DNA of 41,371 nt from an uncultured Chthonomonas sp. Lineage in GTDB: Bacteria; Armatimonadota; Chthonomonadetes; Chthonomonadales; Chthonomonadaceae. The DNA lies in assembly GCA_903919615.1 (NCBI GenBank), contig CAIXIX010000598.1, positions 1 to 41,371 on the forward strand. The letters are read 5' to 3'. How positions within the stretch are numbered: the first letter of the stretch is position 1; the number at the start of each line of letters is the position of its first letter. Position numbers and translations under genes: made by a program. The notes beneath the pieces were generated by a model. The model saw only the letters and a list, made by a program, of their open reading frames with translations, was not told where the DNA came from and did no database searches. Below, piece by piece: positions 1 through 41,371 of the stretch.

Positions 1-149
1 GGGATTTTGCCCCGAGCCATGTCTGCGATCTGGTTGTAGCCAATCTCCAGCTTTTCACCCGCAGCACGCGCTGAAAGCGGCTTGCCAGGCGACCCGAGCT
101 GCGTTAGAATACGCTCCGTCTGCCGTTGTAGCTCTTCGCTCCTCGCCAT
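1..149 (-). CDS. N-terminal part of a small HTH-like regulator (cut by window edge)
   Basis: A reading frame on the minus strand begins at an ATG at 147-149 and stays open to the window edge, giving 49 residues starting MARSEELQRQTERIL. The stretch 'SARAAGEKLEIGYNQIADMARG' reads like a helix-turn-helix (one helix, turn, recognition helix with 'IGYNQIADMA'), so a DNA-binding protein is plausible, but the rest is outside the window. An AGGTGAGG ribosome-binding site lies about 10 bases upstream of the ATG. A long inverted repeat at 191-236 lies just upstream and could be its own operator. The fold is inferred from pattern only; no family can be named. Confidence 0.5.
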   Translation of the reverse strand, partial: MARSEELQRQTERILTQLGSPGKPLSARAAGEKLEIGYNQIADMARGKI

Positions 150-190
150 ACCGATGCAAACCTCACCTTGGAATGATGCAGTTTACATCA

Positions 191-236
191 ACAACATCAC
201 CGTTGTCAACAACAACTATTTTGTTGACGATGTTGT
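191..236. promoter_or_regulatory. Long interrupted inverted repeat, candidate operator
   Basis: ACAACATC (191-198) is the reverse complement of GATGTTGT (229-236), and GTCAACAA (205-212) is the reverse complement of TTGTTGAC (221-228). Six extra bases sit in the left arm between the two blocks. The element lies between the divergent starts of the HTH-like gene (149, minus) and the thioredoxin-fold gene (352, plus), which is where a shared operator would be. It is also short of a terminator-like T run, so a protein-binding site is more likely than a terminator. Confidence 0.55.
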
Positions 237-272
237 CTTTTGGTAAGTTGCGCCGGCCAACGCCACTTGTAT

Positions 273-302
273 TTGACAATCCGCGCTGGGGCTGGCTACA
301 AT
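273..302 (+). promoter_or_regulatory. Sigma-70-type promoter for the thioredoxin-fold selenoprotein gene
   Basis: A perfect TTGACA (-35, 273-278) is separated by 18 bases from TACAAT (-10, 297-302). Transcription would begin near 308-309. That excludes the upstream ATG at 307 as a start and agrees with the GTG at 352. Confidence 0.65.
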
Positions 303-351
303 ACGTATGGACTACGGTCCGATATGGCAACACAAAACTGGAGACGCGCAC

Positions 352-873
352 GTGAAAAGATCTATTGTGGCCGTCGCCGTCCTTGGGATATTCGCCCTGA
401 TCGCCTCGCCTGTCGTAACACGGCACGCGGGCGCTCAGACTGCCACGTACCACGTCGGTCAGCGTATCGCAGATTTCTCGCTGAAAGATGATACGGGCCG
501 AACCGTTACGTTATCGCAGTACCGGGGCAAGGTGATTATCCTGAACTTCTACGCTGCCTGGTGACCCGGCTGTAATGAGGAGGCTCCTCATTTAGAGAAC
601 GAGGTCTGGCGTCGGTTTAAGGACAAGGGCGTGCAGGTGCTTGGAGTTTCGATTCAAGAGGGCAAAGACCCTATTGGCAAAATACGGCGTTTTCGCAAAA
701 AGCACCGGCTCACCTACCCGATCGTATCGGACGAGCCGGCGGTAATCATACAGAAGTTTGGGTTCTCGGGCATTCCGCAGAACATCGTACTGGATGCAAG
801 AGGCGTATACGTGAGTGCCCCTGAAACGATAGAACAGACCCTTATCGCTCTCAAAAAACTTGGCAAGAAGTAG
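352..873 (+). CDS. Secreted AhpC/TSA-TlpA family thiol oxidoreductase, probable selenoprotein (UPGC active site, TGA at 562-564)
   Basis: This gene encodes a thioredoxin-fold oxidoreductase of the peroxiredoxin-like AhpC/TSA-TlpA group, expected to act outside the cytoplasmic membrane. The start chosen is GTG 352, with GGAG eight bases upstream, and it gives a signal peptide (KRSIVAVAVLGIFALIA). Residues 31-70 carry the typical 'ADFSLKDDTGRTVTL' and 'GKVIILNFYAAW' blocks. The next codon is TGA (562-564), exactly where the first Cys of the WCxxC motif belongs, followed by Pro-Gly-Cys (Cys74) and NEEAPHLE. The frame then stays open to TAG 871-873, with the cis-Pro loop 'FSGIPQNIVLD' and normal family sequence. 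Reading TGA as selenocysteine (residue 71) gives a complete 173-residue protein. A hairpin at 574-592 fits a bacterial SECIS. The alternative is a recent nonsense mutation of a TGC codon. No Sec machinery genes lie in the window. Confidence 0.78.
574..592 (+). promoter_or_regulatory. Candidate bacterial SECIS hairpin
   Basis: AATGAGG (574-580) pairs perfectly with CCTCATT (586-592) around the loop AGGCT (581-585). The stem begins nine bases after the TGA and the apical loop sixteen bases after it. That is inside the spacing window known for bacterial SECIS elements. The loop has a G in its first two positions and resembles the AGGUCU loop of the E. coli fdhF element. The hairpin is inside the coding sequence, as bacterial SECIS elements are. 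Confidence 0.65.
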
Positions 874-876
874 GTC

Positions 877-912
877 ACGAGGGCTGTCTGGCGAAAGCTC
901 GACAGCCCTCGT
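877..912 (+). terminator. Hairpin terminator after the selenoprotein gene
   Basis: A perfect 12-bp stem (ACGAGGGCTGTC at 877-888 with GACAGCCCTCGT at 901-912) encloses a 12-base loop and starts four bases after the stop codon. It is GC-rich but is followed by ATGTCATT rather than a clean T run. It may also serve the converging minus-strand gene ending at 940. Confidence 0.6.
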
Positions 913-939
913 ATGTCATTGCCACTCAGAGCATTCAGC

Positions 940-2352
940 TCATCTGTGTCGGTGATTCTCTTCGCTAATCAGCGCCACGTAGGGCAACGCGACAGTTGCG
1001 CAGTATAGCGGATTCTGGTAGTGGTTTAAGGCGGGATTGAAGCACTCCCAGGGCGCGCCTTTTGACCGATTGCGTTCGAGATGTCCAGTAAACTCTGCCA
1101 GCATGGCGTCGCCATGTACCCTATCGACCCTGTCCAGTGCGACTATAAACCAGCCAGATGGCGTCCCCCAGTAGGCTCCGTTCTGATAGGTCCCCTGCCT
1201 CGCCAGACACTTCTCCCAGTACCCACCGAACTCACCCGTAGGCGGCACGGCCATTACCTGACCCTCTTTCATGGCTCCCGAATGAAGACAGACCGATAGC
1301 AAATGAGTCGCAACCTGCCGCTCTGCTTTAGGCGGCAGAATGCCCAGCCATACTGCGTATGCCGAAGCCCAAAGATCGTCTTTGCGGCCAACCTCGGTGG
1401 CGGAAATCAGCAGCGCTTCGTCAGAAGTCACCCCGATCAGAAACGTGGGAAGTATCGAGGCCGCAATTCTGGCGGCGTCCTTCTCGAACCGCCCTGCTTC
1501 TTTGCCTCGCTTACCTGCCCTGCACAGGTGCGAAAGATCTCTAGCCGCTTGCCATCTAAGCAGAGAAGGCATCAGACACAACCCTGCTTTGTGCACGGTG
1601 TCGCAAAAGCCCCAATCGACGCGACCTTTGCCAGGATTGGCATCACATACCACGAGCCCCGTTTTCTCTTCGACAGCAACGCTGTCATACGCCTTTGTAG
1701 CGGAGGACAGCATGTCGACCTGCCCCCAGGCAGTCTGCAGCGATACGTTCTTCAACACGTCAGGCGAAGTAGTGCGCACATACTCACGGACCATCTGGAT
1801 ATAGAAGAACGCATCATCGGCCGGGGGCAAGAATCCAAAACTTCCGTTGCCTTGATCTTCCCCATCGTAAGCTCCCGGATACCAGCATGGCTTCCCCGCA
1901 AGCGTAATGTGATCTGGAATGCTATAGGGAGGCACATAAAGGCCATGCTTCAAATTCACGCCATGCCGGTCGGCCTGCACCGACGCGATCAGCCGTATCC
2001 ATCCCAGAATCTCGGATGGTTCTATGAGGTCGGCCCCAAGCATCATGGCAGCATCGCGTACCCAGAAACTCGGGTACCCGGCATTTCCTCCAGGCATGTG
2101 CAGGATATAACCGGTTACATTCTTGTGTCCGGGGATCTGGCCACCGACGGGAATGGAAGCGCCATCGACGACCTCTGTAGCGCGTTTGTGCAGGTACTCT
2201 AGCGCTGTTTTGCGCGTATCCGTGTTTGTAGTGAGCGCAGGCTGGACGCCGACTCCGGGTTCTTGCATTGCACTCTCCCTGCCAAAGCTTGACGCCGGAA
2301 ATAGCGCTGCGAGGATGGTTACAGTGCATAGAGCTATACGAAGCCTTCGCAT
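940..2352 (-). CDS. Secreted six-hairpin glycosidase-like protein
   Basis: The protein has about 470 residues and a signal peptide (MRRLRIALCTVTILAALFPASSFG) when started at ATG 2352. A GTG at 2394 would add 14 residues that spoil the signal peptide, so the inner start is preferred. The sequence has many aromatic and acidic motifs typical of (alpha/alpha)6-barrel glycosidases: GYPSFWVRDAAMMLGADL early on, CWYPGAYDGEDQGNGSFG in the middle, and GTYQNGAYWGTPSGWFIVAL near the end. The last resembles the substrate-binding repeats of glucoamylase or debranching-type enzymes. No precise GH family can be fixed by eye. It probably trims a carbohydrate outside the cytoplasm. The gene converges on the selenoprotein gene and has no same-strand partner close by. 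Confidence 0.55.
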   Translation of the reverse strand: MRRLRIALCTVTILAALFPASSFGRESAMQEPGVGVQPALTTNTDTRKTALEYLHKRATEVVDGASIPVGGQIPGHKNVTGYILHMPGGNAGYPSFWVRDAAMMLGADLIEPSEILGWIRLIASVQADRHGVNLKHGLYVPPYSIPDHITLAGKPCWYPGAYDGEDQGNGSFGFLPPADDAFFYIQMVREYVRTTSPDVLKNVSLQTAWGQVDMLSSATKAYDSVAVEEKTGLVVCDANPGKGRVDWGFCDTVHKAGLCLMPSLLRWQAARDLSHLCRAGKRGKEAGRFEKDAARIAASILPTFLIGVTSDEALLISATEVGRKDDLWASAYAVWLGILPPKAERQVATHLLSVCLHSGAMKEGQVMAVPPTGEFGGYWEKCLARQGTYQNGAYWGTPSGWFIVALDRVDRVHGDAMLAEFTGHLERNRSKGAPWECFNPALNHYQNPLYCATVALPYVALISEENHRHR

Positions 2353-2446
2353 TATGTTTGTGAGCCCGTTCGTTACCCTGGCTAATATGTCCACTATTGC
2401 GCGTAAGTCGTTTCAAATAGCTGTCGACACAATCCATTACAAGGTC

Positions 2447-2650
2447 TCATCGCGCGCCATGCGCCACAAGGTATCGGGCGAGCTCCTTATCCTTGTACCG
2501 TTCAGCAGACCTTAACGGCGAATCGCCAGACTTTGTAGAAATGTTTGGATCAGCGCCGTGTTCGATCAGCATTTTGACCAGCCTGATGTCATTCGTACGT
2601 TCCTTCATGGGTGTTCGATATTCGCCCGTCCTGGCACAATGACCTGCGGT
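2447..2650 (-). pseudogene. Ankyrin-repeat protein remnant
   Basis: The minus-strand frame between an upstream TAA (2651-2653) and the TGA at 2447-2449 encodes about two ankyrin repeats. 'GEYRTPMKERTNDIRLVKML' leads into IEHGADPN, and SGDSPLRSAERYKDKELARY leads into LVAHGA. Both end in the classic beta-turn/hairpin signature (HGADPN, HGA). An ATG at 2606-2608 would give only 53 residues beginning in the middle of the first repeat, and the upstream part of the repeat has no start codon. This looks like the C-terminal stub of a longer ankyrin protein that lost its 5' end. A functional mini-protein from ATG 2608 is not excluded. Confidence 0.6.
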
Positions 2651-2817
2651 TTAAGTTTGCTCTTCCTTCAATTTTTTCGAAAGTGATGATGCATAATCAA
2701 TTAGATGACATTTCTGGAGTTTCCTCTGAAATCTTCATTTGTTTGCATCCAATTCGACGACTAAATATCCGTACATCCACAGACGAACACTCACCATCAA
2801 CAGACATTGGAGGTCTC

Positions 2818-3204
2818 ATGAAGCGAGTCACTGGTATTGGCGGCATCTTCTTCAAAGCAAAGGATGCTCCTGCGCTGCAGGCGTGGTATAAGCGGCACCT
2901 CGGCATTGATGTTCAAGACTGGGGCGGGACGGCTTTTACGTGGACCGATGGTGAAGGTAAACCGATTGGTGGAACGACTGTATGGTCTATTGCTCCAGAG
3001 GAGAGCGACCAGTTTTCGCCAAGCGTCTCAGCCTTTATGGTGAATTACAGAGTGGAGGACCTCCATGCACTGGTAAAAGTCCTGCGTGAAGAGGGCTGCG
3101 AAGTGCTGGAGAATATCGACGATTCTGAGTACGGAAAGTTTGCCTGGGTCATCGATCCGGAAGGCAACAAAGTGGAGCTCTGGGAGCCGCCGGCCGGGCA
3201 ATGA
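2818..3204 (+). CDS. VOC family (glyoxalase/bleomycin-resistance fold) protein
   Basis: This 128-residue protein has the two-module vicinal-oxygen-chelate layout. An N-terminal module carries ITGIGGIFFKAKDAPALQAW-type sequence (residues 4-22) followed by 'RHLGIDVQDWGG'. A C-terminal module ends in 'WVIDPEGNKVELWEPPA', with the near-terminal Glu of VELWE being a usual metal ligand. The start ATG 2818 follows GGAGG at a good distance; an in-frame upstream extension to 2611 lacks such a site. VOC proteins of this type (YP_-like 'FFKAKDPxALxxWY') are common single-gene enzymes of unassigned substrate. It stands alone, convergent with the small gene ending at 3303. Confidence 0.85.
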   Translation: MKRVTGIGGIFFKAKDAPALQAWYKRHLGIDVQDWGGTAFTWTDGEGKPIGGTTVWSIAPEESDQFSPSVSAFMVNYRVEDLHALVKVLREEGCEVLENIDDSEYGKFAWVIDPEGNKVELWEPPAGQ

Positions 3205-3302
3205 CACAGTGGTAATTGAGCGCCTGCCGGGCGTGGTCGGCACGCGTAAATCAAGATCGGAATAGTTCGCAAGCCCGTTCGGACGGGGCATCTTGTTCCC
3301 GA

Positions 3303-3500
3303 CTACCTGGTTGGCACAGGTTTACGAGGGGCGCGACCAGAGCCAGACTTCTTGCCGCCTCCATCTACCTTGTTAACAGTAGACCAGGCACGCCGTTCAG
3401 CCTCTTCTACACCAACTCCGCGCTCTTCGTAACTCTCTTCAATGTGCTCCGCCATACGTTTCTGCTTATCGGTATAGGCGGTTTTGTCACCTCGCGGCAT
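3303..3500 (-). CDS. Small plasmid-stabilisation-like protein
   Basis: The start at ATG 3498-3500 is supported by GGAGG eight bases upstream and gives a 65-residue, very basic and polar protein. The core 'YTDKQKRMAEHIEESYEERG' followed by VGVEEAERRAWSTVNK is the hallmark of a family of 60-80-residue proteins usually annotated 'plasmid stabilization protein'. The tail (GGGKKSGSGRAPRKP) is low-complexity and positively charged. The biochemical role is unknown, and such genes are frequently chromosomal, so the name should not be taken as evidence of a plasmid. There is no toxin-like partner next to it. Confidence 0.75.
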   Translation of the reverse strand: MPRGDKTAYTDKQKRMAEHIEESYEERGVGVEEAERRAWSTVNKVDGGGKKSGSGRAPRKPVPTR

Positions 3501-3640
3501 GATGTTTGCCTCCATCCCTCCGAACGCAAATAGATGCATATTCCGCGTTCAGACAGACGGCAGCGTGGAATTGTTCCTGGAGTTTCAGCGATACCCATTT
3601 CCTTCCCAAAACCCAACACCAAATACCTGCAACCTGTTCG

Positions 3641-4884
<1,244 letters not shown>

Positions 4885-4885
<1 letters not shown>

Positions 4886-6618
4886 CAGTTGTTTCCGCCG
4901 CTAACTTCGAGGTCTATGGTCTTGCGGGGTGGACCGGTGTACGGGTTCGGTCGAAGACGTACGCCCTCATTCACACCAGAGACGATCTCAGTAAACTCGT
5001 CTCCGACAAGCCCAATCTTCACGGACTTCGTATCCGTCTTCTGCGCCTTTTTGCCATTAACGACGGTATCGGTTACAACCTGTACGATGCTGTTACCGTT
5101 CTCCGTCTTTACGCAGTTCGAGGGCACACGCAGTACGTTCCGCTTGCGAGCGACAATCATCGAACAGCGCGCGCTCATCCCCGGTTTCAGGCGGTTATCC
5201 GCTTTGTCGATCTGAATCTCGACCGGAAATCGAATCACGCCACCACTGCTCGCTGCTGCCGCCTGAGCTGTGGCGTCGCCGCCTGCGGCCGGCGCAACCT
5301 TACGAATCTTGCCGATAAATAATGAGCCTCGAGACGAGTCGATTGTAACTTCTGTCAGCAGGCCGGGCTTTAGCTTGGAGATATCGACTTCGTTTACGTT
5401 GATCTTAATCAACATGGTCGATAGGTCCGCAATCTGGAAGATGGAGGTACCGGAGCCAAACGATGCGATAGCGCTAGTAACCAGTTCTCCCACTTCACTG
5501 TACTTCTTGGTTATAACGCCGGCCATGGATGCGGCGAGCGTGGTATCACGCTGCTGCACGCGGAGGTTATCTAGCTGGTTTTTCCAGTTGCTAACGTCCG
5601 CCTCGGCCGCGGCCACGTCATCGAACCGCATCTGATCCTGAATTCGGCCGGCGCGTGCTGCAGCCTCCTGAGCTTTCGCCTGAGCGAGAGCCGCTCTTGC
5701 ACTATTGAGTTCGTGCACCTTATCCGCGGGGAGAACGCTAGCTTCAGCCTGAACAAGCGCCGACTGCTGCTGTCGGACCACGCTTTCGGCATTGGCAATC
5801 TGGCTGCGAAGATTTGTCTCGGTAAGTCGGTTGGATAGCTCAATCTGATCGAGCTTCAGCTTTACATCCTTTGCATGTGCTGCTGCGACATCGCTATCGG
5901 TCTGGGCCTGGTCCACAACCTGCTGCGCGACAAAACCTTTATTGAACAGCTTCTTCTGGCGCTCAAGATTTCTTAACGAGTTTTCGGACTGAACTCGTGC
6001 TTGATCGTAGCCCGCCTGCGCAGACACGGCATTCTGCGGATTGGTAGTTTGAACCATCTGCTCGAGCGTGTCTTTAAGCGCTTTTAAACTTGCCTGCGAT
6101 GCATCAAGGCTCGCCCTTGCGCCAGCGATCGTCTGCTCGGTGAGCTTCGGCTGCACACCGGCATCGGCCTCCACCTCTCTTAATCGAGCCTCGGCAGATG
6201 CAACAGCCTGTACGTTTTGATCGATGGTAGAACTCGTCGAATCGTGCTGAAAGTGCACGTTCTTTCGTGCACTCGCCAGGCGCGCCTCGGAGCCCTTTAG
6301 TGAGGACTCGAGGGCTGCAACTTGCGCGTTAATTTCTGTTGGGTCGATGAGCGAAAGCGTCTGTCCCTGCACGACGTGATCGCCCTCGTCCACGAGCATC
6401 TTTGAGAGCCGCCCTCCAACCTTAGATTTGACCTCAACCTTACGCAGCGGCTCGATCGTACCGGTTTCGATAACCTTAATCTCAACATCTCCCCGCTTAA
6501 CGGTCTCAACCTGCTCGGGCTTTGGTTCGGTATGCAGTAATCGCTTAACGCCCCACACGCTTAGTGCGGCGATGAGCAACACGGGAGTGGTGCAGCCGAT
6601 AACCAGTTTCTTATTCAT
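4885..6618 (-). CDS. MacA/HlyD-type periplasmic adaptor (membrane fusion protein)
   Basis: The 577-residue protein begins at ATG 6616-6618 (AGAAGG nine bases upstream) with one membrane helix (VIGCTTPVLLIAALSVWGVK). A barrel/lipoyl half follows ('VKRGDVEIKVIETGTIEPLR', then VKSKVGGRLSKMLVDEGDHV). A very long coiled-coil hairpin comes next (about residues 85-360, rich in Ala, Gln, Glu and Lys), then the returning lipoyl half (AGVITKKYSEVGELV) and a beta-barrel with RFPVEIQIDKADNRLKPGM. The hairpin is longer than in typical MacA, which would suit a wide periplasm. It is the partner of the overlapping permease gene and forms the periplasmic bridge of an export pump. It follows the large glycosidase gene with an 82-base gap, so they may share a transcript. 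Confidence 0.88.
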
Positions 6619-6700
6619 GAATGGATGCCTTCTAACGCGCCCGAATTCCTGACGATGATTCGGGATACTAATAAGATAAGGTTGATTGCTATCGCTTCGA

Positions 6701-9700
6701 TTACTGTAGATTGAGATCGATGGTTTCGCCAAATTGAAGATACCTGGCGCCATTTGGCAAATCGGATCGAGAAGCTATGGCAAGATTCACAGTGACATGC
6801 GCAGCGCCTCCTGCAGCATTCCGAACAGACTGGATCGGCAGCAGCGCCGAACCTAATCGCTCGATCTTCTCCGGCAAACCAGTTAACCGCAGTACGATCG
6901 GCGCATTTGCACCCGGCTTGGATACCAGCAGAATCACAGCGCCGGCACCGGCGGTGCGCCATGCCGCCTCCCCGGTATTCAACAGCCGAAGCTTGTCGTG
7001 AGTGGCATCGTCGAAGTAAATCTCGCCGTTCACAAACCGCAACGGTGATTTCACAGTCGCAAGTGCGCCGCCTATCTGCTCGAGCGGCATGTCTGCAGTT
7101 GTATACTTTTCTCCAGGTGATCGAAAGGCGACTATGTTGCCTTTACCACGCATTTGCGCATACACGGGGCGCAGCTCTTCGTAGATGCTGGAGTAACCCC
7201 GGGCATCCGAGTCGCGATCACCGATCAGGATGCTGTCGATCTTCGCGTCTAGCTGCATTGCAGGAAGCTCCTGCGCCGCAAAGTTCTTAAATCGCAGAGC
7301 GGCAGGACGTGCAGTTCCATCTGGCTCAAAGATCCCAAAGTCGCTGTTCTCGTCGATTCTCAGTCCGCCAGGCAGCCACCATACGGCCGCTCCGTTCGAA
7401 CGCGAGTCGATCACGGTCCTGAGCATCTTGTCGATGGTATCTTGCTGAACTGCAAGCCGCACTGGTGAGGTGCCAGGATAGACGCTTGTGCCGAACTCGG
7501 CCCAGAAGACTGGCTTACCAGCGCCGGCCCATCGCGCGTAAACAGCAGTGAAACCACCGGAGCGAAACGCCTGCCACTCTCCCGAGAGGGCGTAGCCTTC
7601 CGGCGAAATAAAGTCCAGGTGCGCGGCGCCTGCGCGCAGATCGAAAGGCATTTCCGGGTCTACACCAGGGAAGCCGTTGCCGCCGTAGCCACTTCTCGCT
7701 CCAACGAGTGCATCTGCTCCAAGCGATCGCAGGGCCCCCTTTACCTCCCGATACCCCTTGCTCAGGATGTCATCCACAAATCGGCGATATGCTGCAACCA
7801 TGATTCGCCAGGGGCCGTCGGAAGAGATCTGAACATCATCCGGGCCGATAATGAGCCCGCCTTTACGAGGCGCGGCAAACTTCCAAGCAGCTTCTGCATT
7901 TTCAATGGGACCGTAGTTGTCATCGATCCACTTTCGCCAAAGCGCATCGTATCTGCTTCGCACATCCTGCTTACCAAGATGCGGTTCCCAGGCAATGTCT
8001 AAGGCAAACAGATCCGTGTTATTTCGCAGCCGGGCGGCATCGAGAAGCGCCTTCAGCTTATCTCGATGGAGCTCCCTAGGATCGGCGTTAGAAATAAAAA
8101 CGTTGCCCAGTATGTGGTGGTTATGGCAGCGAGCGAGGAAATCCTGAAGGTTAGCGCCCTCTTCTGGCCGGGAATATTGCACGCTAACGAGATTGATGCC
8201 GATGTTCTCGCACCGAGCCAGATCCTGCTCAACGAGCTCAGCATCATACTGATCCGGCGCTAGCCAGCCTGAGAAGTAGGCGGGAGATTCTTGTCCGGCA
8301 ACATTTAGTGGCCAGAAGTTTACGCCAACCGGCCGGAAAATTTTGCCGTTCTGAACGAATTCGCTGCCCTCAACGTGAACTATCGCTGCGGCAGCGTTTG
8401 GGCGATTTTCAGATGGCACCACACGGATGCTCATCTCTAGCCGATCCAGCAAGCGGTGGCCATCGATCGAGTATAGCTTCGCCGTGTAGCGATAAACTCC
8501 GGGAGTAGCGATCTTTATTTCAACTTGCGCCGCCTCGATCTGCTTTCCACTTTCAACTTGAGCTTCGCCGCCGGATTGAAATATCTCTGTTGCTTTCGAG
8601 TCGCTAAGGCGGTACATCTTCTGTTCTAGTGAGAGGGTTTCAGTTGCTGGTCCAAGATTAATCAGAAGGGCCGACAGTCCGATAGGCTTACCGAGATCAT
8701 TTACACACTTTTCCGCACCGGCGCGGACGATAAAGACATTCTGAAGTGCGCGATCGACAAGGCTCGTTAGCTGCTTATCGGTGGTGGCTGCAGAATAGTC
8801 TGCGCCTCCACCCCATATTGCGCCCTGATATGGACCTTTGAGTGCAACCCGGACCCAATCTTTATAGTCGGTTACTGCAGTAGGAAATGCAGACGAGTCG
8901 AGGTTCACAGGGAGCAGCCTGCCGTTCCGCTCACCCAATGTTCCAATGCCGCGATCTCGCAGCACGGGCAGCCATAAACCAGAGATCGTATCGTGCACCT
9001 GTTTGTGTATCGGCGAAAGCGCCTCGAGATTAGGTGCAGATGCTGCCTGCATGGGCATATCGCCAGGCAAGGCGGCACAGCCAAAGTCAGCGAGCCAGAA
9101 CTGATGCGCCCCGGGCGTTTCGGAGGAATGCGAATCTGCAAGCCCGATTCGCAGAATCGATGCGGCTTGAGGCGAGAACTGGTCGTTCGTGCCTCCTCGG
9201 CCTTTGGATTGACTGTCCTGCCAGTACTTAAAGTCGGTAGGCAGCATGGTGACTCTTCGCCACTCGTTCGTGAGCGGCACAGGCGCAAGCCAGCGTGAAC
9301 CGTCCGCCTCCACCCATTCGAGCACAGCGGCCTGCGTGCGAGCATCCCCCTTCGCCCAGAAGCTGATTAGATTTGTTCCCGGTTTGAACGGTGAAACGGT
9401 AAATTTTGGCGGCGCGACAGAGGCCCAGTTGTGGTAATGCTCAAAGCGGAGGTTGATGGCCGCGCCGTGGGGGCTGTCTTCAATTTTGAGAGTTGGGTTT
9501 GCATCTGGAGCTGCGGCAGCAATCTGCCAGAGTGCGGTATCGATCTTTGAAGGATCGAACATCGGCTGGAAGTTCAGACTAGATAGCCGATCGTGAAGCG
9601 TCATCCAGGCGCGGCCATCCGTGTAGACGAGACGAGACAGCGCAGGACCGTTGAGGCAGATCAGCCTGCCTTTCCCCTTCAGGAAGTTGAGAAGATTTGG

Positions 9701-10018
9701 CAGAGCTTGCGCTGGAAACAGGTCACTGTGCGGCAGAATGAGGAGCTGAAATCGGGACGCACCAAAGCTGTTTACATCGGTTACCTGTACTGGCGATAAG
9801 ATAATGGCATCATCACCACGCGCTTTCAATATTCCGGCGATACGCGCTGCATCGGCCGCGTCCGAAAGCGGCGGCATCGCGCCTAGAATTGCGACACGTG
9901 CGGGCGCCGCCGCACAAACGGACGATAAAGGGCCAATACCTGCAAGTAAGCACAGGCACAATATCCCAGTCCATCTCTTCATCGCGTCAGCGAATGCGTT
10001 GCTATCGACTTTGCACAT
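6701..10018 (-). CDS. Large secreted GH42-like glycoside hydrolase
   Basis: The start chosen is ATG 10016-10018, which has GAGG eight bases upstream and gives 1105 residues with a signal peptide (MKRWTGILCLCLLAGIGPLS). ATG 9982 has no ribosome site. The N-terminal 150 residues resemble a Rossmann-like GATase/trimerisation domain (ILGAMPPLSDAADAARIAGI, then LLILPHSDLFPAQALPNLLN). A beta-sandwich of carbohydrate-binding type follows (about 165-330). A TIM barrel occupies roughly 550-900, with NGKIFRPVGVNFWPL, DIAWEPHLG (likely acid/base Glu) and PVFWAEFGTSVYP (likely nucleophile Glu). A beta-rich tail closes the protein. The arrangement resembles GH42 or GH5-like enzymes, but the exact family is uncertain. 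The probable job is extracellular or periplasmic polysaccharide hydrolysis. Confidence 0.65.
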   Translation of the reverse strand: MCKVDSNAFADAMKRWTGILCLCLLAGIGPLSSVCAAAPARVAILGAMPPLSDAADAARIAGILKARGDDAIILSPVQVTDVNSFGASRFQLLILPHSDLFPAQALPNLLNFLKGKGRLICLNGPALSRLVYTDGRAWMTLHDRLSSLNFQPMFDPSKIDTALWQIAAAAPDANPTLKIEDSPHGAAINLRFEHYHNWASVAPPKFTVSPFKPGTNLISFWAKGDARTQAAVLEWVEADGSRWLAPVPLTNEWRRVTMLPTDFKYWQDSQSKGRGGTNDQFSPQAASILRIGLADSHSSETPGAHQFWLADFGCAALPGDMPMQAASAPNLEALSPIHKQVHDTISGLWLPVLRDRGIGTLGERNGRLLPVNLDSSAFPTAVTDYKDWVRVALKGPYQGAIWGGGADYSAATTDKQLTSLVDRALQNVFIVRAGAEKCVNDLGKPIGLSALLINLGPATETLSLEQKMYRLSDSKATEIFQSGGEAQVESGKQIEAAQVEIKIATPGVYRYTAKLYSIDGHRLLDRLEMSIRVVPSENRPNAAAAIVHVEGSEFVQNGKIFRPVGVNFWPLNVAGQESPAYFSGWLAPDQYDAELVEQDLARCENIGINLVSVQYSRPEEGANLQDFLARCHNHHILGNVFISNADPRELHRDKLKALLDAARLRNNTDLFALDIAWEPHLGKQDVRSRYDALWRKWIDDNYGPIENAEAAWKFAAPRKGGLIIGPDDVQISSDGPWRIMVAAYRRFVDDILSKGYREVKGALRSLGADALVGARSGYGGNGFPGVDPEMPFDLRAGAAHLDFISPEGYALSGEWQAFRSGGFTAVYARWAGAGKPVFWAEFGTSVYPGTSPVRLAVQQDTIDKMLRTVIDSRSNGAAVWWLPGGLRIDENSDFGIFEPDGTARPAALRFKNFAAQELPAMQLDAKIDSILIGDRDSDARGYSSIYEELRPVYAQMRGKGNIVAFRSPGEKYTTADMPLEQIGGALATVKSPLRFVNGEIYFDDATHDKLRLLNTGEAAWRTAGAGAVILLVSKPGANAPIVLRLTGLPEKIERLGSALLPIQSVRNAAGGAAHVTVNLAIASRSDLPNGARYLQFGETIDLNLQ

Positions 10019-10189
10019 AATCAATGCCTCAGTTCTGACGGCTAAAACCAAAAACCATCGACGGACTCTCTTCGATAATGCCCCATCCTAAGACTGTCGC
10101 GTACGAAGTTGACAGGAATGAACCTGCCGTATGCCGAATTCACACTTACCGTTGTAAGACGATCCACGATTTAAGGTAAACGACTACTA

Positions 10190-11668
10190 ATGCCGAACAG
10201 AGTATTTATCCTCGGCCTCGACTGCGCCGCTCCCGAACTTGTCTTCCAGCAGTGGCCTCACCTTCTGCCCAACCTAACGAGCTTACGCCAAACTGGCGCC
10301 TGGGGCCGGTTGGAGAGCACAATCCCCCCTATCACTGTCCCAGCTTGGATGTGTATGATGACCGGCAGGGATCCGGGATCGCTTGGCATCTACGGTTTCC
10401 GTAACCGCAGAGACCATAGCTACGACGGCCTACAGTTCGCCAGCAGTAAGTTGGTTCGAGAACCCGCGCTCTGGGACCTGCTCGGAGAGCATGGACTGCA
10501 AACAATTGCACTTGGCGTACCGCTTACCTACCCCCCGCGCCCGATCAATGGGCTCCTCATCACAGATTTCCTTGCACCTGATACCAATGCGGACTACACG
10601 TTTCCATCTGACCTTAAGCAAGAGATCAAAGAGGTCGTCGGAGAGTATATCTTCGATACCAGGCAGTTCCGAACCGATGACAAGGAGCGCCTGCTTGCCG
10701 ACATATACACGATGACCGAACAGCGCTTCAAACTCGCGACTCACCTGATGGAGAACAAACCCTGGGACCTGTTTGTGATGATCGAGATGGGGCCAGATCG
10801 CCTGCACCACGGATTCTGGAAATACTACGATCCGCAGCATCCGCTCCACCAGCCTGGAAATCCACTGCAGCACGCGATCCGCGACTATTACGTACGTTTA
10901 GACGCGCACATCGGCGATCTTATCTCACATCTCAAACCGGACGACAGGCTCATTGTCGTTTCGGATCATGGCGCAAAGCGCATGGATGGCGGAATCTGCT
11001 TTAACCAGTGGCTGATTAAAGAGGGTTATCTGAAGCTAAAAAGTGAGCCCGATCAAGAGTGCAAGCTAACGCCAGACATGATCGATTGGAGCCAAACGCG
11101 AGCCTGGGGCGATGGCGGATATTACGGCAGGCTATTTATCAATGTGCAGGGCCGCGAGCCACTCGGAACCGTACAGCCGCATAGCTTAGAAGCTCTAAAG
11201 CGCGAGATCACGGAGAAGCTGGAACAGATGTCGGGCCCGGATGGTATGCACCTTGGTAACAAGGTGTTCCGGCCTGAAGATATCTACACGAAGTGTAGTA
11301 ATGTGCCTCCGGACCTGATTGTCTACTTCGGAGACCTGCATTGGCGTTCCGTAGGCAGCGTCGGTCATAACTCGATCTACACCGCGACCAACGACACCGG
11401 TCCGGACGATGCCAACCATGCACAGCATGGGATATTCATTATGAAGGACATCGGTTCTTCGGCATCCGATGCCGGTGAGCGGACCGATCTCTCGATCTAC
11501 GATATCGCCCCGACAGTGCTTACGAGCCTTGGTGTCACTCCGCCTCCCGGTGTTGGAAGGACAGTCGTTGGCCTGGCAGGACAGACGGCACACACAGATA
11601 GCGACGCCTATACGCCCGAAGAGGAGGCTGAACTGGCGCGCAGATTAGAGGACCTTGGCTACCTGTAG
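10190..11668 (+). CDS. Alkaline-phosphatase-superfamily phosphodiesterase/pyrophosphatase
   Basis: This 492-residue cytoplasmic-type protein (no signal peptide) has the full two-metal site of type I phosphodiesterases/nucleotide pyrophosphatases. It shows Asp11 in ILGLDCAAP, nucleophile Thr49 in PPITVPAWMCMMTGRDPG, Asp203 and His207 in GPDRLHHGFW, Asp259-His260 in VVSDHGAKRMDGG, and His413 in NHAQHGIFIM. Proteins of this subgroup, often annotated 'phosphodiesterase' or 'nucleotide pyrophosphatase', occur in archaea and bacteria and have poorly known substrates. The gene is followed after 24 bases by an acetyltransferase gene, so the two form an operon. It diverges from the GH42-like gene at 10018 across a 171-base gap that must hold promoters for both. 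Confidence 0.88.
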   Translation: MPNRVFILGLDCAAPELVFQQWPHLLPNLTSLRQTGAWGRLESTIPPITVPAWMCMMTGRDPGSLGIYGFRNRRDHSYDGLQFASSKLVREPALWDLLGEHGLQTIALGVPLTYPPRPINGLLITDFLAPDTNADYTFPSDLKQEIKEVVGEYIFDTRQFRTDDKERLLADIYTMTEQRFKLATHLMENKPWDLFVMIEMGPDRLHHGFWKYYDPQHPLHQPGNPLQHAIRDYYVRLDAHIGDLISHLKPDDRLIVVSDHGAKRMDGGICFNQWLIKEGYLKLKSEPDQECKLTPDMIDWSQTRAWGDGGYYGRLFINVQGREPLGTVQPHSLEALKREITEKLEQMSGPDGMHLGNKVFRPEDIYTKCSNVPPDLIVYFGDLHWRSVGSVGHNSIYTATNDTGPDDANHAQHGIFIMKDIGSSASDAGERTDLSIYDIAPTVLTSLGVTPPPGVGRTVVGLAGQTAHTDSDAYTPEEEAELARRLEDLGYL

Positions 11669-11692
11669 TCCCGACGGAGGGAGATCGATCGT

Positions 11693-12574
11693 ATGTGGAG
11701 CGTAGATCGGATAGCCGCCGACATCGCAGAGATTGGTCTCCCGGCCGGAGCGGTCGTGCTGACGCATGTTTCGATGCGATCCATTGGCCAGATCGAGGGC
11801 GGAGCGTCCGGCTTAATTGAAGCGTTTCAACGCGCTTTAGGTTCGGAGGCAACGCTTGTCGCGCCTGCATTTACGCCCCAGTTCCGCGATCCTGCTGAGT
11901 GGAATGAGCCTCCTACCGATCCGGAAGAGATCGAAACGATACGCAACCGCCCCGAATGCTTCGAGGCTGCAAGCTCACCTGTGGCGCTGCCATCCATGGG
12001 GATCTTTGCCGAAGTGGTTCGAAATCACCCAAAGGCATGGCGATCGGAACATCCATGGCTATCATTTTCTGCAATCGGCAGCAGCGCAGAAAAGCTCATG
12101 AAGGGTACGCCATTTCACTATCCCCTTGGATCCGAAAGCGTGCCAGCACGAATTCACGATCAGAATGGCTACGTGCTCCTTATCGGAGTCGGTCAGGATG
12201 TAAACGTATCGATCCATCTGGCCGAGGTGTGGGGAGATGTGCCGTATGCACATAGGTCGGCCAGAATTCGCACGGGAATGGATCACTGGACCCCGATGCA
12301 GGGAAGCCCCGAGTGCCGCGATGGATTCTTAAAGATGGAGCCGGTGCTTCGGCAGGCAAGGCTGTTGCAAAGAGGGTATATCGGCAATGCGCCCGCTCTG
12401 TTAATGAGACAACGTGAGCTCATTTCAATGGGGATAGCGATGGTAAGGGGCAGCGCCGAGGCGCTTCTGTGCTCTTCATCAACTTGCGTACACTGCGTAA
12501 GAGCAAGGCAGTTTACGAAGCCATCTCTCGCGCTCCCACCAGACACGGGGTTATCGTCTATGCATGGGAATTAG
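11693..12574 (+). CDS. AAC(3)-fold (YokD-type) N-acetyltransferase
   Basis: This 293-residue protein matches the aminoglycoside 3-N-acetyltransferase family (antibiotic_NAT). It has VVLTHVSMRSIGQIEGGASG near residues 18-37 (CoA-binding region) and ATLVAPAFTPQF. Further on come SSPVALPSMGIFAEVVRNHP, WLSFSAIG, and LLIGVGQDVNVSIHLAEVWG with the family His. The start ATG 11693 has GGAGGGAG upstream. Many chromosomal members do not act on aminoglycosides, so the substrate is open and resistance should not be assumed. The family's usual C-terminus is reached around residue 250 (ELISMGIAMVR); the last 40 residues look atypical and run almost to rnpB. Another frame is open over this tail, so a small frameshift near 12460 is possible. 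Confidence 0.82.
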   Translation: MWSVDRIAADIAEIGLPAGAVVLTHVSMRSIGQIEGGASGLIEAFQRALGSEATLVAPAFTPQFRDPAEWNEPPTDPEEIETIRNRPECFEAASSPVALPSMGIFAEVVRNHPKAWRSEHPWLSFSAIGSSAEKLMKGTPFHYPLGSESVPARIHDQNGYVLLIGVGQDVNVSIHLAEVWGDVPYAHRSARIRTGMDHWTPMQGSPECRDGFLKMEPVLRQARLLQRGYIGNAPALLMRQRELISMGIAMVRGSAEALLCSSSTCVHCVRARQFTKPSLALPPDTGLSSMHGN

Positions 12575-12600
12575 TTGCTATGGCAGTCAAAGAAGTTAGT

Positions 12601-12943
12601 TATCAGGAGGTCTGTAAGCCGGGTTCTGTATCTGTGTGGTCATCTCTCTGCGAAGCCGGTTACCCGACCCCTGATGCGGTCTACCCGGAGGGTAGGCGGG
12701 CCACGTCAACCCCTCCTGTCAGACCTTGCTCCCGATGGGGTTTACCAGGCCGCCATGTCTCCATGACGCCGGTGCGCTCTTACCGCACCATTTCACCATT
12801 GCCAATGACGGCTGTGTATTTTCTGTGGCACTTTCCGTCGGGTCGCCCCGCCCGGACGTTATCCGGCATCGCGCCCTGTGGAGCCCGGACTTTCCTCTGT
12901 CGCCCGATCGCTCGAACAACAGCGACCACCCGACCCCCTGATA
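12601..12943 (-). ncRNA. rnpB: RNase P RNA, type A
   Basis: On the minus strand the RNA carries the conserved core AGAGGAAAGTCCGGGCTCC (around 12885-12905). It also has the central GGTGAAATGGTGCGGTAAGA and GACCGCATCAGGGGTCGGGT blocks, and a 3' region CCCGGCTTACAGACC. Helix P1 forms between 12934-12943 (5' strand) and 12601-12610 (3' strand) with ten pairs including one G-U, and this sets the ends. The length (343 bases) fits a bacterial type A RNA. It converges on the acetyltransferase gene, with only 26 bases between the stop codon and the RNA 3' end. Confidence 0.95.
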
Positions 12944-12947
12944 GCTG

Positions 12948-12953
12948 ATTGTA
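12948..12953 (-). promoter_or_regulatory. -10 element of the rnpB promoter
   Basis: TACAAT on the minus strand lies four bases before the predicted 5' end of RNase P RNA. The -35 region 17 bases further up (CCCACA) is only a half match. Confidence 0.5.
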
Positions 12954-13409
12954 CCGTAAATGGCGGCTCCTGTGGGGAGTTCTCTATTTTCCGCGTTGCG
13001 ACGCGGAGGAGCTTATTTTTGTCTTTTGTGTTTTCTTCTTTAGCTCTAACCTTCGACGGGAGCGTTTGCCAAGTGATAGTGCTTTCGCAGGGCTCCGCCC
13101 CGCACCCCGCAAAGGACGGCTCGCGTCGGAACAGCTGGTACTACCTCAGGTCGCTCCGCTCCACACAACCGAACTGATTCGACTCCGCGCCAAATGAGTT
13201 ACAGTTCCTTTGAAACCTCCCGCGAATTGAAAAGGGCCAATAGACAGGGAAGCGTGCGCAGCTGATCACTCGTCCCTCATCCCTCTTACGTGATTCCTGC
13301 CTCATGTTTCGGCTTTGCGTTTGCTGGAAGTGTCTGCCCGGCCAGTTTGGGAGGGGCTTTTGACGACAGTTGCTTGTTCAATCACAAGGGAATTTGTTTC
13401 GGTAAGACG
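12954..13409. other. Non-coding interval upstream of rnpB
   Basis: No frame here reads like a protein. The part around 13047-13087 matches 39340-39380 without gaps at 32 of 41 positions, so it carries a dispersed repeat. The interval 13090-13130 contains GC-rich words (GGCTCCGCCCCGCACCCCGC) with no coding sense. The rnpB promoter occupies its left edge. Confidence 0.4.
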
Positions 13410-13612
13410 TTGTCAGAGATTCCCGCAGCCGCTGAACACAGAACTGAGCGGCTTGCATTCCTTGACGGAATGAGAGGCATTGCTGCGCTGTACGTCGTGA
13501 TGTATCGTGCGGTAGTTACTTACAGTGACATGTTAAACGAGAACGCGATGCATCGACGTTTCCGATGTTGATGTATGGGCACGTTGCGGTGACCGTGTAC
13601 ATCGTACATTGA
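13410..13612 (+). pseudogene. Broken acyltransferase-3 (OafA-like) gene fragment
   Basis: The frame ending at 13571 contains RLAFLDGMRGIAALYVVMYR, which is the N-terminal signature of integral-membrane O-acyltransferases (FLDGxRGxAAxxVxxxH), with the usual His replaced by Arg. After that frame stops, the next family motif continues in a different frame as LMYGHVAVTVYIVH (13568-13609), matching the conserved G-H-x-A-V-x-x-F-x-x-S-G-F block. It then meets TGA. The remaining 250-300 residues and eight or more membrane helices are missing. The gene has therefore decayed by frameshift and truncation, and the sugar-kinase gene's end begins about 45 bases further on. Confidence 0.75.
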
Positions 13613-13658
13613 GGGGCAAATGCGCGCCTTCCGGTCCCAGACCCAAATTACCTGAGCG

Positions 13659-14621
13659 CTATGAACCAAGATTAGTCTCACCCTCCATCGCGAGCAGCGC
13701 TGCACCATAGGCAGGATCACTTTTTGGCGCGACAACTCGGAACTGACCGCCAGAGGTGGATTGATCAGTAAACTGAACGCCATTCGCCCCCTTCCAGGTT
13801 GGATTCTCAAATTCGGCATTCAGGAATGAGCCGAGTTTCCACAGCCCGCCAATCGGATAAACCGCAACGTCACGAGGCATGCCAAGTCGACTACGCACTT
13901 CGCGCACCGTGTTTCGCAGACGCATTGCCATCTCTGCAACTAGATTCCGCGCGGCGCCGTCACCCGCTTCAGCAATTTCGCCCACAACTGTAGCGAGTGA
14001 GGCGACTTTTGATGGACTGAACGAGCCGTAAAGCCATTGAATAATTGCGGTGGTCGTAGGCGCCCCCGTAAAATCGACAATTGCTGCGGTCAATGGATCG
14101 GAAGCTCCATTCTGGATCGTCTCCAGTGCATACCTCAACGAGTAGATCCCGAGCTCAAACCCGCTCCCCCGATCCCCTAACAGATAACCCAGCCCATCTG
14201 CCCTGTAGGTTTCACCTAAGCTGTTCCGGCCAAAAGCGACAGCGCCGGTTCCTGCAACGGCAACGATTCCCGGCTCGCCGTGCGTTGCGCCCCAGTAAGC
14301 AATGACATAATCCGGCTCAATTCTGTAACGCTCTGCAGAGATCTGGCTCCGTAGGAGCCGTTTAAACTCTGCCCGGCGCAGTTCTGCCGTATAGCCAGCC
14401 ATACCGGCACAGACAGACCGATAGCGTGTGACTCCAGGCAATCCTGACGCAACAATCGCATCGCGAATGGATGCGGAGAGCACTTCGTCGCTATTAACCG
14501 CGATATTGCCGGGACCGCCGATTCCCAATCCCACAAGCTTGTGGTCCGAAGCCAAAATCGTGACCGCTGTCTTACTGCCGCCTCCATCGATGCCTAGATA
14601 AATCGTCTCGGGTGTATCCAT
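13659..14621 (-). CDS. BadF/BadG-type ATPase, probable N-acetylglucosamine kinase
   Basis: This 320-residue protein has the ASKHA-fold kinase blocks. GIDGGGSKTAVTIL (residues 10-23) is the phosphate-1 loop. GIGGPGNIAV, GMAGYTAELR and AVAGTGAVAFGRN (phosphate-2) follow, then GLGYLLGDRGSGFELGIYSL, a motif shared by N-acetylglucosamine kinases of the BadF/BadG/BcrA/BcrD group. Its likely role is salvage of amino sugars from cell wall or polysaccharide. The start ATG 14619-14621 leads straight into the first strand, as expected, although no strong ribosome site is present. Its 3' end abuts the broken acyltransferase gene, and a hairpin at 14649-14676 separates it from the small gene upstream. Confidence 0.85.
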   Translation of the reverse strand: MDTPETIYLGIDGGGSKTAVTILASDHKLVGLGIGGPGNIAVNSDEVLSASIRDAIVASGLPGVTRYRSVCAGMAGYTAELRRAEFKRLLRSQISAERYRIEPDYVIAYWGATHGEPGIVAVAGTGAVAFGRNSLGETYRADGLGYLLGDRGSGFELGIYSLRYALETIQNGASDPLTAAIVDFTGAPTTTAIIQWLYGSFSPSKVASLATVVGEIAEAGDGAARNLVAEMAMRLRNTVREVRSRLGMPRDVAVYPIGGLWKLGSFLNAEFENPTWKGANGVQFTDQSTSGGQFRVVAPKSDPAYGAALLAMEGETNLGS

Positions 14622-14648
14622 TACTTGCAGTTCTATCCAAACGCAAAA

Positions 14649-14676
14649 CGTTCCTGCCTGAAGTCAGGCAGGAACG
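14649..14676 (-). terminator. Perfect 13-bp hairpin between small membrane-protein gene and sugar kinase
   Basis: CGTTCCTGCCTGA is followed by two bases and then its exact reverse complement. In the minus direction it comes after the stop of the 85-residue gene (14709) and before the kinase start (14621). It fits an intrinsic terminator, with TTTGCGT downstream in that direction giving only a weak T run. Confidence 0.6.
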
Positions 14677-14708
14677 CCAAAGCAGTACAATTGCCGAGGG
14701 GTACCTGG

Positions 14709-14966
14709 TTAAGGGTGTTGAACGCTCTTGGTTGTTAGCGATGCAACTGGTCGAACCGAGTCGCGTTGAGACTTGGACCCAGATCGCTGCGAACCGGTAG
14801 TTCGCTCGAACAGGCACATCACTGAGAAGAGAATCGAAGCAATTAACAGAACGCCGCGTAAGGCGGTTTCTGCAATCGCGCTTAACAATTTAAACTCTCG
14901 CTCCGGTTGAACGGGCGTGGCGTGGGCATTCGACACGCTGTCCGCGCTCGGTATTGCTGTTTTCAC
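14709..14966 (-). CDS. Small single-pass membrane protein, unknown function
   Basis: An 85-residue frame starts at GTG 14964-14966 and ends at TAA 14709-14711. It has a polar N-terminus, one clear membrane helix (ALRGVLLIASILFSVMCLFE, residues about 35-54) and a basic, serine-rich C-terminal tail (TTGSQRSGSKSQRDS). I do not recognise a family. A GGAT-like ribosome site nine bases upstream and the terminator hairpin after it support a real gene, but evidence is moderate. It diverges from the glycosyltransferase gene at 15238. Confidence 0.5.
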   Translation of the reverse strand: MKTAIPSADSVSNAHATPVQPEREFKLLSAIAETALRGVLLIASILFSVMCLFERTTGSQRSGSKSQRDSVRPVASLTTKSVQHP

Positions 14967-15201
14967 TGGTTTATATCCGGTAAAGGGGACGGTCCTGACT
15001 GCTCAGCCTGGACAAGGTAATAACAGTTGAGCGCTACAGGGCACTGTACATTAGCAACGAGGTTAACGTCTAATTGTAGCACAGTTCTGTATTTATTGTA
15101 TAAGCCGCGCAATCCAAAATCCAAAGTTTTCGCAGAATTTTTTGGCGCGTCACGACCATGAGCCCACCGAAGTCGTCGTTCGTTTAGGCTGGCATTTGCA
15201 A

Positions 15202-15231
15202 TTGCCAAAGATCGACTTCGAGTGCTATGAT
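15202..15231 (+). promoter_or_regulatory. Promoter placing the transcription start at the GT4 start codon
   Basis: TTGCCA (-35, 15202-15207) and TATGAT (-10, 15226-15231) are spaced by 18 bases, each one base from consensus. The ATG of the glycosyltransferase starts at 15238, six bases after the -10 box, so the mRNA would be leaderless or nearly so. There is no ribosome-binding site in front of that ATG. Confidence 0.55.
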
Positions 15232-15237
15232 ATCCGG

Positions 15238-16359
15238 ATGAATATTTTGCAGATTGTATCAAGTTCGCGGACCTCCGGCGCTGAAAAGCATGTAGCCGTC
15301 CTTTGTGATCGTCTCAAAAAACGCGGCCACAACGTAATGGCAGTTTGTCCTCATGGTGATTGGCTTCCCGAACAGTTGCGGAAGGCAGAGATACCGACCA
15401 TAGAAATGAGTATGCGCGGCATCAGCGCGTTTGCTACTCCGGTTAATCTGGCAAGGGTAATGAAAGAGCAAAGCATTGATATCATTCACGCGCACCTCAC
15501 TCGCGCAACCTACTATGCGCTGGTAGCGGGCCGCTTGGCACATCTTCCGATGGTCTCATCGGTGCACTGCAGATCGCACGATGTGGCCTATAGGTTCCTT
15601 TTTCCTCAGGATAGTAGTAAAATAGTTTCGGTTTCCGATTTTATTCGCAACGGGCTATTGAGAAAAGGCGTAGCTGAGGATAAAATCCGCACAATCTACA
15701 ATGGCACCGAATTCCTTTTGGATGAACCCGCCACCGTTCCCCCCGGCAGCGCTTCCCCCGGTTCTGCAATATCTGTTAGAGAAGAATTCGATCTGCCGGG
15801 CAATTCTGTTCTCGTTGGCCTGATCGGTCGGATCGACGAATTCAAAGGGCACCTCGTTCTGGCCAGAGCTGTGAAGGCGATCGTTGATGCATGCCCTCGC
15901 GCATACTTCGTGCTTGTTGGCCCGGACGTCCCGGAGATCAAGCGCGAAATGCAGGAGATTACTGCTGCGGCAGGCGTTGGCGATCACCTCAGGTTTACCG
16001 GCGTCCGTGACGACGTGCGGCGCCTCATGGGCGAAATGGACCTATTAACGCTGCCGTCACGTTATGAAGCATGCAGCATGTCAATTATCGAAGGCATGGC
16101 GATGGGAAAACCCGTAATTGCCACGCTCGCAGGCGGTAATCCGGAACTCGTTGTTGATGGCGTAACGGGTCTGCTCATCGAACGAACGCCTGAGAAGCTT
16201 GCGTCATCGGTAATTGAGCTGTTGACAAACGAAGAGCGCCTGAGTGCCATGGGAGTTGCGGCTCGGCAGCGGGCTGTGGAACGATTCTCCGCTACCATCA
16301 TGGTCGACAACATAGAAAGTCTATACCGAGAGATTTTGGGCCAAAAAACAGCGGCCTGA
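15238..16359 (+). CDS. GT4-family glycosyltransferase
   Basis: The 373-residue protein starts at MNILQIVSSSRTSGAEKHV, the nucleotide-proximal start of GT-B enzymes with a GAEK/GGAE-type loop. The C-terminal half carries VLVGLIGRIDEFKGH, the usual start of the donor-binding domain, and LRFTGVRDDVRRLMGEMDLL. LPSRYEACSMSIIEGMAMGK contains the EX7E-type motif that binds the nucleotide sugar. The frame is open to 15142, but those residues (HDHEPTEVVVR) are unrelated to the family and lie upstream of the promoter, so ATG 15238 is preferred. It is followed after 13 bases by a polysaccharide deacetylase and probably works in exopolysaccharide or lipopolysaccharide assembly. Confidence 0.88.
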   Translation: MNILQIVSSSRTSGAEKHVAVLCDRLKKRGHNVMAVCPHGDWLPEQLRKAEIPTIEMSMRGISAFATPVNLARVMKEQSIDIIHAHLTRATYYALVAGRLAHLPMVSSVHCRSHDVAYRFLFPQDSSKIVSVSDFIRNGLLRKGVAEDKIRTIYNGTEFLLDEPATVPPGSASPGSAISVREEFDLPGNSVLVGLIGRIDEFKGHLVLARAVKAIVDACPRAYFVLVGPDVPEIKREMQEITAAAGVGDHLRFTGVRDDVRRLMGEMDLLTLPSRYEACSMSIIEGMAMGKPVIATLAGGNPELVVDGVTGLLIERTPEKLASSVIELLTNEERLSAMGVAARQRAVERFSATIMVDNIESLYREILGQKTAA

Positions 16360-16372
16360 TCAGGTAAAAGTT

Positions 16373-17131
16373 ATGACCACTCCCCGGGTCCCAATACTGA
16401 TGTACCATAAGGTTGGCGCAACCATAGATGGCTCGCCAGATCCCTTCATCAACGTATCGTCTATCTCATTCGAACGGCAGATGCTACTAATGTCTCGCCT
16501 CGGGTATGTAACCGTAACATTTGCGGAAGCTGTTGCTGGCCTCAAAGGACAACTTAAGCTGCCTCGCAGATGTTTTGCCGTTACCTTCGATGACGGATAT
16601 TGTTGCGTTGGTGAGCACGCTCTGCCAATTCTCTCAAAATTCGGGTTCAGCGGCACGGTTTTCGCCGTTTCCGGCGCAGTTGGCCGAGAAAACGCATGGG
16701 ATCATGCAAATGGTAAACCGGTTCATCCTCTGATGAGCTGGGATCAGCTTAAAAAACTGCGCTCCAGTGGCTGGGAGATTGGCTGTCACACGAAGACGCA
16801 TCCACGCATGGATGGTATTGAAGACAAAGTGGCGCTTGCCGAACTGATTGAGAGTAAAGCCCTGGTTGAGGAGCGTATCGGTGGCAGCGCACAAACGTTT
16901 TGTTATCCTTACGGTCTGTTCAACAAGCAAACTCCAGCGCTTGTAGAGGCGGCCGGCTATACTGGCGCATGCACAACTCGCAGCGGCATCGCATCAGACT
17001 CGAGCAACGCATTTCTGCTGCCCCGGGTCAAGGTTTCACACAGTGATGGCGTTGCCGGGCTACTATATAAACTCAATTTGCGACCCATGCTGCCCACGTT
17101 ACGAAAGCGGCGGCATGGCGTGGGCTTCTGA
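16373..17131 (+). CDS. Polysaccharide deacetylase (CE4/NodB fold)
   Basis: This 252-residue protein opens with VPILMYHKVG and has the NodB catalytic motif 1 at residues 71-76 (TFDDGY). Metal-binding motif 2 reads GCHTKTHPRM (His139, His143), followed by TFCYPYGLFNKQTPALVEAA (motif 3) and a C-terminal LPRVKVSHSDG. It removes acetyl groups from N-acetylated polysaccharide, or is a related deacetylase. No clear signal peptide is seen, so either the polymer is modified at the inner face or export is non-classical. It shares an operon with the preceding GT4 enzyme. Its end faces the convergent small gene at 17147. Confidence 0.88.
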   Translation: MTTPRVPILMYHKVGATIDGSPDPFINVSSISFERQMLLMSRLGYVTVTFAEAVAGLKGQLKLPRRCFAVTFDDGYCCVGEHALPILSKFGFSGTVFAVSGAVGRENAWDHANGKPVHPLMSWDQLKKLRSSGWEIGCHTKTHPRMDGIEDKVALAELIESKALVEERIGGSAQTFCYPYGLFNKQTPALVEAAGYTGACTTRSGIASDSSNAFLLPRVKVSHSDGVAGLLYKLNLRPMLPTLRKRRHGVGF

Positions 17132-17146
17132 GCCCCAACCGCGCTG

Positions 17147-17374
17147 TTATCGCTTTCCTTTTTTGCTGTCCCGTTCCGCGTAAATCTCAGCAAGGTCCCT
17201 ATACGGGTCGAGTGGCTTACCGCGGGTTTTCGCCTCCTCCTGCTCGCGTTTGAATTCGCGTATCCTCGCGTCGAGTTGCCGTGCCTTTCGAAACGCATTC
17301 GCAGAAGAATACAGGGCAATCAGGATAACGATGGCTGCGCCCAGCACCCTAAAGACTATTCCGTACACATTCAT
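17147..17374 (-). CDS. Small membrane protein with charged helical tail, unknown function
   Basis: From ATG 17372-17374 the protein is 75 residues long. It has one membrane helix (YGIVFRVLGAAIVILIALYS, residues 4-23) followed by a highly charged helix (RKARQLDARIREFKREQEEA) and a basic end (ERDSKKGKR). A GTG at 17366-17368 is six bases from GGGAG and is an equally good start, which would make it 73 residues; the ATG sits right against GGGAG. I do not recognise a family. The layout resembles small single-pass accessory proteins. Confidence 0.55.
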   Translation of the reverse strand: MNVYGIVFRVLGAAIVILIALYSSANAFRKARQLDARIREFKREQEEAKTRGKPLDPYRDLAEIYAERDSKKGKR

Positions 17375-17721
17375 CTCCCATGCGGCTTCAGGTGCAATAA
17401 CCCTGTGCCCATTCCCACCGCTTAACTGTACCTGCACTCTAGCATAATCACAGGCATCGGCTGTCGACCGGTTTACCGCCCTTGTATTGCGACGAATCCA
17501 GAGGGAATCTATTGACTTTTCGCACGATCTTGACGAATAATAGGTGTGATGCGGAAAATCAGTGGCAAATGGCGGTGATCTCGGGCCGCTCAATTCCCTC
17601 TTAAATCCCAGTTTTGGTAAGACAATCCACTTTCCACTCCTATCCAGATCTGCCCGGAATGTGCCTGGGGCACGCAGTGCGGCAAGAGTGTGTGTACTTC
17701 AGTTAGGGAGGATAATCTCTA

Positions 17722-18417
17722 GTGCGTAAATGGAGCAAGGAAACTATTGCCCATGAAATAGTGAGAATGTACGAAAACGGGAATGATCTGAACTATGCTC
17801 AGATAGCTCAGGATGAGGTCGCGCTTCTCAGGGCTGCCACTCGGTATTTTGGCTCGTGGCGGCTGGCTATTGAACATGCAGGTCTGGACTACGACGACAT
17901 TCGGCGCTATAAGAGCTGGACACGAACCCGAATCATGTCTCGCATTCGCGAACTTCATGCCCAGGGCGAAGACCTTAGCTGGCGTCACGTTAGCACGGTG
18001 GTAGATCCGCAGCTCGCGGCTGCCGCTACAAAACGCAAGCATTTTGGTTCATGGAAGGCAGCAGTCTCTGCTGCGGGGCTGGATTACGGTACGATTCGCC
18101 GGTATCGCGAGTGGGACGCTGAGACCATAACGGCAAAGGTAAATGAACTTTACGAAAAGGGAATCGACCTTAACGCCAAAAGTATGGAAGAGTACGACAT
18201 CACGCTTATTACAGCCGCTCGCCGACGTTTCGACAGCTGGGATAAAGCGCTCACAGCCGCCGGGCTGGATTATGAAAAGATCGTTCTGCGAAAGCCGTTT
18301 AAGCGTCGCAAGCGCGATGTTGCATCAACAGATCGACGACGTGCCGCAGGGACTGCACGGACGGCAAGAAGCAAGACGAAACCTGTGGACCCGGCAGCTT
18401 TGCCGCTGGAACTGTAA
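17722..18417 (+). CDS. Protein of three homing-endonuclease-associated (HNH_repeat/HARE-like) helical repeats
   Basis: GTG 17722 follows GGGAGGAT by eight bases and gives 231 residues. Three tandem units of about 63-65 residues (1-63, 64-128, 129-194) share one pattern: W-S/T/D-x-E/R-x-I near the start, then L..G.DL. Each continues with a run of Ala and [F]GSW/DSW-x-x-A, then AAGLDY-x-x-IRRY. This is the pattern of the homing-endonuclease-associated repeat (Pfam HNH_repeat), a small helical DNA-binding module usually found with nucleases. No nuclease domain is present. A very basic tail (KRRKRDVAS...) follows from about 195 on. The stop overlaps the ATG of the next gene (TAATG), so the protein is made together with a membrane glycosyltransferase. 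Possible roles are transcription regulator or nucleoid protein. Confidence 0.7.
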   Translation: MRKWSKETIAHEIVRMYENGNDLNYAQIAQDEVALLRAATRYFGSWRLAIEHAGLDYDDIRRYKSWTRTRIMSRIRELHAQGEDLSWRHVSTVVDPQLAAAATKRKHFGSWKAAVSAAGLDYGTIRRYREWDAETITAKVNELYEKGIDLNAKSMEEYDITLITAARRRFDSWDKALTAAGLDYEKIVLRKPFKRRKRDVASTDRRRAAGTARTARSKTKPVDPAALPLEL

Positions 18418-20117
18418 TGGTCGGGCAAAATGAGGCTCGCAAATACAAGACAGCGCTCGTTGATGTACTGCTGTTTCTACTGTTAGCTGCGATCTCGTTT
18501 TCGGCATTTAAGAAGTTCACCCATGGCGACCTCTGGCTCGATGAGGCAGACTATGCCGTGGCAAGCTTGCACACGGTCCAAGACAATCGATGGGATTCAA
18601 CGGATAAGCCGGATCAGCCTGAGCAGCTGATCCGGCTTCGCCATTATCACGCGCCCGCTACTGCCCTCCTGCTTAAGTTCGCACATCGCTTTGGCGCAGA
18701 CGAAGAGACGCTCAGGATACCATTTGTTATAGCAGGAGCCCTGTCGGTGGGCTTTGTTTATCTTTGCGGTGCGGCTCTCTATCCGTCGCGGAGAGAGATT
18801 GGCGCGGCCTGCGCAATCGCCACGATCATCACACCCGCCAACGCACGCATGGCATCCCACGCAGTGCCCTGGTCGGTCATCATTCTGGAACTGATGGCGC
18901 TGCTGCTCGGCTGCGTGCAGTTTGCAAGGAATCGTCGCGCCACATCGCTCATCTGGTGTGGGCTTGCTCTTGGCGCCCTGTTTGTAACCTCCGAAACTTT
19001 TTTTGTCGTTGTCCCAATTCTGGCGCTTGCACTTCCGGTAACTCTCCTTCCGGAAATCGCACAGTTTCTGGGCCGCAAAGGCTGGATGCCTGCTGGCCTC
19101 ATTCCGGCGGAATTCCCGTCCTTATCATCTTCCTCTTCTGCGATCCACATCAGCCGCAAAGAACTGCTTAAAGGCATTGTCTGCGGCGCCATTACGTTTC
19201 TAGTCGTAGGGATCATCATCTGGCCTGCAGGCTTGCGCGGGCACTGCGTGTTGATGCTGCGGCACTACATCGAGATGCGGCACAGCGAATCGTTTCCAGT
19301 CAACATCGGCAATCAGGTCTACAAGACGGCCCCCAAATGGGCCTACCTCTACTGGTATCGCAACGAATACCTGCCCTATTTCGCGAGCTACGCTGCCGGG
19401 CTCTTTGCGGTCGTTCTTGGTTCTCTAATCCAGTTGAAAAGCCTATTCAGGGCTCCGCTTGTGGAAGCGAGAGAGGGAGCATCTGGCTCCATCTGGAGTC
19501 TCCCGCTGGGCTCCGTGCCGCTCGTGCTCTTCACCGTCGTGCTGCTGGCGGCTGCACACCGCGCCCACATTATTGGTCCAGAGTATCTTGCCCACTGTCT
19601 GCCATTTCTTATGTTATGCGCCGGATATATCGTACTCGTCATAAGCAGAGCCAGCCGACCGGCAGGCATCGCCGTTCTGCTCATATGCGGGCTTATTTTT
19701 CTGCGATGGACGCCGTCGAAAGCGCTCCCCGGGATGGATGCACGCACGCAGATCTCTCGATGGCAGCCTGCCGCCATTGCAATAAAGCAGAAATGGATAC
19801 CGCTGGACCGTGTCATTCTGGGGCCGCAGTCGCCGAATGTTGCCTATTGGTACTTGCATGAATGGGCGGGAATTCCGATGCACGACTGGCAGATTGGGCA
19901 GTTCACTCTTTCGGGGCCGGGGCCAAACTTCCTGAGGAATCTTACAAACGGAAAATACCGATTCGTGGTAATCAGCAGTCAGTTTGAAGATCGCGTCATA
20001 AATGCGACGGACCGCCGCAGCCTCGCGATATTCTCGCACTGGGATCCGCCCATCTTCAGCGATGAGCATGGCACCGGGCCACCACGGCTTACGGTGTTTC
20101 GATGTCCTTATCCGTAA
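18417..20117 (+). CDS. GT39/ArnT-like integral-membrane glycosyltransferase
   Basis: The 566-residue protein has around ten hydrophobic segments. Its first loop carries HGDLWLDEADYAVASLHTVQ, the Asp-Glu motif typical of GT-C enzymes of the PMT/ArnT/GT39 group, with an acidic pair after the first helix. A later loop (RHYHAPATALLLKFAHRFGA) and a large C-terminal soluble part ending LAIFSHWDPPIFSDEHGTGP complete it. GT-C enzymes use lipid-linked sugars and act on the outer face of the membrane. The ATG overlaps the stop of the preceding HARE-repeat gene. Its own 3' end overlaps the ABC exporter gene by 29 bases on the other strand. Confidence 0.72.
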   Translation: MVGQNEARKYKTALVDVLLFLLLAAISFSAFKKFTHGDLWLDEADYAVASLHTVQDNRWDSTDKPDQPEQLIRLRHYHAPATALLLKFAHRFGADEETLRIPFVIAGALSVGFVYLCGAALYPSRREIGAACAIATIITPANARMASHAVPWSVIILELMALLLGCVQFARNRRATSLIWCGLALGALFVTSETFFVVVPILALALPVTLLPEIAQFLGRKGWMPAGLIPAEFPSLSSSSSAIHISRKELLKGIVCGAITFLVVGIIIWPAGLRGHCVLMLRHYIEMRHSESFPVNIGNQVYKTAPKWAYLYWYRNEYLPYFASYAAGLFAVVLGSLIQLKSLFRAPLVEAREGASGSIWSLPLGSVPLVLFTVVLLAAAHRAHIIGPEYLAHCLPFLMLCAGYIVLVISRASRPAGIAVLLICGLIFLRWTPSKALPGMDARTQISRWQPAAIAIKQKWIPLDRVILGPQSPNVAYWYLHEWAGIPMHDWQIGQFTLSGPGPNFLRNLTNGKYRFVVISSQFEDRVINATDRRSLAIFSHWDPPIFSDEHGTGPPRLTVFRCPYP

Positions 20118-21870
20118 ACGCGTGAGATTGCTGCGCCCCCATCTGCATCGTAACCATGGCCGCGTAAAGGCCTTCCTGCTGCATCAGCGCGTTGTGGTTT
20201 CCACTCTCAACAACACACCCATCTTCAAACACCAGGATCTTGTCGGCGCGACGCACTAGCGAGAACCGGTGCGACGTTACAAAGGTCGTTCGCCCCTGCA
20301 TTAATCGTTCAAGCGCCTGCGTAATTATCGCCTCGGACTCCGGTTCGACAGATGACGTGGGTTCATCCAGGATGAGAATTTGTGGATCGGTCAAAAACGC
20401 GCGCGCAATCGAGAGCCGCTGCCGTTGACCGCCCGAAAGCTTAACGCCTTTCTCCCCGATCTCGGTTCGATAGCCCTCCGGAAGTTCGCAGATAAAGTCA
20501 TGCGCGTTGGATGCTCGTGCTGCGGCCTCTATCTCCTCCATCGTTGCCTCGGGCCGGCCGTAACGAATGTTATCGATCACAGAACCATCGAAGAGGAAGG
20601 TCTCCTGAAGCACGATTGCCATGTGGCTCCGCAGGCTCTGCTGGGTAACCTTTCGGATATCTGTGCCATCGATCGAAATTGTGCCGGCAGTTACGTCCCA
20701 GAACCTCGGGATGAGGTTTAGAACGGTCGTCTTGCCCGCCCCGCTTGGACCAACCAGCGCTACCATCTCGCCGGGTTCTGCCACGAAGTCGACCCTCTGC
20801 AATACGGGCTTTTCGCCGTAACGAAATGCAACGCTCTCAAACTCTACTCTGCCGCCACCGGGCAGAACCTTTAGTTCCAGTGCATCGGGAGAATCCTTTA
20901 TTGTTTCCTCAGCGTCCATCAGTTCGAACACGCGGCTGCCCGCAGCCTGGGCACGCTGCAGCAGCTCGTTAATAGTGGCAAGCTGATTGATAGGCGCAAA
21001 TAGCTGCCACCAGTAGCCGCGGTAGGCTGCAATCCCGCCGATGGTGAACTGACCATGCAGCGTTAGGAAGGCGCCATAGCCAATGGAGAGAATGTTGCTA
21101 AAGAAGCCGACAAAGCGCACAAGCGGAAAGAAGGTATTTCTTGCCAGGATGGCCTTGAAGTTGGTCTCCATGTAGCTGTTAGCCGTGCCCTGGAAGCGGC
21201 GAAGCTCATAGTCCTCTCGAGCGAACGATTTGATCAGGGTGAGGCCATTCAGGTTCTCCTGCAGACGCGCGTTAAGCGCTCCGAGGCGGTCTCGAGACTC
21301 CCGGTAGATTGGCCGCACTTTGGCGTTGAAGAACCGAGTGAGAAAGAAGACGACCGCGATTGGCGCAAGGGTCAACAATCCCAGCTTCCAGTTCAATCGG
21401 ATCAAAATCCCCGCAACAACGAGAAAGCTGAAGGTATTGCCGATAATGGAGCTTACGCTCTGAAACGCGACATCCTGCAGAACATCCACGTCGCCCATTG
21501 TTCGAGAGATCAGGTCTCCTGTTCGTCTCTCCGTTAGGAATTGAAGCGACTGCCGCTGCAATTTGGAGTAGACTGCGCAGCGAATATCGAAAACGAATCG
21601 CTGGCCCACGCCCTCGAGAATTACGTTCTGTACACTCTCAATTGCGCTGCCAATTCCCTGTATAAAAAACATGAGGGATAACGCAGGGAGCAGCATATTG
21701 ATCCGGTGTTTACCGATGACTTCATTGATGATGTACATCCAAACAAGAGGATGAAATGCGCCAAGCGGTGTGGAGATAAGGAGAAGAATCGTGCCGCACG
21801 TAATCCGCTTCCAGTAAGGGAGCAGATAGGGGGCGAGGCGTCTGAACACATGCACTCGGGTAGGCGACAT
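20089..21870 (-). CDS. MsbA-type ABC exporter (fused permease and ATPase)
   Basis: Starting at ATG 21868-21870 (AAGGGAG ten bases upstream; a further Met 12 codons up has no site) gives 593 residues. Six membrane helices fill residues 20-310, with the intracellular loop motif RTGDLISRTMGDVDVLQDVA. The ATPase has Walker A (GPSGAGKTT), Q-loop (VLQETF), signature (KLSGGQRQRLSIARAF), Walker B (ILILDEPTSSVEPES) and H-loop (TSHRFSL). Every catalytic residue is present. It is a homodimeric exporter, and given nearby glycan genes a lipid or lipid-linked glycan substrate is plausible but unproven. It lies 81 bases after the phosphatase gene. Confidence 0.92.
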   Translation of the reverse strand: MSPTRVHVFRRLAPYLLPYWKRITCGTILLLISTPLGAFHPLVWMYIINEVIGKHRINMLLPALSLMFFIQGIGSAIESVQNVILEGVGQRFVFDIRCAVYSKLQRQSLQFLTERRTGDLISRTMGDVDVLQDVAFQSVSSIIGNTFSFLVVAGILIRLNWKLGLLTLAPIAVVFFLTRFFNAKVRPIYRESRDRLGALNARLQENLNGLTLIKSFAREDYELRRFQGTANSYMETNFKAILARNTFFPLVRFVGFFSNILSIGYGAFLTLHGQFTIGGIAAYRGYWWQLFAPINQLATINELLQRAQAAGSRVFELMDAEETIKDSPDALELKVLPGGGRVEFESVAFRYGEKPVLQRVDFVAEPGEMVALVGPSGAGKTTVLNLIPRFWDVTAGTISIDGTDIRKVTQQSLRSHMAIVLQETFLFDGSVIDNIRYGRPEATMEEIEAAARASNAHDFICELPEGYRTEIGEKGVKLSGGQRQRLSIARAFLTDPQILILDEPTSSVEPESEAIITQALERLMQGRTTFVTSHRFSLVRRADKILVFEDGCVVESGNHNALMQQEGLYAAMVTMQMGAQQSHAFTDKDIETP

Positions 21871-21951
21871 GAAATGCGAACTCCCTTCAGTGTCGTCGCA
21901 ATACAAAGCCCCGCGAGGATACTGCAGCCGAATGAAGTTCGCGACCCGGGA

Positions 21952-22704
21952 CTAAATCGGTTGGTGTGCGGCCTGGTGAACCGTTGGCACATAATGGCGC
22001 AGGCCATGCGCTTCAGGATCTAAACCAACAGCAGTAAGAGGACCACGGAACACCGCGCCGGTATCAATACCGATCTTAAATTTGCGAATTAAGGGTGCGC
22101 CGCCCGGCTGAGGTGTGTGGCCAAAGACAACGGTGCGGCCATCAAAATCTTCGTTGAAAGAGAGAAATGGCTCACGTATCCATAGGCGCGGATCAAAATT
22201 CCTATCGGCGCCTTCCCAGTGCTTGCCGGCAGGCAAAAGCCCGGCATGTACGAAATGGTACTTACCGGCCACATGTTCGATTGCGGTAGAGCGCAGAAAC
22301 TCCCAATGCGCTTCCGGGATCAACTCCCACCACCTCAGCACCTGTTCCGGCTCAAGCTCTTCACAGTACGAAAGCAGCGTCTCTTCGCCGCCGTTGCTAA
22401 GCCACAGCAGCATCTCCTCGGACAGCATAAAGCTAGATCGTTTCGTACCTGCCTGCGGTGGGTGCGATTCGCGCGCATCCATCATTAGCTGCTCGTGGTT
22501 ACCACGCAGAAATACGGTGTTTGGACGTTCGGCACGGAGGGAAATCAAACGATCGAGCACTGCACGTGAGTCCTCGCCGCGGTCAACGTAATCGCCAATA
22601 AAAAGGATAACGTCGTCGTCTGCCAGGGGAAGCGCAAACAGTTGTTGCAACAAATCATTCAGCATGGTCACCTGACCATGGATGTCACCAATCGCGTAGA
22701 TCAC
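21952..22704 (-). CDS. Metallophosphoesterase of the PPP/ApaH type
   Basis: This 250-residue protein has the complete PPP-family metal signature: GDIHGQ (residues 6-11), GDYVDRGEDS (about 36-45) and FLRGNHEQLM. Histidines follow in FVHAGLLP and VVFGHTPQPGGAPL. It fits bis(5'-nucleosyl)-tetraphosphatases or serine/threonine protein phosphatases, which cannot be told apart by eye. MIYAIGDIHGQ at the very start fixes the start codon. It lies 43 bases downstream of panD and upstream of the ABC exporter on the same strand, so it is probably co-transcribed. Confidence 0.88.
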   Translation of the reverse strand: MIYAIGDIHGQVTMLNDLLQQLFALPLADDDVILFIGDYVDRGEDSRAVLDRLISLRAERPNTVFLRGNHEQLMMDARESHPPQAGTKRSSFMLSEEMLLWLSNGGEETLLSYCEELEPEQVLRWWELIPEAHWEFLRSTAIEHVAGKYHFVHAGLLPAGKHWEGADRNFDPRLWIREPFLSFNEDFDGRTVVFGHTPQPGGAPLIRKFKIGIDTGAVFRGPLTAVGLDPEAHGLRHYVPTVHQAAHQPI

Positions 22705-22747
22705 ACCGAATTACCTCAGGGAGGAGAATTAAGAGACGAGACTGAGA

Positions 22748-23095
22748 TCAGAGATCCCGCACATACTTATTGTGCTCGTCTACGAGCACAGCACGTGCTG
22801 TAACGGGCTCATCTGTCACGCAAAACGCCGTTATGATCACACGATCACCCACAGACACGCGATGCGCCGCAGCCCCGTTTACAATGATTTCGCCCTTGTG
22901 TCTTTCACCTACAAGTACATACGTTTCAAACCGCTCGCCGTTATCAACGTTCCATACATGCACGAGTTCATTTGGCTGCAGGCCAACGCGCTCAATAAGA
23001 TCCAGATCAATGGTGATGCTGCCGATGTAATTTACATCCGCTTCGGTTACCGTTGCACGGTGAATTTTGCTTTTGAGAAGGGTAATCAGCTTCAT
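22748..23095 (-). CDS. panD: Aspartate 1-decarboxylase precursor
   Basis: The 115-residue protein is of standard PanD length. It has the self-cleavage site Gly25-Ser26 in NYIGSITID, where the Ser becomes the pyruvoyl group. It also has the family motifs MKLITLLKSKIHRATVTEAD, VHVWNVDNGERFETYV and INGAAAH-like IVNGAAAHRVSVGDRVIITA. It makes beta-alanine for pantothenate and coenzyme A. No other pantothenate gene is adjacent; it heads a leftward group with a phosphatase and an ABC exporter, an unusual but not unheard-of setting. Confidence 0.95.
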   Translation of the reverse strand: MKLITLLKSKIHRATVTEADVNYIGSITIDLDLIERVGLQPNELVHVWNVDNGERFETYVLVGERHKGEIIVNGAAAHRVSVGDRVIITAFCVTDEPVTARAVLVDEHNKYVRDL

Positions 23096-23447
23096 AACTG
23101 GATCTATTGTACCTCACCTTGCCGCCATCGTCTGGGATACGGCGACCCTATGAGGTTACACTTTTCACGGCCACAGACGCTTCTAACGACTGCTGTAAAG
23201 ACACATCGGATTATTCTGATCGGTTGCACAAACTATCCGACTGGTAAGGTCGCCGCTTGCTGCGACCGCGGCTTGCACTGGCTTAACATCGCGTATCCAA
23301 TCGGCGGCAGAAGTAGTGTCTTTAACCCATCACAGCGGCGCCACCTGTCTACTCGCAGGGTATAATCTTCTGTTCGATAAACCGCTAGTTTTTCCGCTGC
23401 GGGTCCGTATTCATCCATCCAGTTTGCTCCGGTAATGAGTAATACAC
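23096..23447. other. Divergent intergenic region between panD and the GHL10-like gene
   Basis: No convincing gene. It holds a GGTCGC/GCGACC hairpin at about 23247-23266 and a perfect TATAAT at 23361-23366 on the plus strand, which could be the -10 box for the gene at 23448, though without a clear -35. Confidence 0.35.
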
Positions 23448-25274
23448 ATGACCTTTAGACCTTCATCTTCCCTGCAATCCTGCAGCCTCATATCAATGTG
23501 CCTCACCGCGATTTTGGGCGCATCCTCCATTCCTGCGTCAGCTCAATCCACAGTGACACTGGCGCGCGGCATAAGTGCGGCAGTTGGAGCACAGGGAAGA
23601 ATCATCTGGATCGATGGAACGGCAAATGTCTATAGAACGGAGCATGCCCTGCCTGGTGGCGTAGACCTTCTCAAGGACAACACCTCGACCCGAGCCGGTG
23701 TCGCGCGCATTGTACAGCGATGTAAGGCAGCAAACATCAACACGCTTGTAGTGGATGTGAAGCCACTCGCTGGCCAGGTGCTCTATAACAGCAAACTCTC
23801 TCCGCACATGAAAGAATGGAAAGGCCATCCCATCCCCGAGTTCGATGTGCTTGCGGCGTTTATCGCGGAGGGGCACAAGGCGGGTTTGCAGGTGGACGCC
23901 AGCGTTAATATCCTGAGCGAAGGCCACAAATATTTCAGCGTCGGGCCAGCCTATGAGCATCCGGAGTGGCAGAGCGTTGTGTACCAGATCAATCGGGGGC
24001 TCGTCTCCCCGGATGGATCTCGCCTGCCAATTCGTGCCGCCAATGAGCCTGCCGATCCTCTGGCGGCACAACTGCTAAGCGATGACCACGCAATTCTTGG
24101 ATCTGAACCAACAAGTGGAATGGTTGGCCTGGACACAATTGACAATGGCGACTCCTCCCGGGGATACCAGAGCGAGTTCGGCAAGCAGGCCAATGTCATT
24201 ATGGACGTGGATAACCGTGTGACGGGTGTCGTGGACAGCGCTCTCCTTGGCGATGACCCTCTCGCTGCGCCTGAGGCGGGCCACATGATTGTTGCAACGC
24301 GCCCTACCGACCGTGACTGGATCTCCCACAATGTGCATTTCGGGGATAAGATGCGGCTCGACATGCGAACCGAACGCTCTCGTATCGCAGACGCGCCCAG
24401 CGAGAAGATCGCCTGCTTTGTGAACCCGCTGATCCCGGAGGTTCGTAAATACGAACTGGATATGGTTCGGGAGATCGTCTCCAGCTATGATATCGATGGT
24501 TTCGTGCTGGACCGATGCCGATACAGCAACATCTACAATGATTTTAGCGATGTAACACGAGATGCATTTGTTCACTGGCTGCAGCAGCATCCAGCCCATG
24601 CCTCACGTGGTCAGCATGATAGGCTCAACCGATTTCCGGAGGACATCTTCACTTTTTCTACCGCACCGGGCGAGCCGATCGTCGAGGGCCCGCTTTTCAA
24701 ACAGTGGCTTGAATTCAGGTCTCACACGATCCACGACTTCGTAGCAGATGTCGCTCAGATTGTTCGAACAGTTAAACCGAAGGCTGCTCTTGGCACCTAC
24801 GTTGGATCCTGGTATCCCAAGTACTACGAGGTGGGAGTTAACTGGGGCAGCCCACGAACTCCGCTCAAGTTTTCGTGGTTCACTCCGGATTATGCGGAGA
24901 CCGGATACGCTGAGTATTTCGACTGGATCTGCACCGGCTGCTACTACAAGGTAGCGACCCGCGATGATGCCCGGGCAGATGGTTTGAGTGAGTACAGCAC
25001 CGTAGAATACGCTGCCGAGCTTTCGAATACAGCGGTCGCGAGCGGAACCTTTGTCTATGGCGGCGTCTATGTGCTGGACTATCCGGAGAAGCCGGACGTT
25101 TTTGTTCGCTCGCTGGATGCGGCCGCGCGCAAAACTCAGGGTTGGATGATATTTGATATCTCTCAGGTCGATGCGGCAAACTGGTGGTCCTTTATTACTG
25201 GCGCATTTCCTTCGCCAACCGTTCCGCCGGATGCTGTGCCCGACCTGCTGCAGTCGATCCGATCTACTAGATAG
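23448..25274 (+). CDS. Secreted GHL10-like (family 10-like) glycosyl hydrolase
   Basis: This 608-residue protein has a signal peptide (LISMCLTAILGASSIPASAQ, residues about 14-33). Motifs of the glycosyl-hydrolase-like 10 family (PF02638/DUF187) follow: CKAANINTLVVDVKPLAGQV, GLQVDASVNILSEG, and CFVNPLIPEVRKYELDMVRE. IVSSYDIDGFVLDRCRYSN contains the D-x-D-R type active-site strand, and WICTGCYYKV lies near the C-terminus. An insertion of about 150 residues between the first two blocks (near 180-310) makes it longer than the simplest members. The family acts on glycans in the cell wall or exopolysaccharide; substrate unknown. Start ATG 23448 has only a weak GAG site. Confidence 0.7.
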   Translation: MTFRPSSSLQSCSLISMCLTAILGASSIPASAQSTVTLARGISAAVGAQGRIIWIDGTANVYRTEHALPGGVDLLKDNTSTRAGVARIVQRCKAANINTLVVDVKPLAGQVLYNSKLSPHMKEWKGHPIPEFDVLAAFIAEGHKAGLQVDASVNILSEGHKYFSVGPAYEHPEWQSVVYQINRGLVSPDGSRLPIRAANEPADPLAAQLLSDDHAILGSEPTSGMVGLDTIDNGDSSRGYQSEFGKQANVIMDVDNRVTGVVDSALLGDDPLAAPEAGHMIVATRPTDRDWISHNVHFGDKMRLDMRTERSRIADAPSEKIACFVNPLIPEVRKYELDMVREIVSSYDIDGFVLDRCRYSNIYNDFSDVTRDAFVHWLQQHPAHASRGQHDRLNRFPEDIFTFSTAPGEPIVEGPLFKQWLEFRSHTIHDFVADVAQIVRTVKPKAALGTYVGSWYPKYYEVGVNWGSPRTPLKFSWFTPDYAETGYAEYFDWICTGCYYKVATRDDARADGLSEYSTVEYAAELSNTAVASGTFVYGGVYVLDYPEKPDVFVRSLDAAARKTQGWMIFDISQVDAANWWSFITGAFPSPTVPPDAVPDLLQSIRSTR

Positions 25275-25392
25275 CCCCGAACGTACCACAACGTAATGCG
25301 CAGCAATCGGCGCCACTACCGGGCCCCAACACGCAATATTCACAGACAGATGTACGGGTACCAAAGACCCCCCTGTATTTCCGTGAAAACCG

Positions 25393-25421
25393 TTGACGCC
25401 CAGAAATAACGGCGTTATAAT
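25393..25421 (+). promoter_or_regulatory. Near-consensus sigma-70 promoter
   Basis: TTGACG (25393-25398) and a perfect TATAAT (25416-25421) lie exactly 17 bases apart, predicting transcription from about 25428. No recognisable gene starts downstream until 26037, and a strong terminator at 25872-25906 intervenes. The promoter therefore appears to drive an independent RNA of about 480 bases. Confidence 0.75.
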
Positions 25422-25427
25422 GACCAT

Positions 25428-25915
25428 GTGTTGAGGGCGTTGGTAACAGAATATCCCGACAGAATACAGGGAGATGAGCAGTATTGGAAGCGGGTGGATA
25501 TCCACCGAAGCGCTTATCTACCTGGAGAAGGAGGAGACGATCACGAGACATGATGAGGTTTTTCACCAGCCATCGTGGGCGACCTTCAAGAAAGGACCTG
25601 ACAAGATGACGCCGCCGGGTACTGCAGGGTTTGCTAAATCTGGTTCGGAGACTCAACAACTGGTTTAATCGATATCAGACGCTGAAATGTAGAAGTGCAA
25701 TAGCGCTGACAACCTACTTCAGCTTAACGACCGAAAGCATCGCGCGCCAAGCGCGTCCAGGAATACGGAGTTTCCTGACCCGTTCGTAGCAAGGTTAAAA
25801 TGAGACGATGCCCCGCATCTAGCTCGACGCTCGCCTCTCATTAGTCCCAGAGTCCTCGGGACGTTCGTTTGAAGCCCCGCCACGGCAACCGACCGTGGCG
25901 GGGCTTGTGGTTTCT
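25428..25915 (+). ncRNA. Candidate structured non-coding RNA of unknown class
   Basis: The stretch between the 25393 promoter and the 25872 terminator is rich in local hairpins: GGTGGATATCCACC (about 25485-25498), GCTGAA...TTCAGC (about 25680-25725), and CGCGC...GCGCG (about 25751-25766). Next come CAGGAA...TTCCTG (about 25769-25788), then a compact multi-arm unit AATGAGA...TCTCATT enclosing GATGC-CCC-GCATC and AGC-TCGA-CGCT (about 25799-25843). The only frames are short (64 residues at 25474-25668; 18- and 20-residue frames inside it) and look unlike proteins. I see no T-box, tmRNA, 6S or SRP signature. A structured RNA or a leader with a small peptide is inferred; the class is unknown. Confidence 0.45.
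25872..25906 (+). terminator. Strong intrinsic terminator
   Basis: AAGCCCCGCCACGG (25872-25885) pairs perfectly over 14 bp with CCGTGGCGGGGCTT (25893-25906) around a seven-base loop, followed by a T-rich stretch (GTGGTTTCTTATCCCTTTTA). It ends the transcript from the 25393 promoter, before the DUF2807 gene. Confidence 0.85.
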
Positions 25916-26036
25916 TATCCCTTTTATTTGGTAATATTGTGAAACAGCCTCATGTTGCCTGGCGTATTTAGTTCGGTGGCTTCGTGAACTGCTCAGCACC
26001 TGCTCGTAGTCTCCCGTTCAGAAAGGTCCTGTTAAA

Positions 26037-26735
26037 ATGCGCTATCCTTTACTTTTTGCCAGTGTGCTCCTGCTCGGTCAATTCGGATGCAGCGGACACA
26101 ATGTTACCGTTACGCAGCAAGGCGCTGGATCGGGAGCCGTCACGGAAACCATTACCGGAACCGGAGATGTGCAGTCTGAATCCCGACAGGTATCGGGTTT
26201 TAAGGCCATCCAGATCGATGCAGCCGCGAAGGTAGTGATTACCCAGAGCGGGAAAGAGAGCCTTGATATTCGTGCGGATAAGAACCTGCTTCAGTACCTC
26301 ACAACGACCGTGGAAAGCGGTACCCTAAAGATCGGTGTTTCGCCAAACGTAACCATCAAGAACTCTGACGCCGAAACGGTGACAATAAACGTTAAGAGCC
26401 TCGAATCGATTAAGGTCTCTGGCGCGGCAAAGGTGGATGCTAGCAAACTTGATGCGAAGACACTAACTATCTCTGTCGCCGGTGCTGCGGCAATAAATCT
26501 CGACGGCAAGGCAGATACGCTTACCCTCACCCTGGATGGGGTTGGTAATGTCGATGGCGAGAAGCTTAAGGCAAAGACGGCGACTGTCTCCAACAGCGGC
26601 GTCGGGCGAATCGTGGTAGATGCAAGTGACAGCCTGACGGCGAATATTTCGGGAGTCGGCAGCGTGGAGTACTTTGGTTCACCTAAGATTCAGCAATCGA
26701 TCTCCGGGCTCGGGAAGCTGACGCATAGGGAATAG
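26037..26735 (+). CDS. DUF2807 (GIN-domain) envelope protein, possibly a lipoprotein
   Basis: The protein has 232 residues, with a short hydrophobic leader ending LLLGQFGC. The Cys could be lipid-modified, though the residues before it are a poor lipobox. A right-handed beta-solenoid of the DUF2807/head-GIN type follows: SRQVSGFKAIQIDAAAKVVI at the start, then IRADKNLLQYLTTTVESGTL. Ladder-like repeats complete it: SLESIKVSGAAKVDASKL, LTISVAGAAAINLDGKAD, LTLTLDGVGNVDGEKLKA, and a closing SGLGKLTH. These domains are surface or periplasmic; function is unknown, and the old label 'auto-transporter adhesin' is not supported experimentally. No linked two-component or sigma-factor gene is present. 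Confidence 0.85.
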   Translation: MRYPLLFASVLLLGQFGCSGHNVTVTQQGAGSGAVTETITGTGDVQSESRQVSGFKAIQIDAAAKVVITQSGKESLDIRADKNLLQYLTTTVESGTLKIGVSPNVTIKNSDAETVTINVKSLESIKVSGAAKVDASKLDAKTLTISVAGAAAINLDGKADTLTLTLDGVGNVDGEKLKAKTATVSNSGVGRIVVDASDSLTANISGVGSVEYFGSPKIQQSISGLGKLTHRE

Positions 26736-26766
26736 AGAGAGAAGTTAGTGGGTTAGTGGCGGCTGT

Positions 26767-26823
26767 GAGCTAGCCGCCTGGGGACAGGCGGGCTCCAGGA
26801 GGTGCGCGCTTTCGGTCGGCGGC
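26767..26823 (+). repeat. Partial copy of the 138-bp inverted-repeat element (right end plus flank)
   Basis: These 57 bases match 28952-29008 at 56 positions, covering the right terminal inverted repeat (26774-26796) and 27 bases beyond it. It sits in the 3' end of a truncated secreted-protein gene. Confidence 0.8.
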
Positions 26824-26988
26824 GGCGTTCCGTATCACCGGATCGGCCTTATTGGACCACGTAGCACTGGTCCACGCAAGCTTATCCAACGGCACGGTTA
26901 TCCTGGTGGCAAGAATCTGGGGAGGCTTCGAGTTCGGGCTTACTGGCAGGGAAGACACCGCCAGCAAAACGGCTAGCGCGAATGTCAT
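26770..26988 (-). pseudogene. Truncated paralogue of the neighbouring secreted helical protein
   Basis: The 72-residue frame begins with a signal peptide (MTFALAVLLAVSSLPVSPNS). Then comes ITVPLDKLAWTSATWSNKAD, which lines up with LNVPIEQLEWTRASWTNAPD at the same place in the protein encoded just upstream (27027-27869). After about 50 residues the similarity stops, exactly where the dispersed repeat (26767-26823) supplies an unrelated end (RKRAPPGARLSPGG). The other ~200 residues are missing. A tandem duplicate was apparently truncated by recombination at, or insertion of, the repeat. Confidence 0.65.
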
Positions 26989-27026
26989 GTAATGTGGCTC
27001 CGGACTCCGGTAGCTTACCGAAGCGT

Positions 27027-27869
27027 CTATTGTTTCGACAACGAGGGCGGCCCTGTCTTAAATCCTCCTTTCTCGATGACCAAGCGACACTGTTCAATTG
27101 AGGCCCGCGCGCGCTGTAGATAAGATGCACGCGCCGGTCTCTTCTCGTGTGCGATTGCCAGTTCCGCCCAGTAAATATACTGTTTCAGGGCTTCGATCGA
27201 GGCTTTCTTGTCCGATGCCACTTTTACCGCGTGCCAGAAATACCAACTACCTTTTTCCTGGTAGCCTGCTGGTCCGTTCGGGTTGAGTTCTATCAACCTG
27301 TCAATGTATTCCAGTCTCTTCTTTTCGGCCTCCTCCAGTTTGGGGTCGCTTCCACCCGTGTCTCGAATCAGAGCTCGGAGAACGTCGTAGTCGCCGGGCT
27401 TGACCCTGATAATTCGCTCGGCGAGCGCGACGTGATAGTCGTTAAGCATGTTGTTGCCAGCTTCTCCAAGCAGGCGAAGTCGAATTGAAGCGTACGTAAA
27501 AGGTGACTTAACAGTCTCAAGTGCCTCACGTAGTTTTGGGTCGTGAGCTAACTTACCGGTCACCAGGCTCTCTATGAAAGAGCCGTACAGCCACCGGGCG
27601 AGCTTCGCTTTGTCGCGGGGCGATTGCAGATACTCATCACGATACCTGTTCAGCTCGATGAGATGTGAGGCACTATCGGCGTACATGGATCTTACAGTAG
27701 TTTCCGCTTTTTCGATTTCTGTGTCCGGCGCGTTGGTCCACGAAGCGCGTGTCCATTCAAGCTGCTCAATAGGCACGTTGAGCTGATGTACAGCACGGTG
27801 GGGAGGCGATGCAGGCGTCTGGCAAAGCAGAGCAAGAAAGGCGAAAACATGCGTAATACAGGTGAGCAT
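27027..27869 (-). CDS. Secreted or lipid-anchored all-helical protein, unknown function
   Basis: From ATG 27867-27869 the protein has 280 residues. The N-terminus is a signal peptide (MLTCITHVFAFLALLCQTPAS). A conserved segment follows (LNVPIEQLEWTRASWTNAPD), also present in the truncated neighbour. The rest is alpha-helical: YADSASHLIELNRYRDEYLQ, LARWLYGSFIESLVTG, and YIDRLIELNPNGPAGYQEKG. The last resembles a TPR-like turn (LNPNGP) followed by AIEALKQYIYWAELAI-type helices. I recognise no family; a TPR-like scaffold is inferred. A GTG/ATG 13 codons upstream is less likely because it spoils the signal peptide. Confidence 0.6.
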   Translation of the reverse strand: MLTCITHVFAFLALLCQTPASPPHRAVHQLNVPIEQLEWTRASWTNAPDTEIEKAETTVRSMYADSASHLIELNRYRDEYLQSPRDKAKLARWLYGSFIESLVTGKLAHDPKLREALETVKSPFTYASIRLRLLGEAGNNMLNDYHVALAERIIRVKPGDYDVLRALIRDTGGSDPKLEEAEKKRLEYIDRLIELNPNGPAGYQEKGSWYFWHAVKVASDKKASIEALKQYIYWAELAIAHEKRPARASYLQRARASIEQCRLVIEKGGFKTGPPSLSKQ

Positions 27870-27959
27870 AATTGAATTCCATCTAAGTCGTGCCGCTGAG
27901 GTCGACACAGCGGCACGAAAGCAAAATATGCACTAGGCAGTCACTGCCATTTGGCGTAT

Positions 27960-28412
27960 CTATAACCCCGATTGCGGTGGTGGTAATATACTGAACTGCC
28001 ACTGACAGACTGGGCTCCAGATAATATGGGGATAGACCGTCAGTCCGCTAACAATCCCAATATAGCCCGAGGCGTTGTATGCGTCGTAATTTATTGGCCG
28101 CTGATTATGTCGCCAGCCCTGTCTCGCCTGCACCTGACTAACGCAGTTATTGAAGGCATAAGATTGGTTATTCGCGATCTGGTCGTAGAACTCCGACTCA
28201 GTTACGCCTGGGAACCGGTTGTCGTCAACGTCGTTCACGACGTTAGTGTTATGCAAGTTGAAATAGATCGGCCCACTTGTCGGCGATAATGCATCAGTCC
28301 AGTTGTAGATAGCTTGTTGGTCAGAAACAGATTTCTGAAAGTCTGTCCATCCAACCGTGAAATACAAACCGATATAGGGCCTATGTTTACTGCGTTTATT
28401 AATACCTGTCAA
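27960..28412 (-). CDS. Unrecognised protein, probably 5'-truncated
   Basis: A 150-residue frame (TTG 28410-28412 as start) has a natural, aromatic-rich composition: RPYIGLYFTVGWTDFQKSVS, SGPIYFNLHNTNVVNDVDDN, and GYIGIVSGLTVYPHIIWSPV. There is no signal peptide and no good ribosome site. The frame extends up into the 20-base palindrome at 28412-28431, where a TAG lies. Upstream is the repeat array at 28590-29010. It may be the 3' part of a secreted protein gene whose 5' end was lost. I do not recognise a family. Confidence 0.4.
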   Translation of the reverse strand: MTGINKRSKHRPYIGLYFTVGWTDFQKSVSDQQAIYNWTDALSPTSGPIYFNLHNTNVVNDVDDNRFPGVTESEFYDQIANNQSYAFNNCVSQVQARQGWRHNQRPINYDAYNASGYIGIVSGLTVYPHIIWSPVCQWQFSILPPPQSGL

Positions 28413-28431
28413 TAGCCAGATCTGGCTATTT
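28412..28431. repeat. Perfect 20-bp palindrome
   Basis: AATAGCCAGA is followed directly by its reverse complement TCTGGCTATT. It lies at the start of the truncated frame ending at 27960, and could be an operator or recombination remnant. Confidence 0.7.
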
Positions 28432-28595
28432 TGCTATTCGATGGCAGAGGCAGTTTCGTTCGATAGAGACAATTGTGACGCCGTTCGGCAGGCACAAAAC
28501 CAATGTGGAGACAGCGGGCAGGGACAAAGATGAGACATGTGCTGCGAATCCGAGTTCTGGCACCACCCTCTCCGCGGGCGCAAGACAGCACCGAT

Positions 28596-28733
28596 GGAGC
28601 CCGCGTGGCCCCACGCGGAACAACCTTCAAACCTTGAGCGCCCCCGGCGAAGGAAAGCCACCAAGAGACTGGTTGCGGTTATTCCAAGGTGGTGCGCTGC
28701 TGAGAGCTAGCCGCGTGGGGACAGGCGGGCTCC
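28596..28733 (+). repeat. 138-bp element with 23-bp terminal inverted repeats, copy A
   Basis: The left end GGAGCCCGCGTGGCCCCACG and the reverse complement of the right end (28711-28733) match at 21 of 23 positions. The left end is itself a hairpin (CCGCGTGG and CCACGCGG). The interior holds CCACC...GGTGG arms. The element has no coding capacity. A second copy of the same length lies 248 bases downstream. Confidence 0.75.
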
Positions 28734-28843
28734 AGGAGCTGGTTGCGGTTATTCGAGGGAGAACATACCAGGGGGCAAGTGACGCCCATCCCTACGCGGG
28801 AGCCTTTGAACCCCTGATTACCCCGGCGAACGCACGAGCCGAT

Positions 28844-28981
28844 GGAGCCCGCGTGGCCCCACGCGGAATACCTTCAAACCTTGATCGCCCATCGTCGAAG
28901 GAAAGCCACCAAGAGACTGGTTGCGGGTATTCCAAGGTGGTGCGCTGCTGAGAGCTAGCCGCCTGGGGACAGGCGGGCTCC
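28844..28981 (+). repeat. 138-bp element with terminal inverted repeats, copy B
   Basis: It has the same length and order as copy A, with a few substitutions and CCGCCTGGGGACAGGCGGGC as right end. Its right end and 27 bases of flank recur at 26767-26823. Together with copy A it forms a direct repeat with a 248-base period. Confidence 0.75.
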
Positions 28982-29068
28982 AGGAGGTGAGCGCTTTCGG
29001 TCGGCGGCAGTTGGAGCAGAAACCTGAACCTCACTGTTCACGTAATGCTCCATATGGGGGGCAGAACG

Positions 29069-29410
29069 ATGACTAAGACTTCGCTAGTACAACCAGGCAT
29101 TGGAGCAATGAAGCGTAAAGGATGGCTGGACATCCCCGGTGGATTCAGGCTGTTCTTTAATCGTGAACTGCCACTGCGCTATAAGTTAACTGCAGTAGTA
29201 GCTGGCATCGCCATAACAGCGGCTGTGGTCGCCATGGAACTGCCGCTTGAAACGATCGTTGGGGGCCTGTTGAACCTTCCGGGCATCACTTTGGACTTGC
29301 TGGTCGATGGAGCGGAAATCGTTATTGGGCCGGTACTGTTTGCAGCGATTACTCTGCCGCATATCGCCAGGAAGCGGCTGCAAAATATAGAAATAAACCC
29401 TGTGCAATAG
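29069..29410 (+). CDS. Small two-helix membrane protein, unknown function
   Basis: From ATG 29069 (GGGGGG ribosome site seven bases upstream) the protein has 113 residues. An amphipathic N-terminus (GWLDIPGGFRLFFNRELPLR) leads to a first membrane helix (KLTAVVAGIAITAAVVAMEL). A loop PLETIVGGLLNLPGITLDLL and a second helix (IVIGPVLFAAITLPHIARK) follow. The layout 'ELPLRYK-helix-LPG-x-x-x-D' recalls DUF1232/YkvA-type proteins, but the match is too loose to assign. It is followed by a possible 59-residue gene and a terminator hairpin. Confidence 0.6.
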   Translation: MTKTSLVQPGIGAMKRKGWLDIPGGFRLFFNRELPLRYKLTAVVAGIAITAAVVAMELPLETIVGGLLNLPGITLDLLVDGAEIVIGPVLFAAITLPHIARKRLQNIEINPVQ

Positions 29411-29484
29411 ATCACAGCAATGCCTACGTCACGCTCTCGTATCCGAGGCGTTTATCATGTTATGCGAGAAACGAAGAGGGTAAT

Positions 29485-29664
29485 TTGCCGGCAGCTAAAC
29501 CAATTACACCAAGCCGGCGCATAGAACAACTCTCTCAAGCCTCGATTAACATAATCAAACGAATTAGAGCCGAGAGGACGATACCGAATTGGAATCCTCC
29601 GCTCAGCTCTTATGAGCGTGACGTTCACAGGTTGACGGCGGGGGCGCTGACGTCACCCGGATGA
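29485..29664 (+). CDS. Possible small protein of 59 residues
   Basis: TTG 29485 with GAGGG just upstream opens a frame that reads naturally (PITPSRRIEQLSQASINIIK, then RIRAERTIPNWNPPLSSYER) and stops at TGA 29662-29664. A perfect 12-bp hairpin follows 11 bases later. It comes after the membrane-protein gene (gap 74 bases). The frame is open further up to about 29411 with no start codon, so the true start is uncertain. No family recognised. Confidence 0.4.
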   Translation: MPAAKPITPSRRIEQLSQASINIIKRIRAERTIPNWNPPLSSYERDVHRLTAGALTSPG

Positions 29665-29675
29665 ACGACACGAAT

Positions 29676-29704
29676 GGGGGGTGCGTTGGCGGAACGCACC
29701 CCCC
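29676..29704 (+). terminator. Hairpin terminator
   Basis: GGGGGGTGCGTT (29676-29687) pairs perfectly with AACGCACCCCCC (29693-29704) around a five-base loop. It lacks a T run, but it directly follows the small gene's stop codon. Confidence 0.6.
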
Positions 29705-30336
29705 AACCTATTATAAAACCGCTTAACCCAGATTCGCTCAGCACGAACCAGGGCCGATCCAGATCTGCCCCTTACCCTGATCGATGCGGCGCCACTACCT
29801 GCTTTCGGAGTCTCGTCCCCCGCCCTTACCCTAACAATGTATCATATCTTTGGTAACAATGGAGGCACTCCAGGATAGCCCTGTTTCGTGGGTTTTATGT
29901 GTGATTTGTTATCGGCGTGCGTGCTGGACCCTCACCCCACCTACCCTTTCCGCTTGGGTCCCTCCTCCACGCCCTAGTTGCTTCGCAACGCGCGGGAACC
30001 CTGGTAGAGAACACGGGAGAGGGGCCAATGCACCGCCTACCGGACGCAGCTCAGCGGGTTTCAAACTGGACACGACGCCAGCCTATCGCGCCGCCAACAT
30101 CCGGCAGGCACAGGAACCCTGCGATTCGAGCGGCCAGAGCTTACCTATGCACATCTCAACCTCAGCGACTTCAAAGTCTTTATCGACTTCGCAGACGTAG
30201 ATGTGCTCGATTGAACTGGTAAAATGGCGTGGTTGTGATTAGCTGGCTGGCCGCCCGGTGATTGCTCGGTATGCAGGCGCGGGGTTTGTGTGCACATCGG
30301 TAAATTGCAAACACGACAGCAGATACGCACAGAAAA
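29705..30336. other. Gene-poor repeat-bearing interval
   Basis: No frame here looks like a protein. At about 30042-30095 it contains a single diverged copy of the 100-bp unit that is tandemly repeated at 31301-31510 (shared words CAGCTCAGC, GGTTTCAAACTGGACACGAC). The rest is unremarkable. Confidence 0.5.
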
Positions 30337-30371
30337 GCGCACACAATGCCGTGATTATGCATCGTGTGCGC
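30337..30371 (-). terminator. Hairpin downstream of the PEP-CTERM gene
   Basis: GCGCACAC-A-ATG (30337-30348) pairs with CAT-C-GTGTGCGC (30360-30371), 11 pairs with one A/C mismatch. It lies 60 bases beyond the stop of the leftward PEP-CTERM gene. Confidence 0.45.
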
Positions 30372-30433
30372 TGTTTGGCGCTTGCCTTGTAGATAGGAAT
30401 TCGCTTTAGTTGATCATGCTATCTAATTCGTAC

Positions 30434-31087
30434 TTATGCTACGGAGATAGGTGCGGATTTTCTCTTAAGATTGCGTCTGTTGAAGGAGCAGGCTCCTACA
30501 ACGAACATGGCAGCGAAAAACGTTGACGCAGTCGAGGCCTCAGGAACTGCGGAGGTTGTGTACTTGAAGTTGGGCCCAAGATAGATGTTGGAATTTGCCA
30601 GGTCAGGAGACTTTAGCGTGCCGTCCGCCACGGAATTGTACTCACCTGCGACGTAGGTAACTGCGGGATCCGTAGAGATGGATGCATTGTATATGTAGTT
30701 ATCTGACCCCGCAACGCCCATAAGGTAATAATCGTCGCCGGCAGTTAACGTGTATGAGCTGGTAGCGTGATATCGGAAATCGGCAGTTAGCGGATCAGAA
30801 GAAGCTACGGTGGTTGATGTTAGAAGATTTCCGGCGAGATCGTATAACCCGACCTGATGCGGAGAGGCAAAACCATCAAGTCCCTGATCCCAGTATCCCA
30901 ACTGATCCACGGTAACACTTGAATTTGCCGTAAACCTCCAACCTAGTGAGTAGTTGCCGACATTGCTTGCCGCTCCAACCGAGGTGACTGTCAGTGCTGT
31001 TGTGTCCGCTTTCGAAGCGCTGGCGGATACAACTAGAAGGCACAAGAAGACGCTTACGCATCGAAGTTTGCGACCGCATTGAAGCAT
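30434..31087 (-). CDS. Secreted PEP-CTERM protein
   Basis: ATG 31085-31087 gives 217 residues with a signal peptide (KLRCVSVFLCLLVVSASASK); the longer frame to 31231 adds an improbable leader. The mature part (YSLGWRFTANSSVTVDQLGY, then DGFASPHQVGLYDLAGNLLT) is a beta-sandwich of the DUF4082-like type, seen in many PEP-CTERM proteins. The C-terminus has VPEAS, a hydrophobic helix (TFFAAMFVVGACSF) and a basic end (NRRNLKRK). That is the PEP-CTERM sorting signal recognised by an exosortase, which is not in this window. Likely a cell-surface or matrix protein. Confidence 0.75.
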   Translation of the reverse strand: MLQCGRKLRCVSVFLCLLVVSASASKADTTALTVTSVGAASNVGNYSLGWRFTANSSVTVDQLGYWDQGLDGFASPHQVGLYDLAGNLLTSTTVASSDPLTADFRYHATSSYTLTAGDDYYLMGVAGSDNYIYNASISTDPAVTYVAGEYNSVADGTLKSPDLANSNIYLGPNFKYTTSAVPEASTASTFFAAMFVVGACSFNRRNLKRKSAPISVA

Positions 31088-31300
31088 AGTTATATTCTTT
31101 CTGTGGCTACAGGCGCCGAAAATTGATTTCGGCATTATACTCATTCGATCATTTAATGTCAAATTGCTCGTTGCCTCATAACTTATGGCGTCTTGACGCA
31201 TTGGCTGCCTCATCAAAGCGTGTTGCCGCATCGTTCCTGTCGTATAGCGGCGGCGGGAGCAGTGACCGAATCAGGGCGTAGGGCAGATGCGTGGTTCTCT

Positions 31301-31510
31301 GGAGGCGGCGTGCGAATTGGCAGGGGGACGCAGCTCAGCAGGTTTCAAACTGGACACGACACCAGTCTACCGCGGCGCCCCTACAGATGCCGGGTCCTCT
31401 GAAGGCGGCGTGCGGGTTGGGAGGGGGACGCAGCTTAGCGGGTTTCAAATTGGACACGACACCAATCTATCGCGGCGCCCCTACAGATGCCGGGTTCTCT
31501 GGAGGCGGCG
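31301..31510 (+). repeat. Tandem repeat with an exact 100-base period
   Basis: GG(A)AGGCGGCG starts at 31301, 31401 and 31501, giving two full units and a partial third. Each unit contains GGGGGACGCAGCT-AGC-GG, GTTTCAAA-TGGACACGACAC and CGCGGCGCCCCTACAGATGC. Since 100 is not a multiple of three, the open frames across it are incidental. A lone copy of the core lies at 30042-30095. Confidence 0.85.
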
Positions 31511-31559
31511 TGCAGCCTGAGCGGTCGCCCCTCCCGTTTGGGATGCCTCTCGTGTAAGC

Positions 31560-32360
31560 TCACGCTTCGTGTTTTGACCAGACGAGTGGGTTTATTACCG
31601 GGTCGACCAGTGGATCGCCAATCTTCAGTGATTTGAAGTATTCGGCTGGCAGAACATTCTGCGTTCCATTGAACGTGCTGCCATCGGGCATGTAGGCGCA
31701 GGTCATGGCGCGCCGTGGGCGATTCGTCATGTTTGCACCGGCGCCATGCGCCGTGAGGCCATTGTGAAATACCGCAGACCCGGCGGGGCATGGGCAGGCT
31801 ACAGGCTCAATCTTTCGCCATTCCGGATATACGTTGAATAGGGCGCCCATGTTCTGGCCGATACCTACGTTGTCGTAAGATGCTTTTAGGTGCGAGCCAG
31901 GTATGTAGTGCATGCAGCCGTTCGCGATGGTTGCATCATCCAGCGCGATCCACAACGAAAGGGCGTCGCGAGACGAGAAAGACCAGTAGGGATCGTCAAG
32001 GTGCCAGGCTGTTCCGTTCCCGAACGGTGGTTTAAAGAGCGCCTGATCGTGCCAGATCCGAATGCCAACAACTCCCGCAAGGGCAGCGGCCATCTCGCCA
32101 AGACGAGGGTCTAGCATCAGGCTTCGCATTCCCGCGTGGGAATCTGCAAGTTTGAGGCATTGGATAAAGACCTGAGCATAGAAGTTGTCCGGGTCGGCCT
32201 GGTTACTTAAGGGGCCAGACGCGGCGAGGCGTTCGTTTACCGCTTCTTGCGTATAGCGCCGCCAGGTATCGAGCTCATCGGCTTCGATAAAGTTCTCGAT
32301 AACCAGAAACCCGTTTGTGCGGTAGGCTTCAATCTGTTCGTTGCATAGCAGGTTTTTCAT
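31560..32360 (-). CDS. Phytanoyl-CoA dioxygenase (PhyH) family protein
   Basis: This 266-residue protein has the Fe(II)/2-oxoglutarate facial triad His120, Asp122 (TAWHLDDPYWSF) and His205 (GLTAHGAGANM), followed by RPRRAMTCAYMPDG, whose Arg binds 2-oxoglutarate. The N-terminus (EQIEAYRTNGFLVIENFIEA) is the usual PhyH start. It hydroxylates an unknown small molecule in the cytoplasm. The ATG overlaps the stop of the cytochrome/WD40 gene (ATGA at 32357-32360), so translation is coupled to that envelope protein, which is an odd partner. It is the last gene of the leftward operon beginning near 36288. Confidence 0.9.
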   Translation of the reverse strand: MKNLLCNEQIEAYRTNGFLVIENFIEADELDTWRRYTQEAVNERLAASGPLSNQADPDNFYAQVFIQCLKLADSHAGMRSLMLDPRLGEMAAALAGVVGIRIWHDQALFKPPFGNGTAWHLDDPYWSFSSRDALSLWIALDDATIANGCMHYIPGSHLKASYDNVGIGQNMGALFNVYPEWRKIEPVACPCPAGSAVFHNGLTAHGAGANMTNRPRRAMTCAYMPDGSTFNGTQNVLPAEYFKSLKIGDPLVDPVINPLVWSKHEA

Positions 32361-33763
32361 TGTTTGATATTCGCTAGGGTTCCAACCGGGCGGCGCAGTG
32401 GCGCTGTACTGAATCGTTTCAGAAGTTTGTAGTCAGCAGCATCCCAGATCAGCACGTCGCCGTTCCAGCACCCTGCAGCCACCTGTTTGCTGTCAGGGCT
32501 AAAGCCAACGCAGTAAAGCCAGTCTGCAGCGTCCTTGAGAACCGCCAGACGAGATCCATCCGCGACTTTCCAGATACTCACCGTTCCATCTGAAGAACAG
32601 CTTGCGGCGAGCTTACCATCTGGAGAATAGGCGCCGCTCAGAACATACATCGTATGACCTGAAAGAACTCTGGCCTGAGAGCTACTGTCCGCGCCATAGT
32701 TCCATTGTCGTGCGGTTTTATCTGCTCCACAGGTTAACAGGCCCTTCCCATCCGGGCTGAACTGTATCGAGTTAATCGGTCCGTCGTGTGCCGATATCGA
32801 GTAGATCCGCTTACCCGCAACAGGGTCCCAAATCTTGATGCTCGCATCGGCTCCGCACGAAGCGGCGACTTTGCCATCGGGGCTCCAGCACATCCCTAGA
32901 ACGGCCTCAGAGTGGTCTCGCATCAGTGCGGTCTGTTTGCCAGAAGGAATCTCCCAAATGCGAACGGATTTATCCGCGCTGCCTGTAGCAAGGCGGTGTG
33001 CATCCGGGCTGAAGGCAAGCCCGTTTACAACATCCGTATGTTCGCCAAGGACGCTGCACTCCTTCCCAGTGGCGATATCGCGTATGCGCACTTCACCCGC
33101 TACGCCGGGCATACCTCCACCCGCGGCCAGAAGGGCTCCATCACGCGAATAAGCGAGGCTCCGGATCGTATCCAGATGACCCTTCCAATTCGTCGTGAGA
33201 GCAGGCGCAGACGCCCTGATGCTCCAAAACTGAACCTCTCGGTAGACCCCAATCGCTAGAGTCGTGCCATCCGGGCTGAACGCAAGAGACGTTACCGGAG
33301 CCGCCACAGCGATCGTCTTGCCGATAGGTCTTGTTATAGTGGCGGTTGCGTTAGATTTCAGGGCAGCGGTGGTGACATGAGCGCCCTGATCTATCCAGGC
33401 GCGAATCGCGGCGATCTCCTCCGGTTTTAGCTGGCCGTTTGGCGGCATTTTGGGAGAGAGCGTACCAAGCAGCATCCTGGTAACACGACTCTGCGCACCC
33501 TTTCCTGCTACCAGCACAGCGCCATGCTTTCCACCCTTGAGAAAGTCTGCGCCGGACGCCACAGAGAATCCTCCTGAGGGACCGGCAGCGCTGTGGCAGC
33601 TAATGCACGCGCGGCGCAGAATGGGCTCGACCGTACTACCGTAGGAGGGTGGCGCCGTGAGGGCAGATGTGGCCGAGGTAGACGTTAGGGCGATAGCGAT
33701 TGCGCTGAGTGCAAGGGGAATATAACGGCGTGAGATCAAGTGCTTCTTCTTGGTAGATATCAT
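32357..33763 (-). CDS. Secreted c-type cytochrome domain fused to WD40 propeller
   Basis: The 468-residue protein has a signal peptide (RRYIPLALSAIAIALTSTSA). A planctomycete-type cytochrome c domain follows with one haem site Cys53-x-x-Cys56-His57 (ACISCHSAAGPSGG) and a later Met in GTLSPKMPPNG as possible axial ligand. From residue about 150, seven WD40 blades occur (for example SVLGEHTDVVNGLAFSPDAH, LATGSADKSVRIWEIPSG, LLTCGADKTARQWNYGA). Cytochrome plus WD40 fusions are typical of Planctomycetota and relatives and occur next to DUF1549/DUF1553 genes. It overlaps the PhyH gene by four bases and lies 62 bases after the DUF1549 gene. Confidence 0.9.
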   Translation of the reverse strand: MISTKKKHLISRRYIPLALSAIAIALTSTSATSALTAPPSYGSTVEPILRRACISCHSAAGPSGGFSVASGADFLKGGKHGAVLVAGKGAQSRVTRMLLGTLSPKMPPNGQLKPEEIAAIRAWIDQGAHVTTAALKSNATATITRPIGKTIAVAAPVTSLAFSPDGTTLAIGVYREVQFWSIRASAPALTTNWKGHLDTIRSLAYSRDGALLAAGGGMPGVAGEVRIRDIATGKECSVLGEHTDVVNGLAFSPDAHRLATGSADKSVRIWEIPSGKQTALMRDHSEAVLGMCWSPDGKVAASCGADASIKIWDPVAGKRIYSISAHDGPINSIQFSPDGKGLLTCGADKTARQWNYGADSSSQARVLSGHTMYVLSGAYSPDGKLAASCSSDGTVSIWKVADGSRLAVLKDAADWLYCVGFSPDSKQVAAGCWNGDVLIWDAADYKLLKRFSTAPLRRPVGTLANIKQ

Positions 33764-33825
33764 GAGTCAGGTATGTTGGTGAAGAGCATGTAATTGCCAC
33801 AGCTGCGCTTCTTTGAGCATCATGT

Positions 33826-36288
33826 TCAGTGGTTGAACCGGAATTCGTTCGAGTTGATCAGGGCCCAGGCGAGGTCCTCAACGGCAGCGCGTTTCTTGTC
33901 TGCTTGCACCGCAAGTGGTTTCAGATCGGTCTTGAGCTCGGGAGCGGTTGGATATCTGCTGAAACAGGTGAGATACAGGCTCTGGACGATCTGGGCATCG
34001 GTAAGCTTTGATGAAATCAGGCTAGTGACCGTTCCGCTTTTCGAGGCTAGCCTGTTGTTTACGTCGGCGCTATTCATCAGATGCAGGGCCTGGCCGAGAT
34101 TCGGGTCATCGAGCCGTTCGCAGGAGCAGGTTGTCGTGCGCGCCGGCCTTCCAAATAGATCGAGGAAATAGGATGGTGTCTGCGTATCAGCAAGGGCTTG
34201 CGAGTGCGTGCCAGCCGGGTATCCTGCGAACTTCTCTGGAACTCCCGTTACTACAGAAAGAGCATCCAACATCTGTTCTGCGGATAAACGCCTCACAAGA
34301 AAATGTGAGTAGAACGCCTTATCGCCCTTGTTATTGGCTGTAACTTCTCCGCTGCGCTGGTAGGAATCGGAGCAGACAATTTCCCGCATGAGGCGCTTCA
34401 CATCGAAGCCATGTGCGGCGAAGTCCGAAGAGAGCGCGTCGAACAGCGGACCGTTGGACGGAGGATTCGTTGCCTTCATATCGTCCACAGCTTCAATAAA
34501 ACCTCGGCCCATGAAGTGCTTCCAGATGCGATTTACAATCTCGTGGCTGAAAAAAGGATTCTGCGGAGAGGTGACCCAATCTGCCAGCGCACTACGTCTG
34601 TCTGTACTATAATCTGTGGGAAGCGGCGAGCTGCCAACCAGTGCGCACGCTGCAACGTTTTGCTGCGTCTTGGGGTTTCTCATCTCACCGGAGTCGGAAG
34701 CAAAGATAACGGCCTGTCCTTTTGCTGCACCGGCTTTTGAGCTAACTCGGGCAAAGAAGGCAGCCATCTGGTAGTACTGGTTTTGGGTCCATCGATCATA
34801 TGGGTGGTTGTGACATTTCGCGCACGCGATACGCACGCCAAGAAAGACTTGAGATGCATCTTCTGCACGCTGCTCCGGCGTGGATGCAGCTACGAAGAAG
34901 TTCGCGGGCCCAACCTTTGCGGTGTCGCCCGATGCCACGATAACCTGTCGAGAGAATTGGTCCCATGGCATATTGGTTTCGACAGCACGTCGGATCCAGC
35001 CATTTAATGCGAACATCCCCTTATCGGTAAGTGCCTCACGCGAGCATCGCAGCAGATCTGCCCATTTCAAGGTCCAGAAGTCTACATATTCTGGTCGATT
35101 TAACAAGGAGTCGATCCATCGCGTACGCCTATCAGGCGACCGATCAGATAAGAACGCTTTCGCCTCATCTGGCGACGGCAATTGGCCCGTAATGTCGAGG
35201 CTCGTCCTCCGAAGAAAATCCGAGTCGGTGCATTTCCCAGACGGTATAAGGCCGAGGGCGCTGAGCTTCTGGTTTATCATCGAGTCGATCAAGGAAGCTT
35301 CCAAGCGGCCCGGCGCCGAAGCTTTGGATCGTGCGACGATCGGCGGTGCGAAGGGCGAGATCACGCGGGCGGTAACGACCAGTCCCTGGTAGCGAACCAC
35401 GACGGCGCCTTCTCCCGGACCATTCGCTTTTGCCTCGCCAGAAGGGGATACGCTGGCAGCGGTTTCATCGCTCGATGTAAATATCGCCTCGCCTGTAGCA
35501 TCGCGCGTAGAGCCATCGGAGTACTTAGCCTTTACCAAAAAGCGCTGTGTGCCTCCGATTGCGAGGGATCGAACGGGGGGTGTGATTTCAAGCGCGGTAA
35601 CGTGCGGCGACTTTGCTGCTGGCCCCGGGCAGCCTGCAGCGATCCAATCCGTCAGCAGCTTGTAATCGGCCGAGCCCACCTCCAGCCGTTTGCCTCCACG
35701 GTGTGGCGTTTCGAGAGTCGGTTTTCTAAGCAGGAGGCTGTTTTCTGGCTGCGACCGTGCAATTCGCCTCGCTCCCGCTGCTCTCGTGATGGACTCGAAG
35801 TCAAGCGCCGGGTCGTACGCGAGCAAGGAGAGGCGAAAACCACCTTTCCCCGACGCAGCTCCATGGCAGGCTCCCATATTGCATCCAGCATGCGTCAGGA
35901 CCGGCAGCACCTCGTTAAGAAAATCAGGAGGCGCGCCGGGCGTTACAGCGGTCACCGTCACAGGCACCCGCGCTGTCGCACCTTCGCATGTTGCGATGAT
36001 GAATGTCTTGCCGTTATGTACTGGCCGTATCGCCCCAGAAGGGTCCACGGTTACAACTTCAGCGTTTGTTGAGGTGAGGACCACCTGAGAGGAGACATCT
36101 GTGGGAGCGTTTTGAGATGTTTTCGTGACCAGAACGTGCGCTTCGGCGTAGTTACCCTTTAGAGTCACCGAGGCCGGTGTGATTTGAATACCGGCGCCAT
36201 GTCCTGGGACACGAGCCTTGGGCGCCGCATGGCTCTGGACCTCCGCAGGAATCAGCAGAAGCAGGACGAAGGGTAATAGGCAACGCAC
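33826..36288 (-). CDS. DUF1549/DUF1553 secreted protein with Ig-like and cytochrome-like parts
   Basis: The start chosen is GTG 36286-36288. GGAGG lies seven bases upstream, and the protein begins directly at a signal peptide (RCLLPFVLLLLIPAEVQSHA). The frame is open to 36348 but without such support. The 820 residues carry a bacterial Ig-like domain (TPASVTLKGNYAEAHVL) and a cytochrome-like segment (HAGCNMGACHGAASGKGGF). A second Ig-like domain (VRSLAIGGTQRFLVKAKYSD) comes next. Then follow DUF1549 (DFLRRTSLDITGQLPSPDEA) and DUF1553 (ALADWVTSPQNPFFSHEIVN, IWKHFMGRGFIEAVDDM). These proteins are secreted or periplasmic and of unknown function. The usual DUF1501 partner is absent; a WD40 cytochrome follows instead. 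Confidence 0.9.
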   Translation of the reverse strand: MRCLLPFVLLLLIPAEVQSHAAPKARVPGHGAGIQITPASVTLKGNYAEAHVLVTKTSQNAPTDVSSQVVLTSTNAEVVTVDPSGAIRPVHNGKTFIIATCEGATARVPVTVTAVTPGAPPDFLNEVLPVLTHAGCNMGACHGAASGKGGFRLSLLAYDPALDFESITRAAGARRIARSQPENSLLLRKPTLETPHRGGKRLEVGSADYKLLTDWIAAGCPGPAAKSPHVTALEITPPVRSLAIGGTQRFLVKAKYSDGSTRDATGEAIFTSSDETAASVSPSGEAKANGPGEGAVVVRYQGLVVTARVISPFAPPIVARSKASAPGRLEASLIDSMINQKLSALGLIPSGKCTDSDFLRRTSLDITGQLPSPDEAKAFLSDRSPDRRTRWIDSLLNRPEYVDFWTLKWADLLRCSREALTDKGMFALNGWIRRAVETNMPWDQFSRQVIVASGDTAKVGPANFFVAASTPEQRAEDASQVFLGVRIACAKCHNHPYDRWTQNQYYQMAAFFARVSSKAGAAKGQAVIFASDSGEMRNPKTQQNVAACALVGSSPLPTDYSTDRRSALADWVTSPQNPFFSHEIVNRIWKHFMGRGFIEAVDDMKATNPPSNGPLFDALSSDFAAHGFDVKRLMREIVCSDSYQRSGEVTANNKGDKAFYSHFLVRRLSAEQMLDALSVVTGVPEKFAGYPAGTHSQALADTQTPSYFLDLFGRPARTTTCSCERLDDPNLGQALHLMNSADVNNRLASKSGTVTSLISSKLTDAQIVQSLYLTCFSRYPTAPELKTDLKPLAVQADKKRAAVEDLAWALINSNEFRFNH

Positions 36289-36389
36289 CGGTATACCTCC
36301 AGACACATGCAACTTGTGCGAAACATTCAGGATAGACTGTTTTGACACAATTTGGCGAGAAATGTTGTGTCTTGTATTGGCTGCAGTTC

Positions 36390-39158
36390 TTAACGCTTCA
36401 TTAGCTCTTTCCTATTCAGATCTAGCTGCGCTGCCGGTATCACTTCTAGCTGAGGGTATTTCTTGCTCAGCTCTGAGAGGAACTGCCTGCCATCACCCAC
36501 GACCACGATGCTGGCTTTGTCGATGCTCATGCGCGTTTTTGCGAACTCCTGAATGCTTTCAGCTCCCACAGAACGTATCTTACGCACATAGTCATTTACT
36601 GTAGTTGTGGGCAGATCGTAGACCTCCAAACCTGCAACCGCACCCGTTATGCCTGCGCCAGATTGAAGCGGGCGAAGGTAGTTGCCGCTCAGGCAGGCTC
36701 GTCGTGAAACAAGCTCCGTCTCAGGCACAGGCGTCTCGGCCAACCGGGCAAGCTCTTGCCTCATCAGTTCGACGACTGCGGGAACGGCATCATTGCGCGT
36801 TTGCGCGCTTGCCAGGAACAATCCGCCTTGCTTGCGGGAATCGAATCTGCTGCCTGCGCCATAGGATAGCCCGCGCTTAATTCGAATTTCAAAGTTCAGC
36901 CTTGCGGAATATCCGTCTCCCAGCACGCCGTTGGCGACGCGGGCCACAGGATAGTCCGCATCGCTTCGTCGAATGCCTTCGCGCACCATGAATACCGCCG
37001 ATTGGCCGGCATCCTGTTTATCAATAACGACGACGCGCCCGCCCGAAAGCGCTACGGGAGCATCGACAGCTTTTGTCGGGGGCGAGTGGGGATTGGCTTT
37101 CCAGTTTCCAAAGTAGTATTTAGCCAGAGCGAACGCGGTATCGGGCGTGATGTCTCCGCCGAAAACCAACACGGTATTCTCCGGGCTATAGTATCGGGAG
37201 TAGAACTCTGCCGGGCCAGATTCCTTAATTGCCTTCAGCGATTCCGGCGTGCCGCCAGGTTGGTGCCCGTAGATACTGTCTCCAAAGATAACTCTTGCGG
37301 CCGCATAGGCGTCGAGCGTTGAAGGCTCCTGTAGGTTGACGGTGAGCTCATCCAAATCTTCGCTCTTCAATCGATGCTGTTCCTCCGTGGCGAACGACGG
37401 ATGGAGTAAGACATCTGCAAACAGAGCCATGGCGTGCGGGATTTTTGTAGCGAGCGTTGAGAGTGTCAGAGACGAACTATCCCAGCCTGATCCAGAAGAT
37501 ATAGACCCACCGAAGGTTTCCGCTTCGGTAGCGATCGCCGTCGCAGTGCGTGATTTCGTGCCCCGTGTTAAGAGGGATGCTGTGAAATCTGCTAGCCCTG
37601 CAGTTGATAATGGGTCGTTTGCCGAGCCGGATTTGATCTCTGCGATTACGGTAACCAGGCCCGTTCGGCCGCCGGGCGCAGTTACAACTTTCAGCCCGTT
37701 TGCCAGTTTGCGTTCAACAACCTTAATTTGCGCCGGGTCTCGCGGCGCGGCGGGCGCGGGAGGGGTTTCGGTCGGCGCAAATGGAGTCTCCAACTCTGCA
37801 GCAGGCGGGGTTCCCGCCTTGCTTACGCCGCCCTGTTCCGCATCTCGCGAAGTATAACGCACGGTCACACTGTTTTCCGGCCTAAAGTATTTGCGGGCCA
37901 CACGCAGCACATCGTTTGCGGTGACAGCCTGCAGCTTTTGAATTTGTGTGTTGATGCGATTGGCGTCGCCGAGGGTAACGAGCGCATCGGCGAGAGCGAA
38001 GGCTGTGCCCTCTGCAGTTTCACGATTTCCCAGCGCTTCGGCCACGAGCTGGTTGCGCGCCTTATCCAGTTCCGCTGCAGAAACAGGTTGTGTTGCGATC
38101 TTACTAATCTCTGTGAGCGTTGCGTTTTCGGCTGCATCGAGAGACTTTCCGCCCGCAGTAATTGTTGAAAAGCTGAAGAGACCGTTGTCCTCCCGGAGGT
38201 CCGCTGAGGCGCTGGCTTCGGTCGCGATGCGCTGACGGTAAACCAACGACTGATAGAGTCGTGATGAGCTGCCTTTCGAAAGTATCACCGCTGCGATATT
38301 CAGGGCTGCTGCATCATCACTTGCTGCAGATCCCGTCAGGTAGCTAATGACTACGCCTGGTAGGGGCACGTTCGGGCCGGTTTCATTGTAGCGTCGAGCA
38401 GCAGTTCGCGCCGGCTCTTTGACGGTCACTCGCGCGATGGGGGTGCCTGGATTTGGAATCCGACCAAAATACCTGTCAACCCAGGCGTCCAACTGCTCCG
38501 AAGTAAAGTCGCCAGTAACAACGAGCACTGCGTTATCTGGCCGATAGTACATCGCATGGAACCGCCGCACATCCTCTACATTCGCGGCATCCAGGTTCGC
38601 AATGCTGCCAATGACTCCTCTGCTGTAGGGATGCACATTAAAGGCGTGCTGGTTTACGAACTCGTTCAATCTGCCGTACGGCTGTGCAAGAACCGATTGC
38701 CTGTACTCCTCCTCAACTACTGCGCGTTCCGAGAAGAAGTTTTTGTTGTCGATAACCAGATTGGCCATCCGCTCCGACTCTGCCCAGAGGAGGGTCTCGA
38801 GGTAGTTAGACGGTACGGTTTCGTGATAGACAGTACGATCTTCGGTCGTAAACGCATTGTTCTCGCCGCCAATATCCTCGGTGAGCCGGTCCATCGTCTC
38901 TGCCTTCATGTTCTTAGTCGCCTTAAACATAAGGTGTTCAAACAGATGGGCAAAGCCAGACTTTCCTACCGGATCGTTTTTGCCACCCACTCGGTACCAC
39001 AACTGTATGGCCGTGGTAGGGTTCTTATGGCTCGGGCTGCTCAGAACCGTCATGCCGTTTTGGAGACGCCGTTGCCGGAAGGCTACGGGTGGCGCAGAGG
39101 ACTGCGCGATAGCGGTTACTGTTACAGTTGCCAGCAGAAAAGTGGCGATAGTGTTCAC
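36390..39158 (-). CDS. Secreted M16 (insulinase/pitrilysin) metalloprotease, two-domain fusion
   Basis: The 922-residue protein begins with a signal peptide (MNTIATFLLATVTVTAIAQS). The first M16 half has the inverted zinc motif His71-Leu-Phe-Glu74-His75 (GFAHLFEHLMF) and the third ligand near Glu151 in ERAVVEEEYRQ, so it is catalytically complete. The second half (from about 480, KVVERKLANGLKVVTAPGGR) has the same fold without the zinc site (SGSANDPLSTAGLADFTASL). Proteins of this architecture degrade peptides in the periplasm or outside the cell. It precedes the DUF1549 gene by about 100 bases on the same strand and might be transcribed with that operon. Confidence 0.92.
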   Translation of the reverse strand: MNTIATFLLATVTVTAIAQSSAPPVAFRQRRLQNGMTVLSSPSHKNPTTAIQLWYRVGGKNDPVGKSGFAHLFEHLMFKATKNMKAETMDRLTEDIGGENNAFTTEDRTVYHETVPSNYLETLLWAESERMANLVIDNKNFFSERAVVEEEYRQSVLAQPYGRLNEFVNQHAFNVHPYSRGVIGSIANLDAANVEDVRRFHAMYYRPDNAVLVVTGDFTSEQLDAWVDRYFGRIPNPGTPIARVTVKEPARTAARRYNETGPNVPLPGVVISYLTGSAASDDAAALNIAAVILSKGSSSRLYQSLVYRQRIATEASASADLREDNGLFSFSTITAGGKSLDAAENATLTEISKIATQPVSAAELDKARNQLVAEALGNRETAEGTAFALADALVTLGDANRINTQIQKLQAVTANDVLRVARKYFRPENSVTVRYTSRDAEQGGVSKAGTPPAAELETPFAPTETPPAPAAPRDPAQIKVVERKLANGLKVVTAPGGRTGLVTVIAEIKSGSANDPLSTAGLADFTASLLTRGTKSRTATAIATEAETFGGSISSGSGWDSSSLTLSTLATKIPHAMALFADVLLHPSFATEEQHRLKSEDLDELTVNLQEPSTLDAYAAARVIFGDSIYGHQPGGTPESLKAIKESGPAEFYSRYYSPENTVLVFGGDITPDTAFALAKYYFGNWKANPHSPPTKAVDAPVALSGGRVVVIDKQDAGQSAVFMVREGIRRSDADYPVARVANGVLGDGYSARLNFEIRIKRGLSYGAGSRFDSRKQGGLFLASAQTRNDAVPAVVELMRQELARLAETPVPETELVSRRACLSGNYLRPLQSGAGITGAVAGLEVYDLPTTTVNDYVRKIRSVGAESIQEFAKTRMSIDKASIVVVGDGRQFLSELSKKYPQLEVIPAAQLDLNRKELMKR

Positions 39159-39821
39159 GCGTTTGATGGCTTGCTCCCTGGCGGTCCGGGTGTAGTGTAC
39201 GATACCGAGATGTGTCGAACTGCGTTAGCCGAGTAACAGATTTTACCACCTGCGGTTGACTTGTAAGGATTCATATCTCGATTGACGATGGTGGCGCTAC
39301 GAGTTAGCCCCCGCCGAGAGTATTACTTGTGATTTTTTATAACCTTCGATGGACGCTATTGCTCCGTGATAGCGCTTTCGGAACGAAGGAGAGATAGGTT
39401 GCATCGTCAGGCAGTTGCAGGGAGGAGAGGGTCTGCTTTGCAGTTTGAAGCAGCTTGCAGCAGTCATCAATACGATGTAATTCCATCTATATAAATAGTA
39501 TGAGTGTGTTTATAACTACATAATAAATGCATCTCTGTAAAAGTCAAATAGTGTTGTTTAATGATCAACTATTGATAAATACAGCATTAATGTCTGGCCG
39601 CTAATTGCAATCGCTTTACGAGATTATGCCGACAGGCAGCCTTATTGAAACATTGCGGCGCTGTGAAATCGATGGTATAGATTCGGTGAGGGTAATTAGA
39701 CTTTGGTAAGACAAGTTTTCTTGCACCCATGACGTTGCCCGCCTTGTACGGATCGATTCCGTTGTGTGGCATACGCGCTACTACTACCGCAACGTGTGGC
39801 GCGTCGCTGGGAGATACAACA
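39159..39821. other. AT-rich interval with a dispersed repeat
   Basis: The part 39340-39380 is the second copy of the 41-base motif also found at 13047-13087. From about 39480 to 39590 the sequence is conspicuously AT-rich (TATATAAATAGTATGAG and similar), unlike its surroundings. A minus-strand frame at 39587-39931 is discussed under rejected items. No promoter stands out for the PEP-CTERM gene that follows. Confidence 0.4.
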
Positions 39822-41198
39822 TTGACAAACAGAATTTGCTCATTTTCGGCTGCCTTTGGCGCATTAGCTGCAGTTACATTAATTACTGGCGACCTTTCGA
39901 CAGCGCATTCCCAGATACCCAGTTCTTTCATTAGCCTTCCGTCTACTGCTATCCCTGGCAGCTACTACTCTACGGGTGTCTTATTGTATGAGCCCACTAC
40001 GAACCTTCTACTGGGCACCTCGCAGGGTGGTGGTTTGTATGGAAGCGGGTCCCTGTTCAGCGTCAACCCATTTGTAGGCGCCAGCAGTTTCAACGATAAT
40101 TTTTACAGTTTTACTGGCGGCGCAGATGGCGGCGGTCCATCGGCAGGCGTCATAACCGACGTCTCACATAACCTGTTCGGCACAACCACTTACGGTGGCG
40201 CCAATGGTTCTGGCGATGTATTTGAGTTGAAGTACACAGCAACGTCTCCGACATCGGGATATTACGCATCAGCTCCTACCGATATATACAATTTTGCAGC
40301 GAACGAAGTGGTAGGGAGCGAGCTCACGCTATCCGGCGGCCATCTCTATGGCGTCGCGAATACGGGAGGATCGGCAGGACCAGGCGGGCCAGGAACTGTG
40401 TTTGAAATTATTGACCCTTATGCATCCACGCCTTCGCCGAGTAACGGAGTAACGCTATACGATTTTGCAAACAGCACAGGCTCAAGTCCAACCGGTGGTG
40501 TTGCGGTTACGAGCAATCCTAATGGTCCTGGTGTTACGCTCTTTGGCGGGCTTGGAATTGGCCTGGGTGGCGCCTCGGGCAGCGGCGGGATCTACTCTTT
40601 GACCGTCACAAATCCTGGGGATCCGGCAAGCGGAAGCATAAGCATCAACGATGTTTACGACTTTACGGGCCAATCAAACGGCGATGGATCCGGGCCCGTC
40701 GGCGCACCTTTAATGATTAATGGCAGCCTTTATGGTGTGACGAATTCGGGTGGGTCCGGCGGGAGCGGCGCGATCTACGAAATAGCCAATCCCTATGCCT
40801 TAACGCCTGCCGACACGATACTTAACTCTTTCAATGAAGGAGTTAATGGCAGCGCACCCTACGGAACGGCGATTCAAGACGGACGGTTCTTGCTGGGCAC
40901 TACCAGCCAGGGAGCGTTCGGAGGCATTCCCGGCAATGGGACGGTATGGTCTTATGATTTGGTTACCAATCAGATAAACACTCTGCTCTCATTTGATGGC
41001 GCAAATTCTGGAGCAATTGCCTATGTTGGGCTAGCCGAAATCCAGCCTGGGATCTTTGCGGGAGTCAATACTTCGGGTGGAGCAAACGGGAATGGAGTGT
41101 TGTTCATATTAACACCCGAACCCGGCAGCATTGCAACCATGTTTATTGGCGCGGTGACTCTTGGCGGAGTACTTGTTAGAAGGCGGAAGAGCAAGTAA
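39822..41198 (+). CDS. GloVer-repeat PEP-CTERM secreted protein
   Basis: TTG 39822 with GGGAG eight bases upstream gives 458 residues and a clean signal peptide (ICSFSAAFGALAAVTLITGD); the longer frame from ATG 39729 adds a leader that hides it. The mature protein is built of repeats such as LLGTSQGGGLYGSGSLFSV, LFGTTTYGGANGSGDVFEL, LYGVTNSGGSGGSGAIYEI and FAGVNTSGGANGNGVLFIL. This is the 'GloVer' (Gloeobacter/Verrucomicrobia) tandem repeat, a surface propeller-like fold. It ends with LTPEPGSIATMF, a hydrophobic helix and RRRKSK, a PEP-CTERM sorting signal. A G-rich minisatellite starts directly after the stop codon. Confidence 0.85.
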   Translation: MTNRICSFSAAFGALAAVTLITGDLSTAHSQIPSSFISLPSTAIPGSYYSTGVLLYEPTTNLLLGTSQGGGLYGSGSLFSVNPFVGASSFNDNFYSFTGGADGGGPSAGVITDVSHNLFGTTTYGGANGSGDVFELKYTATSPTSGYYASAPTDIYNFAANEVVGSELTLSGGHLYGVANTGGSAGPGGPGTVFEIIDPYASTPSPSNGVTLYDFANSTGSSPTGGVAVTSNPNGPGVTLFGGLGIGLGGASGSGGIYSLTVTNPGDPASGSISINDVYDFTGQSNGDGSGPVGAPLMINGSLYGVTNSGGSGGSGAIYEIANPYALTPADTILNSFNEGVNGSAPYGTAIQDGRFLLGTTSQGAFGGIPGNGTVWSYDLVTNQINTLLSFDGANSGAIAYVGLAEIQPGIFAGVNTSGGANGNGVLFILTPEPGSIATMFIGAVTLGGVLVRRRKSK

Positions 41199-41371
41199 GA
41201 GGGATGCAGGGAAGAGGGATGCAGGGATGCAGGGAAGAGGGATGCAGGGAAGAGGGATGCAGGGATGCAGGGAAGAGGGATGCAGGGATGCAGGGAATAG
41301 GGATGCAGGGAAGAGGGATGCAGGGATGCAGGGAATAGGGATGCAGGGAAGAGGGATGCAGGGAAGAGGGA
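41199..41371 (+). repeat. G-rich minisatellite with G-quadruplex pattern, reaching window end
   Basis: The array is built from 15-base units AGAGGGATGCAGGGA (and a variant ATAGGGATGCAGGGA) interspersed with an 8-base unit TGCAGGGA. The strand has GGG runs separated by 4-5 bases throughout, which meets the G3-N1-7 quadruplex pattern many times over. It begins within six bases of the PEP-CTERM stop codon and continues past the window edge. Confidence 0.9.

Follow-up and report, generated by a model that had tools for sequence, protein, structure and literature searches.

A conserved in-frame TGA, very probably a selenocysteine codon, in a thioredoxin-like gene of an uncultured Chthonomonas

The window analysed here, a stretch of 41,371 nucleotides from an uncultured Chthonomonas sp., contains a gene whose apparent stop codon is very probably a selenocysteine (Sec) codon. 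We read the TGA in this way because the codon and an RNA signal that follows it are both kept in related bacteria. As predicted from its sequence, the gene very probably encodes an exported thioredoxin-like enzyme of a common kind (ResA/TlpA-type AhpC-TSA) in a Sec form. Comparison between genomes documents the codon, the RNA structure and the selection upon it, the sel genes and the predicted fold. We hold with high confidence that the product would act as an exported thiol:disulfide oxidoreductase of the AhpC-TSA/ResA-TlpA type, with Sec as the attacking residue.

The gene, its TGA codon and its protein

The gene and the signals around it are as follows.

273-302, + strand: sigma-70-type promoter, TTGACA-N18-TACAAT, 11/12 consensus
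341-344, + strand: probable ribosome-binding site GGAG, as read from the sequence
352-873, + strand: predicted selenoprotein gene, GTG start to TAG stop (871-873), 173 aa including Sec71
562-564, + strand: in-frame TGA, read as selenocysteine (Sec71 of WUPGC) from the comparison of homologues
574-592, + strand: putative SECIS hairpin, stem 574-580/586-592, loop 581-585 AGGCT (A-U closable, apical GGC)
877-912, + strand: 12-bp perfect inverted repeat 3' of the stop codon, a possible terminator hairpin without a T run

An earlier, sequence-only reading of the window had proposed that a single TGA interrupts this frame, which is otherwise open on both sides through to the TAG, and that it takes exactly the place of the first redox Cys of a W-C-x-x-C motif. 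Both points are borne out, the latter in a protein of the PF00578 family. The promoter it had placed upstream is also present, and in the genomes G001, G010, G028 and G040 promoter-like sites with 10-11/12 consensus have a similar spacing to the TGA. The choice of start codon is consistent with several homologues in which 69-72 codons separate the start from the UGA. At the far end of the window, 41021-41371 (- strand) is a low-complexity repeat at the contig edge, probably a tandem one (translation SLFPASLHPSS...).

Homologues were sought in 121 genomes, the window's own and 120 relatives. The 13 best genomes besides the window's own carry a homologue with exactly one TGA, as does each of the next 12 matches below the window's own in the homologue list, and in every case this TGA stands at the U of UxxC, at the same codon as in the window gene. 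Both comparisons that the sequence-only reading had suggested thus came out in its favour, with TGA at the equivalent codon in these 13 homologues and in further UxxC genes, and with Cys homologues that carry exactly WCPGC. The Cys homologues, which come from Krumholzibacteriia and from other bacteria, encode an identical WCPGCNEEA by way of TGC or TGT and lack the hairpin; counterparts with this peptide were recorded at L122, L123, L124, L126, L131, L132, L144 and L145. In the region downstream of the TGA, G002 and G012 differ with a pS of 0.75 and a pN of 0.10; judged from such sequence differences, purifying selection acts past the TGA. A tree built from 61 domains has only about five changes of the Sec label (mean after shuffling, 18.8). 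The window protein clusters with Sec proteins of its own family and order, in a weakly supported group that also includes one long-branch actinobacterial Cys row.

PF00578 (AhpC-TSA) is the best Pfam match of the window protein (101.6 bits, cut-off 26). The predicted structure (pLDDT 91.7) is ResA-like, with Sec71 directly preceding the active-site helix at 72-92. The best Foldseek matches are ResA, at a TM of about 0.7-0.88; ResA proteins form the majority of the closest neighbours in sequence and fold, and Bcp/PrxQ-type structures also appear among the fold matches. Five columns are invariant in the 22 Sec proteins, namely Sec71, Cys74, Glu77, Pro79 and Pro142; Pro142 is where the cis-proline is expected. 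The N-terminus resembles a short export signal, and the protein is probably exported.

The hairpin downstream of the TGA

The sequence-only reading had described a perfect 7-bp stem with loop AGGCT beginning nine bases past the TGA, and its coordinates are right. Positions 562-606 fold with an MFE of -17.4 kcal/mol (z = -2.85), and the 42 nt after the UGA with one of -13.4 kcal/mol. When the peptide was recoded synonymously 100,000 times, all eight pairs (seven plus the loop-closing A-U) formed in only 270 cases. Taken alone, the folding energy and the recoding test are suggestive and not decisive.

Comparison is more informative about the hairpin. It is common to the window gene and twenty other TGA genes, the 13 best homologues and seven more, at an equal distance from the TGA, with 7-8 bp, a loop of the form AG[G/T]NT and 16 nt between TGA and loop. 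In a gapless alignment of these 21 genes over the 8-pair helix, 94% of the helix cells are paired, five of the eight pairs show compensatory changes and 21 cells are altered on both sides. Neither the observed paired fraction nor the covariation score was matched in any of 500 shuffles, and sliding the register by 1-3 columns left 0-3 cells with two-sided changes. The two strands of the helix change in step, at times altering the protein (E to A together with H to R): in place of GAG-GAG-GCT-CCT-CAT (E E A P H) there is GCG-GAG-GCT-CCG-CGT (A E A P R) or CGG-GAG-GCT-CCC-GAG (R E A P E). The closing A-U is present in all 21 rows, and the loop varies between AGGCT, AGTTT and AGTAT, with AGTCT in a later match. 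We accordingly reject a chance hairpin as the explanation, since covariation across TGA genes speaks against it. When 24 Cys-type sites were scanned, they showed at most 5 of the 8 pairs (mean 3.0), whereas 21 of 22 Sec genes have 7-8; these 24 include a few chance reading-frame matches, and the true redoxins among them reach at most 4 pairs.

The SECIS of E. coli fdhF is a short hairpin right after the UGA with GG in its loop. The structure found here is alike in both respects, with AGGCU as its loop. A published bSECIS model (PMC13188914, Fig. 2) describes an apical loop of 3-9 nt on an upper stem of 4-16 bp, a G within the first two loop positions, the loop pattern N1-G-[G/U]-N-N2 in which N1 pairs with N2, 16-37 nt from UGA to apical loop and an MFE of at most -7.5 kcal/mol. 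The window hairpin has a loop of 5 (or 3) nt, a stem of 7 (or 8) bp and a spacing of 16 nt (565-580); the pattern fits AGGCT, AGTTT, AGTAT and AGTCT alike, and the energy lies within the model's limit whether or not the UGA is included with the 42 nt that follow it. A search of Rfam with the hairpin gave no meaningful match.

A covariance model of the hairpin, R1, found two sites in the window's own genome, where it scored only part of its first-look candidates, and both are UxxC redoxins. One is the window gene; the other, on contig C567 (L033 1432-2547, - strand), encodes a redoxin of 371 aa with the sequence YGUGACREEFPH, carries a hairpin with loop AGTTT, and is a probable second selenoprotein gene of this genome. 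R1 sites occur in 21 further genomes among the 120 relatives, and the four new ones that were inspected are UxxC redoxins. selA is present in 18 of the 22 R1-bearing genomes and in 44 of the 99 others (Fisher p = 0.001, uncorrected for genome relatedness). One UxxC redoxin with a TGA (UDGC; L113, on contig C55 of G081) is without this hairpin and was excluded from R1; it possibly uses another SECIS class.

Selenocysteine machinery and proposed decoding

The sequence-only reading had pointed to selA, selB, selC and selD as its principal check. In the own assembly (7.42 Mb, 614 contigs, 96% complete) three of these were found, all over their curated cut-offs: selA (497 bits), selB (372 bits, with SelB winged-helix domains present) and selD (363 bits). 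The fourth, the tRNA-Sec gene selC, was not found in this assembly with RF01852 and two tRNA-Sec patterns. RF01852 matched tRNAs for Ser, Leu, Arg and Tyr; the first pattern was too strict for the T arm of this lineage, and four matches to the looser one were rejected as not tRNA-gene-like. Among the observations that the sequence-only reading had named as speaking against itself, the missing selC is the single one encountered, and that formally; the sel genes, the TGA orthologues, the WCPGC homologues and the fit to the bSECIS model all support it.

The genomic context suggests why selC is missing. selA adjoins selD on contig C569. Past selD this contig continues for only about 140 bp, and these belong to a dispersed repeat that recurs in related form in contigs C294 and C275 and, as a short copy, in the window. 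In the congeneric genome G001, selA and selD are followed some 50 bp on by a UCA tRNA-Sec. An assembly break is the best explanation, since C569 stops in the repeat where G001 has its tRNA-Sec. The GC-rich repeat itself was recorded at L020 1-141, L030 63-219, L021 12786-12846 and window positions 30004-30027. Fourteen genomes with close TGA homologues were searched for a UCA tRNA-Sec; it scored over the cut-off in 10 of them and did not in G000, G010, G050 and G076. The last three, which have TGA homologues and are 61-88% complete, yielded no selA either.

Two neighbours of the sel genes deserve mention. selD (L020 142-1224, - strand, contig C569) has an in-frame TGA of its own, in CAGUAAKIG, at what we take to be the place of the enzyme's catalytic Sec/Cys; its downstream RNA is without this hairpin class, and SelD is itself probably a selenoprotein. 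About 90 bp past selB lies a 374-aa double AhpC-TSA/redoxin gene (L001 3510-4634, + strand), whose first domain has lost its CxxC and whose second has SAKCPC.

The decoding of the window gene would proceed as follows. SelA and SelD would supply Sec-tRNA, and SelB carrying Sec-tRNA(UCA) would bind the hairpin 9 nt past the UGA, so that the ribosome would put Sec at position 71 instead of terminating. Once exported, the protein would probably reduce or exchange disulfides through a Sec71-Cys74 selenenylsulfide. Sec insertion, export, the reaction and its substrates are what we infer from the comparisons.

Alternative readings and relation to known families

That the TGA might be a true stop, the mark of a pseudogene, a truncation or a sequence error, is a reading to which the lack of a detected selC in the own assembly lends something, but we consider it highly improbable: an equivalent TGA occurs in independent genomes, the protein past it is conserved and the hairpin covaries. 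Pseudogene and error are excluded by this conservation. We give just as little credence to a selenium-free reading of UGA as Cys or Trp, by general reassignment or a suppressor tRNA. It would agree with the Cys of the homologues and with the unseen tRNA-Sec, but would leave the hairpin-specific signal and the sel genes unexplained. The code is moreover not reassigned, since TGA ends 8 of the 23 window genes examined and TGG encodes Trp in them, and we reject reassignment on this use of TGA as a stop; an in-frame TGA occurs in this gene only.

It is less far-fetched, if still unlikely, that the gene encodes a true selenoprotein that is a peroxiredoxin-like peroxidase and not a thiol:disulfide oxidoreductase. 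Although AhpC-TSA is the top Pfam match and Bcp/PrxQ-type structures occur among the fold matches, Sec-peroxiredoxins have the motif TxxU (PMC1088965; PMC13188914), whereas UxxC stands here at the thioredoxin position, and ResA dominates the nearest neighbours in sequence and fold. The preferred reading remains a Sec-containing thiol:disulfide oxidoreductase. We also lean, with less assurance, towards the idea that the core clade of this exported UxxC redoxin contains Sec forms only, and that selection on the hairpin drives paired changes of amino acids beside the active site (E-E-A-P-H versus A-E-A-P-R), with RNA decoding, and not protein function, dictating the residues.

These genes form a natural experiment in which an identical peptide occurs as Sec with the hairpin or as Cys without it, and such Sec/Cys pairs allow testing of how far SECIS pairing limits the residues beside the active site. 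The clade also adds selenoproteins and a selenium-using lineage to a list that is still mostly predicted, and automatic annotation is likely to truncate such genes at the TGA.

With ResA, TlpA and StoA the window protein appears to share the fold, the CxxC position, the cis-Pro and the expected general role. It differs in having Sec for the first Cys and in scoring 94.5 bits against the ResA profile NF002854, below the curated cut-off of 170. NF041054 (WAxxUGC_long) is likewise ResA-like with Sec in the redox site, but its motif is WAxxUGC where the window protein has WUPGC, and the match reaches 47.5 bits against a curated cut-off of 300. A literature search for Armatimonadetes or Armatimonadota with selenocysteine or selenoprotein found nothing relevant. 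The closest description is that of the 'Prx-like thiol:disulfide oxidoreductase' (PF00578, UxxC/UxxU), which is on lists of predicted bacterial selenoproteins (PMC9312934, PMC13188914). The window protein has the PF00578 domain and a UxxC encoded with UGA and a bacterial SECIS, and by description it is alike in family, in its thioredoxin-type UxxC and in a SECIS right after the UGA (PMC9312934, PMC13188914, PMC1088965). The window clade differs in its WUPGC/WUGPC followed by N-[E/A/R]-E-A-P, its putative short N-terminal export signal and its tightly conserved AG[G/U]NU hairpin, and its lineage is not named in those three papers. The novelty is modest, since Sec-containing UxxC AhpC/TSA proteins are already in the selenoproteome literature: this is a new, well-supported member clade of the predicted Prx-like selenoprotein family, and not a new kind of selenoprotein.
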